Of a stretch of 64,000 nucleotides of DNA, positions 1 to 64,000 are shown piece by piece (position 1 is the first letter of the stretch; each line of letters begins with the position of its first letter). Under the pieces are notes generated by a model. The model searched no databases. It saw only the letters and a program-made list of their open reading frames with translations, and was not told the DNA's origin. A program made the position numbers and the translations under genes. Location: contig NZ_CP135052.1 in the NCBI RefSeq assembly GCF_029193595.2, positions 2,852,001 through 2,916,000 on the forward strand, written 5' to 3'. This DNA is from Providencia hangzhouensis. Its GTDB lineage: Bacteria > Pseudomonadota > Gammaproteobacteria > Enterobacterales > Enterobacteriaceae.

Positions 1-1276
1 GCATAGGCACTAATACTGGCGCCATAATTGCCCATTTTGATGTCGCAGAAGTAATCATAATATTTAAGATAGCCGTTAATAGAATAACGCCAAAAACGGT
101 CATTCCAGATGGCATATCAAGTGTACGTAATAACTCTGCCCCTGAAAGCGCTAATAATGTGCCTAAATTAGAATGTTGGAATGAATATAAAAATTGGGCA
201 GCAAAAAAAGCAAAAACAATAAATGGGATAAGTGACTTAGTAATATTTTCCATTGCCTTGACAACATCTTTTGTTGATGTAAAAGATTTCGTCATATAAC
301 CATAAACAATGCCTGGCAAAGCAAAGAAAATAAATAATAAAGGCACAACAATTTGCATGATAGGTGCTTTAGGGCTAGTTAAGCTACCATCCGGCCCACG
401 TAATGGAGAGTTCTCTGGCCATAATAGTGCAAATAATCCGATACCTAAAGCAATTAGTACTAAACCAGAAATACGAAAAGCACGATTCTCAGCAGCAGTA
501 ATTTTACCTAAATTTTTTTCAGAATCAGTATCAACTTCGTTTGAACTGATTGGGCAGTTTTTATTTAGCCATGGTTCAACAATCTTCTCAGTGATAAACC
601 AACAGGTAAAAATAACCCCGAATGTACCACCCAAACTAAAGAAATAGTTACATAAAACATTTACGCTATAACCCGGCGCTAGCATTTGTGCAGCATCTTG
701 CGTAAAACTTTGCATGATTGGGTCAATAATTGATGGCGTATAGCTTGCAGTAAATCCCCCCGCTAAGCCTGCAAATGCAGCAGCAATCCCAGCTAATGGA
801 TGACGACCACTCGCATAAAACATCATTGCTGCAACTGGCATTAAAATGACATAGGCAGAATCTGAAGCAATATGAGAAACAATCCCCACAAACACCACTG
901 TAGGCGTTAACATTCTTGGTGAAATAAACGACAACATTTTTTTCAATGCGGTATTAATGAAACCACTGCTTTCAGCAATACCAATACCTAATGTTGCCAC
1001 TATCGTGATACCAAGAGGAGGGAAATTAATGAAGTTTTTAACTGCCGCAGTGATAAATAATATGATTTCCTCATACTGAAACATATTAACTATAGCAATT
1101 TTTTCTTTTGAAATAGGATGGTAATAACTAAAATCTACGAAAGAAAGCAGATAAGATAAAAACCAACATATAATCAGGGCGTACACAAACAGCATAGTCA
1201 CATCAGGCATAACATTACCGATGCGCTCGACACGGTTTAAGAACCCTTTTTTCTTGGGAAGTGTTTTTGTTGTCAT
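1..1276 (-). CDS. AbgT-family transporter (partial, C-terminus outside window)
   Basis: An inner-membrane permease of the AbgT family, whose members move p-aminobenzoyl-glutamate or export antifolates. I translated it from the complement. It starts with ATG at 1274-1276 and reads open to the window edge, giving 425 codons of a family that is usually about 500 residues. Visible features are a short basic N-terminus (KKKGFLNRVERIGN), a first membrane segment at about residues 22-42, and family-like stretches such as SHIASDSAYVILMP, GGFTASYTPSIIDP and ITSATSKWAIMGAILVPM. A central hydrophilic loop (about residues 225-255) is followed by further membrane segments. The family is clear. The substrate (p-aminobenzoyl-glutamate, dipeptide or drug) cannot be told from sequence. 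No abgA/abgB hydrolase genes are visible on the side that is in view. Confidence 0.9.
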   Translation of the reverse strand, partial: MTTKTLPKKKGFLNRVERIGNVMPDVTMLFVYALIICWFLSYLLSFVDFSYYHPISKEKIAIVNMFQYEEIILFITAAVKNFINFPPLGITIVATLGIGIAESSGFINTALKKMLSFISPRMLTPTVVFVGIVSHIASDSAYVILMPVAAMMFYASGRHPLAGIAAAFAGLAGGFTASYTPSIIDPIMQSFTQDAAQMLAPGYSVNVLCNYFFSLGGTFGVIFTCWFITEKIVEPWLNKNCPISSNEVDTDSEKNLGKITAAENRAFRISGLVLIALGIGLFALLWPENSPLRGPDGSLTSPKAPIMQIVVPLLFIFFALPGIVYGYMTKSFTSTKDVVKAMENITKSLIPFIVFAFFAAQFLYSFQHSNLGTLLALSGAELLRTLDMPSGMTVFGVILLTAILNIMITSATSKWAIMAPVLVPM

Positions 1277-1506
1277 ATTTACAAGCTACTTATGTTATTA
1301 GAATAGAAACTTTATAACAGTAAATAACCTATATATAAAAGTAAAATATTTTTGTGATTAGTTTTTACAGGATAAACCAGTTACAAAATAAAATATTAGA
1401 ATTATTTATATTAATTTTAATTACCAAAAATTACATATCTTAAATTTTATTAACTTATAGATTTAAATGCAGGGTATATCACTTAAGTATTTGACTTCGA
1501 GTCTGC

Positions 1507-1548
1507 GCATACAAAAAAAGGAATAATAATTACACTTTTTTTGTATGC
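1507..1548 (-). terminator. Inverted repeat downstream of psiE
   Basis: GCATACAAAAAAA at 1507-1519 pairs with TTTTTTTGTATGC at 1536-1548 across a 16-nt loop. It lies 23 bp after the psiE stop and could end psiE transcription. The stem is A/T-rich, so its strength as an intrinsic terminator is uncertain. The rest of 1277-1570 is AT-rich and shows no gene. Confidence 0.4.
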
Positions 1549-1570
1549 AAGTAAATTACACTAATGTATG

Positions 1571-1987
1571 TTATTCACGCTTTAATTTTTCAGTATTTGC
1601 AATATAAAGTGCAACGACTAGTACCAAAATCGCCCCTGCATGCAACAAAGTTGTCATAGGGTCACTATGATCAACGATAATTAAACGAATAATCGCAGTA
1701 ATACCAATATAGATAAAATACCTTAACGGGAAATGATAGCCCGACATAAAATATTTTATTATCAAGGCAATAAACTCAAAGTATAAAAAATAAATGACAA
1801 TGCCTTCTAACAACTCATAGGCCGTCGCCCCTTTTGAGCTACCAAACATTAATGAAGCCATTGTCACCGTTTCTTTAGCTAAAAAGAATACAAGTACGGC
1901 AGCGAGTGAGATCAAGCCAATATTTAATATCCATTGTAGTACCCACGCGATATTACTCGCATGACGCATTCCTTTCATACTATTCAT
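1571..1987 (-). CDS. psiE: PsiE family protein (phosphate-starvation-inducible E)
   Basis: A small inner-membrane protein of the PsiE family; the E. coli member responds to phosphate starvation and its biochemical role is unknown. At 138 residues it is the usual family length. Four hydrophobic segments fall at about residues 17-37, 60-80, 88-105 and 113-131. The [18 protein letters not shown] and [23 protein letters not shown] stretches are typical of the family. The start at 1987 follows an AGAGGAAT ribosome-binding site at good spacing. It is monocistronic, with an inverted repeat just downstream. I could not identify a convincing Pho box in the short upstream gap. Confidence 0.88.
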
Positions 1988-2162
1988 TTGTTATTCCTCT
2001 GAACAACTTCTAAACCTAGTCATTACCTTAATTGTAAAACAAATTTAAGTCGACCGCATGACAAATAAGAGGTCAATTTAACGAATAGAATCAAAAAAAT
2101 ATAGTCTGATCGACTGCCACTGCATTCCTTATTACTTACTATTAAATCTATAGCCACAGAGT

Positions 2163-2576
2163 TTAATCCGATGATGGGGACATCATTTCCATAATATCTT
2201 TCTCTGTCAACATGGGTGTTCTTTCAACAAAGTTATAATATTTGGGCTTACTATCTATGTAAATTTGCATACTCATTTGCGCATCTTTACTCTCTTTAAA
2301 TAAAGCTGCTGATGCATAATATGTTGAAGGTGTGAGTAAATGATAAAAAAGGTGTGAACCACAATTTTTACAAAATGCACGTTCTCCCCATTGAGATGAT
2401 GCAAAAATTGACACAGACTCTTGCCCCTCTACCATTAAATCGTTACCACAATCAACACTAAAGCCTGGGCCGCCATTCCATTTTTGACACATTCCACAAT
2501 GGCATACACTGACATGACTAATATCTTTTGCTGTTGTGATTTTTACAGAACCACACAAACATTGGCCTTGATGCAT
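2163..2576 (-). CDS. GFA-family zinc protein
   Basis: A 137-residue protein of the CENP-V/GFA fold (glutathione-dependent formaldehyde-activating enzyme family). The zinc ligands are visible: C6/C8 in QCLCGSV, C25/C27/C30 in CHCGMCQKW, and C69/C72 in FCKNCGSHLF. The family includes glutathione S-(hydroxymethyl) synthase, but most bacterial members have no proven activity, so no substrate is assigned. The start is supported by AAGGAAATT just upstream. It stands alone between psiE and a small secreted protein. No formaldehyde dehydrogenase gene is nearby. Confidence 0.85.
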   Translation of the reverse strand: MHQGQCLCGSVKITTAKDISHVSVCHCGMCQKWNGGPGFSVDCGNDLMVEGQESVSIFASSQWGERAFCKNCGSHLFYHLLTPSTYYASAALFKESKDAQMSMQIYIDSKPKYYNFVERTPMLTEKDIMEMMSPSSD

Positions 2577-2650
2577 AGAATTTCCTTTATGTAGGTCGTA
2601 GATTTATTACTCAATATACGCATATTTACAGCAAAAAATTCAGATATGAC

Positions 2651-2923
2651 TTACTTTTCATGTATTCTGAATTGTCGGCCAGTAAAACGTTTATCGTTAA
2701 CAATATTACGCAACTGAGAACTATCAAGTTCTTTCGCTTCCCTTTCAAACTCTATATCTGCTTCATTTTGGTCTGTATTTTGTAACACATACTCATACGC
2801 TACTTTATTGTGCGCTATAATTTCTGTTAATACTGTATTATTCGCAGCTTGGGCCGCTATTGAAAAGCCAGTCAAAATAACGATCATAATAAATATACGA
2901 GCTAGTAATGTTTTTTTCATCAT
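2651..2923 (-). CDS. Small secreted protein, unknown function
   Basis: A 90-residue protein with a clear signal peptide: MMKK basic end, hydrophobic core at residues 7-23, likely cleavage after AAQA. The mature part is short and charged, with an acidic middle (NEADIEFEREAKELD) and basic C-terminus (KRFTGRQFRIHEK). A GGAGATA ribosome-binding site precedes two tandem ATG codons, and the second (2920) is better spaced. I do not recognise the family. The periplasm is the likely location. Confidence 0.65.
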   Translation of the reverse strand: MMKKTLLARIFIMIVILTGFSIAAQAANNTVLTEIIAHNKVAYEYVLQNTDQNEADIEFEREAKELDSSQLRNIVNDKRFTGRQFRIHEK

Positions 2924-3041
2924 TATCTCCTATTCCGTTATGACTGTTTTAGCGCAAATCCCTGTCAGAAAAAACAGGCTATAAGTAAGTGTTCTCATGA
3001 TTAAGTAAAGAGACGTCAGAACTGTCAATGACGTAAATCGA

Positions 3042-3072
3042 AACCAAATAGGGTACTATTCCCTATTTGGTT
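3042..3072 (-). terminator. Stem-loop after the DUF3999 gene
   Basis: A 12-bp perfect stem, AACCAAATAGGG (3042-3053) with CCCTATTTGGTT (3061-3072) and a 7-nt loop, lies just after the DUF3999 stop at 3088. It lacks a clear U-run, so factor-independent termination is probable but not certain. Confidence 0.55.
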
Positions 3073-3087
3073 AATACCAATATCTAG

Positions 3088-4575
3088 TTATAATTCTTCA
3101 TGATTCGCCTTATCTGTAGAATTGACTTCTCTTAACAAATACCAGCAGAAATATATTAATACTAATATTCCAACAAATAACAATACCCATAAGGTAATCG
3201 TCAACCAGTTAAAACTACCGTCAACCACTTCCGTTATAGTTAGCCTATCTACACCACCCAACTCAATGATTGTATTATCAAGAAATAGCTGAGGATAATT
3301 TGTCATTAACTCATCAACGCTATCTGGTTTCCCTACAAGCTGGCTTGTGGTCAATTCATCAAAACTAGCTTGTTTATTCCCCCAAACAAGTAAATACGGA
3401 GCGGGACCTTGCAAATTAAAAATAAGGTTATAAGCATCTCGTTTTCCCGTTAGCCTTGGTGGCTGATCTTCCCAACTCCCTTTGAGGGCTGAAATTCTTA
3501 CTTTCCCCACCATTTCACCATAGAGCGCTGTGCTCGGATTGCTAATTAAATCACCATCTATTGTTTGATTATATGCAACAATGTTAGTGAGTAATTTCCA
3601 GCTTTCACCTCTATCAGATGAATACTCTATTTTTAGTGGGATCACACGGTTTGATTGTTGCAATTGTATTTGTAATTCACTCAGTGGCTGTGCTCTTGGT
3701 AATTGATAGATTATATGATCTTTTGAAACACCATCATTCGTCATCTCAAAATGAAATAGTTCTTGACGATAAGTTGAATTAAGCACGCTAGAGGTCGTAT
3801 TGACCTTTAATAAGTCAGGTATAACAATATCTGGACCACTTACTATTACAGCCATAAGATAAGGTGCATTCAATGCCTTTGAGTTGCCATTTAATAACTC
3901 AATATTATTGCTTGCAATAGTTTCTGAATTTAACTTCAAATTCATAATCGGCTGATTTGTTGCTATATTTAGCCAATTTTCTTTGTCGTCACTGGCAAAA
4001 ACAAATACCTTTGCCTGCCATTCTTTCTCGCTTTTAGCCCAGTCTAATACTAGGTTTTTAATTGGCGTATCTTTAGTTTGACTTTGATTTTTCGTTAATA
4101 AATAAGCCTGATAAGCCACGTTGTCTTTAACTTGCATACTAGGCAACTCAATTCTATTCACTTTGCCAGGGATAGATTCTACTAATAGATGTTGCTTTTC
4201 TCTACGCACATCATCATGGGAGTTAACGCTATCAACCTGAGTGACCAAACGCTGTGGTGTAAAAATGATCTTTTCATTTGAAACGGATTTTTCCGTATCC
4301 GAAAATAATACTGAAGGTATTTCATTACCAGTACCATTAAAGACTCGAACATCTTGCAACGTTTTGGGGTACGCTGAGTTCATATACGCATTTACGGGAA
4401 GCTCTAACCAGTAAAAAGGAGCCGATGAATCAAGAACATTTATTTCTGAGCCTTGATAAAAACTATAAGGAGTAACCTCTTCTACTGCCTCTGCATTCAA
4501 ATGACTTGAAAACAATAATGACAATGAGAAGACTGTAATGAGCCTTACTAGTCCTGTATTTTTAATTAAACTCAT
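3088..4575 (-). CDS. DUF3999 family membrane-anchored protein
   Basis: A 495-residue envelope protein of the DUF3999 family, which is usually encoded next to a DUF2339 protein, as here. It has a signal peptide at residues 1-28 (cleavage likely near SHLNAEA), a long periplasmic region with beta-rich segments, and a single C-terminal membrane segment at about 458-482 followed by a short cytoplasmic tail. A repeated discoidin-like pattern (VRVFNGTGNEIPS, LKIEYSSDRGESWKLL) suggests a carbohydrate- or ligand-binding beta-sandwich; that is inference. The ATG lies inside the end of the upstream gene (4-nt ATGA overlap), preceded by AAGGAGATA within that gene, so the two are translationally coupled. 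The pair's function is unknown. Confidence 0.85.
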   Translation of the reverse strand: MSLIKNTGLVRLITVFSLSLLFSSHLNAEAVEEVTPYSFYQGSEINVLDSSAPFYWLELPVNAYMNSAYPKTLQDVRVFNGTGNEIPSVLFSDTEKSVSNEKIIFTPQRLVTQVDSVNSHDDVRREKQHLLVESIPGKVNRIELPSMQVKDNVAYQAYLLTKNQSQTKDTPIKNLVLDWAKSEKEWQAKVFVFASDDKENWLNIATNQPIMNLKLNSETIASNNIELLNGNSKALNAPYLMAVIVSGPDIVIPDLLKVNTTSSVLNSTYRQELFHFEMTNDGVSKDHIIYQLPRAQPLSELQIQLQQSNRVIPLKIEYSSDRGESWKLLTNIVAYNQTIDGDLISNPSTALYGEMVGKVRISALKGSWEDQPPRLTGKRDAYNLIFNLQGPAPYLLVWGNKQASFDELTTSQLVGKPDSVDELMTNYPQLFLDNTIIELGGVDRLTITEVVDGSFNWLTITLWVLLFVGILVLIYFCWYLLREVNSTDKANHEEL

Positions 4576-7445
4576 GGTTGTATCTCCTTTTCAACTTTCC
4601 CTTTTGTATCTTTTGGTGGTAATGGCGAAAAATACCCAACAATTAAAATTAATAATGCAACACCAATAAAAGAAATTGCACGAGAAATACCACCTTGCCC
4701 GTATATATCAATTAAGAATAACTTGGCAATAACACAAGCAAAAATACCAGCCCCCATAAACCACCAAATTCGATTTTTCTTAATAGAGGCAATAATAATA
4801 CAGACTAAGGCAGCCAGTGCCCAACTGATAGAAAGTACAGTTTGCACTAAGCGTGAATCATAAAGTGTGTCATAGTTCCAATTTAGCTCAGCAAAATCTG
4901 CTATTGCACGAATTAAAATACCGTTAAACCAATAAGCAGAAAGTGCAATTGTGACTACTAACAAACTACGTAAAACCCAAAAGTTAACCGCTGTTACTTT
5001 ACGTATTTTTTGAGAAAGCCCTTTACGTATTAAAACTAACGTAGCGATACTAAATAACCCAGCTTCATCTAATGGATTGATTAGCGGTATATAATTCCAA
5101 AATGTCAATTTACCATCTTCTAAATTAGCATAGCCGGACAATATAATTAGCCCGATAGCAACAGGAGTCATCGAATACCAATAAATCAGTCCATTACGTT
5201 TCATCGGCGGCATTCTATTTTGTTGTAGCCAATAGAGAACAATAATAGTTAGCGTTATGGCCATGACATAAATAAAATATCCCATTTCGTGCATGCCCCA
5301 AGGTAAAATGGAGACGAACCAATTCACTTGAGTGGCAATAAACGCAAGAATTAGCCATAAATTGGCGCTATGGAGTATTCTTTGCATCCAACGATCACGA
5401 AGCTTATATGCATGAATAACAAATAAAATAGAACTACCTAAAACAACTGGCCATATGAGAGAACCTTCACCACGCCCCATTGGGTTTTGGTCGTTTAAGA
5501 AATCTAAACCAAGATAATAATAACCTGCAATCCATAGAATAGACTGGCAAAGTAGCAAAGGTACCCAATTAATATAGATAGCATATAAATGCCAGAACCA
5601 AACTGAAATAACAACCAAGACTAGAATAATAAAGCCTTCAGACTCACGGCTCCATGATAAAATATCAGTAAATAACGGTAACCAGCACAACCAAGTCACC
5701 AAACCAATAATTAAGAAACCATAACTAAATAAAGTAAAGTTACTGTCTTCTTTACGACGAATATGGAAAAGCCCACCAGCCATAAAGCAGGCTATTAATA
5801 GCACAGGAACCATATAAGTACTACTACGACTCCAATATAAATAAGGATAATCACTTAACAAAGTGATTGCGCTAATAACAATTAATAACGAGCCGATAGC
5901 CACCATTTTTTTCTGGTTTTGCTGTAAACCGAACCAAAGGATTAACAACCCTTCTAATGACCAAATAATCGAGGTCCACTCAAATGTTAGCGCTAATGGA
6001 ATAGCTAAAGTGATAAACCCAGCACCGATAATAATATTTGCTAATGCCATATTCTTGCCAGCGGATTTATAGCGTTTATGCACTTGTAAACCAGTAATCA
6101 GATATAACAAACCTACTATCAGTGAAATAAAGGCTGGCAGTAAACCTTCCCCTTCTGAAATAAAGAATTGAAGTGCAATACTGATAAAAGGAGGGACAAA
6201 TAGAAGTGTATTATCAACAACCAATTGCTTACTGTGTTCAAAGCGTAGTGAGAATAGCTGTGTTAAGGCATTAAATACCACTAAATTAGCGATAATAAAA
6301 AGTTGGCAAGATAAATAATAGTCTGACTGGTAATTATCTAACCCCCATAAAATGGCAACACCATAAGTCATCACCATACCAACTAAATTTAAAGGTCGCC
6401 AAGCTTGCCACACACTAATAACTAAGATACCAATCGATAACATCAAATAATAAGAAAATAAAACAACATGGCTTCCACCGCCAGTCGAAAGCAATATAGG
6501 TGCTAAATACCCACCTATCGATGCAAGAACAGCTAAACTAATTGTGCGTTGCAATAATGCCAAAGCAATACTTGCCGCGCAAATAAGTAACATAAAGGCA
6601 AATGCCATCCCATAAGGCATCATCGTATACAGTTTAAAGGCAGCAAAAATAGTGATATACAAGCAACCAATTGCCCCCCCTTGTAAAATCAACCCAAATA
6701 ATGCCTTTTTATTCCGTAGCCACCAGCCAGTACCTAATAAAGCTAAGCACCCTACTGCGCTGAAGATTAAACGCATTTGAGGTGAAATAATTTCATTTTG
6801 CACACTGTAATTCAGCAAATATGCGACACCTAGGAATAACAGTAGGATACCAATTTTAGCTACCGGGTTTCCTTTCATTAACCAACTAAAGAAATGATTG
6901 AATATTGATTTATCGTCACTGGCAGTATTTTGCTTTGTCTCAGGTTTATTTTGATTAAACCGATTTGCGTCTACTCGCTGTGCTTGCGTGTTATCAAACC
7001 TATTCGGATTGATACTTTCATTACTTAAAGGATGATTAAGGGAATTTTCATGGGTAGTTTGTTCCCTCATGAGAGGCGAGTTTTCTGTATCCGATAAATC
7101 ATGCTCTTTTTCAACTGGCAGACAAGTCACATGGCTCATTGAGGAAATTTCTTGCTGTTTGTCTTGTTTAGCATCAACACCCGAAAGAGATTCGCTCCCC
7201 TCTTGCTCTATGTGCGTATTTTGTATTTCATCTAAACCTGATTGGGAAGACGTCACACTATCGACAGATATACTTGGCGTGTATTTAGCGTTTAAAAGCT
7301 GGGCTTCTAATGAAGAAACCTTCTGATTTAACAGCGAAATTTGGTACTGCATCCGACCTGTTCGATTGATGGCAATGATAGCAAGTATCGGAGCTAGCAC
7401 TAGCAGGAAAACGAATACAAGTCCTATTAGTATCCAAGTGTCCAC
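4572..7445 (-). CDS. DUF2339 family polytopic membrane protein
   Basis: A 957-residue inner-membrane protein of the DUF2339 family. A first membrane segment at about residues 4-26 is followed by a short coiled coil (QISLLNQKVSSLEAQL). Next comes a low-complexity, Asn/Gln/Ser/Glu-rich cytoplasmic linker up to about residue 180, then more than 20 closely packed hydrophobic segments to the C-terminus. The signature around NPVAKIGILLLFLGVAYLLNY matches the family. The start is GTG at 7443-7445, supported by GAGGAAA about 9 nt upstream. It is the first gene of a two-gene operon with the DUF3999 protein. Function is not established. The arrangement (polytopic protein plus a large periplasmic partner) suggests an envelope or polysaccharide role, which is inference. 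Confidence 0.87.
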   Translation of the reverse strand: MDTWILIGLVFVFLLVLAPILAIIAINRTGRMQYQISLLNQKVSSLEAQLLNAKYTPSISVDSVTSSQSGLDEIQNTHIEQEGSESLSGVDAKQDKQQEISSMSHVTCLPVEKEHDLSDTENSPLMREQTTHENSLNHPLSNESINPNRFDNTQAQRVDANRFNQNKPETKQNTASDDKSIFNHFFSWLMKGNPVAKIGILLLFLGVAYLLNYSVQNEIISPQMRLIFSAVGCLALLGTGWWLRNKKALFGLILQGGAIGCLYITIFAAFKLYTMMPYGMAFAFMLLICAASIALALLQRTISLAVLASIGGYLAPILLSTGGGSHVVLFSYYLMLSIGILVISVWQAWRPLNLVGMVMTYGVAILWGLDNYQSDYYLSCQLFIIANLVVFNALTQLFSLRFEHSKQLVVDNTLLFVPPFISIALQFFISEGEGLLPAFISLIVGLLYLITGLQVHKRYKSAGKNMALANIIIGAGFITLAIPLALTFEWTSIIWSLEGLLILWFGLQQNQKKMVAIGSLLIVISAITLLSDYPYLYWSRSSTYMVPVLLIACFMAGGLFHIRRKEDSNFTLFSYGFLIIGLVTWLCWLPLFTDILSWSRESEGFIILVLVVISVWFWHLYAIYINWVPLLLCQSILWIAGYYYLGLDFLNDQNPMGRGEGSLIWPVVLGSSILFVIHAYKLRDRWMQRILHSANLWLILAFIATQVNWFVSILPWGMHEMGYFIYVMAITLTIIVLYWLQQNRMPPMKRNGLIYWYSMTPVAIGLIILSGYANLEDGKLTFWNYIPLINPLDEAGLFSIATLVLIRKGLSQKIRKVTAVNFWVLRSLLVVTIALSAYWFNGILIRAIADFAELNWNYDTLYDSRLVQTVLSISWALAALVCIIIASIKKNRIWWFMGAGIFACVIAKLFLIDIYGQGGISRAISFIGVALLILIVGYFSPLPPKDTKGKVEKEIQP

Positions 7446-8030
7446 AAATAGGTTTCCTCATAAAAAAATTCACAATTTAGAATCTGGAAAATAAAGGCTG
7501 TGATTACTGCTAGTGTAGATAGCATTGATCCCCTTGCCAACCAAATGTAATAAACTGTTACAAAATAATTCATTACATCCTGCTTTAGGTATACTCCTGG
7601 TAAAAGAAACAATACCTTTCTTTGATGATTTATTAATACTCTCATTAGTCATTTTAGTAACTAAGAAAACCCTTAATCATCGTTTAATGACTATTTCGCT
7701 CATAAAAAAACAAACAATTGATTAAGCGCCTATATTTTTTTGATATTCTGTTTTTGATACTCATAATAGTACTAATAAAATTTTATTAGTACTATTATTT
7801 TTATTATGTTATGTATACAACACCTTTAACATCAATATATTAATTGAATAATTACTATCCTTAAATGATTATAGTTATTTAAAATTACATTAATTAGTTT
7901 CTTTATTAAACATTGCTAAAAACATATGTTCTTTAATTTAAATAAAAGTAACCACAAGGGAAAATATTAACTGTCATTTTACTGATTTTTATAAAGCAAA
8001 ACCTACCGAAAAATATCAGGAGAGTTTTTA
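7446..8030. other. Intergenic region between divergent genes
   Basis: 585 bp of AT-rich DNA between the DUF2339 gene (leftward) and the AEC permease (rightward). Short open frames here have no ribosome-binding sites or plausible composition. It holds the long perfect palindrome at 7763-7798 listed separately. Promoters for both genes should lie here, but I could not fix them. Confidence 0.6.
7763..7798. repeat. 36-bp perfect palindrome
   Basis: The 18 bases ending at 7780 (core AGTACTAATAAAA) are exactly the reverse complement of the 18 bases starting at 7781, with no spacer. Transcription from either strand would give a hairpin; as duplex it is a symmetrical binding site or cruciform former. 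It sits about 230 bp before the AEC permease start and about 320 bp from the DUF2339 start. It does not resemble the ERIC elements elsewhere in the window. Confidence 0.85.
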
Positions 8031-8954
8031 ATGCTAATTCACATTATACTTGCCGCTTTAGGGCCCATAGTTCTTGGATTAGCCGTTGGTTGGCTATCGG
8101 GTAAATATGGGTTTATCAAACGAGAGTATTCCCAAGCCTTTGCTGACTTTGTGGTTAAAATAGCATTACCGTTTGCATTATTTCTTGCAGCCGCACAAGC
8201 ACCGCCTTCAGTATTACTCAATATTGACTATTTATTAGCGCTAGCCGTAGGACTAATTGCAACGTATGTGATTGGTTTTATTTTTGGTAAGTTTATTTTT
8301 CGCCACACTAAAAAAGATGCGGCTATGCAAGCATTATCGGTGTCTTTTCCTGATATGGCCTACTGTGGGCCACCTGTATTACTTGCAACTGTCGGGTCAT
8401 CAGGCTTGATAGCTATGGTATTAGGTAACCTGATTTATACCGTTATTATTATCCCATTTACTCTATTAATGATCAGCGGATCACAGCAAGGTAACAGTAT
8501 CTTAAAATCAGTTGGTAAAGCCATTGCTCAACCCTTAGTTTTTCTCCCTATTCTAGGCGCAATACTAGCTATTTTAGGTGTTAAATTACCTGAAATATTA
8601 CAAAACTCGGTAAACGAATTGGGCAAAACCGCGGGCGGAGTCGCTCTATTCTTCCTTGGTCTGCTCCTTTCAGGGATAAAACTTACAATTAGTAAGGAAA
8701 TTATATTTAACGTCTTTATTAAAAATTTTGTTCAAGCCGCGCTCATTTTAGGCACTGGACTCGCCTTAGGTTTACAAGATGATTTACTTAAAGCCGCGTT
8801 TATCATTGGTGTACTACCCACGGCGACCGCAGTTCCCGCATTGGCAATTAGCAACCAAGCCTATACTGAAACCTCAGCAGGAACCGTGTTATTAAGTACA
8901 TTAGCTGCCTTAATTTCGATTATCGGTGGTATCACTATCGTCGAAATGCTTTAA
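8031..8954 (+). CDS. AEC family transporter (auxin efflux carrier fold)
   Basis: A 307-residue inner-membrane permease of the AEC family, whose bacterial members include malonate and malate carriers such as MdcF and MleP. Around ten hydrophobic segments span the protein, in two inverted halves joined near residue 155. Family-like stretches include FADFVVKIALPFALFLAAA near the N-terminus and FIIGVLPTATAVPALAISNQ near the C-terminus. The start follows AGGAGAG at 6-nt spacing. It is single, and a strong stem-loop follows. The likely substrate is an organic acid, in keeping with the several other carboxylate permeases in the window, but none can be named. Confidence 0.88.
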   Translation: MLIHIILAALGPIVLGLAVGWLSGKYGFIKREYSQAFADFVVKIALPFALFLAAAQAPPSVLLNIDYLLALAVGLIATYVIGFIFGKFIFRHTKKDAAMQALSVSFPDMAYCGPPVLLATVGSSGLIAMVLGNLIYTVIIIPFTLLMISGSQQGNSILKSVGKAIAQPLVFLPILGAILAILGVKLPEILQNSVNELGKTAGGVALFFLGLLLSGIKLTISKEIIFNVFIKNFVQAALILGTGLALGLQDDLLKAAFIIGVLPTATAVPALAISNQAYTETSAGTVLLSTLAALISIIGGITIVEML

Positions 8955-8963
8955 TTATCAAAT

Positions 8964-8993
8964 AAATAGTCGCCTATATTTAGGCGACTATTT
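8964..8993 (+). terminator. Stem-loop terminator after the AEC permease gene
   Basis: A 13-bp perfect stem, AAATAGTCGCCTA (8964-8976) with TAGGCGACTATTT (8981-8993), around a TATT loop. It begins 10 bp after the permease stop codon and ends in a short T stretch. Confidence 0.75.
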
Positions 8994-9110
8994 CATTATG
9001 GCGCCAAATTCTCTGATGATTTAATCACCCATTATTTGCCAGACAGATCACAAAAAACGTATCATAGTGATAGGTACTTTTCTTTTATACATCTGGGATA
9101 TGAACAAAAA

Positions 9111-10094
9111 ATGAAAATTAGTGATGAGTTAGCTTCTGCTATCGCTTCCGTTACCGAGGTTGCAGCAGTGGCTGCCTTCGATTGGGTGGGAAAACAAGAT
9201 AAAAACGCCGCAGATAAAGCCGCTGTAGAAGCGATGAGAAATCGGCTAAATGAAATTGATTTTCACGGTAAAATTGTCATTGGTGAAGGTGAAATCGACG
9301 ACGCTCCCATGTTATATATTGGTGAACAAGTTGGCAAAAAGTCAGGTTCGATTGGCTTAGATATTGCGGTAGATCCTATCGATGGAACACGTATGGTAGC
9401 GTGTAATGAAAAAAATGCCATTGCCGTACTTGCCGCGGCTCCAACAGGAACACTACTTCAAGCACCTGATATGTATATGGAAAAACTTGTTGTTGGGGCT
9501 GCCGCTAAAGGGGCCGTTCATCTGGCAAATCCCCTAGAAAAAAATTTAGAATTCCTTTCTTCTGCACTTAATAAGCCCATTTCAAATCTTTCAATCGCAG
9601 TACTTGATAAACCTCGCCATCAACATATTATTAAAACTATCCGTAGTTTTGGTGCTAATGTGATTACCATCCCTGATGGTGATGTCCTCGCCTCATTACT
9701 TACTATCCTTCCTGAACATCCCATTGATATGATGTATGGAACTGGCGGCGCTCCTGAAGGCATTATCAGTGCAGCTATCGCTCGTGCTTTAGGCGGTGAT
9801 ATGCAAGCAAGACTAATTTCGCGAGATAAAGCCAAAGGAGATAGCGAAGAAAATAAACAACTCGCGGCACAAGAAATATTGCGCTGTCAACAAATGGGGT
9901 TAGAAATTGGTGAAGTGCTATCTTTAGACCAGATGGTGAGTACTTCTGATGTCATATTTGCCGCCACAGCTATCACACCAACCATCTTGATGGATGGTGT
10001 ATCAATAGATGCGTACAGCCGTATTTCAAATACCATTTTGGTCAATGGTAGTGACCGCTCGCTAAAACTGATTAATAATCGCTATTTTAATTAA
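9111..10094 (+). CDS. glpX: Class II fructose-1,6-bisphosphatase (GlpX/YggF type)
   Basis: Removes the 1-phosphate of fructose-1,6-bisphosphate in gluconeogenesis; cytosolic and metal-dependent. Visible motifs are the metal and phosphate sites VIGEGEIDDAPMLYIGE (about residues 50-66) and DIAVDPIDGTRMVA, then the conserved DMYMEKLVV, LDKPRH, IPDGDV and YGTGGAPEGIISA stretches. The frame is open from 9036, but the family N-terminus (ELASAIASVTEVAAVAAFDWVG) begins right after the ATG at 9111. That start gives 327 residues, close to the usual 320-336. It is single here, not in a glpFKX operon, so it may be the YggF-like paralogue rather than the main GlpX. It converges on dtpA at a shared terminator. 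Confidence 0.9.
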   Translation: MKISDELASAIASVTEVAAVAAFDWVGKQDKNAADKAAVEAMRNRLNEIDFHGKIVIGEGEIDDAPMLYIGEQVGKKSGSIGLDIAVDPIDGTRMVACNEKNAIAVLAAAPTGTLLQAPDMYMEKLVVGAAAKGAVHLANPLEKNLEFLSSALNKPISNLSIAVLDKPRHQHIIKTIRSFGANVITIPDGDVLASLLTILPEHPIDMMYGTGGAPEGIISAAIARALGGDMQARLISRDKAKGDSEENKQLAAQEILRCQQMGLEIGEVLSLDQMVSTSDVIFAATAITPTILMDGVSIDAYSRISNTILVNGSDRSLKLINNRYFN

Positions 10095-10120
10095 TACGTC
10101 TATTACCGTATGTCACATAT

Positions 10121-10148
10121 ATCAAAAGGGCTTTTTAGCCCTTTTGAT
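10121..10148. terminator. Bidirectional terminator between glpX and dtpA
   Basis: ATCAAAAGGGC (10121-10131) and GCCCTTTTGAT (10138-10148) form an 11-bp stem around TTTTTA. A-runs and T-runs flank the GC core on both strands, which suits termination of both convergent genes. Confidence 0.9.
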
Positions 10149-10169
10149 TACTGCGATTTAAGATGAAAA

Positions 10170-11636
10170 TTAACGCTCAAGAGTCATACGATTTAACATC
10201 GGAGCGGTTAAAACCATCAAAATTGCAATCACACCAGTCACTAAACCAATCTTCAAGAATACGTCACTGTACACAGCCAAAGATTCGACTTTGCTGGTAA
10301 GTTCACCTTCTGGTGCTGCTGCCATTGAAGCAACGTACCCTGCAATAAATGCGGCCGCTGAGTTTGTTAAGAACCATGCGCCCATAATAAAGCCCATTAA
10401 ACGCTGTGGAACTAACTGAGCTACCATCGCAAGACCAAGGCCTGAGATCATCAGCTCACCAATACTTTGGAAACCGTAACAAATAACCAGCCATTCAACA
10501 GAAACAATCCCCGCTTCATTTGCAAATTTTGCACCTAATGGCAAAACTAAGAATGCAGCAGAACATAACAACATACCAATCGCGAATTTATGTGGCATTG
10601 GTAAGTTATCGCCCATTTTATTATAAATCGCGGCTAAAATTGGGCTTCCAATCATGATCCATAATGGATTCAGAGCTTGGTATTGTGCGGGTTCAATAGA
10701 AAAACCAAAAACTTCATGTTCTACGTTATGTAATGCAAAAAAGTTTAATGATGTCGGCATTTGACTATAAAGAACGAAGAATACTATCGCTTCAAGCATT
10801 AAAATTAATGCAACAATCATTCGACGGCGAGCCGTACCTTTCAGTGCTAATGTTTCTTTGATAAAGATAACTAGAATACCCAAAGAAATAATCGCTAATG
10901 CTGTACGAGCAATACCGAGGTTATGCAATAGCCATGTAGAAATCGCGATTAATGCAATAACCCCTGCTACTGTAGCAACTAATCTTGAAAGAACAACAGG
11001 AGCAAAGTCAGGTTTTGAGCCATGTTGAGAAACCCATTTTTTACACATATAGAAGTTAATCAATGTGATAATCAGGCCCACAACACTAAGAGAGAACGCG
11101 ACATCCCAACCATAATGTTTTGCTAACCATGGCGTTGCAATCATTGAGAAGAATGAACCAATATTAACGGACATATAATACATGGTAAATGCGCCGTCTA
11201 ACCGTGGGTCATCTTTTTCATAGCAGGTCGATAAGAGTGATGATGGATTCGCTTTAAATAAACCATTACCAACTGCAATGGTTGCTAAACCAACATAGAC
11301 CATCGATACATCATGCCCTGAGAAAGCAACAAATGCATACCCTGCAATCAGAGTGATTGTTCCAAGGACAATGACACGTTTTGTTCCAAGGACTTTATCC
11401 CCTAACCAACCGCCAACTGCAACAAAGCCATAAACTAATGCTGCAAACGCTGAGAAAAGTGTAATTGATTCTGTTTCTGACATACCCAGCACTTGGCTTA
11501 GGTATATTGGAAGGATCCCTTGAAGACCGTAGTAACCAAAACGTTCCCAGAGCTCGATAGAAAAAATAAGATAGAATGAGCGAGGTTGCTTAAACGCGTT
11601 AAGACTAACTTCCTCTTTGTTATTTGTTGTGGACAC
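10170..11636 (-). CDS. dtpA: Di/tripeptide:proton symporter DtpA (POT family)
   Basis: An inner-membrane proton-dependent oligopeptide transporter that imports di- and tripeptides. At 488 residues it is the usual POT length, with 14 hydrophobic segments. Diagnostic stretches are the ExxERFxYY motif ([15 protein letters not shown], about residues 28-42), [42 protein letters not shown] and [19 protein letters not shown]. Its N-terminus (VSLNAFKQP) is almost that of E. coli DtpA (TppB). Translation starts at GTG 11634-11636 behind AGAGGT. It is single, with a long upstream gap of about 950 bp. E. coli dtpA is OmpR-controlled; I could not confirm an OmpR site here. Confidence 0.95.
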
Positions 11637-12114
11637 AAGTTACCTCTAGTACAACCTGTACATATGCAAAAAAACCACGGAACGCTCTATGCGCTCTCGC
11701 ATTGTTATGATCTCAAGAATTCAAAGTTGAAAAGATTCACTTTTGGTAGGAGGAGTATCATTCCCTGACCTCAAAACAAACAAAACTGTGTGTAGACTTG
11801 TTTATGGATCTCAAACATAAATTCAATGAGTTAAAGCATATTTGATTATTTATTCAACATTAACTGGCAGATAACCCGCCAAGAACCCAATAATCAATTA
11901 AGCCATATACGTTATTTATGCACCAAAATTAAAGAATTAGCTAGTATTAATTACTACATCAATTAAATTTAATCGTGATTTACTTCAATTTTTTACAAAA
12001 CTACCAAATTATCATCGATTACTAATTAATCATTTGTTCGTTAAATGTTAAGAATATTGTACTGCATTGAAACTATAATGCCGCTATTTATCACACTATG
12101 ATTTATTGCTGTAT

Positions 12115-12258
12115 ATGTTATGGAAAGCTAAAAATATCCATTTCAAGGTAACTCTATTTTTACTTTTATTGGTAGGAAAGACGTTAGAAGATGTCGCTGA
12201 AGAAGCATTCAAACTGGAATTTTGGATAAAAAAAAGCCCAGTAACAAACTGGGCATAA
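12115..12258 (+). CDS. Possible small protein (47 aa), doubtful
   Basis: An ATG at 12115 opens 47 codons ending in TAA at 12256-12258. The product would have a basic start (MLWKAKNIHFK), a hydrophobic run (VTLFLLLLVG), then an amphipathic acidic segment (EDVAEEAFKLEFW). The last codons overlap the leftward terminator hairpin. There is no clear ribosome-binding site. It may be a decayed gene fragment or chance. I do not recognise it. Confidence 0.2.
   Translation: MLWKAKNIHFKVTLFLLLLVGKTLEDVAEEAFKLEFWIKKSPVTNWA
12226..12254 (-). terminator. Strong leftward intrinsic terminator without a recognised gene
   Basis: Read on the minus strand: GCCCAGT, a 5-nt loop, ACTGGGC, then eight or more U residues (the A-run at 12228-12235 on the plus strand). 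This is a textbook factor-independent terminator. The transcript it ends must start to the right, between here and 12585. The only leftward frame there (12269-12460, TTG start, 63 codons) is weak, so a small RNA is possible. Confidence 0.8.
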
Positions 12259-12585
12259 TGCATTCTACTCAAGGATCTTTTGCTAAATTCAAACTATCAC
12301 TACGTAGGTGCATTATTACATTACTTCGTGTAAAGAAATGAATGATGAGGGTAAATATATGAATGTTTACGCAAGCAAACAGTATATAGATACTAATAAG
12401 ACTGGCTAAGAAGGAAAAAAGTTCATCTTTTTTTAAAATTTTTATCTGTTCTTTGCCCAATGTGCTAATAGCAATAATTAACCATTTGATTTATTAGAAT
12501 TAATATAAAATATCTTTCATATCATTGCAGGAACTTATCTAACAAGATAACGTAGCCATTAAGAGCTTAGTCCAAAGGATGTCAT

Positions 12586-13614
12586 GTGAAAAAAATATTT
12601 TTATTGTGTTTTGTCTTTATTAACGTATTTTTCCTCCCTGCTTTTGCAGAAGAAACAACGCCACTAATAAATGAAAAAACACTAATTGCACTTGCGGAAC
12701 AAGGCCAAGCCGAAGCTCAATTTAACTTAGGAATGTTTTATCAGTCTCATCAACAGTTTGACCAAGCTTTACACTGGTACCTTCTTTCTGCCAATCAAGG
12801 CTTTACAAAAGCACAAATTAACCTTGGCCTGATGTACCAGCAAGGAACTGGGGTAGAGCTAGATGAAAAACAAATGCTGCATTGGATGAAAATAGCAGCC
12901 GAAAGTGGTGACCCTATTGGCCAGATGAATATGGCCGAATATACCTTATATGGCATCAATGATTTATTAGAGAAAAACCCAGAAGAAGCTGAACGGTGGC
13001 TAAAAAAAGCGGCTGAACAGCATTTTCAACCTGCGATGCTCACCCTCGCCTATTGGTATGAAGAGGGAAAAGCTATCACAAAAGACCCGCAAAAAGCCCA
13101 AAAAATATATCTTGCTCTTGCGGAAGAAAACCATCCACAAGCGCTGTATTTATTAGGCTACCAAGCAGCAGTAGGTATGTATGACAAGGTAAACTACCCT
13201 CTCGCGTTTCAATATTTTACCCGTGCCGCAGAATTGGGCTTTTCCCCCGCTCAAAACAGCTTAGGTATGTTGTACTTAACTGGACAAGGTACCAAAAAAG
13301 ATATCCAATCAGCTATAAAGTGGCTAACCCTAGCTGCTGAACAAGGTGAAGCTTCAGCTCAATTTAATGTCGCGCTTATCTATGCGCGCGGCGATGGTAT
13401 CAAAGCCGACCAAGCAAAAGCCTGTCACTGGTTTATCAAAGCCGCTCAGCAAAATAGTGCCGATGCGCAATATGCAGCAGGAGCTTGCTACCAATATGGT
13501 ATGGGTGTTGAGGCCGATGATAAAAAAGCCCTACGCTGGTATCAACTCGCAGCCGCTAAAGGCCATGAGCGGGCTGAAAAGAAAGTGTTAATTTTAAAAA
13601 ACCAGCAGCAATAA
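12586..13614 (+). CDS. Secreted Sel1-like repeat protein
   Basis: A 342-residue protein with a signal peptide (MKKIFLLCFVFINVFFLPAFA, cleavage before EE) and then about eight Sel1/TPR-type repeats of roughly 36 residues to the end. Each repeat carries the A.....LG..Y..G pattern, for example AQINLGLMYQQGTG, AQNSLGMLYLTGQG and AQYAAGACYQYGMG. Such solenoids bind other proteins in the periplasm; the partner is unknown. The start is GTG at 12586 with AGGA 6 nt upstream. Single gene, converging on the citrate-sensing regulator gene. Confidence 0.88.
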   Translation: MKKIFLLCFVFINVFFLPAFAEETTPLINEKTLIALAEQGQAEAQFNLGMFYQSHQQFDQALHWYLLSANQGFTKAQINLGLMYQQGTGVELDEKQMLHWMKIAAESGDPIGQMNMAEYTLYGINDLLEKNPEEAERWLKKAAEQHFQPAMLTLAYWYEEGKAITKDPQKAQKIYLALAEENHPQALYLLGYQAAVGMYDKVNYPLAFQYFTRAAELGFSPAQNSLGMLYLTGQGTKKDIQSAIKWLTLAAEQGEASAQFNVALIYARGDGIKADQAKACHWFIKAAQQNSADAQYAAGACYQYGMGVEADDKKALRWYQLAAAKGHERAEKKVLILKNQQQ

Positions 13615-13668
13615 ACTCTATTTTTCCAACTTACTGTTGTACCACTGATATAAGTAAGATACAGAAAA

Positions 13669-13694
13669 TCTGCATTGTTTATAACCAATGCAGA
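13669..13694. terminator. Convergent stem-loop between Sel1 gene and response regulator
   Basis: TCTGCATTG (13669-13677) pairs with CAATGCAGA (13686-13694) across an 8-nt loop. On the minus strand it is followed by a TTTTC run, fitting termination of the two-component operon. Confidence 0.55.
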
Positions 13695-13727
13695 GCTTCT
13701 ATCGATATATACTATTAATTCAAACAC

Positions 13728-14408
13728 TCACAACTTGGCGCGGTAAATCCGTTGCGGTCGGCCAACTTTGCCATACTCAATTTCAGCTTCAATTTTATCT
13801 TTCGCTAAACAATACTCCAAATAACGTCTTGCTGTAGTACGACTAAGTTTGATGGTTTCAGCAATACTTTCTGCCGTATATTGCACATCAGGTTCAGTAA
13901 ACAACGCGAGTATTTTTTCAAGTGTAATGATATCAATACCTGTTGGAAGTTCTTCCTTTGATTCCCCTCTAGCATAAGTATTAAACATATCGTCAATTTT
14001 ACTTTGATTGGTTTTGCTATTTTCCTGTACAACAGATTTACGTTGAATATACCTATCCAATGTTTGGCCTAAACGTTCATAAGCAATTGGCTTCACTAAA
14101 TAGTCAAAAACACCTAAACGAATAGCTTCAGAGACTGTGTCCATATCACTTGCGGCCGTCGTAAATACAATGTCTGCATTATTTCTTTCTTGTATTAACT
14201 CATGAACTAGGTCAATACCTTTTCCATCAGGTAAATAGTTGTCTAACAAGATAAGATCTGGCTTCATGTATTCAATCATTTTTCTCGCTTCCGCAAGATT
14301 ACCTGCAAGCCAAACTTTGTCACATGCAGGATAGGCTTTTATATATTCGCTGTGCATTTCGGCAAGCAGCAACTCATCTTCCACTATGAGGATTTTTATC
14401 TTGATCAT
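13728..14408 (-). CDS. dpiA: Response regulator of the DpiA/CitB type
   Basis: A 226-residue cytosolic response regulator that would activate citrate fermentation genes when phosphorylated by the adjacent kinase. The receiver domain is at residues 4-120, with acidic pocket E10/D11, phosphoacceptor D56 (LILLDNYLP), the T83/T84 region and K106 (DYLVKPIAYERL). A linker follows, then a C-terminal winged-helix DNA-binding domain at about 155-225 (TAESIAETIKLSRTTARRYLEYC). Domain order and length match CitB/DpiA/DcuR regulators. It follows the kinase gene with one base between stop and start, so the two are co-transcribed. Assignment to citrate rests on the divergent cit operon. Confidence 0.9.
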   Translation of the reverse strand: MIKIKILIVEDELLLAEMHSEYIKAYPACDKVWLAGNLAEARKMIEYMKPDLILLDNYLPDGKGIDLVHELIQERNNADIVFTTAASDMDTVSEAIRLGVFDYLVKPIAYERLGQTLDRYIQRKSVVQENSKTNQSKIDDMFNTYARGESKEELPTGIDIITLEKILALFTEPDVQYTAESIAETIKLSRTTARRYLEYCLAKDKIEAEIEYGKVGRPQRIYRAKL

Positions 14409-14409
14409 T

Positions 14410-16038
14410 TTATATCTTCACTTTCGGAATAAAAATTGAAAATACTGTACCATGCGGTTGATTTTCTTCAATAATCACTGCACCATTACAGCGTTTAACA
14501 TAAGATGCAACGAGATATAACCCGATACCATGACTATCTGCTATATCTGTTTTCGTTGTGACACCACGCTCAAACCATTTGTCTTGAATTTCTGACGGGA
14601 AACCACATCCCTGATCAGCGACTTCAATGACAATCTCCTTTCCTTCATCTGAAAGGTATAACTCAACTTGCTTATTACCCTGATTATTTTTCAAACTTGC
14701 TTCAAATGCATTATCGAGTAGATTACCCAAAATGGCACAAAATTCAGTACTATTTAATGAATCAGGTAATTCATGTAACTGACTACCCGCAGTAAATTTT
14801 AATTGTAAGCCTAGTTCTTTGGCTCGGTGGTGTTTACCAAATAATAAACCAGCAACTTGCTTATCAAAAAACTGCCCACGGAGTGTATCAATTAATTGTT
14901 GCTGAGATTCTGACTCCCCTTTAATTAGCGCCAACGCTTGGTCATATTCTTTCATTTGCAATAAACCGCTTAATGTTGACATCCAATTAAGGTGCTCGTG
15001 CCGTAACGTACGTAAACTTTCTATATATTGGCGAACTTGAGTCAACTGAGAGTTTAGCGATTCAATATCATTTTGGCTACGAAAGCTAATGACCGCCCCC
15101 ACAAGATGTTCCCCATCACGAATTGCCACCCGGTTTGCAATCACGTTTAGGCCATTGAATTCGCAAATCACATCATGCTTAGTCGTTTCAATATCGGTAA
15201 TAAAAAAGTCGGCTGGCGAGATATGCTCCGACACAAAAGTCCCTGTTAACTGCCCCAGCGGCTTGCTTAGAGATAACATTTTCCGGGCATTAGAGTTAAT
15301 ATTAATAATCTGCCCTTGTATATTCACTGCGATAACACCTTCAAAAACGGCTTCAAATATCCCTTTTTGTACTAAGACTAATTGGGTTATTTCCTCAGGC
15401 TCCATACCCAACATTTGTTTTTGAATTAAACGTGAAAATGCCCATGATAAGAAGAGCAATATAATCAGTATCCCTAAAAAAGTGGCTCCTGTTTGTACGA
15501 ATAACTCACTGAGTGATGTTTCTATTTTGTTGGATAGATAGCCAATAGAAACAACACCGATCACTTTACCTTGCTCATCAAAAATGGGTGTTTTTGCTCT
15601 AACAGCATTCCCCATTGAACCTTCGCCATTGATAAAATAGCTTTCCCCTTTCTCTAAGGCTCCTGGTTTGTTCCACTGCATTTGAAAACCAATTTTTTGA
15701 CTATTCGGGTGATACAAACGAATCGAATTTTCATCACCAATAACAACATAATCGTAGTTAGAATCTTGGTTTAGTTTGTCAGCGATAACCTTCAACCCAG
15801 GAATATCTCTATACTTTACGGATTGAACAACACCATCAATAGAAGCAATCAGCTTTGCTTGGCTCATTGCTAACGATTGAATGTTCGCAATCAATCGATT
15901 TTCAGCTGTGTCCGTAAAATATTTACCCAGCCCGAGAGTTAAAAAAACAGAAACTATTAATAACAGAAAAAATACTCGTACTGAAAATGAAACTGAATTT
16001 ACTTTTTTCAATGAGGAGAACGTATATTCTTTTTTCAT
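14410..16038 (-). CDS. dpiB: Sensor histidine kinase of the DpiB/CitA type
   Basis: A 542-residue membrane kinase that senses citrate outside the inner membrane. TM1 lies at about residues 20-38, a periplasmic PAS (PASp) ligand domain at 40-178, TM2 at 183-203 and a cytoplasmic PAS at 220-325. The dimerisation helix carries the CitA/DcuS-type box RHEHLN (phosphoacceptor H347). The HATPase domain has an N-box at GNLLDNAFEA (438-447), G1 at DQGCGF (475-480) and G2 at HGIGLYLV (503-510). It is the first gene of the leftward two-gene operon and is divergent from citC, the classical arrangement. CitA versus DcuS identity is inferred from that context. Confidence 0.9.
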   Translation of the reverse strand: MKKEYTFSSLKKVNSVSFSVRVFFLLLIVSVFLTLGLGKYFTDTAENRLIANIQSLAMSQAKLIASIDGVVQSVKYRDIPGLKVIADKLNQDSNYDYVVIGDENSIRLYHPNSQKIGFQMQWNKPGALEKGESYFINGEGSMGNAVRAKTPIFDEQGKVIGVVSIGYLSNKIETSLSELFVQTGATFLGILIILLFLSWAFSRLIQKQMLGMEPEEITQLVLVQKGIFEAVFEGVIAVNIQGQIININSNARKMLSLSKPLGQLTGTFVSEHISPADFFITDIETTKHDVICEFNGLNVIANRVAIRDGEHLVGAVISFRSQNDIESLNSQLTQVRQYIESLRTLRHEHLNWMSTLSGLLQMKEYDQALALIKGESESQQQLIDTLRGQFFDKQVAGLLFGKHHRAKELGLQLKFTAGSQLHELPDSLNSTEFCAILGNLLDNAFEASLKNNQGNKQVELYLSDEGKEIVIEVADQGCGFPSEIQDKWFERGVTTKTDIADSHGIGLYLVASYVKRCNGAVIIEENQPHGTVFSIFIPKVKI

Positions 16039-16406
16039 GTTATATCTCGTTACTGGCTGAAAAGTAAAAATTTTGTTAACTCAAAAATGGTAGGATAACC
16101 GATAAATCGGATTCAAGCCAAAGATATAATACACATATTAATAATTAAACACATTAAAACCAAGCAATAAAAAACATATTCAATAATTAAAAACTTTAAA
16201 ACCATTAAACAAATACAATCTCATTTGAGAAACATGAAATAGGTCAAATATATTAAATACAGTATCTTTAATATAAATATCAGAGAGGGTAATTAAATAA
16301 AAATTTATATTTGTTTTTATAAAAACAACCTAAGAGAATTTATTTAATTAACTTTAACATTAGCAACATTTTAAAAACATCTCTAAATGAGATGCAGGAT
16401 ACTATT
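16039..16406. promoter_or_regulatory. Divergent citA/dpiB-citC control region
   Basis: A 368-bp, very AT-rich gap between the kinase gene and citC, with several TTAATTAA-like and AT-tract stretches (for example near 16325-16350). In other enterobacteria the phosphorylated CitB/DpiA regulator and Crp act in this gap. I cannot assign exact operators. Confidence 0.5.
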
Positions 16407-17483
16407 ATGTTCGAAAACATAACGTTTAACCAAGTAAAACGTCATGAGAACAGGAAACTTGCTGAAATAACTCAGTTTTTAAAGGAAAACGATTTAGAAC
16501 TTGATTCAAGTATTGACGTTTTTATTACGATTTCTCGCAATGAAAAATTAATTGCGTGTGGAGGATTAGCAAAAAATGTTATTAAATGCGTTGCTATTAG
16601 CGATGATGCTCGAGGTGAAGGCCTTGCATTAAAATTAGCAACAGAACTGGTTAATCTTGCTTACGAAAATAATACAACTCATTTATTTATTTATACCAAA
16701 TTTCAAAATGAAAGCTTATTCCAACAATGTGGTTTTCATACCATTGCCACAGTTCCTGATATTATGGTATTGATGGAAAATAGTTGCTGTTATCTAAAAC
16801 GTTATATCGAAAGTTTAAAAGCACAACGTAAGGAAGGAAAAAAAATTGGCTCAATCGTTATGAATGCCAACCCCTTCACTCTTGGGCATCGTTATTTAAT
16901 AGAGCAAGCTGCGAAGGCCTGTGATTGGCTACATCTATTTGTTGTCAAAGAAGATACATCACGTTTTCCTTATAAAGTTAGATTAAATTTAATTGAAGCA
17001 GGAACCAAAGGAATAGAAAATCTTACTATTCATAAAGGTTCGGAATATATTATTTCTCGAGCGACTTTTCCTTGTTACTTTATTAAAGATAAAACAGTTG
17101 CTAATAACTGTTATACCGAAATCGATATTAAGATTTTTCGTCAATATATTGCCCCTGCTTTAGGGATAACCCATCGATTCGTAGGCTCGGAACCTTTTTG
17201 CCAAGTCACCAACCAATATAACCAAGACATGCGCTTTTGGTTAAAAACCGATGCTATGAATTTTCCACCTATAGAACTCATTGAATTTCCGCGAACAATC
17301 ATCAATGGAACGGCTGTTTCTGCCTCACAAGTTAGACGATTGCTCGCTAAAAAAGATCTTGCGGCGATTAAGCCGATTGTGCCTGAGGCAACCTATCAAT
17401 ATTTACAAGAGATGGTCGCCAATCAAGTCGCATCTGCTCAAAGCCACACCGAAAGTTCTGAATTAGCCATAGGTGAAATATGA
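16407..17483 (+). CDS. citC: [Citrate (pro-3S)-lyase] ligase CitC
   Basis: Acetylates the thiol of the citrate lyase prosthetic group, switching the lyase on; ATP- and acetate-dependent, cytosolic. The N-terminal part is a GNAT-like acetyltransferase domain (about residues 30-125; [18 protein letters not shown]). The C-terminal part is a nucleotidyltransferase domain with the TxGH motif T158-L-G-H161 ([10 protein letters not shown]), then [19 protein letters not shown] and [12 protein letters not shown]. The frame is open from 16392, but the ATG at 16407 has AGGA about 7 nt upstream and matches the E. coli N-terminus, giving 358 residues. First gene of citCDEFXG; it overlaps citD by 4 nt. Confidence 0.95.
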
Positions 17484-17776
17484 AGATAAAGCACGCAGCA
17501 GTAGCTGGCACACTTGAATCAAGTGATGTCATGGTTCGCATAGAGCCACTAGAAGACACTCAAGAGGTCTCAATACAAATTACCAGTAGTGTTGAAAAAC
17601 AGTTTGGGGATGCTATCGCAAAAATCGTACAAGAAGTTATCCAGCAACATGATATTCAAGGGGCACAAATCATTGTAGATGATAAAGGTGCACTAGAATG
17701 CGTACTCAAAGCCCGCTTAGAAGCCTTATTGGCTCGCGCTTGTGATATCGACTATCTGCCTTGGGAGGATAAGTAA
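17480..17776 (+). CDS. citD: Citrate lyase acyl-carrier protein (gamma subunit) CitD
   Basis: The 98-residue acyl-carrier subunit of citrate lyase. It carries the 2'-(5''-phosphoribosyl)-3'-dephospho-CoA group on a serine near the N-terminus; here the conserved GTLESSDVM places it at S14. [10 protein letters not shown] and [21 protein letters not shown] are typical of the family. The start overlaps the citC end (ATGA), and the stop overlaps the citE start by one base (TAATG), so expression is coupled. Confidence 0.95.
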
Positions 17777-18672
17777 TGACTCCAGAACAAAAATCACGCA
17801 CACGCAGAAGTATGCTGTTTGTTCCCGGCTCCAATGCAGCTATGTTGAGCAATTCCTTTATTTATAAAGCGGATGCTTTAATGTTCGACCTTGAGGACTC
17901 CGTCACTTTGCGCGAAAAAGATACGGCTCGTCGCTTGGTTTACCATGCATTGCAGCACCCGCTTTATCAAGATATTGAAACCATTGTACGGGTCAATGCA
18001 TTAGATTCCGCTTTTGGTGTTGCTGACCTTGAAGCCGTTGTTCGCGGTGGTGCGGATATCGTCCGCCTTCCTAAAACGGATACGGCACAAGATGTTATTG
18101 ATATTGAAAGTGAAATCTTGCGTATAGAAAAAAGCTGTGGCCGCGAAGAAGGCAGCACAGGTTTGCTAGCCGCTATTGAATCACCAATGGGCATCACTCA
18201 AGCTGTGAATATTGCTCATTCATCACCAAGACTTATAGGCATCGCATTAGGTGCCGAGGACTATGTCCGCAATTTGCGCACCGAGCGGTCTCCAGACGGC
18301 GTAGAACTCCTCTATGCTCGGTGCGCCATTTTACAAGCCGCTCGATCAGCAGGTATTCAAGCGTTTGATACCGTTTATTCTGATGCTAATAATGAAGAAG
18401 GTTTCCTACGCGAAGCCGCTCACATTAAACAGCTCGGCTTTGATGGCAAATCATTAATTAACCCAAGACAAATTGAGTTACTTCATAATTTATATGCACC
18501 AACTCAAAAAGAAGTCGACCATGCGCAGCATGTTGTTGAAGCCGCTGATGCCGCAGCCCTTGAAGGTAAAGGCGTAGTTTCATTGAACGGAAAAATGGTC
18601 GATGGCCCAGTTATTGACAGAGCTCGCCTCGTATTATCACGAGCAGCATTATCAGGAATTCGGGAAGAGTGA
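17776..18672 (+). CDS. citE: Citrate lyase beta subunit (citryl-ACP lyase) CitE
   Basis: Cleaves citryl-ACP to acetyl-ACP and oxaloacetate. At 298 residues it is a TIM-barrel of the HpcH/HpaI/CitE superfamily. Visible elements are the phosphate-binding N-terminus ([11 protein letters not shown]), the MFDLEDSV strand, the CoA-proximal [10 protein letters not shown], the metal ligand region [10 protein letters not shown] (Glu) and GAEDYVRNL (Asp), then [16 protein letters not shown]. It starts within the citD stop codon and ends 10 bp before the citF start. Confidence 0.96.
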
Positions 18673-18682
18673 GGCAATAAAA

Positions 18683-20209
18683 ATGACAAATAATACTCAG
18701 CGCCAGGCTCGCGTATCAGCCTACTTACAACCAAATACTGACGATGTACTACGTGAATTTAAAGATATTGGTAAAGTACAACAGCAGGTACAAAAGCCGA
18801 GAAATCGCAAATTGTGTGATGACTTGCAAGTCGCTATTCGCCGTTCTGGTCTTAAAGACGGTATGACCATTTCTTTCCATCACGCCTTTCGTGGTGGAGA
18901 CCTTACGGTCAATATGGTGATGCAAGTCATTGCAGAGATGGGCTTTCGCAACTTAACACTTGCATCCAGTTCATTAAGTGCTTGCCATTCGCCACTTGTT
19001 GAACATATTCGTCATGGGGTTATTCGTAAAATTTATACCTCTGGTATCCGAGGCCCGCTCGCTGAAGCCATTTCACGTGGTGAGTTAGAAGAACCCGTAC
19101 AAATCCATTCGCATGGTGGAAGAGCCAATCTAATTCATAGCGGTGAGCTAGTTATTGATGTGGCATTTATTGGCGTGCCATCATGTGATGAATACGGTAA
19201 TGCAAACGGATATACCGGAACGGCCTGCTGTGGCTCTTTAGGTTATGCCAAAATTGACGCTGAAACTGCGAAAAAAGTGGTGATGTTAACGGAAGAGATA
19301 CGCGATTACCCCCATAACCCATCCAGTATTAAACAAGATGAAGTCGATTATATCGTCAAAGTTAAACGCGTGGGTGATGCGGATAAAATCGGGGCAGATG
19401 CAACTCGTATGACATCGAACCCTCGTGAACTTCTGATTGCGCGTACCGCAGCGGATGTTATCGAAAAATCCGGTTATTTCAAAGATGGTTTCTCATTACA
19501 AACCGGTACTGGTGGCGCCTCTTTGGCCGTTACTCGCTTCCTTGAAGATAAAATGAGACGCCATAACATTCAAGCTGGTTTCGCACTTGGCGGTATTACC
19601 TCAACTATCGTTGATTTACATGAAAAAGGGTTAATTCGCAAATTATTAGATGTTCAAAGCTTTGATAAAGCGGCAGCTGAATCACTTGCTCGCAACCCGA
19701 ATCATATTGAAATCAGTGCTAACCAATATGCCTGTTTTGATTCGAAAGGTGCTTCCGTTGATATGCTTGATGTCGTCGTACTCAGTGCGTTAGAAATCGA
19801 TACACGCTTTAATGTCAATGTGTTAACAGGGTCTGACGGTGTTATTCGTGGTGCATCTGGAGGTCATAGTGATACTGCTGTAGCCTCAAAACTGTCAATT
19901 ATTGTTGCTCCGCTTGTCCGAGGACGTATTCCAACGTTAGTGGATGAAGTTCTCACTTGTGTTACACCAGGTTCCAGTGTCGATATTCTTGTCACTGACC
20001 ATGGTATTACGGTTAACCCTGCACGCCCTGAATTAAAACAGCAACTTGAAAGCCAAGGTATTAAAACCGTTTCAATGAGCTGGTTAAGAGAGCGAGCACA
20101 ATTATTAACCGGTACTCCTAACCCAATTGAATTTACAGATAAAGCTGTTGCGGTTGTCCGTTATCGTGATGGTTCAATCATTGATGTTGTTCATCAAGTG
20201 AAGGAGTAA
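18683..20209 (+). CDS. citF: Citrate lyase alpha subunit (citrate:acetyl-ACP transferase) CitF
   Basis: Swaps citrate for acetate on the acyl-carrier subunit, making citryl-ACP. At 508 residues from the ATG at 18683 it is close to E. coli CitF (510). The frame stays open upstream to 18602, but that part overlaps citE; the chosen ATG follows GAGGCAAT. CoA-transferase-like features include TISFHHAFRGGDLTVNMVM, HSHGGRANLIHSGELVIDVAF, the Gly-rich FSLQTGTGGASLAVTRFLED, and RGASGGHSDTAVASK near the C-terminus. Core of the lyase complex with CitD and CitE. Confidence 0.96.
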   Translation: MTNNTQRQARVSAYLQPNTDDVLREFKDIGKVQQQVQKPRNRKLCDDLQVAIRRSGLKDGMTISFHHAFRGGDLTVNMVMQVIAEMGFRNLTLASSSLSACHSPLVEHIRHGVIRKIYTSGIRGPLAEAISRGELEEPVQIHSHGGRANLIHSGELVIDVAFIGVPSCDEYGNANGYTGTACCGSLGYAKIDAETAKKVVMLTEEIRDYPHNPSSIKQDEVDYIVKVKRVGDADKIGADATRMTSNPRELLIARTAADVIEKSGYFKDGFSLQTGTGGASLAVTRFLEDKMRRHNIQAGFALGGITSTIVDLHEKGLIRKLLDVQSFDKAAAESLARNPNHIEISANQYACFDSKGASVDMLDVVVLSALEIDTRFNVNVLTGSDGVIRGASGGHSDTAVASKLSIIVAPLVRGRIPTLVDEVLTCVTPGSSVDILVTDHGITVNPARPELKQQLESQGIKTVSMSWLRERAQLLTGTPNPIEFTDKAVAVVRYRDGSIIDVVHQVKE

Positions 20210-20211
20210 AT

Positions 20212-20751
20212 ATGTTTTACCCACTGCCTGATACTCAAGAGCAATTTGAAATTTCTTTACCTGAACTGTTGGATAGCCGTGATGCCCGTCAGGCTCGCCA
20301 ACAAGCATGGATTGGTCTCCATCAGGTAACCTTGATTTCATTTACTGTCGTTTTTCCTGGAGCTGTCAAAGACAATTCTCTTGTTAGACATGTGTTTAAT
20401 CAGGGCTTAAATGCGCTTGAACAAATTGCTTCATGCGGGCAGTGGGTGTTTTTATCACAACAATCTTGGGCATTCAAAACGGGGCCGGAATGCTTGGTCG
20501 CCGTTGATGGTGATGCTATCGAGATAAAAAAAGCGTTAATTCACCTAGAAGGATCGTCTGCTGTTGGTCGGTTATGGGATTTTGATGTGTTTGATGCGAA
20601 TGGACAGCAATATTCGCGATCTCAATTAAATTTGCCACCAAGACGATGCTTAATTTGTGAAAATGAAGCAAAAATTTGTGCTCGTCAACGGACACATTCA
20701 TTGGTTGAGATACTTGATCGTATCGAGGAGTTAGCAAATGCAACCTATTAA
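20212..20751 (+). CDS. citX: Apo-citrate lyase phosphoribosyl-dephospho-CoA transferase CitX
   Basis: Transfers the prosthetic group precursor made by CitG onto CitD. 179 residues, close to the E. coli protein. Family stretches include LLDSRDARQARQ near the N-terminus, GRLWDFDVFD, and LPPRRCLICENEAKICARQRTHSL near the C-terminus. It starts 2 bp after the citF stop and overlaps the start of citG by 14 bp. Confidence 0.94.
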   Translation: MFYPLPDTQEQFEISLPELLDSRDARQARQQAWIGLHQVTLISFTVVFPGAVKDNSLVRHVFNQGLNALEQIASCGQWVFLSQQSWAFKTGPECLVAVDGDAIEIKKALIHLEGSSAVGRLWDFDVFDANGQQYSRSQLNLPPRRCLICENEAKICARQRTHSLVEILDRIEELANATY

Positions 20752-21619
20752 ACAACTCAGCCATATCAATGAAAAATTAACTCGCTATTACAGCCAATTA
20801 GCATGGCAAGCGATGTTGGCCGAAGTGAATTTAACCCCTAAGCCCGGGTTAGTTGATAAACACAATACCGGTGCCCATAAAGATATGGCATTGACTGACT
20901 TTCATTTAAGTGCCAATGCCATCGCGACACATTTTCCACGATTTTTACAGGCAGGCGCTCAATATAAAAATTGCCCTATAGCGCAACTATTACCTTACAT
21001 TCGCCCTATTGGAATGGATTGCGAAAGGTCGATGTTCCGTGCAACAAAAGGCGTTAATACCCATAAAGGCAGTATTTTTTCCTTAGGTTTAGTCTTAACC
21101 GCAATAGGTCGTTTGATTGCACAACAACAATGTGTCTCACCGGAAAATGTCAGCTTATTGGTTGCTAGTATGTGTAAGGGAATTACCAATGAACTTAAAC
21201 AAAAAACCGAAAAACCCACCGCAGGCCAGCGTTTATACCAGAGCCATGGGCTAACGGGTGCAAGAGGTGAAGCCGAAGGCGGTTACTCGTTAGTAATCAA
21301 ACATTCACTTCCTTATTATTTACAGCAACTTGCTAAAGGCAAACTAGCCGATATTGCCCTACTTGATACCTTGATTCTATTAATGAGCCTGAATGACGAT
21401 ACGAATATTGTCAACCGTGGGGGTGTCAACGGCTTAGCATGGGTAAAACAACGGGCGGAACAGTTATTAATTGCTGGTATCAATACCCGTGATGACTTAG
21501 TTAAAGTTAAACATTTTGATAATGAATGTATTCAGCTAAATGTGAGCCCAGGGGGAAGTGCAGACTTATTAATTCTAACTTGGTTCTTTGCGCGATTACC
21601 CAATCATTCTTTTATTTAA
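20738..21619 (+). CDS. citG: Triphosphoribosyl-dephospho-CoA synthase CitG
   Basis: Makes 2'-(5''-triphosphoribosyl)-3'-dephospho-CoA from ATP and dephospho-CoA, the precursor of the citrate lyase cofactor. 293 residues. Conserved segments are LTPKPGLVDKHNTGAHKDM, the GVNTHKGSIFSLGL core, GLTGARGEAEGGY, LMSLNDDTNIVNRGG and LNVSPGGSADLLILTWF. It is separate from CitX here, as in E. coli, not fused as in some species. Last gene of the tight citCDEFXG run; a 257-bp gap separates it from the transporter. Confidence 0.95.
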   Translation: MQPIKQLSHINEKLTRYYSQLAWQAMLAEVNLTPKPGLVDKHNTGAHKDMALTDFHLSANAIATHFPRFLQAGAQYKNCPIAQLLPYIRPIGMDCERSMFRATKGVNTHKGSIFSLGLVLTAIGRLIAQQQCVSPENVSLLVASMCKGITNELKQKTEKPTAGQRLYQSHGLTGARGEAEGGYSLVIKHSLPYYLQQLAKGKLADIALLDTLILLMSLNDDTNIVNRGGVNGLAWVKQRAEQLLIAGINTRDDLVKVKHFDNECIQLNVSPGGSADLLILTWFFARLPNHSFI

Positions 21620-21876
21620 CATTAAGTGATTTTTTAATTCTAATAAAATAGGAATAATTTAAAAAATAAAAAAATTTAACCAAATAAAAACCAATTAACT
21701 ATTTAACTAAATTATATACCTTAGGGTGAATTACTAATGAAGAATTAAAATCATTTTATTCACTCAAGATACAGCCATATTTAAAATATCGTCATTTTAA
21801 CAAATTCCTAATATTAAAGTTCATTCAATTTAATATTAAATAAATTTAATATTGATTTAATCAAGGAAATTGGCTT

Positions 21877-23310
21877 ATGCAAAAAGAAAAAATATGGAAG
21901 CTATTCGTGTTAATAGCCATTCCAATTATTATTGCTTTAATACCAACACCAGCGGCCCTACCACATATTGCGTGGTTGCTATTCGGTCTTTATCTTGCCG
22001 CCATTGTTGGGCTGGTACTTAAACCATATTCAGAGCCTGTTATTTTATTAGCCACGATTGCTGCAAGTGCGGTAATTATTGGGGTAACGGGTACTAAAGA
22101 TGTCAAAGCAAGCGAAGTTTTAAGCGGATATGCATCCGGTACGACATGGCTTGTATTTGCTGCATTTACTCTGAGTGCTGCCTTTGTTATTACTGGTTTA
22201 GGTAAACGTCTTTCTTATATTTTGATTGGTAAATTAGGCGGTACAACATTAGGGCTCGGTTATGTAACCGCAATCCTTGATTTAATTATCGCTCCTGCGA
22301 CGCCATCGAATACAGCACGTGCTGGGGGAATTGTTTTCCCAATTATCAATAGTGTGGCCGTTGCTTTAGGGTCTGATCCAGAAAAAAGCCCACGTAAAGC
22401 AGGTCACTACCTCCTCGTCAACGTGTATATGGTGACCAAAACCACCAGCTATATGTTCTTGACAGCAATGGCGCCGAATGCACTCGCCCTTGCCATGATG
22501 AGTGACATTATGGGCATCCATTTAAGTTGGGGCGGATGGGCACTTGCCGCCTCTGTACCGGGTTTAATCATGCTGATTTTGACGCCGTTAATGATCTACA
22601 AACTGTATCCGCCTGAGTTGAAAAAGGTGAATAACAAAGAGATCGCAGCTAAAGGCCTTGAAGATTTAGGCCCAATGACTATGCGTGAAAAATTGCTGGG
22701 GATTGTCTTTGTTATCGCGCTGTGCGGCTGGATTTTCTCTGACCTTATCGGTGTTAGCGCGTCTAGCGTCGCGATTGCGGTCATGGCATTAACCCTGATC
22801 CTCGGTGTTGTAACTTGGGATGACGTACTGAAGAATAAAGGCGGCTGGAATACCCTGATTTGGTACGGTGGTATTATCAGTATGTCAGGCGTACTCACAA
22901 AAGCAGGCTTCTTCAAGTGGCTCGCAGATACCATGAGCCAATACCTTTCTTTCGGTGACCAAGCGATGCTGGCGTTCTTTGTCATCATGTTCATCAGTGT
23001 TGCCATTCGCTACTTATTCGCCTCTGGTGGTGCCTACGTTGCAGCCATGGTGCCGGTATTTGCCACTGTAGGTATGGTTGCAGGGGCTCCTCCGATGTTG
23101 CTCGCTCTGGGCTTACTGTTCTCGAATGCTTATGGCGGAAGCGTAACGCACTATGGTGGTGCAGCAGCACCTATCGTATTCGGTGCAGGTTATAACGATA
23201 TCCGTTCTTGGTGGATCATCGGCGGGTTAGTTGCCTTCATTAGTTTATTCGTTCACATGACTATCGGTTTAGGTTGGTGGGAAATTTTAATTAGTACTGG
23301 ATTAATTTAA
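21877..23310 (+). CDS. DASS family di/tricarboxylate transporter (CitT/YbhI-like)
   Basis: A 477-residue inner-membrane carrier of the divalent anion:sodium symporter family, in the position where E. coli has citT (citrate/succinate antiporter). Around a dozen hydrophobic segments. The first substrate/cation motif is visible as ATPSNTARAGG (about residues 140-150) and the second as SNAYGGSVTHYGGAAAP. WDDVLKNKGGWNTLIWYGG is a family signature. Position next to citrate lyase suggests citrate or a related tricarboxylate as substrate, and exchange against a product such as succinate or acetate is plausible. The neighbouring PrpF-type gene hints at aconitate. ATG 21877 follows AAGGAAATTGGCTT. Confidence 0.88.
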   Translation: MQKEKIWKLFVLIAIPIIIALIPTPAALPHIAWLLFGLYLAAIVGLVLKPYSEPVILLATIAASAVIIGVTGTKDVKASEVLSGYASGTTWLVFAAFTLSAAFVITGLGKRLSYILIGKLGGTTLGLGYVTAILDLIIAPATPSNTARAGGIVFPIINSVAVALGSDPEKSPRKAGHYLLVNVYMVTKTTSYMFLTAMAPNALALAMMSDIMGIHLSWGGWALAASVPGLIMLILTPLMIYKLYPPELKKVNNKEIAAKGLEDLGPMTMREKLLGIVFVIALCGWIFSDLIGVSASSVAIAVMALTLILGVVTWDDVLKNKGGWNTLIWYGGIISMSGVLTKAGFFKWLADTMSQYLSFGDQAMLAFFVIMFISVAIRYLFASGGAYVAAMVPVFATVGMVAGAPPMLLALGLLFSNAYGGSVTHYGGAAAPIVFGAGYNDIRSWWIIGGLVAFISLFVHMTIGLGWWEILISTGLI

Positions 23311-23335
23311 TTCTTCGTTAATAAACCGACACGAC

Positions 23336-23357
23336 GGGCACAATCATGATTGTGCCC
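23336..23357 (+). terminator. Palindromic stem-loop after the DASS transporter
   Basis: A 22-bp perfect palindrome, GGGCACAATCA followed directly by its reverse complement, begins 25 bp after the transporter stop. It is followed by an AT-rich stretch. A probable terminator. Confidence 0.65.
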
Positions 23358-23458
23358 TATTTAACAACAAAATTATTAATTTCTCGCTGTTCCAGAGTTA
23401 TTTGCAGTCTTGGCGCTATAACGTGAACTTTATTGGAGCAACCTTAATTCAGACTTAA

Positions 23459-23568
23459 GTTTACCCTAATAATATGAGTTAAGTTTACCGTAATAATACT
23501 TGACGGGTTTAACCTAATCGAATTCATAGGGTTACCTAATAATATTAAGTCAGTTTACCCTAAATAGT
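23459..23568. repeat. Tandem 24-bp repeat array resembling the ERIC end
   Basis: GTTTACC-type units begin at 23459, 23483, 23507, 23531 and 23553. The spacing is exactly 24 bp, then 22 bp where the fourth unit lacks two bases. The consensus start is GTTTACCCTAATAATAT. The fifth unit is itself the left end of the ERIC element (GTTTACCCTAAATAGTTC), so the array looks like repeated copies of the ERIC terminus. A more decayed copy may begin at 23435. Confidence 0.75.
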
Positions 23569-23682
23569 TCGCGTTGTAGCAAGGCGGCAAAACGAAGGTA
23601 TCCCAAGGAGCATACATCAGTATGTGACTTGGGGGGCTGAGTGCAGCCAACACAGCTACAGCGTGAAATATGACGGGTAAAC
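23553..23682. repeat. ERIC element upstream of the prpF-like gene
   Basis: About 130 bp, with the ERIC core (CCCAAGGAGCATACATCAG then TATGTGACTTGGG) and the typical flanks (GTAGCAAGGCGGCAA; GTGCAGCCAACACAGCTACA; TATGACGGG). GTTTACCC at the left end is matched by GGGTAAAC at 23675-23682, as terminal inverted repeats. The right end stops 2 bp before the ATG of the next gene and therefore supplies its ribosome-binding region. Confidence 0.9.
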
Positions 23683-23684
23683 AG

Positions 23685-24737
23685 ATGAAAAAAATTCCTT
23701 GTACACTAATGCGTGGCGGCACCTCGAAAGGTGTATTCCTTTTAGCGGACTCTCTCCCTAAAGACACTCAACAACGGGATGAACTGATCCTTGCTATTAT
23801 GGGTTCTGGTCATGCTTTGCAAATTGATGGTATTGGTGGGGGTAGCCCACAAACCAGCAAAGTCGCTATTATTAGCTCTTCAACTCATCCTGATGCTGAT
23901 ATTGATTATTTATTCGCTCAGGTTTCTATTACTGAACGTATTGTTGATACCGCACCAAATTGCGGAAATATTCTTTGTGCCGTGGGTTCCTTTGCGATTG
24001 AAAAGGGGTTAGTTCCTATTACTGGTAAAACAACCACTGTCAGGATCCGTAATGTCAATACGAACACTTTCGTCAACTCTACGGTGCAAACGCCTGATGG
24101 CCATGTGGATTATGATGGTGATACCGAAATTGCTAGTGTACCCGGCCATGCCGCGGCTGTTGCCCTGACATTTTTAAATGCGTGTGGAACAAAAACAGGA
24201 AAATTGCTTCCTACTGGTCATGCTATTGATACCATTGAAGGCATTGATGTCAGTTGTATTGATATGGCAATGCCTGTGGTATTAATTGATGCTCCTCAGC
24301 TCAATAAAACTGGTTATGAAACTGCGGAGCAACTTGAATCCGATACCGAATTTATGCAAAAGCTGGAAACTATTCGTATAAAAGCCGGGGCAGTGATGGG
24401 GCTTGGTGATGTGAGCAAAAAAGTTATTCCTAAACCCATATTGATTTCACCCGCCATTCACGGTGGAACCATTAATGTCCGCTATTTTATGCCGCATAAA
24501 TGCCATGGCGCTCTTGCCGTGACTGGTGCTATTGCCATTGCCACAAGTACTATTGTTCCTAATAGTATTACCCAGCAATATGTTCACTCTGTTGATATGA
24601 AAAACATTGCTATTGAGCATTTAAGTGGCAAATTTGACGTGTCGTTAAACCAACAAGGCAACTCACCGGAAGAGCTTCAAGCTTCAATTATTCGAACTGC
24701 AAGAAAACTCTTTGAAGGCGATGTCTACGTTCCTTAA
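23685..24737 (+). CDS. PrpF/YbhH-type isomerase (4-oxalomesaconate tautomerase or aconitate isomerase family)
   Basis: A 350-residue cytosolic protein very like E. coli YbhH and the PrpF/GalD family. These are cofactor-free enzymes of diaminopimelate-epimerase-like fold that move a double bond or isomerise aconitate-type acids. Visible are the N-terminal PCTLMRGGTSKGVFLLA, the IMGSGHALQIDGIGGG stretch, a cysteine-containing APNCGNILCAVG, and RYFMPHKCHGALAVTGAIAIA. A frame is open from 23670, but that ATG is inside the ERIC end; homologues begin at MKKIPC, so 23685 is chosen. No strong ribosome-binding site is present. In E. coli ybhH also neighbours a DASS transporter gene (ybhI). Substrate is inferred to be a tri- or dicarboxylate. 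Confidence 0.88.
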   Translation: MKKIPCTLMRGGTSKGVFLLADSLPKDTQQRDELILAIMGSGHALQIDGIGGGSPQTSKVAIISSSTHPDADIDYLFAQVSITERIVDTAPNCGNILCAVGSFAIEKGLVPITGKTTTVRIRNVNTNTFVNSTVQTPDGHVDYDGDTEIASVPGHAAAVALTFLNACGTKTGKLLPTGHAIDTIEGIDVSCIDMAMPVVLIDAPQLNKTGYETAEQLESDTEFMQKLETIRIKAGAVMGLGDVSKKVIPKPILISPAIHGGTINVRYFMPHKCHGALAVTGAIAIATSTIVPNSITQQYVHSVDMKNIAIEHLSGKFDVSLNQQGNSPEELQASIIRTARKLFEGDVYVP

Positions 24738-24751
24738 AACTAATATCTTGG

Positions 24752-24774
24752 CCTGCCTCTTATCTAGAGGCAGG
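24752..24774. terminator. Bidirectional stem-loop between prpF-like and HD-Pnk genes
   Basis: CCTGCCTCT (24752-24760) pairs with AGAGGCAGG (24766-24774) around TATCT. It sits between convergent genes; T-runs are weak on both sides. Confidence 0.65.
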
Positions 24775-24783
24775 TGATTAATT

Positions 24784-25923
24784 TTATTTTTCTGCAAATA
24801 ACGGTTCAAAATTGCCATCAATATAATAGGAAACTTGATGTGCCTCATCTGGCGTTGGCAACTCCAACTTCCCTGCCATTTTTTCCATAACTTGCTCCGG
24901 CACTGCATACTTACGTTGTTGATTTTGTTGCCGCCACTGTTTAAATGGCACTTCCAAGTAAACTAAATGGATTTTGGCTTGATAACGTTCAAATAAGCTG
25001 ATCATGGTTCCCCGTAAAGAGGCACTTAATGATGTTGCATTCCAAATAAAATGTGTTTTAGTGCGTAACAATCGTTTTGCTTGCTCTTTAGCTTGCTGAG
25101 CTACCCACCCTTGTGCATTTTTATCTGCTGGGTTGATTTTATGTTCTCGGCGAATATCATCTAAACACACGACTGCCGTTTGTGGGTAAAACTGTTTGCT
25201 AAAATGGTCTTTTCCCATCCCCGGCAAACCACATAGCATAATCACTTCGCTCCCTATCTCTTCAAAAGGTTGGTAATCCGTAGTGCCTTTTTGATGATGA
25301 AAATAATGGAAGCGCCCAGCTGGTGAAGCGAATGATTTAGGTTTGTCCCAACAGCCCTGCTCACGACAAAATAATTCAAATAGCTCGATTCTAACTAATA
25401 ATTCCGCTTTATCTTCACATGTACGCCCTATCGCATCAGCTTTCGCTAACATGCACAATAAAGGCATTTCAACGCGCAATGATGCCGCAAATAATGTACG
25501 TTCAGGATCTGGCTTTTCCATTAACCAAAGCGGTAGACCATGAAATCGAACTAAAGCCGCAATCTGTTCACGAATAGCAAAAGGTGTTTCTATTTGTCGA
25601 AATAATATATTTCGTACAGATAATTCACCTTTTTTAGCATGTCCAGGCGAATGAATCCGCCCCTCTTCATCTTCTTTTGTCGTACTGCGTTTTTCAACAT
25701 CATGTAGCAACGCTGCCGCCCAAACGATTTGTTGTTTAAGTTCTGGAAGCTGTTGATATTCAGGTAAATCTTCCAAAGCCGCTAACACCATTTGAGTGTG
25801 AATGGCCACATTACCTTCCGCATGGTGCAAACGGTCTTGCAGCACATATTGCATATCACGCACAAAATCGAACTGTTTTTCAAGCTGCGCCCAATCACGA
25901 CATTGGGTTAATTGCCAACTCAT
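24784..25923 (-). CDS. HD-Pnk: HD phosphoesterase fused to polynucleotide 5'-kinase
   Basis: A 379-residue two-domain enzyme expected to heal broken RNA ends. The N-terminal HD domain (about residues 20-190) shows H42, the HD pair H74-D75 (AALLHDVEKRS), H91 and H95 (HSPGHAKKG) and H128 (RFHGLP), fitting a metal-dependent 2',3'-phosphoesterase. The C-terminal P-loop kinase (about 225-375) has GLPGMGKD at 232-239, LDDIRREH at 254-261, WNATSL at 294-299 and a lid-like RQQNQQRKY. The order is that of Runella HD-Pnk, a characterised end-healing enzyme. Its ATG overlaps the stop of the RNA ligase gene (ATGA), so ligase and healer are made together. Activity is inferred from motifs. Confidence 0.87.
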   Translation of the reverse strand: MSWQLTQCRDWAQLEKQFDFVRDMQYVLQDRLHHAEGNVAIHTQMVLAALEDLPEYQQLPELKQQIVWAAALLHDVEKRSTTKEDEEGRIHSPGHAKKGELSVRNILFRQIETPFAIREQIAALVRFHGLPLWLMEKPDPERTLFAASLRVEMPLLCMLAKADAIGRTCEDKAELLVRIELFELFCREQGCWDKPKSFASPAGRFHYFHHQKGTTDYQPFEEIGSEVIMLCGLPGMGKDHFSKQFYPQTAVVCLDDIRREHKINPADKNAQGWVAQQAKEQAKRLLRTKTHFIWNATSLSASLRGTMISLFERYQAKIHLVYLEVPFKQWRQQNQQRKYAVPEQVMEKMAGKLELPTPDEAHQVSYYIDGNFEPLFAEK

Positions 25924-26633
25924 GGTTGTTCTCCTTGTAATTCAAAGGCCAGCTTGGCTCTCTGCCAATGCCGTTTCCAGTGGATATCTGTTTTGACATG
26001 GTTTTTACGCACATATTTAAAAACATGCGCCATAAAATCATCCACATGAAACCCTTGGCTATCACGGCTCACAATCCCTTCCATGCTACAGGCTTTCCCT
26101 GTATGTGTATCACGCGCAATAAATTGACTATCTAATGATGCCGCAGTAATTAATGAACTTGCATACTCTTGCTTATCCATCTGTTTACTGAGTGATAAAT
26201 CTAATTGTGGGACAGTTGGAAAATCAAATAAAGCCGCATAAAATTGCACCTCTTCCCAACTAAGCCAATACTCCCCTTGCCTAACAGCAAACACATAGAA
26301 ATAATCTTCAATATGTTGATATTCAATGGAATGTATTGCATAAAGGTTTTCGCCGAAGAGTTCGATATCCTCTAAATCATCTTTAATCAGCTGCCAACGT
26401 TGGCGAATTTGCTGGCTCCATGCCGATTGGGTTGGGGCACCATGAGAGCGTGCAAAAACTCCATGGCGGTTTAAGCAATTATTTTCACCATCCAGTTTTT
26501 CTGTGTGAACCAGTTTGTTTATATTTTGGATGTGCGACCACCAATCGCTATTGATGCGATCATCACTAGTCGTACCAGGGGAGAACGGATAGTGATACGT
26601 TCTACCATACTTTCTTGATTGCATATTCATCAT
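25920..26633 (-). CDS. RNA ligase family protein
   Basis: A 237-residue nucleotidyltransferase of the ATP-dependent RNA ligase family. Ligase motifs are in order: motif I T-E-K46-L-D-G-E-N (K46 is the lysine to be adenylylated), motif IIIa ELFGENLYAIHSI (91-103), motif III YFYVFAV (111-117), motif IV SMEGIV (183-188) and motif V VFKYVRK (204-210, K206/K210). It has no large C-terminal domain, so it is a minimal ligase. It precedes the HD-Pnk gene with a 4-nt overlap; together they could convert 2',3'-cyclic phosphate and 5'-OH ends into ligatable ends and seal them. Three possible ATGs sit at the start (M1, M2, M4). No sigma-54 activator such as RtcR is adjacent. Confidence 0.88.
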   Translation of the reverse strand: MMNMQSRKYGRTYHYPFSPGTTSDDRINSDWWSHIQNINKLVHTEKLDGENNCLNRHGVFARSHGAPTQSAWSQQIRQRWQLIKDDLEDIELFGENLYAIHSIEYQHIEDYFYVFAVRQGEYWLSWEEVQFYAALFDFPTVPQLDLSLSKQMDKQEYASSLITAASLDSQFIARDTHTGKACSMEGIVSRDSQGFHVDDFMAHVFKYVRKNHVKTDIHWKRHWQRAKLAFELQGEQP

Positions 26634-26856
26634 GCTTTCTCTAAAGAAATAGAAATAACCACAAATCTTTTGTTAGATTTGCGTCTTTAATTGTTGAGAA
26701 ATCAAGAGTAGGTATTACATATCTATTCCGAGTAATGGCCTCATTTTTGCTTGGCTAATAGTTAAAATTAGCGAAATTGAAGGAAAACAGTTGAATTTTA
26801 GTCTAATTGTCAAGAAAAAGGCTATCAATTTATTCCTAATCTCATTACTAACGCAA

Positions 26857-27711
26857 CTATTCAACTGTTATACAATTTTCATCTAGGGAATATTTCACTA
26901 CCACTTTATTACGATACAAACAATTATCCTGCAGAGTGATAGGTTCTTGTCCTTTGGTTGTCACTTTTTGCCAAATTTCATTATGACGGTATATAACTTC
27001 ATTCTCTCGGGTAAATTTATGGTTTTTCTCATAAATATGGTATTTGTGTTCACGAGAAGTGCAGCTCAATAACTCCCCTTCGAGTTGATGTTCTGCAATA
27101 TTAAATACCAACTGAAAAGCACTTTGTGTCGGATTATAAAAAACCAAATCGATATAATTATAAAAAATTGCCGCCCCAGAACCAAAAGGCAATACCCGCC
27201 CTTCATCTGGAAATGGGTCAAAACTATGATTAGCACGCTCAACCACTTGTAATGGAGAATGCAATACCATCCAATGAATTAAATTACTCAGTTGACAAAT
27301 TCCCCCGCCAATCCCTGAACGAGCCTCACCAAACGAAAGTTCCATACCTTCAAGAAAACCTCTGCGCGCAGTTGGTTTTCCAACGAGCCGACAAAATGAG
27401 AAGTATTCCCCTGGGTAGATGATGACTCCATTCATCGCTTCTGCAGCAATACGTAAGTTTGTCACTTTGTTGTATTGTAAACGTAGGTCTGACTCACCTA
27501 ATTTACGGATCAGCTTAGATGTGTGCTTGTTGTAGCGATACTCAAGACGTTCATTGGATTTTAATTTCGCATAATATTTGGCGGAAAATGCCCAATGCAA
27601 TCGTCGAGCTAAACGTTTTTGGGTGACACGCAGCCAATAGAGAATAGGATGATAAGAAGAAAGCGGCCTACGCATAACAAACCTTATTGATATCATTAAC
27701 CAATAAATCAT
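26857..27711 (-). CDS. VanW family protein
   Basis: A 284-residue protein of the VanW family, named from a vancomycin-resistance cluster but of unknown function. The conserved core is clear: NGVIIYPGEYFSFCRLVGKPT, GFLEGMELSFGEARSGIGGGICQLSNLIHW and RANHSFDPFPDEGRVLPFGSGAAIFYNYIDL. The N-terminus has a hydrophobic stretch with basic residues but no clean signal peptide. It is upstream of and on the same strand as the RNA-repair pair, with a 223-bp gap, so co-transcription is possible but unproven. Confidence 0.87.
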   Translation of the reverse strand: MIYWLMISIRFVMRRPLSSYHPILYWLRVTQKRLARRLHWAFSAKYYAKLKSNERLEYRYNKHTSKLIRKLGESDLRLQYNKVTNLRIAAEAMNGVIIYPGEYFSFCRLVGKPTARRGFLEGMELSFGEARSGIGGGICQLSNLIHWMVLHSPLQVVERANHSFDPFPDEGRVLPFGSGAAIFYNYIDLVFYNPTQSAFQLVFNIAEHQLEGELLSCTSREHKYHIYEKNHKFTRENEVIYRHNEIWQKVTTKGQEPITLQDNCLYRNKVVVKYSLDENCITVE

Positions 27712-27801
27712 GTCATAGCCCTTCGCTTTACGACATAGTAACTATCTGATAAACCCAATAATTGATAAAAGAAAATAATCCAGCTCGCAAAATAAAAACC
27801 A

Positions 27802-27927
27802 TTTGTTCTAAATATTTTATGTCACAGCTAGGCTATAAAAAGAAAATCCCTAGGCGCATACGCAAGTATGTGACTAGGGTTTACTTTTGAAGCCAACAAC
27901 GCTGTGGCGTTAAAGCCAATGAGCAAA
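27802..27927. repeat. ERIC element abutting the CitMHS stop codon
   Basis: About 126 bp with a recognisable ERIC core (CCCTAGGCGCATACGCAAG, then TATGTGACTAGGG) and flanks (CACAGCTAGGC; GAAGCCAACAACGCTGTGG). TTTGTTC at the left is matched imperfectly by GAGCAAA at the right end. It ends at the base before the stop codon complement of the citrate permease gene and could act as its 3' structure. Confidence 0.85.
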
Positions 27928-29244
27928 TTAATACAAGCCGATTAACGCCCCAGTCGCTAATAAAAAGAAACTAAACAACCAAATCCAACCAAACGAATAA
28001 CGTAAGTGGCGGCCCATATCAATTCCAGCCAACCCCATAGCTAGCCACGCCGCTGGAGAAAAAGGACTCACGAAGGTCCCCGCGTTGTTACCTATCGCCA
28101 TGGCGTAAACAACGGAAGATGGGTCAACACCAACTGTGGCGGCAATTTGTTGAATTATTGGTAGTAAGGCAAAATAGTAAGCATCGGTACTGGTAAAAAT
28201 ATCCATCGGCACACCTAAAATACCGACAAAAATATGGACTTTAGAAACCCATTCGGTAGGTAAGATAGCCGTTAAGTCTGTTGCGATTGACTCAAGCATG
28301 CCACCTTCCGATAAAATACCCAAAAATGCTCCCGCCGCTAATATAATAGCAACCATTCCCAACGCTTGTGGTGCATGGGCGGCCAAAATTTTCATTTGGT
28401 CTCTAGGATTAGGGAAATTCACCATCAAGGCAATGGAAAGTGCAATCATAAAAACATAAGGTGCAGATAATAAACCAAATGCTAAACACACAACGGAGGC
28501 AACAATTAACCCACCATTGATGAGTGGTTTTTTAGGTTTTTGAACCGTTTCTGTTATATCTGCAGTGTCGTCACTGACAGGTAACAAAGAATCCATTTCA
28601 TATGGCGTAGTTCCTTTCAAACTGGCCGCTGCAATACGTCGTTTCTCACGTAACCCCATCAGAATAGCAAATACCACTGCGCCACCCATACCAATTAGTT
28701 GTACTGGGATCAAATGTTGCCAAAGGGTCGAAGCATCAATTCCGGTTACAGCTGAAGCTCGGCCTAATGGCCCGCCCCAAGGTACCATATTCATGACACC
28801 CATACTGGCGCACATCAGTAGCAACATTAAATAGGGGCTCATACCAAGTTGACGGTATAAAGGTAACAATGCAGGAATAATAATTAAGAATGTCGCAGCG
28901 CCTGACCCATCGAGATGGACAATACCCGCAATTAACGTTGTCATAATACAAACAACAATAATATTCCCACGAGTCATTTTAACCATTAAACGGATCAACG
29001 GGTCAAAAATATGCAGATCTTTCATTAAGCTAAAGAATAAAATCGCAAATAAAAACATAGCTGCGACTTTTGAGACTTTATTAATGCCGCTTTCAAAGAA
29101 TACTGAAATTTCAGCAACAGAATAACCGGCAAATAAAGCACCAATAAAGGGGATACAAGACATTGCGATAATTGGGCTAACTTTTCCCATCATCAATAAT
29201 GTTACTATCGATATAATGATTAAAATACCAATAATTGTCAGCAC
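27928..29244 (-). CDS. CitMHS family citrate transporter
   Basis: A 438-residue inner-membrane permease of the CitMHS family, which imports citrate as a metal-citrate complex with protons. The frame is open from 29286, but AAGGA ends 7 nt before the GTG at 29242-29244 and the family N-terminus (LTIIGILIIISIV) follows, so GTG is chosen. About 12 hydrophobic segments; family-like stretches are AGIVHLDGSGAATFLIIIPALLPLY, MNMVPWGGPLGRAS, IFTSTDAYYFALLPI and GTFVSPFSPAAWLAMGLA. Single gene. It gives the cell a second citrate route besides the DASS carrier beside citrate lyase. Confidence 0.9.
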   Translation of the reverse strand: MLTIIGILIIISIVTLLMMGKVSPIIAMSCIPFIGALFAGYSVAEISVFFESGINKVSKVAAMFLFAILFFSLMKDLHIFDPLIRLMVKMTRGNIIVVCIMTTLIAGIVHLDGSGAATFLIIIPALLPLYRQLGMSPYLMLLLMCASMGVMNMVPWGGPLGRASAVTGIDASTLWQHLIPVQLIGMGGAVVFAILMGLREKRRIAAASLKGTTPYEMDSLLPVSDDTADITETVQKPKKPLINGGLIVASVVCLAFGLLSAPYVFMIALSIALMVNFPNPRDQMKILAAHAPQALGMVAIILAAGAFLGILSEGGMLESIATDLTAILPTEWVSKVHIFVGILGVPMDIFTSTDAYYFALLPIIQQIAATVGVDPSSVVYAMAIGNNAGTFVSPFSPAAWLAMGLAGIDMGRHLRYSFGWIWLFSFFLLATGALIGLY

Positions 29245-29786
29245 ATCAATTTCCTTCTTAGAATTATATTTTTCAGGTGAACACAAAGCTTAGGATTAGC
29301 TAGTATCAGCTTAATAAGCTTGTTTCTTATATAAACCATTTAATATAACCGCAAGGAATATTTTATATTTTTGCCTCACAAACAATGCATTAACGCTTAT
29401 TTAAATTATCATTTAAAATAAAAAAATAGTTTTATTCACTATTAGAACCATTAAAACCATAAGCAGATATTAACGCCATTTTATATTGGTGATTATTAAT
29501 TTTATTTATAAGTTACAGAATTATAACAATCAAAAAATAATAGTTATTATTATATTTTATTTTTTATCTCATTTTTTTATATTTTTTCCCTCTTTTTGCA
29601 TCATATTGCTAGGGAAATATACTTTTTATGGTTTTGATCAAATCTGCAAAAATTTACTTGATTTTCCTTCAACAATTCGCTGTAAAACAAATTTTCCCCT
29701 TTAATACCACACCATCTCACAAAAAAATTTTAGCTAGCTGGGTATAATATTAAAATAATTTAAGTTTGCTAATAAGGAAAGTTCCA
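29245..29786. other. AT-rich divergent gap
   Basis: 542 bp between the CitMHS gene and the old-yellow-enzyme gene. Composition is extremely AT-rich around 29480-29600, where a 72-codon frame has the hydrophobic make-up expected of AT-rich noise and no ribosome-binding site. Promoters for both genes should lie here; none can be fixed. Confidence 0.55.
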
Positions 29787-30878
29787 ATGAGTCACCTTTT
29801 TTCACCTGCATCAATAGGCCAAGTTTCGCTGAAAAATCGTATTATTGTTCCCCCAATGTGCCAATATTCTGCAGAAAATGGTATGCCAACAGCATGGCAT
29901 AAAGCCCACTACATGAACCTTGCTTTATCAGGTGCCTCTTTAGTTATTGTAGAAGCCAGTGCTGTTGTTCCTGAAGGTCGTATTACCTACAAAGACCTAG
30001 GATTATGGAATGAAGAGCAAATGACAGCAATGCAACAAATGCTCAGCGATATCCGGCAATATTCAGATGCACGCTTAGGAGTACAAATCGCTCACGCTGG
30101 TAGGAAAGCATCAACAGATTTACCTTGGTTAGGAGGTAATAGTATTCAGTCCACACAACCTAATGGCTGGCAGACTGTAGCACCATCAGCACTGGCTTTT
30201 GGTAATAATGCAATTCCACATGCATTAACTATTGAAGAAATTTCGCAGCTCAAACAGCAATTTATTGAGGCAGCAATTCGGGCAGAAAAAGCAGGTTTTG
30301 ACGTTATTGAGATCCATGCTGCTCATGGATATATACTGCATGAATTCCTATCGCCAGTTTCAAACTTACGACAAGATGAATATGGTGGATGCTTTAAGAA
30401 TCGTACTCGCTTACTGATTAATATTTTCCATGAGATGAGAGAAGCCATTAGCCCTAATGTTGCAATTGGTGTACGGATCTCCGCAACAGATTGGCTTGAA
30501 TCGGGTTGGAGCGTACCTGAATCAATTGAGCTAACAGAATTATTAGAAGATTTAGGTTGTGACTATATCCACGTCTCATCTGGCGGGTTATCAACTGAAC
30601 AACAGATACCATTGAGCCCAAATTACCAAGTCCCTTTAGCACAAGCTATTCATGAGAATACTATGATGCCTGTCATTGCTGTCGGTCTTATCACTGAACC
30701 TTTGCAAGCAGAAGCCATTGTGGCAACTCACCAAGCAGATTTTGTGGCAATCGGTAGAGGTATATTATTTGAACCACGCTGGCCTTGGCGAGCAGCAAGT
30801 GAATTGAATGAACAAATAGACGTTGCACCGCAATATCTACGCAGCGCCCCACACCAATTCAAACACTTATTTAAGTAA
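29787..30878 (+). CDS. NADH:flavin oxidoreductase of the old yellow enzyme family (YqjM-like)
   Basis: A 363-residue FMN enzyme of the OYE/YqjM class, which reduces activated C=C bonds with NAD(P)H; cytosolic. A TIM barrel is indicated by LFSPASIGQVSLKNRIIVPPMCQYSA (YqjM-type Cys next to the flavin), VEASAVVPEGR, the QIAHAGRKA loop, the AAHGYILHEFLSPVSNLRQDEYGG substrate/FMN motif, GVRISATDW and FVAIGRGILFEPRW. ATG 29787 has AAGGAAA at ideal spacing; the upstream in-frame codon is rejected. Single gene converging on a small lipoprotein gene. Natural substrate unknown. Confidence 0.92.
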   Translation: MSHLFSPASIGQVSLKNRIIVPPMCQYSAENGMPTAWHKAHYMNLALSGASLVIVEASAVVPEGRITYKDLGLWNEEQMTAMQQMLSDIRQYSDARLGVQIAHAGRKASTDLPWLGGNSIQSTQPNGWQTVAPSALAFGNNAIPHALTIEEISQLKQQFIEAAIRAEKAGFDVIEIHAAHGYILHEFLSPVSNLRQDEYGGCFKNRTRLLINIFHEMREAISPNVAIGVRISATDWLESGWSVPESIELTELLEDLGCDYIHVSSGGLSTEQQIPLSPNYQVPLAQAIHENTMMPVIAVGLITEPLQAEAIVATHQADFVAIGRGILFEPRWPWRAASELNEQIDVAPQYLRSAPHQFKHLFK

Positions 30879-30890
30879 AAATAATAAATT

Positions 30891-30924
30891 CGCAGCTATT
30901 GTTGCTTGATAATCAATAGCTGCG
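30891..30924. terminator. Bidirectional stem-loop
   Basis: CGCAGCTATTG (30891-30901) pairs with CAATAGCTGCG (30914-30924), an 11-bp stem between convergent genes. Confidence 0.65.
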
Positions 30925-30936
30925 AGTAATAAATAA

Positions 30937-31257
30937 TTAACGTGCGTTAGTCGAGCACTGTTGAACGAATTCAATCATGGTTTTTTGGAATTCAGGCTCT
31001 GCGGTACCTGATTTTTCTAATTCCGCATCCATACGTTTAAACTCAGCTAAACCATATTTTTCAATTGTTTTATCGTAGGCACAACCACAAATTGCGGTAA
31101 CTGCTTTTGCTGTTTCACCTTGAGGATTACCAGATGCAACGACACAAGTATTAACAAAGTTGTCTTTGTATTCAGCAATTTCTGATTTTTCATCAGAACA
31201 TGCAGACAACACAACCATTGCTCCTGCCATACCTAATATTAATGCTAATTTTTTCAT
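30937..31257 (-). CDS. Small lipoprotein, unknown function
   Basis: A 106-residue lipoprotein. The signal peptide ends in the lipobox L-S-A-C at residues 17-20 (VVLSACSDEK). The mature part holds four further cysteines (C38, C57, C59 and C101), with CGCAYDKTIEKYG in the middle, suggesting disulphides. A serine after the lipid cysteine predicts outer-membrane sorting. Family not recognised. Single gene. Confidence 0.75.
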   Translation of the reverse strand: MKKLALILGMAGAMVVLSACSDEKSEIAEYKDNFVNTCVVASGNPQGETAKAVTAICGCAYDKTIEKYGLAEFKRMDAELEKSGTAEPEFQKTMIEFVQQCSTNAR

Positions 31258-31487
31258 TTTATGCCCGTTTCCTATTCAGCTTTAACTAAGGTGATAATAT
31301 TAAACCGCTATTATTCCTAGTTCACGCTATTTTGGATATATCGTTTATGTTTTCAATACCATTAATCTTAATGTGCTAAATAAGAGGTTCTTATTAAGAT
31401 TAATATCCCTATCACTGACTATGCATATTAATCATAGCTGTTTTCTTATAAAAAATCTGTATTGGCCCATTGTTTATTATGTGTATT

Positions 31488-32360
31488 TTACCTTGGTAAT
31501 GAATTAGAACAACGCCATCGGTAATAGAATAGTGCCGATAAAATTAGCACACAACCAACAATTTGGACAAAAGGCATTCTTTCATTGTACCAAATAGCCG
31601 CTACAAATACGGTCATAACAGGTTCAAGGATCATAATAATTGCAGCATTGCCGGCAGTAGTATTTTTTTGACCAATAAGTTGCAATACAAAGCGTAAACT
31701 CGTTGCTATTACAACACTAGCAATAAACCACATCATGGTAGGTACGGTGATGCTACTTGGCCACTCTTCTAAAAAAAATGACAAAACTAACCCAGTCATT
31801 CCTGTACAAGCAAGCTGAATGGTCGTTAACGGCAAAAGAGGGATTGTTCGAGTATATAAACTGGTATAACAAAAATAGATAGCTTGGACAATTGCCGCAC
31901 CAAGAAACCACAGTTGGCTTGCTTTAAATTCAAGCTGTGCCTTAAATAGTGTTAAACATGCCAACCCTAATACAGCGACCGGAAGTGCCTCCCAGAAATA
32001 ACGTACAGGTTTATTTTTTAAAATAACCCATGCGACTAGCGGGACAAACAACATAGCAAGGCTCATGATAAAAGCCCCTTCACCAATTGAATCTGTTATC
32101 GCAACTGCGTGGATCCAGAGCACCATATTTAATGACATCCAACCGCCTGTCATTAATATTTTTGGTAATTGCTTCGCCGTTATTCTATTTTTTTTCCCTC
32201 GACAAAAAGGGGCTAAAATGATGGCTGCAAATAAAAAACGGCTACCAAGAAAGGCAAAAATAGGCATTCCCTGCACTGATTCTCGGGAAAATACCCACCC
32301 CCAAGCCGCGATTATCGTGGTAAGCACCAAGAAAAATTCTGCCTTTCTTTGTGAATACAT
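31488..32360 (-). CDS. EamA/DMT family transporter
   Basis: A 290-residue inner-membrane protein of the drug/metabolite transporter superfamily, with ten hydrophobic segments in two EamA repeats (residues about 8-140 and 150-285). The frame opens at 32477, but GAGGA lies 5 nt before the ATG at 32358-32360 and the first membrane segment follows, so the internal start is used. Typical stretches are FLVLTTIIAAWGWVFSRESVQ, LGSRFLFAAIILAPF and LEPVMTVFVAAIWYNERM. The exported metabolite is unknown. Single gene. Confidence 0.88.
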   Translation of the reverse strand: MYSQRKAEFFLVLTTIIAAWGWVFSRESVQGMPIFAFLGSRFLFAAIILAPFCRGKKNRITAKQLPKILMTGGWMSLNMVLWIHAVAITDSIGEGAFIMSLAMLFVPLVAWVILKNKPVRYFWEALPVAVLGLACLTLFKAQLEFKASQLWFLGAAIVQAIYFCYTSLYTRTIPLLPLTTIQLACTGMTGLVLSFFLEEWPSSITVPTMMWFIASVVIATSLRFVLQLIGQKNTTAGNAAIIMILEPVMTVFVAAIWYNERMPFVQIVGCVLILSALFYYRWRCSNSLPR

Positions 32361-32692
32361 GTGTTCCTCTGGATAAATTAACTGACTCGCAGATACATCA
32401 TACTGGCTTTTGTATGTAAGCCAATCACATTTATGGCCTTTCTCTCCGACTTCCCTAAATAAAAAATATCTCGCCAAAGAACGATAAATATGACCTTAAA
32501 TTAAGAGCCATTTCCTCTTAATAAAGATAATTTTACTTCTTGGCTGCCTTTTTTCTTATTAACTAGACTAAGTCTGATTTTAAACGCGATAAATGGGGAA
32601 GTTTGCATAGAATCTCATCAATTTATCTTCTTACATAGCCTGAGATAATCAAGGGTAGACAAACAATGCACAACTTGATGAAAGGTTATATC

Positions 32693-32899
32693 ATGGTTAT
32701 TCAAAAAACATTACTGATAGATAATGATAAAATCAAAAAAATTAAGACTGCGATCAATAAGAGAAAATATGCACATGCCGATGAAATAAGTTTGTTATGG
32801 CAGCACGCTTTAAAATCATCGTCAGTCTTCAGTTGGGGAAAAGTGATGCTAATTTCTATCATTAGTGGTCTTGTTATCACAATAACCACTTATTTGTAG
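32693..32899 (+). CDS. Small tail-anchored membrane protein, unknown function
   Basis: A 68-residue protein: a basic, hydrophilic N-terminal part (KIKKIKTAINKRKYAHADE) and one C-terminal membrane segment (about residues 46-66). The ATG at 32693 has GAAAGG 7 nt upstream; in-frame ATGs at 32666 and 32678 are less well placed. I do not recognise it. A stem-loop follows. Confidence 0.55.
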   Translation: MVIQKTLLIDNDKIKKIKTAINKRKYAHADEISLLWQHALKSSSVFSWGKVMLISIISGLVITITTYL

Positions 32900-32917
32900 G
32901 ATGAGCTTTTAAAAAGA

Positions 32918-32944
32918 AGAAATCGAGCCTATTGCCCGATTTCT
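32918..32944. terminator. Convergent stem-loop
   Basis: AGAAATCG (32918-32925) pairs with CGATTTCT (32937-32944). On the minus strand it is followed by TTCTTTTT, so it likely ends the DASS transporter transcript. Confidence 0.6.
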
Positions 32945-32986
32945 ATTAACTTTCTTTGATATAGCTAAAATAGCTAATTCAACTAA

Positions 32987-34471
32987 TTACCAGTAACCTA
33001 AGAATTTCCACCAAACGCTACCAATAAAGAACCAAATGGCTAAGTTAACTACGCTCATCACGAAACCTGTTTTCCACCATTCCGCAAGGGTTGCATAACC
33101 CGAACCAAAAATAATAGGTGCAGTACCCGTACCATAGTGTGTCAATGACATCATTAGTGACGATGAGAATGCTAATGTTAAAGCTAATAACATTGGTGGA
33201 GCGCCAAGGGCTAAACCTGCCGAGAAAAATGCTGCATACATCGCCGTAATATGCGCGGTTGTACTCGCAAAGAAATAGTGAGAATACACATAAATTAAAA
33301 CAAGAATTAGCATTCCCCATACCCAGCTAATGCCTAATCCATCAATAGTTGCACCGACGGTTAATGACATCCACTTTATGAGACCGAGCTTACCTAAAAA
33401 ACTCGCCATCATGACTAAGGCAGAGAACCAAACGACAGTATCCCATGCCCCTTTGTTTTTCAGAACATCATCCCAATTAATAACCCCTGTCGCTAATAGA
33501 ACACTCAACCCAATAAACGCCGCGGTGGTTGCATTAACACTATATGCAGGCCCAAAAATCATGGCAGGAACACCAGCCCACAACAAAAGTAATAACCCAA
33601 AAACACCGAGAGTTATTTTTTCAGGTAATGAAACTGGGCCTAATTGTTGTAAACGTTCTTTGGCAAAATTTGGCGCATCCGGTGTTGAAGTAATTTCCGG
33701 CTTATACATCAAATAGATCACCAAAGGCATTAATATTAATGACACGATGGCAGGAACAAACGCCGCAATCGCCCACATACCCCAAGTTAATTCATTTTCT
33801 TGGCTTGTTTCACTAATAATCAAACTGACAATTAATGGGTTTGGCGCTGTCGCCGTAATAAACATTGCAGAAGTGATTGGGTTAATATTGTAGTTAACGA
33901 GCGATAAATAACGCCCTATCTTACCTGCGGTTCCATCTTCAGCCTTTGACCCAAAACTATCCGAGATCGAACGCATAATTGGGTGAATAATTCCCCCACC
34001 TCGAGCAGTGTTACTTGGTGTCACAGGTGCCAATATTGTTTCTGCTATTGCCAATGAATAAGCAATACCCAATGTTTTTTTACCGAATAAAGAAATGACA
34101 TAATAACCTATCCTTGCCCCCAGGCCTGTTTTATTCAAGCTCATGGAAACCATGATAGAAATACCAATTAGCCAAATTAGATCATTAGAAAAGCCACTTA
34201 AAGCATCCGCAATTGCCCCTTTAGTTGATTCAGGGTTAGTGACCCCGGTTACTGCAACTAATGAAATAGCGACAATAGATACACCTCCTATTGGTAAAGC
34301 TTTACCAATAATAGCAGCGATAGTACCTACAAATAATGCTAAAAGATGCCACGCATTTGGATTAACACCTTCGGGAACAGGAATTAAGAACCAAATAATT
34401 AATGTTATTGCAACTGCGATTAGAGTTGGTACAGGTTTTAAAGGTGTTAGTTTATTCATAAGGTTATCCAT
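32987..34471 (-). CDS. DASS family anion permease (second copy, YbhI/2-oxoglutarate-malate translocator type)
   Basis: A 494-residue inner-membrane carrier of the divalent anion:sodium symporter family. The cation/substrate motif is APVTPSNTARGGG (about residues 150-162), and the second half has SLMMSLTHYGTGTAPIIFGSGY. The N-terminus (IWFLIPVPEGVNPNAWHLLALFVGTIAAII) is like YbhI and plant-type 2-oxoglutarate/malate translocators. It shares a motif (WDDVLKNKGAWDT) with the carrier near citG, so the two are paralogues. Two ATGs are possible, 34471 or 34459; the latter has GGAT upstream. Single gene; substrate not known beyond a dicarboxylate. Confidence 0.9.
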   Translation of the reverse strand: MDNLMNKLTPLKPVPTLIAVAITLIIWFLIPVPEGVNPNAWHLLALFVGTIAAIIGKALPIGGVSIVAISLVAVTGVTNPESTKGAIADALSGFSNDLIWLIGISIMVSMSLNKTGLGARIGYYVISLFGKKTLGIAYSLAIAETILAPVTPSNTARGGGIIHPIMRSISDSFGSKAEDGTAGKIGRYLSLVNYNINPITSAMFITATAPNPLIVSLIISETSQENELTWGMWAIAAFVPAIVSLILMPLVIYLMYKPEITSTPDAPNFAKERLQQLGPVSLPEKITLGVFGLLLLLWAGVPAMIFGPAYSVNATTAAFIGLSVLLATGVINWDDVLKNKGAWDTVVWFSALVMMASFLGKLGLIKWMSLTVGATIDGLGISWVWGMLILVLIYVYSHYFFASTTAHITAMYAAFFSAGLALGAPPMLLALTLAFSSSLMMSLTHYGTGTAPIIFGSGYATLAEWWKTGFVMSVVNLAIWFFIGSVWWKFLGYW

Positions 34472-35095
34472 ACACGTATAAAGATGGAAATACAGAGTAA
34501 TTTCAGTTATATATTCTAATTTTATCTTTAGATTAACAATATATAGCTCAAAAACCTTGATATTTATCAGTACGTGAATTCTTTTATGATAAATTTTAAG
34601 CCAGTTTGTAACGATGTGTAATATATTATTTCAGATATCAATCGTTCCATATTTCTTGCACAAAAAGATAAGCCTACACTTACATTAATAAGAGTAAGAA
34701 TAAAACTGGGATTATTATTTGCTCTGTTACTAGGTTAACAGCACACAATCACATTTGTCACATAATCAAATTTGGTTAGTAATATACTAAAATTTCAATT
34801 TTTTTTATAGTTCATCCTCAATTTATGATTGCTGAATCGAATTAATAAAATAAAACCAAGAAATATTCAAAATTATATTGAATATATAAAAAATTATAAC
34901 AATGACAACATTGATTAAAAAACACGCATATTACTATTAAATTAATACCTCTGCTTAATTAACATTAGTTATTATCTTATCTGATAATTTAAAAAAACAC
35001 TTATAGTGATTATGCTCTGTTCTCAATACCATTTTTATCTCTAATCTAAATGTGAGTAATCAAACTTATCAAAATATGACTAATAAGGAAACGAA
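34472..35095. other. AT-rich divergent gap before cutA
   Basis: 624 bp between the second DASS gene and cutA. No open frame with a ribosome-binding site, no clear repeat and no structured RNA was seen. It must contain promoters for both flanking genes. Confidence 0.5.
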
Positions 35096-35443
35096 ATGCC
35101 CACTGATAACATTTACATCACAAATTCTCAACAACCATGTATTGTATTATGTACAACCAATAGCCATGAAAGTGCAATTAAAATTACCCAACACTTACTC
35201 GCTAATCGCTTAGCAGCATGTGTTTCCCTACTGCCTGAAATAACATCTGTTTATCTATGGCATGGTAATATCACGCAAGATAAGGAGGTTTTACTCTTAA
35301 TCAAAACGACCCAAGGAAACCAACTTAATCTATTTAATGCAATAAAAGAAATACACCCATATGAAACCCCAGAACTCATTCGCTTAGACCCAAGCCAAGT
35401 TGAAGACAATTATCTGCAATGGCTGATTAACTCTGTCAAATAA
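35096..35443 (+). CDS. cutA: Divalent-cation tolerance protein CutA
   Basis: A 115-residue trimeric cytosolic protein linked to copper and other divalent-metal tolerance; exact role debated. Core stretches are CIVLCTTNSHESAIKITQHLLANRLAACVSLLPEITSVYLW, the EVLLLIKTT strand and IKEIHPYETPELI, all typical. The start follows AAGGAAACGAA. Here it is on its own, not next to dsbD as in E. coli. Confidence 0.93.
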   Translation: MPTDNIYITNSQQPCIVLCTTNSHESAIKITQHLLANRLAACVSLLPEITSVYLWHGNITQDKEVLLLIKTTQGNQLNLFNAIKEIHPYETPELIRLDPSQVEDNYLQWLINSVK

Positions 35444-35583
35444 TAGGTATTAATCTGAATTTAATAACTATAGCGTTATAAATTGTGAGCTAATATCATT
35501 TTTGTATAAATTAATTCAACTGGTCGGCTATGGTTTACCGTAAATTAGTGCTATATAAATAAGCTCGCTTTATATTTATTTTC

Positions 35584-35610
35584 CCTCCTTAATATTTGGA
35601 GGTTTTTTTT
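35584..35610 (+). terminator. Intrinsic terminator downstream of cutA
   Basis: CCTCC (35584-35588), a 9-nt loop, GGAGG (35598-35602) and then eight T residues. It lies 140 bp after cutA. No gene is seen between, so it probably ends the cutA transcript. Confidence 0.7.
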
Positions 35611-35725
35611 GTCTAAAATTGACTAGCGTATATTCCTTCAACCTGCTAAAAGTCCGATTTATTCGCCCCTTTGGCATTACATGGTTAGACAGCTATTATT
35701 ATTATCGGCATTCTCCTTAAAGAAA

Positions 35726-35755
35726 AAAGCGACTGATATTAATATCAATCGCTTT
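35726..35755 (-). terminator. Terminator of the betIBA operon
   Basis: A 30-bp near-perfect palindrome (one mismatch) centred at 35740/35741, with arms starting AAAGCGA. On the minus strand it is followed by TTTTTTC. It sits 25 bp after the betA stop. Confidence 0.8.
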
Positions 35756-35780
35756 GTGTATAAAAAATAGCCTGAATAAG

Positions 35781-37460
35781 CTAGTCTCGTAATGGCGGGT
35801 TTCTCACTTGCCTATCACCTGCTACATAATAATCTGCATTGCTTGTGGGTAACGAAGGACGGTTTCGAATTTTATCGGCAATTTTCTCTGCAATCATGAT
35901 GGTCGTTGCATTTAAATTCCCTGTAATGATCAACGGCATAATCGATGCATCGATAACCCGTAGATTTTCAATACCGTGAACTCGCCCTGCACCATCCACG
36001 ACTGCCATATCATCGTAACCCATTTTACAGGTTCCACACGGATGAAAAGCGGTTTCTGCTCTCTCGCGCACAAATGCATCTAGCTCTTCATCAGTGCTAA
36101 TCTGTTTGCCAGGGCTTATTTCATCCCCACGATATGGGTCAAGTGCTGGCTGAGCCATAATTTCACGAGTAATACGAATGGCGGCACGAAACTCTTCCCA
36201 ATCTTGCTCCGATGACATGTAATTAAACAAAATACTTGGATGTTGCTTTGGGTCTAGGGATTTCAAGCGAACACGCCCTCTACTAGGCGATCGCATTGAG
36301 CCTACATGGGCTTGAAAACCATGCTGATTGACTGCATTACTACCATTATAGTTAATCGCCACAGGCAAAAAGTGGAATTGAATATTTGGCCATGCGAATT
36401 TTTCGCTAGTGCGGATAAACCCACCTGCTTCAAATTGATTACTTGCGCCAACTCCAGTCCCTTTAAATAGCCACTCAGCGCCTATTTTAGGTTGGTTTAT
36501 CCATTTTAAGGCTGGATATAATGAAACTGGTTGTTTGCATTCATATTGCAAATACATTTCAAGGTGATCTTGCAAGTTTTGCCCAACACCAGGTAAAACG
36601 TGCACAGCTGGAATATTGAACTCAGCCAAAACATCCTCAGGCCCAACTCCAGAACGCTGCAAAATTTGCGGTGAGGCGATCGCACCTGCACATAAAAGCA
36701 CCTCTTTACTCGCCTTCACTACCGTAGGTGTAGTGCTATTACCTTGATAATATTTAACACCAACCGCTTTTTTCCCTTCAAACTCAATGGTATCTGTCGT
36801 GGCATGGGTAAGAATAGTCAGGTTATTACGCTTTTTCGCTTGGTCTAAATACCCTCTTGCTGTACTTGCTCGTCGCCCTTGCGGTGTAACTGTACGGTCC
36901 ATTGGGCCAAAACCCTCTTGTTGAACCCCATTTAAATCATCTGTTTGCGGGTACCCTGCTTGTACGCCTGCTTCCACCATCGCATGAAATAGCACATTAT
37001 TGCCATTTTTCGGTGTTGTCACACTGACGGGGCCATCTCCGCCGTGATAATCATTTGGGCCAATATCACGTGTTTCCGCTTTTCTAAAATAAGGTAAACA
37101 ATCAAGGTAACGCCAGTCTTCTAACCCAGGCGCTTCCGCCCAACCATCAAAGTCTAGAGCATTCCCTCGGATGTAACACATCCCATTAATTAATGATGAG
37201 CCACCAAGCCCCTTTCCACGACCACACTCCATACGGCGGTGGTTCATATGCGGTTCAGGGTCAGTTTCATAAGCCCAATTATAACGTCGCCCTTGTAATG
37301 GGTACGCTAATGCCGCTGGCATTTGTGTGCGAAAGTCGAACCGGTAATCCGGTCCTCCTGCTTCAAGGAGCAGCACAGTAACATCAGGATCTTCTGTCAG
37401 GCGGGTAGCAAGAACGTTACCGGCTGAACCAGCACCGATAATAATATAGTCATAGACCAT
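35781..37460 (-). CDS. betA: Choline dehydrogenase BetA
   Basis: An FAD-dependent GMC-family oxidoreductase that oxidises choline to betaine aldehyde (and on to glycine betaine), membrane-associated. The FAD-binding Rossmann motif [16 protein letters not shown] is at residues 6-21, then the GMC signatures [20 protein letters not shown] and [16 protein letters not shown], and the C-terminal HPCGTCKMG and [27 protein letters not shown] directly before the ATG at 37458-37460 fixes that start (the frame opens at 37484), giving 559 residues against about 556 in E. coli. Last gene of betIBA. Confidence 0.96.
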
Positions 37461-37499
37461 TGTTATCTCCTCTGTTTCAGTCAAATTAAAATGATGTGA

Positions 37500-38978
37500 T
37501 TAAAAAACGGATGCAAATTCCCCCAGTTCCACTTGAATGGATTTCACTTGCGTATAATTTTGCAGTGTCATAACGCCATTTTCACGGCCAACGCCGGAAT
37601 GCTTATATCCACCCACAGGCATTTGTGCGGGTGATTCACCCCACGTATTGATCCAGCAAATCCCAGCCTCTAATTGATGAATAACACGGTGTGCGCGTGT
37701 TAAATCTTTTGTCACTAACCCTGCAGCTAACCCATACACACTATTGTTCGCACGAGCAATCACTTCGTCTTCCGATTGATAACTCAAAATACTCATAACA
37801 GGGCCAAAAATTTCTTCCTGTGTGATTTGCATTTCATCGTGGCAATCGGTGAATACGGTTGGTGCAACATAAGCTCCCTGTGCAAAATCGCCATCCATTA
37901 AGCGTTCACCACCGCACAATAATCTCGCGCCTTGTTGTTTGCCTAACGCAATATAACGCAACACGTTTTCCATATGAGCAAAACTGACTAATGGCCCAAA
38001 GTTGGTGTTTTCGTCAACGGATGAACCTATTTTAATGCGAGCCACACGTTCCGTGATCTTGTCCTCAAACTGTGATTTAAGCGATTCAGGCACAAAAACC
38101 CGTGTTCCATTGGTACACACTTGGCCTGAACTATAAAAATTCGCCATCATGGCAATATCCGCGGCTTTATCTAAATCTGCATCATCAAAAATAATTAGAG
38201 GCGATTTACCGCCTAGTTCCATCGTCACCTCTTTTAAAGAAGAAGCTGATGCATTCGCCATTACTTTTTTACCGGTTGCGATCCCCCCTGTGAATGAAAC
38301 TTTGGCAATATCAGGGTGCTCTGTTAACCATTGCCCCACTTCACCGCCTTGGCCTGTCACTACGTTAAATACTCCTGCTGGCACGCCCGCTTCAGTGTAT
38401 ATTTCAGCCAACTTTAACGCTGTTAACGAAGTGACTTCACTGGGTTTAAATACCATAGCATTACCTGCTGCTAGTGCAGGAGCTGATTTCCATAACGCAA
38501 TTTGGATAGGATAATTCCATGCCCCAATGCCTGCCACGACTCCCAGAGGTTCACGACGAGTATAAGCAAACGAGCTATCACGCAAAGGGATTTGCTGCCC
38601 CTCCAGCATCGGAATTAAACCTGCATAGTATTCAAGAACATCCGCCCCTGTAACGATATCCACATAACGAGTTTCAGAAAGCGGTTTGCCCGTATCAAGG
38701 GTTTCGAGGTAAGCCAATTCGTCGTTACGTTCCCGTAAAATATCCACTGCACGGCGTAAAATACGTGAGCGTTCCATCGCAGTCATTGCCGCCCAGACTT
38801 TCTGGCCTTGTTTGGCGCTTTCTACCGCCCATTGGATATCTTCAAGGGTCGCAGATTGCAGATCCGCGATAGTTTCCCCATTGGCAGGGTTGATTGCAGG
38901 AAATCGCCCGCATTCAGGTTGTGAACTGTCGACATAACCACCATGAATATAAAGCTTATGTATCGGTGGATGTTGCAT
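37500..38978 (-). CDS. betB: Betaine aldehyde dehydrogenase BetB
   Basis: NAD(P)-dependent aldehyde dehydrogenase completing glycine betaine synthesis. At 492 residues it is near E. coli BetB (490). Active-site features are [13 protein letters not shown] (general-base Glu), [17 protein letters not shown] (catalytic Cys), the [11 protein letters not shown] segment, and [27 protein letters not shown] at the C-terminus. ATG 38978 follows GAGGAGATAAT. Middle gene of the operon: 22 bp after betI and 39 bp before betA. Confidence 0.97.
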
Positions 38979-39000
38979 ATTATCTCCTCTGAATTGGTTA

Positions 39001-39603
39001 TTAGGTTCCTAAAACCTCAGCACGTTGTAGTTGCATATCGATGTATTCGTTAGTGATTTTGAGTGCATCCTTAACAGGAAATTGTTCATTACTCAAAGCA
39101 CTACGTAGCCATAGGCCATCAATTAAAGCAGCCAGCCCCTTCGCTGCCATCCGCGCATCTGCCTTGTTTAGTACCCGCCCAAACTCATAGCTTAAGTTTG
39201 AATACAAACGCCGGTCATTAACCTGTTGTAAGCGGTTTAAATTCGGTTGATGCATACTGCTAGCCCAAAAGGCTAGCCACGTTTTCATCGCGGCCTCACT
39301 GGTTTGCGTTGGGTCGAAGTTGCCTTCAACAATCGCCTGAATTCGTAGTTTTGCCTCCGCCCCTGTTAACATGCGTAAACGCATTGCCACCGCAAAACCC
39401 AGCTGGTATTGAATATGGCGCATAGTGGCTTCAAGCAAGCCATTTTTATCACGAAAATAATGGCTGATGATCCCTGTAGAAACCCCGGCTTTACGGGCAA
39501 TTAACACAAAACTGGCTTCCTGCATTCCAACTTCATTAATCACAGCCAATGTGGCTTGAATTAACTGTTGTTTACGTATCGACTGCATTCCTATCTTCGG
39601 CAT
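39001..39603 (-). CDS. betI: TetR-family repressor BetI
   Basis: A choline-responsive repressor of the bet genes, 200 residues from ATG 39603. The N-terminal helix-turn-helix ([44 protein letters not shown]) matches BetI; the rest is the all-helical ligand domain. The frame opens at 39627, but family members start at MPK. First gene of betIBA and divergent from betT, with a palindromic operator candidate between. Confidence 0.93.
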
Positions 39604-39651
39604 GGTATTTGAACCTAAAAAATACATTGATCCCTTTTATTAAACGTTTTT

Positions 39652-39671
39652 TTGATTGAATGTTCAATCAA
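39652..39671. promoter_or_regulatory. BetI operator candidate
   Basis: TTGATTGAATGTTCAATCAA, a 9-bp inverted repeat around TG, lies in the betI-betT intergenic region, as expected for the shared BetI site. Assignment rests on symmetry and position. Confidence 0.65.
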
Positions 39672-39812
39672 TATTAACTATTGTTTACAACAATTCATTC
39701 ACAATTAACATAAGAGAGAAGATAACAAAAACCAAATCTTGGCTGATAAATCAATAGATTAGCTTAGAAAGTAATTTTAACCTGTTAAATAAATAAAAAT
39801 GTGGAATGTCCA

Positions 39813-41855
39813 ATGACAACTCAAAATAGCCCAAAAAATAAGCAGAAGGATAAATTGAATTCTGTGGTTTTTTTTACTTCCGCCGGTCTTATTCTGGCGT
39901 TTTCTTTTTTCACCATCTTGATGACTGAAACAGCAAATCAGTGGATCGTTGCCGCGCTTGGGTGGGTATCTAAAACCTTTGGTTGGTATTACCTGCTAGC
40001 AGCAACGCTTTATATTGTTTTTGTCATTTTCGTTGCTACCTCACGCTTTGGTAATATCAAACTCGGCCCTGAACAATCTAAACCTGAATTTAGCGTGCTC
40101 AGCTGGTCTGCGATGCTATTCGCGGCAGGAATTGGTATCGATTTAATGTTTTTCTCCGTCGCTGAGCCGGTCACCCAATATATGCTGCCGCCAACGGGCG
40201 AAGGCGAAACCTTAGAAGCAGCTCGTCAGGCGATGGTGTGGACACTGTTCCACTATGGCCTAACGGGCTGGTCTATGTATGCCTTAATGGGGATTGCACT
40301 GGGTTACTTCAGTTATCGTTATAACTTACCGCTAACCATTCGCTCCGCACTCTATCCTATTTTTGGTAAACGGATTGACGGCCCAATTGGCCATACAGTA
40401 GATATTGCGGCAGTACTTGGGACGATTTTCGGTATTGCAACAACTCTTGGGATCGGGGTTGTTCAGCTGAATTATGGCCTCAAAGTATTATTCGACTTAC
40501 CTCAAGGGCTCCCCGTGCAAAGTGGGTTAATTCTGCTATCAGTGATTATGGCCGTGATTTCTGCCACATCTGGGGTAAATAAAGGTATTCGGGTGTTATC
40601 CGAGCTCAATGTGCTTTTGGCATTTGGCTTGATTTTATTTATCTTATTTGTCGGCGATACCGAGTTCTTACTCAATGCCTTAGTACTGAATGTGGGGGAT
40701 TATATCAACCGCTTTATGGGTATGACCCTCAATAGCTTTGCCTTTGACCGCCCAACGGATTGGATGAATAGCTGGACGCTGTTTTTCTGGGCGTGGTGGG
40801 TAGCATGGTCGCCATTTGTTGGGTTATTCCTCGCTCGTATTTCTCGTGGTCGGACCATTAGACAGTTTGTGATCGGTACTTTAATTATTCCGTTTGTTTT
40901 CACACTATTGTGGTTATCTATTTTTGGTAATAGTGCATTGTATGAAATCATTCACGGCAATAGCGAACTTGCCAAAACCGTCCTCGACGCCCCCGAAAAA
41001 GGCTTCTATTCACTACTTGAGCTTTACCCTGGCTTTGGCCTAACCGCTTCTGTTGCAACCATTACTGGGCTGTTGTTCTATGTCACCTCTGCTGACTCCG
41101 GCTCATTAGTATTAGGTAATTTCACCTCAAAACTCAGTGATATTAACAACGATGCTCCTAATTGGTTGCGAATTTTTTGGTCTGTCGCAATTGGTTTACT
41201 CACCTTAGGGATGTTAATGACAGATGGCGTCGCTGCTTTACAAAATACAACGGTGATCATGGGCTTACCATTTAGTTTTGTGATCTTCTTTATTATGGCA
41301 GGGCTATATAAATCATTAAAAGTTGAGGACTTTAGACGCGTTAGTTCGCTAAATACCAATGCGCCTGCACCGCTGTATGGCAATGGAACACTCAATTGGA
41401 AACAGCGTTTGGGACGAGTGATGAATTTCCCGGGAACGACTTATACCCAGCGGATGCTTGATTTGGTGTGCATTCCTGCTATGCAAAAAGTGGCAAAAGA
41501 GCTCAGTTTAAGGGGAGCGAAAGTGGAATTTAACACCTTGCCACCCATTGCTGATGAGCGCTTAGACCATTTAGAGCTAACTGTTGACCTTGGTGAAGAA
41601 CAAAGCTTTATTTACCAAGTGTGGCCACAGCGCTATTCCGTTCCCGGTTTTACCTATCGCGCACGTTCAGGGAAATCCCATTATTACCGCTTAGAAACCT
41701 TCTTATGGGAAGGCTCACAAGGGAATGATTTAATGGATTACACCAAAGAACAAGTGATTAGCGATATTCTAGACCAATATGAAAAACATATGAATTTCAT
41801 TCATTTAAGCCGTGAAGCTCCCGGTGCAACCTTAACATTCCCTGAATCTGTATAA
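39813..41855 (+). CDS. betT: Choline BCCT transporter BetT
   Basis: High-affinity proton-driven choline importer of the BCCT family; supplies BetA. 680 residues from ATG 39813, which has GGAA upstream; a GTG at 39801 is less likely. Twelve membrane segments. The BCCT signature is TLFFWAWWVAWSPFVGLFLARISRGRTIRQF, with ASVATITGLLFYVTSADSGSLVLGN further on. The long C-terminal cytoplasmic domain (from about residue 515; SVPGFTYRARSGKSHYYRLETFLWEGSQGNDLMDY) is the osmosensing tail seen in E. coli BetT. Confidence 0.97.
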   Translation: MTTQNSPKNKQKDKLNSVVFFTSAGLILAFSFFTILMTETANQWIVAALGWVSKTFGWYYLLAATLYIVFVIFVATSRFGNIKLGPEQSKPEFSVLSWSAMLFAAGIGIDLMFFSVAEPVTQYMLPPTGEGETLEAARQAMVWTLFHYGLTGWSMYALMGIALGYFSYRYNLPLTIRSALYPIFGKRIDGPIGHTVDIAAVLGTIFGIATTLGIGVVQLNYGLKVLFDLPQGLPVQSGLILLSVIMAVISATSGVNKGIRVLSELNVLLAFGLILFILFVGDTEFLLNALVLNVGDYINRFMGMTLNSFAFDRPTDWMNSWTLFFWAWWVAWSPFVGLFLARISRGRTIRQFVIGTLIIPFVFTLLWLSIFGNSALYEIIHGNSELAKTVLDAPEKGFYSLLELYPGFGLTASVATITGLLFYVTSADSGSLVLGNFTSKLSDINNDAPNWLRIFWSVAIGLLTLGMLMTDGVAALQNTTVIMGLPFSFVIFFIMAGLYKSLKVEDFRRVSSLNTNAPAPLYGNGTLNWKQRLGRVMNFPGTTYTQRMLDLVCIPAMQKVAKELSLRGAKVEFNTLPPIADERLDHLELTVDLGEEQSFIYQVWPQRYSVPGFTYRARSGKSHYYRLETFLWEGSQGNDLMDYTKEQVISDILDQYEKHMNFIHLSREAPGATLTFPESV

Positions 41856-41861
41856 TTTGAC

Positions 41862-41888
41862 CTCTAAGGGAGCGATGCTCCCTTAGAG
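41862..41888. terminator. Terminator after betT
   Basis: CTCTAAGGGAGC (41862-41873) pairs with GCTCCCTTAGAG (41877-41888) around GAT, a 12-bp perfect stem lying between convergent genes. Confidence 0.8.
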
Positions 41889-41907
41889 TCAACAAATGAA
41901 CAACTTA

Positions 41908-42267
41908 TCAATAAGGGCGGCCCGCTTGCTCTAGCATTTTTTTCATTTGCTGGCGATCATTCATCCAAGCCATTGAATTAGGGCACCCTGCTCCCGTCGG
42001 GTTAACATCACACACATTAAAATGTTTTGAAAACGCATTTTCATCTGCATTTCGCTGCTCTAACAAAGCTTGATAACTTTGTTCTTCTTGTGGAAGGTTC
42101 TTTTTGGGATCAAAGACAAACTTTTGTTGTGTCTGTAATTTTTTAATTCCTTGGTAGTCTTGATTAAACTCGCGATCAGCGGGTGACTTTTCTTTAAATG
42201 TAAAGTCGCTGGCAAAGCCATAAGAAGTAAAACAAAGAAAAATAGCAATAATAACCTTTTTAAACAT
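41908..42267 (-). CDS. Small periplasmic protein, unknown function
   Basis: 119 residues from ATG 42267, which follows AGGAAATTGAT; the frame opens at 42318 without support. The signal peptide is MFKKVIIAIFLCFTSYGFA, cleaved before SDF. The mature part is hydrophilic and has two cysteines (CDVNPTGAGC), likely a disulphide. I do not recognise the family. Single gene between betT and kdgR. Confidence 0.7.
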   Translation of the reverse strand: MFKKVIIAIFLCFTSYGFASDFTFKEKSPADREFNQDYQGIKKLQTQQKFVFDPKKNLPQEEQSYQALLEQRNADENAFSKHFNVCDVNPTGAGCPNSMAWMNDRQQMKKMLEQAGRPY

Positions 42268-42443
42268 ATCAATTTCCTGCTGTATCCATAAGTAAATATT
42301 ATATGTCAGCAGAAACACATGGTGTTGAATAATAATAAGTGAAATTTATAAAATCCTTAATATTCAAATAAATAATTTACATATGTTATTAAATCAATTG
42401 ATTGATACATCATTGAAATTGGCTTAGTCTTATTATATCAACC

Positions 42444-43226
42444 CTATGATGGATATTGGTGATAGCCCATTTTCTCTGAAATATTACGCCCCGCCGTTTT
42501 CAGTAATTGGACATAGTCATCAATACGCTGCTCATCAAAACGAATCGTTGGGAACGAAATCGATAGCCCTGCAACCACATGACCTAAGCGGTCATACACT
42601 GGTACAGCAATACAGCGCAGGCCTAACTCTTGCTCTTCTCTGTCTTGTGCATAATGGCATTCACGAACTGTGGCTAATTCCGTCAGCAGGTCTTCTATCG
42701 TTAAAATTGTTGTTGCCGTTTTTTGACTAAAAGTTTCATCTTTCAATGCCAAACGAATGGATTCTTCATCTTGCCAAGCGAGTAAAATCTTACCGATTGC
42801 GGTGCAATACAATGGGTTACGACGCCCAACCCGTGAATACATGCGTAAATTATAACTCGAGTCGATTTTATGGATATAAATAATGGCATCTTCATCTAAT
42901 GCACCCAAATGCACCGCTTCATGGGTTAATTGGCCAATACGGCGCATTTCTTTATCTGCAATTTCTATCAGGTCAACATACTCGAGGGATTTTGCCCCTA
43001 ATTCGAAGAGTTTTAAGGTCAGTGAATACTTATCTGCTTCACCTTCTTGATCCACATATCCTAACTGTTTCATCGTTTGCAGAAAACGAAATGTCGTGGC
43101 TTTTGACATCAATAAACGCTGTGAAAGCTCAGACACACCAATCTCTTTTTGCTCACCAAGGGCGCTAAGAATGCTAAATACCTTAACCACTGCTGAAACA
43201 GCATCCGTTTGAGTCGTTTTATCCAT
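42444..43226 (-). CDS. kdgR: IclR-family repressor KdgR
   Basis: A repressor of 2-keto-3-deoxygluconate (KDG) and uronate/pectin catabolism genes, released by KDG. 260 residues. The winged helix is at residues 10-70 (ELSQRLLMSKATTFRFLQTMKQLGYVDQEGE). The IclR effector domain shows HLGALDEDAIIYIHKID, RMYSRVGRRNPLYCTAIGKILLAW and EQELGLRCIAVPVYDRLGHVVAGLSISFPT. It is highly similar to E. coli KdgR and divergent from kdgK, with an operator-like palindrome between. Confidence 0.96.
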   Translation of the reverse strand: MDKTTQTDAVSAVVKVFSILSALGEQKEIGVSELSQRLLMSKATTFRFLQTMKQLGYVDQEGEADKYSLTLKLFELGAKSLEYVDLIEIADKEMRRIGQLTHEAVHLGALDEDAIIYIHKIDSSYNLRMYSRVGRRNPLYCTAIGKILLAWQDEESIRLALKDETFSQKTATTILTIEDLLTELATVRECHYAQDREEQELGLRCIAVPVYDRLGHVVAGLSISFPTIRFDEQRIDDYVQLLKTAGRNISEKMGYHQYPS

Positions 43227-43325
43227 TATTTTCCCATCATCCTATAAATTGATATCGACATTACACCCTAACTAATAGCATAAGTGGCTATCATGATAAA
43301 AACAAGAACGTCGATTCTATGTTTT

Positions 43326-43340
43326 TAAAACGGCGTTTCA
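43326..43340. promoter_or_regulatory. KdgR box candidate
   Basis: TAAAACGGCGTTTCA is a near-perfect palindrome of TRAAACG-S-CGTTTYA form, flanked by T/A runs, matching the known KdgR operator pattern. It lies in the kdgR-kdgK gap, 89 bp before the kdgK start. Confidence 0.75.
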
Positions 43341-43428
43341 TTTTTATTGAAGTTCTATTTAAAATGGGTTTTAATAGCATCATTAAGTAGCAATAGTTTA
43401 CTAAGTCGTAATCGCGCAGGTGGTGAAA

Positions 43429-44388
43429 ATGAATACACATCCGCAAGTTGCCGTTATTGGTGAATGCATGGTTGAGTTGCAAAAATCGGGTGAACTTTAT
43501 AGACAAACATTTGGTGGGGATACACTCAATACCGCGCTATACCTGTCTCGTTTAACTAAAGATCACGGTGTGACAACCCGTTACATCACCGGTTTAGGTC
43601 AGGATCCATTCAGCCAGCAAATGCTAAGCAGTTGGCAACAAGAAGGCATCAATACTGAAGAGGTCTTTATTTCGGACAAACATTTGCCTGGGATGTATTT
43701 AATCGAAACTTCTGCTGATGGCGAACGCCGCTTTTTCTATTGGCGAGATAATGCCGCGGCAAAATTTTGGCTTGATGCCGTTTGTCTTGACCACAACAGC
43801 AAAGCCCACACACAGCAAATCCTAAATTCGCAACAATTTATCTATTTAAGTGGCATCAGCCTAGCCATTTTACCTAGCGCTTCACGCCAGTTGTTATTTG
43901 AAATGTTACAGCAAGCTAAACAGCATGGTGCCCAAATTGTGTTTGATAATAACTATCGCCCCGCACTTTGGTCTTCCAAACAAGCTGCACAACAGGCTTA
44001 TCAGCAAATTTTAAGCCTAACCGATATCGCTTTTCTGACCTTTGATGACGAACAACTGCTCTACGGTGATATTGATGAAACTGATGCAATTACACGTACC
44101 CAACAATATGATGTGAACGAAATAGTGATCAAGCGCGGTGCTGGTGCCTGCTTTGTGATTATCGATAACGAACGTATTGAAGTCCCTGCGAATAAAATCA
44201 ACCACGTGGTTGATACCACTGCAGCAGGGGATTCTTTCAGTGCCGGCTACCTTGCTTGCCGTATTTTAGGTGGCAACCCATGCGAAGCGGCAAAAACAGG
44301 TCATTTACTGGCTGGAACCGTCATCCAACACCGGGGAGCGATTATTCCATCCGAAGCTATGCCAACCACTGCTTTAGAAACATGTTAA
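43429..44388 (+). CDS. kdgK: 2-dehydro-3-deoxygluconokinase KdgK
   Basis: PfkB-family sugar kinase phosphorylating KDG to KDPG with ATP. 319 residues from ATG 43429, which follows AGGTGG; the GTG at 43420 is rejected. N-terminal VAVIGECMVELQ and FGGDTLNTALYLSRL, and C-terminal DTTAAGDSFSAGYLAC (catalytic Asp within AAGDSF) are the family signatures. Followed after 12 bp by eda, so the two successive steps are encoded together. Confidence 0.95.
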   Translation: MNTHPQVAVIGECMVELQKSGELYRQTFGGDTLNTALYLSRLTKDHGVTTRYITGLGQDPFSQQMLSSWQQEGINTEEVFISDKHLPGMYLIETSADGERRFFYWRDNAAAKFWLDAVCLDHNSKAHTQQILNSQQFIYLSGISLAILPSASRQLLFEMLQQAKQHGAQIVFDNNYRPALWSSKQAAQQAYQQILSLTDIAFLTFDDEQLLYGDIDETDAITRTQQYDVNEIVIKRGAGACFVIIDNERIEVPANKINHVVDTTAAGDSFSAGYLACRILGGNPCEAAKTGHLLAGTVIQHRGAIIPSEAMPTTALETC

Positions 44389-44400
44389 GAGGCTTTAACC

Positions 44401-45018
44401 ATGAATCAATTACTTGAAAGAATTAAGAAACTCAATGTTGTTCCTGTTATCACCATTAATAATGCAGAGCATGGTGCGCCATTAGCAAAAGCTTTAGTGG
44501 AAAATGGCCTGCCATGTGCAGAGGTCACCTTCCGCACCCCTGCCGCAGTACAAGCAATTAAAAATATGCGTGCTGCCTACCCTGAATTATTGATTGCTGC
44601 AGGTACGGTATTAACCACAGAGCAAGTTGACCAAGCCATTGAAGCGGGTGTAGATTTTATCGTCAGCCCGGGTTTTAACCCAAAAATTGTGGCTTATTGC
44701 CAACAAAAGAACGTGATTATTATTCCTGGGGTGAATAACCCAAGCTTAGTGGAGCAAGCCCTTGAATTTAATCTCACCACATTGAAATTCTTCCCAGCCG
44801 AAGCCTCTGGCGGGGTTGCCATGCTCAAAGCACTCAGCGCCGTTTACCCGGTTAAATTTATGCCAACTGGCGGTATTGGTGTGAAAAATATAAAAGAATA
44901 CACCGCATTACCGTCTGTATTAGTGTGCGGCGGTTCATGGATGGTACCGAATGAATTAATTGACAGTGAAAACTGGCAAGAGCTTGGCAAACTCATTGCC
45001 GAAGCTGCAACTATTTAA
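44401..45018 (+). CDS. eda: KHG/KDPG aldolase Eda
   Basis: Splits KDPG into pyruvate and glyceraldehyde-3-phosphate. 205 residues, class I aldolase TIM barrel. The catalytic Glu is in EVTFRTPAAV and the Schiff-base Lys in TLKFFPAEASGG; PVKFMPTGGI binds phosphate. Follows kdgK in one operon, probably under KdgR. In E. coli eda sits with edd; here it is linked only to KDG use. Confidence 0.96.
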   Translation: MNQLLERIKKLNVVPVITINNAEHGAPLAKALVENGLPCAEVTFRTPAAVQAIKNMRAAYPELLIAAGTVLTTEQVDQAIEAGVDFIVSPGFNPKIVAYCQQKNVIIIPGVNNPSLVEQALEFNLTTLKFFPAEASGGVAMLKALSAVYPVKFMPTGGIGVKNIKEYTALPSVLVCGGSWMVPNELIDSENWQELGKLIAEAATI

Positions 45019-45048
45019 TTTATAATAAAAGTTTCGTTGTTGTTATTG

Positions 45049-45076
45049 CGCCCTTACTGGATGGTAAGGGCGTTTT
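45049..45076 (+). terminator. Terminator after eda
   Basis: CGCCCTTAC (45049-45057) pairs with GTAAGGGCG (45064-45072) followed by TTTT. Confidence 0.8.
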
Positions 45077-45085
45077 ACTAATGGC

Positions 45086-45679
45086 TTAGATAGAATACAT
45101 TCGAGTAAAATATTCGCTGATTTTGTCATTATCTAATATTCTATCTTTAGTAAAATCTAAAGTATCAGAAACGACAATGTATTGCCTTAGAGGGATAGGT
45201 ATATCTGATATTGTCGCATAAATCGTTGGCACTAAATGGCGAAAATAATCTCCCATTTTTGTTTCACCCTCATAGCCCACAGGAAAGTCTTCCCCTTGGT
45301 TATAGCCTTCAATGCCTTCAAATACAAATATTCCCTTTTGTGTTGCAAGATAAGCATCTGTCAGTTTATTACCTTCATCTAAGCGATTTTTATAACTGGT
45401 AAAAACAGTTTCTTGAGAATAATGCTTGTATCTCCAATAGGAAAATAGATCAACTGAAAAATCACCATTTTTCTGTATGCTATTTTCATATTTAGCCGAT
45501 TCACAATATATAAACTCACTTAAATCAACATATAACTCACTAATATTAGGTATGTTGATATACACTTTGGGTAACCATCCCCAGCAATTATTCAGCATAA
45601 ATGCTAAATAACCGTTTTTATCCATTGCAACCCATGAATAAATATTCCCCCATTCAGGTCGCCAATCAGTAGTTAACAT
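45086..45679 (-). CDS. Orphan cytosolic protein, unknown function
   Basis: A 197-residue protein with no signal peptide or membrane segment, rich in aromatic and acidic residues (WGNIYSWVAMDKNGYLAFML, NNCWGWLPK, FEGIEGYNQGEDFPVGYEGE). I do not recognise a family. Its acidic, single-domain make-up and isolated position recall immunity proteins of contact-dependent or polymorphic toxins, but no toxin gene is adjacent, so this is only a guess. It converges on eda. Confidence 0.65.
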   Translation of the reverse strand: MLTTDWRPEWGNIYSWVAMDKNGYLAFMLNNCWGWLPKVYINIPNISELYVDLSEFIYCESAKYENSIQKNGDFSVDLFSYWRYKHYSQETVFTSYKNRLDEGNKLTDAYLATQKGIFVFEGIEGYNQGEDFPVGYEGETKMGDYFRHLVPTIYATISDIPIPLRQYIVVSDTLDFTKDRILDNDKISEYFTRMYSI

Positions 45680-45821
45680 AAAAGCCTCTCATATCGTTCA
45701 CAATACAATTAAATTTTTATAGATATTGAATGAATTGGCCCTATACTTTAATTCAATGCATAAGGCCAAAATGAAACAGACTCTATATAAAAAGCTCAAT
45801 AGTCATTAAATTATCAGAAAC

Positions 45822-46115
45822 CTAACCAATAAAACGTTTTAACTGTAAACGCAACATCTCATTTTCGCGTCGGAGTATTTCATTTTGATCCATTAGGCTC
45901 ATCGCCATTGCGATGCCCGGCCAGTCAATTTCTAATTCATGATAAAGACGCACGGCTCTTCTCACAATGACTACCGCTTGGTCGTCAAACAACCATTCAT
46001 TAGTAGTTTCAATGGGTTGAATTATCCCAAGGCCGACAATTTCCTGTAATTCATCTTCAGCAATACCGGTATGAACGCAAAAATCAATAACGGTTAATGT
46101 GGTTAACTGTTCCAT
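45822..46115 (-). CDS. cbpM: Chaperone modulator CbpM
   Basis: Inhibits the DnaJ-like co-chaperone CbpA by binding its J domain. 97 residues from ATG 46113-46115, which overlaps the cbpA stop by one base (TAATG). A MerR-like helix-turn-helix region is visible (DFCVHTGIAEDELQEIVGLGIIQPIE), then WLFDDQAVVIVRRAVRLYHELEIDWPGIAMAMSLMD and a short C-terminal coil. Strongly like E. coli CbpM. A leader to 46130 in frame is rejected. Confidence 0.94.
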   Translation of the reverse strand: MEQLTTLTVIDFCVHTGIAEDELQEIVGLGIIQPIETTNEWLFDDQAVVIVRRAVRLYHELEIDWPGIAMAMSLMDQNEILRRENEMLRLQLKRFIG

Positions 46116-47053
46116 TATTTTCCTCCCCAATTTTTACGCGGGTCAAAGTGCGTATGGCTCTCAGCCAACTTCTGCCATAGCGCATCCGACTCTGCATTAC
46201 TGCTATTCGGCATCACGATTTTTATAATCGCATACAGATCCCCAGCTGTGCCTTTATGTTTCAGCCCTTTGCCTTTAAGGCGTAATTTTTGGCCAGCTTG
46301 GCTATTAGCAGGAACGGTGATCACAATCGGGTCTTTTAATGTTGGAATGGTGACTTTAGTTCCGAGGGCTGCCTCCCATGGCGCAAGCGGCACGACCACT
46401 TCTAAATCATGGCCTTTGATATCAAATAATGGATGTGGTGCAATGCGGATGGTTATCCATAGATCGCCATTTTCACCGCCATTTTCCCCCGCTGTGCCTT
46501 GCCCTTTTAAGCGAATACGTTGCCCATCAATCACCCCTGCCGGGATAGTCACATTAAGTGTTTTGGGAACTTCATTTTCGATAAAACCAAAAGCGTTATA
46601 GACGGGTAAGTTATAGCTAATGGTACGTTTATGTGGTTCTTGGGTTTCTTCAAGGAAAACAGCCAGTTCAACTTCTAAGTCCTGCCCGCGGTGACTGCGT
46701 GTTTGCCTTGTGCCACCACGTGTACGTTGGGAAAACATCGATGAAAAAATGTCATCAAAACCACCCGCATCAAACCCTTGCTGAGAATATGTGTGGCTTT
46801 GTTGACCTTGGTTGGCTTGGTTAAAATAGGGATCATTTCTGTGCTCCCACATTTCATCGTATTCCGCGCGTTTTTCTTTGTCGCTGAGTACCGCCCACGC
46901 CTCTGCAATTTCTTTAAATCGCGCTTCTGCATTTGGCTCTTTACTGACATCGGGGTGATATTTTCGCGCTAAACGGCGATACGCGGTCTTAATGGTTTTT
47001 AAATCATCGGTGCGCTTAACACCCATGATGCTGTAATAATCCTTTAGTTCCAT
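46115..47053 (-). CDS. cbpA: Curved DNA-binding protein / DnaJ-like co-chaperone CbpA
   Basis: A class B J-protein that stimulates DnaK and binds curved DNA as cells enter stationary phase. 312 residues from ATG 47053. The J domain is at residues 1-70 with the HPD motif at 33-35 ([12 protein letters not shown]). A Gly/Gln-rich linker (about 75-110) follows with no zinc finger, then two CTD beta domains ([40 protein letters not shown]) and the C-terminal [13 protein letters not shown]. Other in-frame ATGs upstream (47059, 47107) are less like homologues. Confidence 0.96.
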
Positions 47054-47262
47054 AGTCATATCTCGTTCACTTATCTGTTGAATAGAATTCTTATGGTATT
47101 TACCCAATTGGGTTAAACATCACAACGACCTTGAATTTAACTTAGGACATTTACGCAGTAATTGGAATAGCTAGGCCATGATAAAATTCCACAAAAAACA
47201 GGAAATTTACGCTATTTCAGGCTAAACCTATAAGAGTGCCGTTTGATTAATAGGGGAACTCT

Positions 47263-47712
47263 ATGGATGCTCTTGCCAATCGCCTGAACTATAAAGTCAA
47301 TTTTGCTATCTCTATTGAGGATTTTATTCGATTAATTCGCCAGTCACCATTTAAAGAAATGGTGCCAACCGATAATCTTACTCAATTAGATGCAATGCTG
47401 AATAACGCGGATTTATTGGTTAGTGCATGGGATGACGAACAGGTGGTCGGTTTTGTCCGCACGGTGACGGATTTTAGTTCTTGCTGTTATATCTGCGAAC
47501 TGGCCGTTGATATGCATTATCAAAAACACGGTATCGACCGCCAATTAATGCGCCTCGTCGCTGAAGAACTCCCCGCCGACTGCCAGATTTTATTTTTCTC
47601 CACCGACAGCAACCTCACCGAATACTTAAAACTGGGGTTCACCCAATCCCCAAGAGCATGGCACACCACGGCAGAGAATTTTTTGGTTAGATCCGCAGAG
47701 TTGGATGAATAA
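47263..47712 (+). CDS. GNAT family N-acetyltransferase
   Basis: A 149-residue acetyltransferase. The acetyl-CoA fold is visible: VVGFVRTVTDFSSCCYICELAVDMHYQKHGIDRQLMRLV spans the beta4-loop-alpha3 region, with a weaker pyrophosphate loop (HYQKHGID in place of the usual QxxGxG). A C-terminal tail ends in LGFTQSPRAWHT. Substrate unknown. Single gene with GGGGAACTCT upstream. Confidence 0.85.
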   Translation: MDALANRLNYKVNFAISIEDFIRLIRQSPFKEMVPTDNLTQLDAMLNNADLLVSAWDDEQVVGFVRTVTDFSSCCYICELAVDMHYQKHGIDRQLMRLVAEELPADCQILFFSTDSNLTEYLKLGFTQSPRAWHTTAENFLVRSAELDE

Positions 47713-47789
47713 TAGAAAGTAACATCGTTAAAAGCGTTGAAATATAATAGAAAAACAAATTTAAATAAGTTTTAAAAGTACTCGATACT

Positions 47790-47917
47790 GATGCTCTAAA
47801 TAATTCGTGCTACAGCTAGGCGGCAAGCTAGTTTAGCCCTAGGAGCATACACAAGTATGTGACTAGGGTGAACTAGTGAAGCCAACAACGCTGTGGTGCG
47901 AAGTATGACGAGCATCA
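47790..47917. repeat. ERIC element overlapping the end of fliA
   Basis: About 128 bp with core CCCTAGGAGCATACACAAG then TATGTGACTAGGG and flanks CTACAGCTAGGCGGCAAG and GAAGCCAACAACGCTGTGG. TGATGCTC at the left is exactly matched by GAGCATCA at the right (47910-47917). The fliA stop codon (47915-47917) lies inside the right terminal repeat. Confidence 0.9.
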
Positions 47918-48640
47918 CTTCAATTTGCCGCGGAGGCGTTTTACAGCCTGACTATGCAGCTGACTCACCCTTGACTCCCCCACCTCCAACACCGCGCCAA
48001 TCTCCTTCAGATTCAGCTCTTCTTGGTAATACAGCGTCAGCACCATCTTCTCGCGCTCTGGCAACTGCTCAATCGCGGCGGCTATTTGGTCGCGTAAACT
48101 GGAATCCAGCAACAAACTTAGCGGGTTACCGCCGTCACCTTCATCCATTTGTGGCTCACAGCTTTCCCCATGAATTTCATGCCACTCATCATAGGAAAAC
48201 AACTGGCTGTTATTAGTGTCTAGCAGCGCTTGGCGATACTCAGCAAGGTCAATATCCAGCGCTTTGGCGATTTCCGGCTCAGTCGCACTTCGCCCTAAAG
48301 ATTGTTCCAGCGCACCAATGGCTTTGGTCATTTCTCGTGCTTGGCGGCGCACACTACGCGGCACCCAGTCACGGCTGCGCAATTCATCTAGCATTGAGCC
48401 ACGAATACGCTGCACCGCATAGGTAGCGAACGATGCCCCTTGAGTCACATCGAAACGTTCCAATGCATGCAGTAAGCCTATGCCCCCCGCTTGAATTAAG
48501 TCGTCAATGTCAACACTAGCGGGTAGTCTAACTTGCAGTTTTAGGGCTTCATGGCGTATTAGAGGGTAATAACGCTCCCATAGGCTATTTTTATTAATCA
48601 CACCTTCGGCAGTATACAAATCACTCACAACCTGAATCAC
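47915..48640 (-). CDS. fliA: Flagellar sigma factor FliA (sigma-28)
   Basis: Directs RNA polymerase to late flagellar promoters. 241 residues. Region 2 shows VDIDDLIQAGGIGLLHALERFD and FATYAVQRIRGSMLDELRSRDWVPRSVRR. Region 3 is around EQSLGRSATEPEIAKALDI. The region 4 helix-turn-helix is LNLKEIGAVLEVGESRVSQLHSQAVKRLRGKL. Length and sequence match FliA of other enterobacteria. No fliZ follows; an ERIC element occupies the 3' end. Target promoters are visible before fliC and fliD. Confidence 0.96.
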   Translation of the reverse strand: MIQVVSDLYTAEGVINKNSLWERYYPLIRHEALKLQVRLPASVDIDDLIQAGGIGLLHALERFDVTQGASFATYAVQRIRGSMLDELRSRDWVPRSVRRQAREMTKAIGALEQSLGRSATEPEIAKALDIDLAEYRQALLDTNNSQLFSYDEWHEIHGESCEPQMDEGDGGNPLSLLLDSSLRDQIAAAIEQLPEREKMVLTLYYQEELNLKEIGAVLEVGESRVSQLHSQAVKRLRGKLK

Positions 48641-49246
48641 CCTTCAAGCTCTATAAAAGTTATTCATTATCTGTGTTGGTTTTGAATTCAATCCGTAGAG
48701 TAAGGCACTAAATATGGCTTTATTTGCCTTATCCTAAATAGGTAAAATTTGAATGATTACAATGTTAATTATTGTTTTAACACAATTTTTAGGGAATTTT
48801 ACTGGTAATACAAGAGAGAGTGGTTGTTTTATTGAGATGTGATTTTGTCATTAAATTGCAGATTTGGGCTTTAGACTTTGTTATTGACTAAATTAGCCTT
48901 CTTAAAGCAAGTAAAGTTATCGGTAAGCAGCAAGCTAGCTTAACACTAAGCATGATAACCAAAGTAAACATAGCACTAGATATGGGAAATAATGACAATG
49001 AAAATAATCAGATTAATGGATTATATATAAATAATATCATTATTAAATACAATTAATATTAATTAAACATTAAGTTAATTCGAACTAACAAGGTAAACAA
49101 CTTATTATTTGACAGATTTAACTTATATAATGTATTTTTACATTCACTAATGTAATAGCATATTAGTTTAATTAAAAAGTAAAATAGCATATAGATATTT
49201 TGAGGTTATTATCTTTTAATTTAAACTTAAATAATTAAGAAGAAAA
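48641..49246. other. AT-rich gap upstream of fliA
   Basis: 606 bp between divergent fliA and an MFS gene. No credible gene. A weak leftward sigma-28-like pair, TTAA-15-ACCGATAA (48917-48943 on the complement), lies about 280 bp before fliA and may contribute to its autoregulation; the match is imperfect. The remainder is AT-rich. Confidence 0.45.
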
Positions 49247-50434
49247 ATGATATACAAAATATATTTCTTTTATTTTTTCTATCTTTTCCCAATGTGGATA
49301 TCCAAAACACTACAACCCATCTATTGGGAACAGCAGGCGCAATTAACGTTATTTTCAATTTCATACGTAATGATGGCAATTGCGGGGGCCTGCTCACTAC
49401 TTTATGCCAAAGGGCTATCCCGATTTGGTACTAAGACTGGTTTAATTGTGGGCTTTTTACTGTATGGGTGTGGCCTTGTTCTTAGAGCCTATCCCACTGG
49501 GATGGCTATCGCCGTGACTTCAGGTTTGATGGCTGGGATGGGGGCGAGTATTATCGCTATTGCGCTAAAATCACTGATTTTTAATATTGATAAACAGGAA
49601 CAAAATAAAGTCCTGTTGCACACTGATAATTTAAGCACAGTAGCACAAAGCCTTGGGGCTTTTATTGCTGGGGGGCTAGTCACAATTTTATCGATTATTG
49701 ATCACCCCCCCTATCGTTCGGCTTTGTTAATTAGTGGAGGTATGGTACTAATCGCCATAATTGCCATCCCGTCATTAAAAATACCACTGAATAAAACACC
49801 ATTAGCTAAGAATCCCCCCCAAAAAACCACTTCATTTTTCCCTTTTCTCAGTAAAGCAGATTTAATTTTATTCATTGCATTTATTATCAGTGGCGCCAGT
49901 TGGGCACTGATCTTACCCATTATTCCGGTGTATTTAAAAAACATGCACTTTTCAGATACAAATGTTGGCCTAGTGCTATCATTAGGTGTGATCACCGGGC
50001 TAGTACTCAAGAACCTTTTTATGTTTATTTTTTCTGACAAAGATAAACCTATCTCATTACTCGTTTTTTCTGGTTTATGCATGCTGATGCTCTATGGTAT
50101 GTTTTGGTCAATAAAATTTAGTTCCCCGATTGTTTTCGCCATCTCGGTTATTGCCATGTATATGTTTAGAACCGTTTGCTCACTATTAATTAATTTGGTT
50201 GAGATGGAGATTGCACGCAAAGGAAATGCCGAGCATATTTTTGGTTTAATACAAACCGCATTTTTGACAGGGGATATCTTTGGTGGAATTGCCCTACCCT
50301 ATGCTTATGAGTCTGGTTTTCTGGTCAACACCCCTCTCGCTATTATTATTTTTATTCTGTTATCAAATATATTAATTTACAGCTGTGCAAAAGCCAGCAC
50401 TAAAACCATACAGAATTTACCTAAAAAACGCTAA
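49247..50434 (+). CDS. MFS transporter, substrate unknown
   Basis: A 395-residue inner-membrane protein with 12 hydrophobic segments in two halves split by a hydrophilic loop at about 180-200 (KIPLNKTPLAKNPPQKTT). The MFS motif A region reads YAKGLSRFGTKTGLIVGF. Motif B/C features are weak. It starts behind AAGAAGAAAA. It stands between fliA and fliC but has no known flagellar role and an ERIC element follows it. A drug or metabolite exporter is the usual role of such proteins. Confidence 0.82.
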   Translation: MIYKIYFFYFFYLFPMWISKTLQPIYWEQQAQLTLFSISYVMMAIAGACSLLYAKGLSRFGTKTGLIVGFLLYGCGLVLRAYPTGMAIAVTSGLMAGMGASIIAIALKSLIFNIDKQEQNKVLLHTDNLSTVAQSLGAFIAGGLVTILSIIDHPPYRSALLISGGMVLIAIIAIPSLKIPLNKTPLAKNPPQKTTSFFPFLSKADLILFIAFIISGASWALILPIIPVYLKNMHFSDTNVGLVLSLGVITGLVLKNLFMFIFSDKDKPISLLVFSGLCMLMLYGMFWSIKFSSPIVFAISVIAMYMFRTVCSLLINLVEMEIARKGNAEHIFGLIQTAFLTGDIFGGIALPYAYESGFLVNTPLAIIIFILLSNILIYSCAKASTKTIQNLPKKR

Positions 50435-50439
50435 AGCGA

Positions 50440-50560
50440 GCCCTAAATAGTTTGTACACAGGTAGGCGACGAAGGCGATTATCCCGAATCACGTACATAG
50501 GTACGTGATTCGGGTGACCTTGTGAAGCCAACACATCTACAACTTGAAATATGACGACCG
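50440..50560. repeat. ERIC element between MFS gene and fliC
   Basis: About 120 bp with core TCCCGAATCACGTACATAGG then TACGTGATTCGGG, and flanks CCCTAAATAGTTTGTACACAGG and GAAGCCAACACATCTACAACTTGAAATATGACG. The central stem is longer and more perfect than in the other copies. It starts 6 bp after the MFS stop codon. Confidence 0.88.
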
Positions 50561-50571
50561 TTCGATAAAGA

Positions 50572-50594
50572 AAAGGCCAGCATTGCTGGCCTTT
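50572..50594 (-). terminator. Terminator of fliC
   Basis: GGCCAGC (50575-50581), ATT, GCTGGCC (50585-50591) with A/T flanks. On the minus strand it ends in CTTTTC, 20 bp after the fliC stop. Confidence 0.85.
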
Positions 50595-50613
50595 ATAACT
50601 CACCAATTACGAA

Positions 50614-51924
50614 TTAACGTAACAGGCTCAGAACACCTTGTGGAACTTGGTTAGCTTGCGCTAACACAGCAGTACCTGCTTGTTGCAGGATCTGACCACG
50701 GCTCATGTTAGAAACTTCTGTCGCAAAGTCAGCATCTTGAATACGGCTACGTGCTGCACTCAGGTTGTTAACAGAGTTGTTCAGGTTATTGATAGTAGAC
50801 TGCATACGGTTTTGGATAGCACCTAAAGAAGAACGGAATGAGTCAACTTGTTTTAAAGCATCATCAATAGCAGCTAGAGGCTCATCGGAAATTCCCATTT
50901 TAACGTCAGTAGCGGTTGATAAATCTACTTTAGCAGGATCTAACTTTCCTGTACTTGAATCAAAATCAGTTCGTTTAACTTCATAATATTTATCATCTTT
51001 TTTCAGATAAAACTCACCTTTAATAGCTTGTCCTGTTTTTTCATCCATTTTTTGAATGAGTTCTTCACCGGCTCCCAATTCGATAGCATTCATGTCTTTC
51101 TTTTCAGCTATAACTTCAGTTGCATTCGTTGCTGCCACTGGAGTTCCTACTGGAGAAGAATATTTAAGGTTTGTTGTCGTTGCTATATCTAATTGGCCAT
51201 TATCTTTGAAATTATCTTCAGATAATTTTTTAAACTTACCAGTGCTTTCTTCATAATATAAATCACCATTATTATCTGCAAACACCTTACCAGTAGAACC
51301 CGTGTCGTCATATTTCACAGCTGCAGCTGGAGCACCATCAATTTTAACCTCTGTTGTAGCAAGGTCTTTAACTTGTTCACCAAGACGGCTTTTCACGCTT
51401 AAATCTAATTTATCAATATTTAATGTCGAGCTATCGATTTTTTGCAGGTTTATACCTATTGTTTCTCCATCATTAGCACCAACTTGAATATTTAATGTGC
51501 TTGTATCTTGCAATACTTTAACACCATTAAATTGAGTTTGTTCCGAAATACGGTTAATTTCATCCATACGCAACTTAACTTCATCTTTAATTGATTGAAT
51601 GTCAGAGTCTGAGTTTGAACCCGTTCTTGCCTGTACAGTCAGCTCACGAATACGTTGTAAGTTATCGTTGATTTCGTTAACTGCACCTTCCGCAGTTTGT
51701 GCGATAGAAATACCGTCGTTAGCATTACGTGCTGCTTGGGTTAAACCTTTAACGTTAGCTGTGAAACGGTTAGCAATCGCTTGGCCAGCTGCATCGTCTT
51801 TTGCGCTGTTAATACGTGAACCAGATGATAAACGCTCAATCGCCGTACCTAATACGCCTTGTGAACGGTTTAAGTTGTTCTGAGTCGTCAGAGACAAAAT
51901 GTTAGTGTTGATAACTTGTGCCAT
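50614..51924 (-). CDS. fliC: Flagellin FliC
   Basis: The filament subunit, exported by the flagellar type III apparatus. 436 residues from ATG 51924; the in-frame codon at 51945 is rejected because flagellins start MAQVINTN. The conserved D0/D1 N-terminus (about 1-170) has [23 protein letters not shown] and [16 protein letters not shown]. The variable middle (about 180-345) is Lys/Asp/Thr-rich. The conserved C-terminus (about 350-436) ends in [25 protein letters not shown]. Only one flagellin gene is present in the window. Transcribed from a perfect sigma-28 promoter. Confidence 0.97.
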
Positions 51925-51998
51925 GATGTGATCCTTATTATTCAAATTAATGCGTTAAGCCAAAATGCTTAACTTGATGAATTTCGTCAGCAACTAGG

Positions 51999-52025
51999 TT
52001 ATCGGCTACAAAAAAGTCCCCTTTA
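51999..52025 (-). promoter_or_regulatory. Sigma-28 promoter of fliC
   Basis: On the minus strand TAAA (52022-52025), a 15-bp spacer, GCCGATAA (51999-52006): an exact match to the FliA consensus, about 75 bp before the fliC start. Confidence 0.95.
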
Positions 52026-52220
52026 GGCTTTTTGATGAAAATTTTTATCTGTAAGGTTGAAAATGCCTTTGCAGCCCGCTTTTAATGCCATTATTTTTAA
52101 CATTTTCATTTTTAACATATCCATTTATTTTTATTAATTTTCTTATTATTTAATTTCAATAGGGATAATTACCTACTTTTCCAGTATCAGCTCTCGCCAT
52201 CACTCTTTTTCAGAATAGTC

Positions 52221-52247
52221 TAAAATTTTGCTCCGTTTTGCCGATAA
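52221..52247 (+). promoter_or_regulatory. Sigma-28 promoter of fliDST
   Basis: TAAA (52221-52224), a 15-bp spacer, GCCGATAA (52240-52247): an exact FliA consensus promoter, 57 bp before the fliD start. Confidence 0.95.
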
Positions 52248-52304
52248 GACTCTAAATAAATTTTATTTCAGAGTTTATGTCACAGACATAGAATAGGAGA
52301 AAAC

Positions 52305-53747
52305 ATGGCAGGAATATCCACACTCGGTATCGGGTCAAACTTAGATTTAAACGTACAAATGGACCAATTAGAAGCGATGGAGCGCCGTCGCTTAGAGCCA
52401 CTGACCACACAAAAAGCCAGCTATGATGCACAAATTAGCGCCTTTGGCAAAATGCAGTCGTCCTTAGAAAAACTAAAAAAAGCCGCCGAGGACTTAAAAA
52501 AATACGGCGATATCAGCACCACCAAAGTGAATGGCGAATACAAAGCCTTTGACGTGAAAACTGACGGCAAAGCGGTAGCGGGTGTACATGATGTGATAGT
52601 CACTCAGTTAGCAAAAGCACAAACTATCGCCACCAAAGGCACACCTAACAATAGCAATAAAGAATTGCTGGGCAATGGTGCACCTGAGCGAACCATTACC
52701 ATCACACAGCCGTCACAAAAAGAAGATAAAGATAAAATCGTTATCAAACTGGATAACGAGCACACCTCACTGATTGAAATTGCGGATGCCATCAATAAAA
52801 CTGATAAAGGCGTTTCCGCATCCGTCATCAAAGATAAAGACAATATCTATCACCTTGTCGTTACCTCTAAAAAAGAAGGTAGTGAAAACCGTATTAGTAT
52901 CAATGTGGAAGGCGATGACAAACTGGCTGCTATTCTTAATGTTGAGTCTGAAATTGATGCAGATGGTAAGGTTACCTTAAAAAATGCCGACACCAGTGGT
53001 ATGGTGCAAAAAGTGGCTCCACAAACCGCCTTACTAGAAATTGATGGTTTTAAATTAGAGTCGCAAACCAATGAAGCCAAAGACCTGTTTCCCGGTTTAA
53101 CCTTAACGCTGAAAAAAGAAAGCGAAGACGGTAAAGCTGACCACCTAATTGTTTCTGAAGATATCGAACCCGTCAAAGGTAAAATTAAAGCGTGGGTCGA
53201 TGCCTATAATGAATTCCAAACCTTAGCCAAAGAACTCACCAAATATACCCCAACGGAAAAAGGCACTGCGCCGGATAAAACTAATGGCCCACTGATTGGT
53301 GATTCCACTTTACGCATGATCCAAAGCACCTTACGCACGCAAGTTCGTATGCCACAAGCCAGTGGAGAAATTGATACTCTGAGCAAAATGGGGATTAAGC
53401 AAAAACTGGATGGCACCTTAGAAATTGATAATAAAGTGCTGGATAAAGTCCTCAAAGAAAACCCATCGAGTGCCAAAGTATTTTTTGCCGGTGACGGTAA
53501 AGAAACTGGTTTTGGGACTGAAAACTTTAACTACTTGAAAGACACCTTGGACAGCAAAGAAGGCACCCTGCACAACGCCACCGATGGTATCCAGAAGAAA
53601 AAGAAAAGCTTAGACAAACGGATTGAGCAGACCAATAAACAAATCGAAAACACCATGGACATGTACCGTCGTCAATTCCAAAACCTCGATAAAATGATGA
53701 CGTCACTGAACAGCACCAGTAATTCATTAGGCCGATTATTAGGCTAA
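52305..53747 (+). CDS. fliD: Flagellar hook-associated protein 2 (filament cap) FliD
   Basis: Forms the cap under which flagellin assembles. 480 residues. N-terminal AGISTLGIGSNLDLNVQMDQLEAMERRRLEPL and coiled region, a central domain (about 100-380; LDNEHTSLIEIADAINKTDKGVSASVI), and a C-terminal helix with KKKSLDKRIEQTNKQIENTMDMYRRQFQNLDKMMTSLNSTSNSLGRLLG. Starts behind AGGAGAAAAC. First gene of fliDST, divergent from fliC. Confidence 0.96.
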   Translation: MAGISTLGIGSNLDLNVQMDQLEAMERRRLEPLTTQKASYDAQISAFGKMQSSLEKLKKAAEDLKKYGDISTTKVNGEYKAFDVKTDGKAVAGVHDVIVTQLAKAQTIATKGTPNNSNKELLGNGAPERTITITQPSQKEDKDKIVIKLDNEHTSLIEIADAINKTDKGVSASVIKDKDNIYHLVVTSKKEGSENRISINVEGDDKLAAILNVESEIDADGKVTLKNADTSGMVQKVAPQTALLEIDGFKLESQTNEAKDLFPGLTLTLKKESEDGKADHLIVSEDIEPVKGKIKAWVDAYNEFQTLAKELTKYTPTEKGTAPDKTNGPLIGDSTLRMIQSTLRTQVRMPQASGEIDTLSKMGIKQKLDGTLEIDNKVLDKVLKENPSSAKVFFAGDGKETGFGTENFNYLKDTLDSKEGTLHNATDGIQKKKKSLDKRIEQTNKQIENTMDMYRRQFQNLDKMMTSLNSTSNSLGRLLG

Positions 53748-53765
53748 TACTTTTAGGTTAAAAAC

Positions 53766-54164
53766 ATGTATCAACGACACGCACAGCAAGCCTATCAGCA
53801 GGTCGATTTGGAGAGTGAAATCACCAATGCGACCCCATACCAACTGATCCAAATCCTGTTTAAAGGGGCGCTAAGTTCCCTAAAACGTGGGGAAATTTTT
53901 ATGCATCAGGGTAAGGTGGCTGAAAAAGGTAAAGAAATCTCAAAAGCTATCGACATCATTGACACAGGGTTAAAGCAGTCGTTAAATTATGAAGCTGGCG
54001 GCGAACTTGCAGAAAATTTAGCAAGTTTGTATGAGTATATGACTATGCAACTACTCCGTGCCAACCTCGAAAACAACGTGGCTTATGTCCAAGAAGTTTA
54101 CCAATTACTCTCCGATATCGCCTCTGCGTGGCAACAAATCGGTGCAAATGTGGATGAAAGATAA
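53766..54164 (+). CDS. fliS: Flagellin export chaperone FliS
   Basis: A helical cytosolic chaperone that binds the flagellin C-terminus and stops early polymerisation. 132 residues. QVDLESEITNATPYQLIQILFKGALSSLKRGE at the N-terminus and YEYMTMQLLRANLENNVAYVQEVYQLLSDIASAWQQI at the C-terminus are typical. 18 bp after fliD; its end overlaps the start of fliT. Confidence 0.95.
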   Translation: MYQRHAQQAYQQVDLESEITNATPYQLIQILFKGALSSLKRGEIFMHQGKVAEKGKEISKAIDIIDTGLKQSLNYEAGGELAENLASLYEYMTMQLLRANLENNVAYVQEVYQLLSDIASAWQQIGANVDER

Positions 54165-54543
54165 TCAGGTGGACAATAAAAATCCTATCGATTTACAAGA
54201 AATATACCGTAATGTCTTAGTATTAAGTGAAAATTTAGTTGCCTTAGCGCAATCCGGGGAATGGGAGACGTTGGTCTCCCGAGAGACAGAATATGTCCTT
54301 GCGGTGGAAAACCTCACCAAGTTAACGCAAGCGTTCGAAAAACAGCAGCCAATAACTGAAGAGTTTATTCAGTTATTGCATAAAATTATTGAAAATGAAC
54401 GCGTTACTAAAGAATATTTACAACAGCATTTAAACTTTTTAAGCAAAGAAATTAAGCAATTAGACCAAAAACGGGTACTCAATAATAGCTATGGCCAATT
54501 TGATGAGCCAGACACCCCGTTAGTCGTTCGCCCCATGGAATGA
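54154..54543 (+). CDS. fliT: Flagellar export chaperone FliT
   Basis: Binds FliD and, in enterobacteria, inhibits FlhDC. 129 residues if started at ATG 54154; ATG 54148 or GTG 54169 (behind TCAGG) are alternatives, since overlap with fliS blurs the choice. Helical protein with VLSENLVALAQSGEWETLVSRETEYVLAVENL, resembling FliT in length and pattern, though sequence identity to E. coli is low. Last gene of fliDST. Confidence 0.85.
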   Translation: MKDNQVDNKNPIDLQEIYRNVLVLSENLVALAQSGEWETLVSRETEYVLAVENLTKLTQAFEKQQPITEEFIQLLHKIIENERVTKEYLQQHLNFLSKEIKQLDQKRVLNNSYGQFDEPDTPLVVRPME

Positions 54544-54549
54544 ATTTAA

Positions 54550-54573
54550 GTGTCAGGCCAACAAGCCTGACAC
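54550..54573. terminator. Stem-loop between fliT and def paralogue
   Basis: GTGTCAGGC (54550-54558) pairs with GCCTGACAC (54565-54573) around CAACAA; a 9-bp perfect stem starting 7 bp after fliT, between convergent genes. Confidence 0.75.
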
Positions 54574-54596
54574 CCTCTTTCCTTCGGGATTACAGC

Positions 54597-55106
54597 CTAT
54601 TGTTGCTGCTTTAGACGTTGCTGCTTTTTCAGTTTTTTCAACAGCATATTGCGTTTTAACGGCGACAAGTGGTCAAGAAACACTTTACCGTGTAAGTGGT
54701 CAATTTCATGTTGCATGACAATTGCTAAAAACTCGTCACTATCCACTTCAAACGCTTTACCGTGCCTATCGTACGCTTTCACTTTAACGCGCAGGAAACG
54801 GTCTACATCCGCATAGATTTCCGGCACAGACAAGCACCCTTCTTGATAACTGGTTTCCCCTTCACTTTCGACGATTTCAGGGTTAACAAATACCATGGGC
54901 TCATCACGGTTTTCTGAAATATCAATCACCATAATGGATTTAGTTTCAGCAATTTGCGTGGCAGCAAGGCCAATGCCGTTATCCGTGCTGTACATGGTAT
55001 CTAACAAATCGTCGATTAAGGTTTGTACCGCAGCGAAATCCGTCACTGGGCTGCATTTAATACGCAGTCGTTCATCTGGAATTTCAATAATTTCTCTTAC
55101 TGCCAT
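54597..55106 (-). CDS. Peptide deformylase (probable second copy)
   Basis: Removes the N-formyl group from new proteins; metalloenzyme. 169 residues with all three motifs: GIGLAATQ (44-51), EGCLS (89-93, metal ligand C91) and QHEIDH (132-137, ligands H133 and H137, catalytic E134). N-terminus MAVREIIEIPDERLR is Def-like. The housekeeping def of enterobacteria lies beside fmt; this copy is alone, between fliT and an adhesin gene, so it is likely a paralogue. That is inference, as the rest of the genome is not seen. Confidence 0.92.
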   Translation of the reverse strand: MAVREIIEIPDERLRIKCSPVTDFAAVQTLIDDLLDTMYSTDNGIGLAATQIAETKSIMVIDISENRDEPMVFVNPEIVESEGETSYQEGCLSVPEIYADVDRFLRVKVKAYDRHGKAFEVDSDEFLAIVMQHEIDHLHGKVFLDHLSPLKRNMLLKKLKKQQRLKQQQ

Positions 55107-55803
55107 AATTTAAACCCTATAAATTCGATTACTTTTATTCAAATATCAATAATTCAAAATATTTTAAGCGGCAGTAGCGATATTCGATAGCCGCTAACTG
55201 CCATCACAACTCTACCAGTGAAGTATGACGAACAGATAAAATATTATCGTCTTTCTATTTCATCAACAACATGCAAAAAATGGCATTGTTAATCCGAAAG
55301 AAAATTTCACTTTAAACATCAATGAATTATCACTAAGCTGTTTAGTTTAAACCCTTATGCCACACAAGGTACATAAAATTTCACAGAAAAATAACACGTT
55401 ATTTTAAAAAAAACATCTAAAATAGAAAAATGGTGCTCCTTTGTAGGTTTCCAACTGTTTCTGTTTTATCGGCTAGTCGCAGTTATTTGCCTATAGATAT
55501 TTAATTTTATGTTTTTTCATCATAAAAATTCAGTTAGGCCACATTCAAATTATTTTCAAATTAATATATAATAAATAATAAGTGGCTTATCTTATAATTT
55601 AATCAATTTAAAAAAACCATATATATTTACAATAGAAATATCACTGCCTTTATTCCAATCAAACACGAATATCCCGAATAAATATAATTTAAAAAATCGA
55701 TTTTACCCGCCAGAGAAATGACCCTATTATAAATAAGTTGAGAAAAACAAACCCCCTCTCATTCTTCTTTAAATAATTATTTAAATAATACGGAAATTAA
55801 CAC
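55107..55803. other. AT-rich gap with internally deleted ERIC remnant
   Basis: 697 bp without a credible gene. At about 55150-55234 both ends of an ERIC element are recognisable (AAAATATTTT...GCGGCAGTAGCGA on the left; CTCTACCAGTGAAGTATGACG on the right) but the central stem is missing, leaving roughly 85 bp. At 55466-55473 the complement carries an exact GCCGATAA element without a matching -35. Confidence 0.5.
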
Positions 55804-56721
55804 ATGGAAAAGAAAGCATTAGCTCGTCACTTAGTGGCTATATTACTCAGCGGTTTGTCTTATAATGCAGCAGCCAACACTACATTTTCAAAGCCCGCAC
55901 CAACATTAAGCCATATCAACGCATATGGCATCAAAAATAACGTTAAAAGCATTATTGATATTAATGAAAGAATCAATAATATTGATAGCCAAATAAGCCA
56001 GATGGATTCAAGTTTTAATAATAGCATTAATAAGTTAAAGAAAAACAATAACAATAGGCTTAAATCAGAAACTACGAATATACGAAGTGAGTTAGTGAAG
56101 TTACAAGATACCGTAGACAATTCCATACTTGATTATTACAATGTAAACGCTGAAAAAATACAAAGTAATACTGATTTAATTAATGACCAAATCACATCAA
56201 TACAAAAAGATAAAGAAATAGAGCACCATGCGTTTGACTCAAAATTAAAAGAAGTTGAATTATATGTACAAGGTGCATTAATTGGTGTAAATGCGGCCGA
56301 CCAAGTCACCGAACAATTGAATACCAATATTCAGAATCTAGATAAAAAAGTCATTGGAAACACCTCGTCAATAAAAACCCTAAAAAGTGATGCGGCCAAA
56401 ACACAAAAAGCGAACGAAGTTAAATTCACAAAATTAGAAAATAAATTTGACCATGGAGTCAGCCAGCTTGATAGCAAAATAGATAAACGTGCCCAAGAAG
56501 CCAATGCGGGTATTGCCTCCGTTGCTGCAATGAGCAATATCCCTTATGCAACAAATACCCGTTTTAGTGCCGGTGTTGGCGTAGGTAATTACAAAAATGG
56601 TTCTGCGATCGCTGCTGGGGCTCAATATCGACTAAAAGAAAATATCAACTTACGCAGTTCTGTTTCTTGGAATAACTCTGATTCTGCCGTTATCGGAGCG
56701 GGTGTCGCCTTCGGTTGGTAA
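55804..56721 (+). CDS. Short YadA-like trimeric autotransporter adhesin
   Basis: A 305-residue outer-membrane protein. Signal peptide to about residue 25 (ILLSGLSYNAAA). Residues 50-245 are almost wholly coiled-coil stalk (DINERINNIDSQISQMDSSFNNSINKL; NTSSIKTLKSDAAKTQKANEVKFTKLENKFDHGVSQLDSKID). The last ~60 residues are the YadA anchor (ANAGIASVAAMSNIPYATNTRFSAGVGVGNYKNGSAIAAGAQYRL to VIGAGVAFGW), which forms one third of a 12-strand barrel. There is no YadA/Hia head repeat. Headless, short members may be stalk-only adhesins or serum-factor binders; role here unknown. Confidence 0.88.
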   Translation: MEKKALARHLVAILLSGLSYNAAANTTFSKPAPTLSHINAYGIKNNVKSIIDINERINNIDSQISQMDSSFNNSINKLKKNNNNRLKSETTNIRSELVKLQDTVDNSILDYYNVNAEKIQSNTDLINDQITSIQKDKEIEHHAFDSKLKEVELYVQGALIGVNAADQVTEQLNTNIQNLDKKVIGNTSSIKTLKSDAAKTQKANEVKFTKLENKFDHGVSQLDSKIDKRAQEANAGIASVAAMSNIPYATNTRFSAGVGVGNYKNGSAIAAGAQYRLKENINLRSSVSWNNSDSAVIGAGVAFGW

Positions 56722-56855
56722 TTATCTAACCCCTATTTTTCATATAACCTTTATAAATTATTTATAAACATTAACCATAGTACCAATGATACATTGGTAC
56801 TATTTTTAATCGCCCTAATCGGCCAATATCTAAATTAACTAGCTCTGCGTTGTAA

Positions 56856-57356
56856 TTAATCTTGGTGATAAGTCACAATCGCAATTGGTGTTGGGTTAAT
56901 GGTAACCCAAAGATTAGACATGCCTACATGAGTTAGCGATGACTCACTTACTTTATTACAACTGGTTTCAGATTGGCATTTCGAGAGAAATTCACTGGCG
57001 ACTTGCTGGCTAAGCCCTTGCTTTGTTAAATAACTCATTTCATTTTCTAACTTTTGTTGGAAGTCCGCAAAATCTGGTTTTGGCGAGGTATAATCTTCAA
57101 CCCCAACAAGTGTAGTGGCAACTTGAATGAGTGCGCCATCATCAAAAGTTAGTTGGTTTTCATAGCTCCAATCATTAAAAGGTTTTTGCTGCCCAAAAGT
57201 ACAAACTGTTTTATTGCCATTTTTTTGGCATTTCCCCGCTTTAATAAAACTTATGCTATCCATACTTTGCCCCCAGTTTAGGCCAAATGGTGCAGTCGAT
57301 GTGGTATCGCACCCTACTAATAACAACGCAGCAACCCCAACTACCATCCATTTCAT
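56856..57356 (-). CDS. Lipoprotein, unknown function
   Basis: A 166-residue lipoprotein with lipobox L-V-G-C at residues 13-16 (AALLLVGCDTTS). Asp directly after the lipid cysteine is the inner-membrane retention signal of the Lol system. The mature part has two cysteine pairs (CQKNGNKTVC; CQSETSC), likely disulphides. Pattern FGLNWGQSMDSI is seen in several uncharacterised enterobacterial proteins. Single gene. Confidence 0.72.
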   Translation of the reverse strand: MKWMVVGVAALLLVGCDTTSTAPFGLNWGQSMDSISFIKAGKCQKNGNKTVCTFGQQKPFNDWSYENQLTFDDGALIQVATTLVGVEDYTSPKPDFADFQQKLENEMSYLTKQGLSQQVASEFLSKCQSETSCNKVSESSLTHVGMSNLWVTINPTPIAIVTYHQD

Positions 57357-57712
57357 ACTCTCACCTCACTAGTCAATTTATCTCATGCTACAGGGTGAGG
57401 AGGCTAAATTGAAGTAAAAAAGTCATCAGCTATTAACTCAATCAACATTAATATTTATATTTTAAGTTATTTATTTAACAATAAATTTACATACAATTAA
57501 TTATTATCAAAAAGATAAAGTTAATACAGATAAATCATCGTATACAGATTGCCAGATTTACTTTGGGTCTATACAATGCTCTGCTTTACAGGATCCCAGT
57601 ATCACTGCAATACAGATAACTATCGTATTCTTAGTCAGTTACCCCTCTAGCAATACCTAAAACTCCCTAGATGGTTCTTGAATAACAAGATAGCTGAATC
57701 GTTACAACCTGG

Positions 57713-57760
57713 TTTTGTAATTAATTGCTTTTGTAGCTAGTGGATTTTGTAACTAGTTGG
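57713..57760. repeat. Three tandem 16-bp repeats
   Basis: TTTTGTAATTAATTGC, TTTTGTAGCTAGTGGA and TTTTGTAACTAGTTGG stand head to tail at 57713, 57729 and 57745. They lie 63 bp before the DUF1097 gene, within a 466-bp gap (57357-57822) that otherwise shows no gene. Confidence 0.7.
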
Positions 57761-57822
57761 TGGGCGAACAGGTATTCACCAGTCGTATTATTAACAAATA
57801 ACCATAACGTAAAGTACAAATT

Positions 57823-58290
57823 GTGAAATTACTATTTTCTCTTTCTTTAACAACCGCCATTCTCTCCGGTATATGGGCTTGGGTTGCAGATAGCTTAGGG
57901 TTAATCGGCTGGGCCGGGTTTTTAGGCTGTACTGCGTATTTTGCTTACCCCAAAGATGGGCTTAAAGGATTAGGTATTACTGCACTAACCGTCAGTAGCG
58001 GTGTAGTTTGGGGGTTGGTGATCCTGCATAGCGGTGACTACCTGCAACACTTACCTCATTTTGTTGGGTACTTTGTTACGGGTATTGTTGCCTTTTTGAT
58101 GTGTATGCAAGCTAAAAAACAGTGGCTTTCTTATATACCAGGCACGTTTGTGGGTACCTGTACTATTTTTGCGGCTGAAGGTGCTTGGTTGGTAACGATT
58201 CAATCACTATTAATCGGTGTGCTATTTGGCTTTGCAATGAAAAAAAGTGGGCTTTGGTTATTTAAAAAGTACTTATCGGATAAAAACTAA
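57823..58290 (+). CDS. DUF1097 family inner-membrane protein (YcdZ-like)
   Basis: A 155-residue membrane protein close to E. coli YcdZ in sequence: ILSGIWAWVADSLGLIGWAGFLGCTAYFAYPKDGLKGL, GIVAFLMCMQAKKQWLSYIPGTFVGTC and LIGVLFGFAMKKSGLWL. Five or six hydrophobic segments. The likely start is GTG 57823. Function unknown. Single gene ending at a terminator. Confidence 0.88.
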   Translation: MKLLFSLSLTTAILSGIWAWVADSLGLIGWAGFLGCTAYFAYPKDGLKGLGITALTVSSGVVWGLVILHSGDYLQHLPHFVGYFVTGIVAFLMCMQAKKQWLSYIPGTFVGTCTIFAAEGAWLVTIQSLLIGVLFGFAMKKSGLWLFKKYLSDKN

Positions 58291-58292
58291 AA

Positions 58293-58313
58293 AAAACCGC
58301 CAATATGGCGGTT
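58293..58313 (+). terminator. Terminator after DUF1097 gene
   Basis: AAACCGCC, AATAT, GGCGGTTT: an 8-bp perfect stem starting just after the stop codon, with A-run before and TTTAAAT after. Confidence 0.75.
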
Positions 58314-58841
58314 TAAATAAATCAATGAAACCAAGGGAATTTCAAACAGATTCGATATTACATTAAAATTGTCTAACAGCAATATATAACATTTTGATTT
58401 AACTAGTAATTAATCGAATATTAAACTAAGTACCCTTACTTATACCCACAAATATAATAATGATAAGTTTGTTAATAAAATGATAAAATTCGGACTTGAA
58501 ATTCCAATTTAGATTAATAAAGCTTATACAACTGGTCAAACATCAGTCGAATTAATTCTTTTTAATATAATCATATAGTGAAATTCAGATTTTTCTGCAT
58601 CCTTATATTATCAATAAAAAAGTAAAACCTTTTCTAAGCACCAATATGTTTTTCTTTCGTTAATTGATAACTTAGACTATTAAACCAATCAAAAGTGAAA
58701 TAAAAGCGTAATAAACTAATTAAATTTACATGGCTAGAACGTAAAATCAGAATCGTTTGAAAAACACACTTTCATTCCTCTGCTATACTTGAATAAGAAT
58801 ATCTTAAGACCTATAACTGAATGTAACGAAAGGAAGAAGAT
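58314..58841. other. AT-rich gap upstream of entericidin gene
   Basis: No gene seen. Just before the entericidin gene is an extended -10 of sigma-S type, TGCTATACTT at 58781-58790. Confidence 0.45.
58784..58789 (+). promoter_or_regulatory. Probable sigma-S/extended -10 promoter of entericidin gene
   Basis: TATACT preceded by TGC, giving both an extended -10 and the C(-13) favoured by sigma-S. E. coli ecnB is sigma-S dependent. A TTGAAA at 58757 is too far (21 bp) for a normal -35. Confidence 0.55.
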
Positions 58842-58973
58842 ATGATTAAAAAAATTTGCTTTTTAGCCTGTTCATTAGCTGTCGTATTCTCTTTAAGCGC
58901 ATGCAACACCACCAAAGGTGTTGGTGAAGATATAGAAGCAGGTGGCGAAGCCATACAAAGAGCAGCTAAATGA
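58842..58973 (+). CDS. ecnB: Entericidin A/B family lipoprotein
   Basis: A 43-residue lipoprotein. ATG 58842 follows AAGGAAGAAG. Signal peptide MIKKICFLACSLAVVFS and lipobox L-S-A-C (cysteine 20), then NTTKGVGEDIEAGGEAIQRAAK, almost the entericidin consensus (CNTTRGVGEDISDGG). In E. coli entericidin B is a bacteriolytic lipoprotein paired with the antidote EcnA; only one copy is seen here, so it may be a general small cell-envelope lipoprotein. Confidence 0.9.
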   Translation: MIKKICFLACSLAVVFSLSACNTTKGVGEDIEAGGEAIQRAAK

Positions 58974-59024
58974 TGGCTAACAACCATCATCCTTAAATAT
59001 TAGCTACCTCGACTAGAACTGACA

Positions 59025-59063
59025 TATATACCAAACGGTGACAGTTTCGCCGTTTGGTATATA
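59025..59063 (+). terminator. Terminator-like hairpin after entericidin gene
   Basis: TATATACCAAACGG (59025-59038) pairs perfectly with CCGTTTGGTATATA (59050-59063) around 11 nt; a 14-bp stem without a U-run. Confidence 0.65.
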
Positions 59064-59193
59064 AATTTAAAGAGCCTATAAATTCCTAAACCTTACTCTA
59101 TTGAAATACAGAACATTTTAATATTGGCTAACAGGATCACAATTTAATTATGCCTCTCTTTTACAATGGGAGCCATCCAGCTAGGAGAGCATA

Positions 59194-60159
59194 ATGAACC
59201 CGAAAAATAAAATTAATGTGTTAGACCACATTTCACCTGAAATGCAATCTGTAATGCAATTTTATGCAGAAAACCCATCCCCTTCCCCTATTGACACCAG
59301 CTATTACGGAATGCGACAAGCGTATATTGAAGATAGAAAATATTGGAATGCAGAAGCGCCAATGATGCACAATATTTACGATATTCAAGTACCAACTCAA
59401 TATGGCAATATTTTGACTCGTCTATTTCAACCCCTGAAGTCACCACCAGCAACTTTATTTTATATTCACGGAGGCGGGTTTATTTTAGGTAATTTACAAA
59501 CTCATGACCGCATAATGCGGTTACTAGCCTGTTATTCAGGCTGTACCGTTATTGGAATAGATTATTCGTTATCCCCTGAAGCTCGTTACCCCCAAGCCAT
59601 TGAAGAAATATCCACCGTTTACCAGTATTATCAACAAAATGCCGCAGAGCATAATATCAATATGCAACAAGCTGGCTTTGCAGGTGACTCAGCTGGCGCA
59701 ATGTTATCTCTTGCTTCTATACTTTGGTTGCGTGATAACACTATAGAAAGTGCCAATATTAAATCCGTTTTATTGTGGTATGGGCTTTATGGCTTACAGG
59801 ATTCAATCAGTCGGCGGCTATATGGTGGGGAATGGGATGGGTTACAAAAAGAAGACTTAGAAAATTATGATAATGCCTATCTCGGGGAAAATGGTGATAG
59901 AGAAGCCCCTTATTACTGCTTATTCAATAATGACTTAACCAATGATATTCCACCTTGCTTTATTGCTAGTGCAGAATTTGACCCTCTATTAGATGATAGC
60001 TTGGCTTTATTCCGAACACTCGACGCTAACAATATATCTTGTGAATATAAAATGTACCCAGGAACTTTGCATGCTTTCTTACATTACTCTCGCATGATGC
60101 AAATATCAGATGAAGCAATTCGTGATGGTGCGAATTATTTTATCAAACAACTTTTATAA
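59194..60159 (+). CDS. aes: Acetyl esterase Aes (HSL-family alpha/beta hydrolase)
   Basis: Cytosolic esterase on short acyl esters; in E. coli it also binds MalT and alpha-galactosidase. 321 residues. Oxyanion motif HGGGF at 92-96, nucleophile S166 in GDSAG, acid D263 (EFDPLLDD), and H293 ([13 protein letters not shown]). Very close to E. coli Aes throughout. ATG 59194 follows AGGAGAGCATA. Confidence 0.95.
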
Positions 60160-60201
60160 TATTAACTCTATATTTATTGAAGATAACAGACGATAAAAAC
60201 G

Positions 60202-60229
60202 AAAAAACCTCGCATTTAGCGAGGTTTTT
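60202..60229. terminator. Bidirectional terminator between aes and csp gene
   Basis: AAAAACCTCGC (60203-60213), ATTTA, GCGAGGTTTTT (60219-60229): an 11-bp stem with A- and T-tracts on both sides, serving convergent genes. Confidence 0.92.
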
Positions 60230-60253
60230 GAATGCTTAGCGATTCGTTTATCG

Positions 60254-60466
60254 TTATTTAGCGATAACGTTAGCTGCTGCTGGGCCTTTAGCACCATTTT
60301 CAATGGTGAATGAAACTTGTTGGCCTTCTGCTAATGATTTGAAGTTATCACTTTGAATTGCAGAAAAGTGAACAAATACATCTTTGCTGCCGTCTGCAGG
60401 AGTGATAAAACCAAAACCTTTATCATCGTTAAACCATTTTACTGTACCAGTCATTGTATTAGACAT
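60254..60466 (-). CDS. Cold-shock-domain protein (CspE/CspA family)
   Basis: A 70-residue OB-fold nucleic-acid chaperone. RNA-binding motifs RNP1 (KGFGFI) and RNP2 (VFVHF) are intact: [64 protein letters not shown] gives a good ribosome-binding site. Most like CspE/CspC in sequence, but paralogue identity is not safe. The ~280 bp upstream (60467-60747) would hold the promoter and a leader; no cold-box could be confirmed. Confidence 0.93.
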
Positions 60467-60747
60467 AGAATTTCCTTTAATTTTTTAAAATTGCCATAAG
60501 GCATGTTGCGGTTTGTTCTTGTGGTACTTATGGGAATTAATTAGAAGGAATTCGCAATGAAGTGGTATCTGAGATAACGCTTAATGGTGAACATCTTAAA
60601 ACTGACTAACATAAATAGGCCTGTACTTCCAAACCAGTGAGCATATTAAGCCACACTTATAACCAAATGGCAAATTTTATTTTCACATCAATTCAAGAAA
60701 CAAATAGTTTGCTATTTATCCGAACCTAAAAGAAAACATATTCAGGT

Positions 60748-60960
60748 TTAATACCTATCAAAAACACCATAATCAGGCCTTTCGCCCCTCATCACCGCTC
60801 GCTGTTGCTCATGTACCGCTTCTCTATCGGCTCTTTTTTGTTCGGATGAACGGGCGTCTTTATGTGGCTTTGGCCATGTTGGTTTATCAGGCTCGAAAGA
60901 AGGCGTAAATGTACAACCCGTAATTAAAAATAGACAAAATAGCGAAGAGATTACTTTCAT
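60748..60960 (-). CDS. Small lipoprotein, unknown function
   Basis: A 70-residue lipoprotein from ATG 60960 (frame opens at 61002). Lipobox I-T-G-C at about residues 12-15 (LFLITGCTFTPSF). The mature part is short, Pro-, Lys- and Arg-rich (DKPTWPKPHKDARSSEQKRADREAVHEQQRA), probably extended or helical. No family recognised. Confidence 0.7.
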   Translation of the reverse strand: MKVISSLFCLFLITGCTFTPSFEPDKPTWPKPHKDARSSEQKRADREAVHEQQRAVMRGERPDYGVFDRY

Positions 60961-61116
60961 AATGGCCTTTATTTTTCCAATACAGTAATTAAGTAAAAAC
61001 ACTTAATCATGATACCGATATTTATCATTTATCTAAATCATTATTTGGATACTACTTTGGTAAAATGACCATTGATAATTCACAATAACAATATATAAAG
61101 TAGGATTTAAGATAAC

Positions 61117-61140
61117 AAAAAAGCCGCATCACGCAGCTTT
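61117..61140 (-). terminator. Terminator of the 38-residue peptide gene
   Basis: On the minus strand AAGCTGC, GTGAT, GCGGCTT and a six-base U-run (A-run 61117-61122 on the plus strand); a 7-bp stem with one G-U pair, 23 bp after the peptide stop. Confidence 0.8.
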
Positions 61141-61162
61141 TAAATCTTGTAATCCATTACAG

Positions 61163-61279
61163 TTATGATTGACTACTTTTTTCAGTTGGGTCAAACGGAA
61201 GCCCACCAGCAAAGACAAATGATAACCCAACAATAAAGAACGAAACCATAACAAAACACTTATCAATAAATCGTTTCAT
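61163..61279 (-). CDS. 38-residue membrane peptide, unknown
   Basis: ATG at 61277-61279 behind AGGAATAACAG opens 38 codons ending in TAA at 61163-61165. Product: MKRFIDKC, a hydrophobic segment at about residues 9-25 (FVMVSFFIVGLSFVFAG), then a polar tail GLPFDPTEKSSQS. Good ribosome-binding site, one membrane segment with basic N-end, and a dedicated terminator support a real gene. I do not recognise a named family. Confidence 0.7.
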   Translation of the reverse strand: MKRFIDKCFVMVSFFIVGLSFVFAGGLPFDPTEKSSQS

Positions 61280-61415
61280 ACTGTTATTCCTATGCTCAAT
61301 CATCGAATTAAAATATGCGAACCGATTATTATTGGCAATAAAAAATTACCCCATTACTTTCCCAACAGAGTTCTAAAAAATCAATTAATTTATTACATTC
61401 AAATAGATAGTAAAA

Positions 61416-61727
61416 TCATACTGGCATAGACATAATTTCTTGATACGCCGCCACGAGCTTATTACGTACTTGAATTCCCATTTGTAAACTTAAACTTGCT
61501 TTTTGCATATCAACCATCACGTCATTTAAGGAAATATCTTGCTTTCCTAACGTGAAGTTTTCAACTTGCTTAGCTGAATCATTACGTGTTTTATTAATTT
61601 GATTTACGGAAGCAACTAGGTGATCAGCAAATCCAACTGGCTCTATTACGGGTTTAATTGGGTTAGTGGCTTGGGTTGCCACGACATTTAATTGTGAAAT
61701 AACCCCTTCAATCGCTTGAACTGTCAT
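61416..61727 (-). CDS. fliE: Flagellar hook-basal body protein FliE
   Basis: Joins the MS ring to the proximal rod. 103 residues. The C-terminal DVMVDMQKASLSLQMGIQVRNKLVAAYQEIMSMPV is the FliE signature; the N-terminal half is less conserved, as usual. Single gene divergent from fliFG, the normal enterobacterial arrangement. Confidence 0.95.
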   Translation of the reverse strand: MTVQAIEGVISQLNVVATQATNPIKPVIEPVGFADHLVASVNQINKTRNDSAKQVENFTLGKQDISLNDVMVDMQKASLSLQMGIQVRNKLVAAYQEIMSMPV

Positions 61728-61974
61728 TCGATTCTCTTCTTATTAAATTAATGTGAATTTTTCACTAACCTATATTGGCTAGCTTACCCTATCACACCCT
61801 TTTTAACTTGAAGCCGATAAATAACACCAATTTTATAGGCTGATTCCGTCATTAGAACCCCTTAAAACAAGAAATAATAGCAAAGTGAAAAAGTGACGTT
61901 ACGAAGAGGGAAATAACATTGTTTCACCAAAAGTATTTTCATCCGTCTAGTAGTCTGCCAAGCAGGGAATATTT

Positions 61975-63660
61975 ATGAGTGCCGCATCTAAAGACACGGG
62001 GGAGGCCAAAAAGGGTTTTGCCTCTATAGTTGAAAGGATTAAAGCTGATCCTAAAATACCGTTAATGATTGCGGCGGCTGCGGCTGTTTCAATTATTGTC
62101 GCCCTTCTCCTCTGGCTACGCAGCCCTGACTACCGTGTACTTCTTAGCAATTTAAGTGCTAAAGATGGTGGCGATATTGTTGGCCAGCTAACTCAGATGA
62201 ATGTGCCATATCAAATTGCTGATAATGGTAGCGCTATTTTAGTTCCTGCAGATAAAGTGCATGAATTACGTTTAAAGCTCGCTCAATCAGGTTTACCTAA
62301 AGGTGGCAATACTGGTTTTGAATTATTAGATAAAGAACAATTCGGTATCAGCCAATTTAGTGAGCAAATCAATTACCAACGTGCATTAGAGGGTGAACTC
62401 TCTCGTACTATTGAGTCCCTAAGCCCAGTACAAAGTGCTCGGGTGCATTTAGCAATTCCTAAACCCACCTTATTTGTGCGTGAGCAAAAGCTACCAACGG
62501 CTTCTGTGACGGTCGGTTTACTACCGGGAAGAATGCTTGATGAAGGGCAAATCAGCGCCATTGTCCATATGGTATCAAGTAGCGTAACAGGCCTAACCGC
62601 GAGTAATGTCATTATTGTTGACCAAACGGGTCGCTTACTCACCAATAACGATAATAGCCAGCAATCGGCAAACAGCGCACAAATCAAAATGACTAAAGAG
62701 ATGGAGTCCCATCTCAAACAGCGCATAGAAGATATTCTGTCGCCGTTAGTCGGTCGTGCCAATATTCATGCCCAAGTCACCGCGCAAATGGATTTCTCGA
62801 AAGTCGAACAAACTTCAGAGGAATATAAGCCCAACCAAACGCCAGATAGTGCGGCTATTCGTTCCCGCCAAAACAGCCAAAGTATGCAAAATAACAATGG
62901 CGGAATCGGTGGAGTGCCAGGTGCGCTTTCAAATCAACCCGTTAGTGCACCAAGTGCACCTATTGAAACCAATAAAGACAATAAAGATGGCGCTCAAACG
63001 GCGAATAACCGTAATAGCGTCTCGAACTCGCAAAGCGATGAAACCACAAATTACGAAGTAGATCGCAAAATTAGTCACACTCAACGGCAAATTGGTGTCG
63101 TCGATAGGCTCTCGGTCGCAGTTATTGTCAATTACCACTCACAAGATGGTGAAAATGGTCCTGAAATGAAGCCATTGCCACCAGAGATGCTGCAACAAAT
63201 TGAAGCATTGACACGCGAAGCAATGGGCTTTTCTTCTGCACGTGGGGATTCTCTCAACATTACTAATTCATTGTTTACCAATGAGGCTCCGGTTGAAGAA
63301 ACACCTTCGTTACTTGAAAGCCCACAATTTATTGCTCAGTTACTGGATTACGGAAAAATACTGCTTATTGCCATTATTGCTTGGTTTATGTGGCGTTTCG
63401 GTATCAAACCTCAATGGGTTAAATACCGTAAAGCACAACAAGCCCAAGCTGAAGCCGAGGTTTTTGTTGCCACACAACTGAAAACCCCGCTCGTGGTTGA
63501 TGAAGCGATTGATGAAGAAATGGATGAGCAAACACGCCGTCGCCTGACTCGTCAACGTGTTAGTGCTGAGATCCAAAGCCAACGTATCCGTGAAATGGCA
63601 GAAAAAGACCCACAAATCGTGGCAATGGTTATCCGTCAGTGGTTAGGAAAATCCCAATGA
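61975..63660 (+). CDS. fliF: Flagellar MS-ring protein FliF
   Basis: Forms the MS ring in the inner membrane and the base of the export gate. 561 residues. TM1 at about 30-47, ring-building motif domains at about 50-280 ([63 protein letters not shown]), a disordered Asn/Ser/Gln-rich stretch at about 285-355, TM2 at about 452-470, and a C-terminal FliG-binding tail ([15 protein letters not shown]). Overlaps fliG by 4 nt (ATGA). GCCGATAA at 61813-61820 upstream lacks a good -35. Confidence 0.96.
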
Positions 63661-64000
63661 GTTTAAGTGGAACAGAAAAAAGTGCCGTGATGTTAATGAC
63701 GCTCGGTGAAGACCAGGCTGCGGAAGTATTTAAGCACCTGAATCCTAAAGAAGTTCAGCAATTGAGTATGGCAGTGTCAAACATGCGCCAAATCTCAAAT
63801 AACGAACTGGCAGAAGTATTAACTGAATTTGAAGAGTCAGCGATTCAATTCGCGGCACTCAATATCAACACGAATGACTATCTGCGTTCTGTATTGGTGA
63901 AAGCACTTGGCGAAGAACGCGCTGCAAGCCTACTTGAGGACATCTTTGAAAAACAAGAAACCACGTCAGGGATCGAAAGCCTCAACTATATGGAACCCCA
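63657..64000 (+). CDS. fliG: Flagellar motor switch protein FliG (partial)
   Basis: Rotor protein linking FliF to FliM/MotA. Only the first 114 codons are in the window. [37 protein letters not shown] and the following helical region match the FliG N-terminal domain that binds FliF. Starts within the fliF stop (ATGA). Confidence 0.95.

Follow-up and report, generated by a model that had tools for sequence, protein, structure and literature searches.

A ligase and an HD-kinase encoded by overlapping genes

Within the window analysed here, a 64,000-nt stretch of Providencia hangzhouensis contig NZ_CP135052.1 to whose positions all coordinates below refer, two genes on the minus strand encode a 237-aa RNA ligase (25920..26633) and HD-Pnk (24784..25923), a 379-aa protein recognized by ORF calling, Pfam and alignment as an N-terminal HD phosphoesterase joined to a C-terminal polynucleotide kinase. 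According to the ORF coordinates, the two reading frames share the 4-nt ATGA (25920..25923, minus strand), an overlap that makes translational coupling of the ligase and HD-Pnk likely. The two ORFs, their sizes, the overlap and the domains are exactly those that the original prediction, made from the DNA letters alone and giving no strand, had described.

The ligase scores 93.6 bits against the RNA_ligase family PF09414 (Pfam cut-off 27). HD-Pnk scores 25.8 bits against the HD family PF01966 (cut-off 22), matched by residues 40-135 (25519..25806, minus strand), and 80.4 bits against AAA_33, PF13671 (cut-off 27), matched by the P-loop kinase domain at residues 227-356 (24856..25245, minus strand); it thus combines an N-terminal HD domain, complete with metal ligands, and a C-terminal P-loop kinase. 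The original prediction hinged on the motif residues being conserved in homologues, and this is what the alignments show. Ligase residues K46 (codon 26496-26498), D48, G49, E95, E185, G186 and K206 do not vary in 39 of 39 aligned ligases, and K46-x-D-G, E95, EG185-186 and K206 are, by name and role, what we take to be the nucleotidyltransferase motifs. Likewise, all 31 HD-Pnks aligned share H34, H42, H74, D75, H95, H128 and D163 in the HD half and K238, D255, R258, R304 and R337 in the kinase half. The Walker A motif of the Providencia HD-Pnk ends in GK-D, and that of distant relatives in GK-S or GK-N.

An AlphaFold2 model of the ligase has a mean pLDDT of 91.8 and a pTM of 0.90, and the ligase profile matched no chain among the solved structures at E 0.1. 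In profile searches of solved chains, the kinase half of HD-Pnk matches 4gp7, a 'metallophosphoesterase' (E 9e-17), and further matches include L-seryl-tRNA(Sec) kinase, T4 polynucleotide kinase (1ltq), Pnkp1 and chains of bifunctional polynucleotide phosphatase/kinase; residues 64-187, in the first half of the protein, match chains named poly A polymerase. The dN/dS ratio of the ligase is 0.035-0.088 in five Providencia comparisons, for which dS (1.4-2.4) is near saturation; for HD-Pnk, dS is saturated and no ratio is given.

Distribution and genomic company of the pair

The P. hangzhouensis genome carries a single copy of the ligase, which is 99% identical to that of Providencia rettgeri YPR31. 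In a sample of 198 genomes of the family, the ligase is matched at E 0.001 in 19 genomes, 18 of them strongly; the remaining one (E 6e-4) was left out, giving 18 ligase genomes, and HD-Pnk adjoins the ligase in all 18. A one-genome-per-species scan of genome contigs yielded at least 566 relatives, the best 80 of which were analysed and belong to Enterobacterales, Bacteroidota (55-63% identity) and one Limnohabitans bin. Among these best 80 of at least 566, HD-Pnk lies no more than about 800 bp downstream of the ligase in 78 loci, the two exceptions being L109 and L135, in the latter of which the contig ends soon after the ligase. Considering the 18 of 18 family matches, the 78 of 80 contig loci and the low dN/dS of the ligase, the pairing is not due to chance: the ligase and HD-Pnk travel as one unit.

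The surroundings of this unit vary. The survey of neighbourhoods that the original prediction had proposed reveals that the linkage persists while the flanking genes differ between Providencia, Xenorhabdus, Proteus, Budviciaceae, Serratia and a group of Enterobacteriaceae in which the pair lies next to emrB. The divergence of the ligase correlates with that of HD-Pnk (r=0.88 over 81 pairs, with the species tree not corrected for). HD-Pnk is fragmentary or split in L126 and L137. In the Streptomyces, Vibrio and Sinorhizobium-phage homologues viewed, HD-Pnk was neither annotated nor matched nearby. In a quick tree of the nearest loci, 32 Enterobacterales rows group with the Providencia ligase in a single clade (SH-aLRT 95) that lies within Bacteroidota, which suggests, short of proof, a single transfer. 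In E. coli, the pair is matched in 981 of 5426 complete genomes, and 980 of the matches cover 80% or more of the two genes; every match is chromosomal, and the pair lies between emrB and luxS in four of four regions viewed.

The original prediction also held that the pair lacks the RtcR/RtcB context usual in enterobacteria. This is right for the immediate neighbourhood, since neither RtcR nor RtcB was found among the scanned neighbours of the pair in the Providencia window, but it does not extend to the genome, in which rtcR, an SPFH/Band 7 gene, rtcB and rlaP share one place and rtcB2-prfH occupies a second, nor to some relatives, in Serratia and among Bacteroidota, in which the pair stands right behind RtcB or RtcB-PrfH. 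Across the 198 family genomes, RtcB is present in 17 of the 18 ligase genomes versus 19 of the 180 others (Fisher 9e-14), and PrfH, counted where it exceeds the curated threshold, in 14 of 18 versus 10 of 180 (Fisher 5e-12), both uncorrected for shared ancestry. Among the 124 family genomes of approximately 3 Mb or more, a list made by hand, the corresponding values, again uncorrected, are 4e-10 for RtcB and 4e-9 for PrfH. The Bacteroidota order around Runella zeae (194 genomes with 42 ligase matches, of which the 34 at E 1e-30 or better were used and eight dropped) behaves similarly: PrfH occurs in 11 of 34 ligase genomes versus 4 of 160 others (9e-7), RtcB in 32 of 34 versus 73 of 160 (4e-8) and KptA in 28 of 34 versus 41 of 160 (9e-10), with ancestry likewise uncorrected.

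Physical proximity is confined to a minority of loci. Counting BLAST clusters of simple longest-ORF calls among the best 80 of at least 566 relatives, 14 loci have an RtcB-like gene on the ligase strand at most five genes upstream and 66 have none in that range, a PrfH-like gene is so placed in seven, and a KptA-like gene is found at most four genes away in seven, directly upstream in four (two on the opposite strand) and downstream once. Family scans, run on representatives only, assign these neighbours to TIGR03073/PF01139 (RtcB), TIGR03072 (PrfH) and PF01885 (KptA), the RtcB of L109 scoring below the TIGR03073 cut-off. Four Serratia loci have the order RtcB2-PrfH-ligase-HD-Pnk, with 15-85 bases between the PrfH and ligase ORFs; L096 repeats this order, HD-Pnk is lacking in L109, and in L095, L099 and L106 RtcB alone directly precedes the ligase. 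Such RtcB, PrfH and KptA neighbourhoods may well be covered by Burroughs and Aravind in their 2016 review on RNA repair systems.

The pair also occurs in phages. Among the best 80 of 437 viral ligase relatives, some of which lie on contigs of 274-597 kb, a full HD-Pnk is found in the sequence stretch around the ligase in nine loci, and any tRNA gene in 23, in 11 of them at most 2 kb from the ligase. In four viral loci (L142, L143, L144 and L148), 12-14 tRNA genes stand beside the ligase and HD-Pnk. L140 and L161, as well as L142 and L143, look like near copies of one another. The combination of the viral pair with tRNA arrays would fit counter-measures to tRNA cleavage, but, according to excerpts of PMC7824862, large phages commonly carry sets of tRNA genes.

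This bears on the possibility that the pair is an anti-phage or abortive-infection recovery module, restoring tRNAs after the cell's own anticodon nuclease has fired. Such a role, akin to the defence module envisaged by the original prediction, would suit the patchy presence of the pair in E. coli and the family sample and its occurrence on some viral contigs, but neither protein matches any model of PADLOC-DB 2.0.0 at E 0.1, and the annotations of the four E. coli regions viewed, each at the emrB-luxS site, include no anticodon nuclease. We consider it rather unlikely.

A conserved leader ahead of the ligase

Aligned upstream DNA (alignments of seven and six Providencia sequences) places a conserved, non-coding block before the ligase, the 5′ leader of the pair (26631..26750, minus strand), which the original prediction had left unmentioned. 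Its core, ATGTAATACCTACTCTTGA (26702..26720, minus strand), contains an AUG-UAA start-stop (26720-26715), is common to Xenorhabdus, shares its 9-mer with Proteus as well, and is unique in the 64-kb window even with two mismatches allowed. Downstream, RNAalifold and fold predictions mark GAGAAA (26636..26641, minus strand) as the likely SD region of the ligase, and RNAalifold predicts UUUCUC (26696..26701, minus strand), absent from the single-sequence fold, as a possible anti-SD strand. Between these, a small hairpin, GCAAAUCU..AGAUUUGU (26661..26682, minus strand), has three pairs with two-sided changes across six Providencia species; a terminator-like scan matches it at a near-chance rate (2 found, 1.7 expected).

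The 9-mer ATGTAATAC precedes the ligase in Providencia, Xenorhabdus, Proteus and two Spirosoma loci. Among the best 80 of at least 566 relatives, ATGTAA[TC] occurs at most 150 nt before the ligase in 44 loci, against a shuffle expectation of 2.66 (sd 1.62, maximum 8, in 300 exact dinucleotide shuffles) and 18 of 728 upstreams of other genes of the same loci, and CATGTAAT is found in 21 of the 80 ligase upstreams versus none of those 728. The position is also constrained, 41 of the 44 copies lying 77-115 nt upstream of the ligase and the others at 127, 130 and 45 nt; start codons were chosen by script, and in L064, the locus counted at 45 nt, the chosen start is too far upstream, so it was excluded from the pairing test described below. 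The 36 loci without ATGTAA[TC] comprise L061, where an insertion has displaced the element, four with GTGTAAT (L122, L124, L128 and L135), four loci each of Serratia and Budviciaceae, five of the emrB group, and 18 of Bacteroidota, nine of them with an RtcB-like gene upstream and nine without (L092, L098, L101, L105, L113, L114, L116, L117 and L121). Common as it is, the element thus falls well short of universality.

In 33 further Bacteroidota loci, a set that has no shuffle control of its own and partly overlaps the first (the leader of L256 is the same as that of L116), [AG]TGTAA[TC] occurs in 11, the copy in L276 lying elsewhere, and ATGTAG takes the matching spot in L275, L276 and L277. 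The variants retain a start (AUG or GUG) and a stop (UAA or UAG), the search patterns themselves being biased toward such forms. In the leaders of phage copies, the motif is present in 4 of 79, and we claim no enrichment there. The -7 promoter element of Bacteroidota is TAnnTTTG, and, of 23 leaders from outside Enterobacterales in which 45 nt or more of sequence precede the motif, 14 have such a box 30-47 nt before it; the element should therefore be transcribed there.

Several other readings of the leader were rejected. It does not encode a short conserved peptide, as, judged by eye, L062 lacks an ATG at the upstream start and the frame changes in L070 while AUG-UAA is kept. It is not a genome-wide regulon site, since a 25-base pattern (up to 3 mismatches) occurs once in the Providencia genome. 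Nor does it stand ahead of RtcB in loci with an RtcB gene before the ligase: [AG]TGTAA[TC] is absent from the 260 nt upstream of RtcB in the nine of 14 such loci covered. No Rfam match at the gathering score falls in the leader for positions 23300-28000 of the window or for L066, L102, L111, L118 and L128, and for L085, L099, L106, L129 and L254 the only matches, one sok and two tRNAs, are all outside the leaders. As far as the open literature searched and Rfam go, the leader is new.

Because a MAFFT alignment of 22 diverse leaders was too heterogeneous, pairing between the AUG-UAA region and the ligase start was tested by duplex energies. For the 28 nt from the AUG against the last 40 nt including the ligase start codon, the mean z over 60 leaders is -2.03 (exact dinucleotide shuffles), with z below -1.5 in 34 of the 60 and above 0 in nine. 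Leaders pair better with their own 40 nt than with those of other groups (mean duplex -11.5 versus -7.0 kcal/mol; Wilcoxon 1.3e-8 over leaders and 3.7e-4 over 23 groups, the groups having been assigned by hand from taxon names or the look of the sequence). Pairing is strongest in Proteus, Dysgonomonas and relatives, Spirosoma and Chitinophaga, and in Chitinophaga and the group of L127, L132 and L263 the paired stretch lies approximately 20-40 nt before the start codon, not at it. Support is slight in Runella and one other group, and none was seen in Saprospiraceae, Longitalea/Niastella, L094, L258, L265 and one further group. In Providencia itself, the pairing is not significant, the five leaders (z -0.46 to 0.06) doing no better than shuffles, and the single-sequence fold has the SD region paired locally instead. 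Across the loci, pairing is kept while sequence differs between groups, and we read this as a leader that would control translation of the pair.

What such a leader would respond to is a matter for conjecture. One possibility, which we put forward tentatively and hold to be less probable than not, is that this previously undescribed RNA serves as a sensor of translation damage governing the operon, the same element being present in two phyla and having moved with the genes. The two-codon AUG-UAA mini-ORF would lie on or beside a strand able to pair before the ligase start, and a ribosome held at the start-stop by impaired termination or an impaired decoding centre would mask that strand, thereby releasing translation of the repair enzymes. 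A ribosome-pausing AUG-UAA might have its precedent in plants: according to excerpts of PMC11915504, AUGUAA in the 5′ UTR of Arabidopsis NIP5;1 stalls ribosomes and regulates the gene. The likeness consists in AUGUAA within a leader; the plant element serves the boron response, and we claim no homology with the bacterial one.

Proposed function and related systems

Building on the anatomy, motifs, linkage, co-occurrence and leader conservation observed above, we infer, with a probability of roughly 70%, the chemistry, substrate and biological role of the pair and the action of its leader: the two enzymes would form an RNA end-healing-and-sealing cassette for RNA cut by ribotoxins or anticodon nucleases, operating alongside RtcB and RtcB2-PrfH and leader-controlled in many relatives. 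The HD domain would remove a 2′,3′-cyclic or 3′ phosphate, the kinase would add a phosphate to the 5′-OH, and the ATP-dependent ligase, of the DRB0100/DdrP clade, would seal the 3′-OH/5′-P ends of the cut RNA. The pair would act beside RtcB and RtcB2-PrfH, not as their replacement, and the AUG-UAA leader would control operon translation in many relatives, perhaps also in Providencia. The original prediction of a complete heal-and-seal system is favoured by the two-gene anatomy, the motifs, the RtcB, PrfH and KptA company and the phage tRNA arrays, but completeness is unproven in view of the sealing failure of DRB0100 described below. Its description of the module as little-studied agrees with the open literature searched. 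For the DRB0100 clade, the trigger and the RNA substrate of ATP-dependent heal-and-seal repair have been at issue since that ligation failure of 2007; with the pair present in those 981 E. coli genomes, statistically linked to RtcB and PrfH and, in many relatives, headed by a conserved leader, a laboratory host can now be used to address this, and the leader might give a clue to which damage is sensed.

The nearest system to have been studied is that of Deinococcus radiodurans, whose R1 plasmid carries, in order, genes for proteins annotated as RNA ligase family, TIGR02452 family and AAA family ATPase, to which we gave DRB tags by gene order and product, not by tag look-up; the trio matches the DRB0100-DRB0099-DRB0098 operon described in the available parts of PMC1997131, PMC1978522 and PMC11833690. 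The ligase in the DRB0100 place is 30.5% identical to that of Providencia (E 1e-25) and the HD-kinase in the DRB0098 place 29% identical to HD-Pnk (E 4e-33), and in both organisms the two enzymes share one operon. In R1, a macro/PARG gene separates them, whereas the 4-nt overlap leaves no room for one in Providencia; Deinococcus sp. QL22, without the middle gene of R1, also has two genes only. On the same plasmid, DRO_RS15575, annotated as RNA ligase (ATP), has 342 aa versus 237 in Providencia and is presumably DraRnl. The Providencia ligase is nearer to DRB0100 (E 1e-25) than to this protein, which places it in the DRB0100/DdrP clade; assignment to the DraRnl type was rejected, as the pairwise E of 1.2 covers 29 residues and the profile match is marginal (E 5e-4).

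In the accessible text of PMC1997131, DRB0098 is an active 5′-kinase whose HD phosphatase activity could not be told from contamination, and DRB0100 (ddrP/DdrP) shows AMP uptake and ATP adenylyltransferase activity, yet sealed neither DNA nor RNA in vitro; in that of PMC1978522, ddrP disruption left radiation resistance unaltered. DRB0099 is described as a PARG, of a type that hydrolyses ADP-ribose from RNA (operon papers PMC1997131, PMC1978522 and PMC11833690, as far as available). Repair of DNA ends, in which the pair would heal and seal DNA nicks as first proposed for this operon, draws on its induction by radiation and on the healing and ligation of DNA nicks by DRB0098, which phosphorylates 5′-OH, together with LigA (same parts of PMC1997131 and PMC1978522), but the failure of DRB0100 to ligate DNA, the intact radiation resistance after its loss and the recurrent genomic partners of the pair, which are RNA repair or translation genes, make it improbable. 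A housekeeping role in RNA processing or editing, such as the circularisation or maturation of a single host RNA, in which toxin damage would play no part, might agree with the lack of an annotated toxin gene in the four E. coli regions viewed and the low ligase dN/dS in Providencia, but is very hard to reconcile with a distribution within E. coli and the family too patchy for housekeeping and with the association with RtcB2-PrfH.

The preferred reading, healing and sealing of cut RNA, can be set against further systems. In Runella zeae, HD-Pnk is 51% and the ligase 58% identical to the Providencia proteins, identities that point to probable orthologues, and KptA lies directly upstream of the pair, in which Providencia differs. 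The HD-Pnk of Runella slithyformis reportedly has end-healing biochemistry, for which no describing paper was found in the open literature searched. RtcB2-PrfH, studied with colicin E3 (available part of PMC9223846), also repairs RNA, but its ligase belongs to PF01139, RtcB joining 2′,3′-cyclic-P and 5′-OH ends with GTP/Mn. Bacterial Pnkp1-Rnl-Hen1 (excerpts of PMC4411300) likewise heals and seals RNA after ribotoxin cleavage, as a three-protein complex, whereas Providencia has two proteins and an HD domain. The Providencia enzyme pair is a new member of a type known already, in the form of Deinococcus DRB0098 and DRB0100.

Upstream regions of rtcB2-prfH and of Bacteroidota RtcB

By eye, the regions upstream of rtcB2 are similar across the four Serratia loci in which RtcB2 and PrfH precede the ligase and HD-Pnk (L085, L086, L088 and L090) and the rtcB2-prfH locus of the window's own Providencia (L254), and, judged from sequence, the rtcB2-prfH operon seems to have a leader of its own. 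Visual inspection of these five regions (~4270-4370 in L254) also showed a very strong SD (AAGGAGG) followed by a short ORF, and a possible hairpin in which the SD stretch would pair with CTTTGC further on.

The RtcB upstream regions of four Bacteroidota loci (L095, L099, L106 and L126) share, again by eye, a possible closing helix, for instance GGACTAA...TTAGTCC in L099 and L106, that encloses an inner hairpin. No Rfam match was found in the upstream regions of these latter two loci, and all four may represent a further structured RNA.

Other ligase-like partners and intervening phage genes

A second HD-Pnk group (L035, L038, L041, L042, L043 and L045) adjoins a different ligase-like protein of 278-308 aa, with the motif KYPRTPHL..EEK[LI]DGAN recognized by eye; this protein was not matched at E 1e-3 with the window ligase as query. 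In another locus, L046, two different ligase-like genes flank HD-Pnk.

In four phage loci, the ORFs that separate the ligase from HD-Pnk include a short HNH-like gene (called by a Pfam HNH match in L148 and by sequence likeness in L139, L140 and L142). L139 and L142 also have a BtpA-like gene in this interval, which in L139 is supported by a Pfam match.

Further neighbours and NAD/ADP-ribose chemistry

Upstream of the window ligase lies a gene for a VanW-like protein (PF04294; 26857-27711, minus strand), a relative of which adjoins the ligase in four of the seven Providencia loci. A 196-aa gene of Bacteroidota L126 (6218-6808), flanked by PrfH on one side and KptA on the other, had no match in Pfam or NCBIfam at E 0.001; by eye, a relative directly follows HD-Pnk in L097.

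NAD/ADP-ribose chemistry is found close to the pair, given that a KptA-like gene adjoins a NADAR protein in L133 (10561-11650) and, in L105, a protein matching DarG weakly, below the cut-off.
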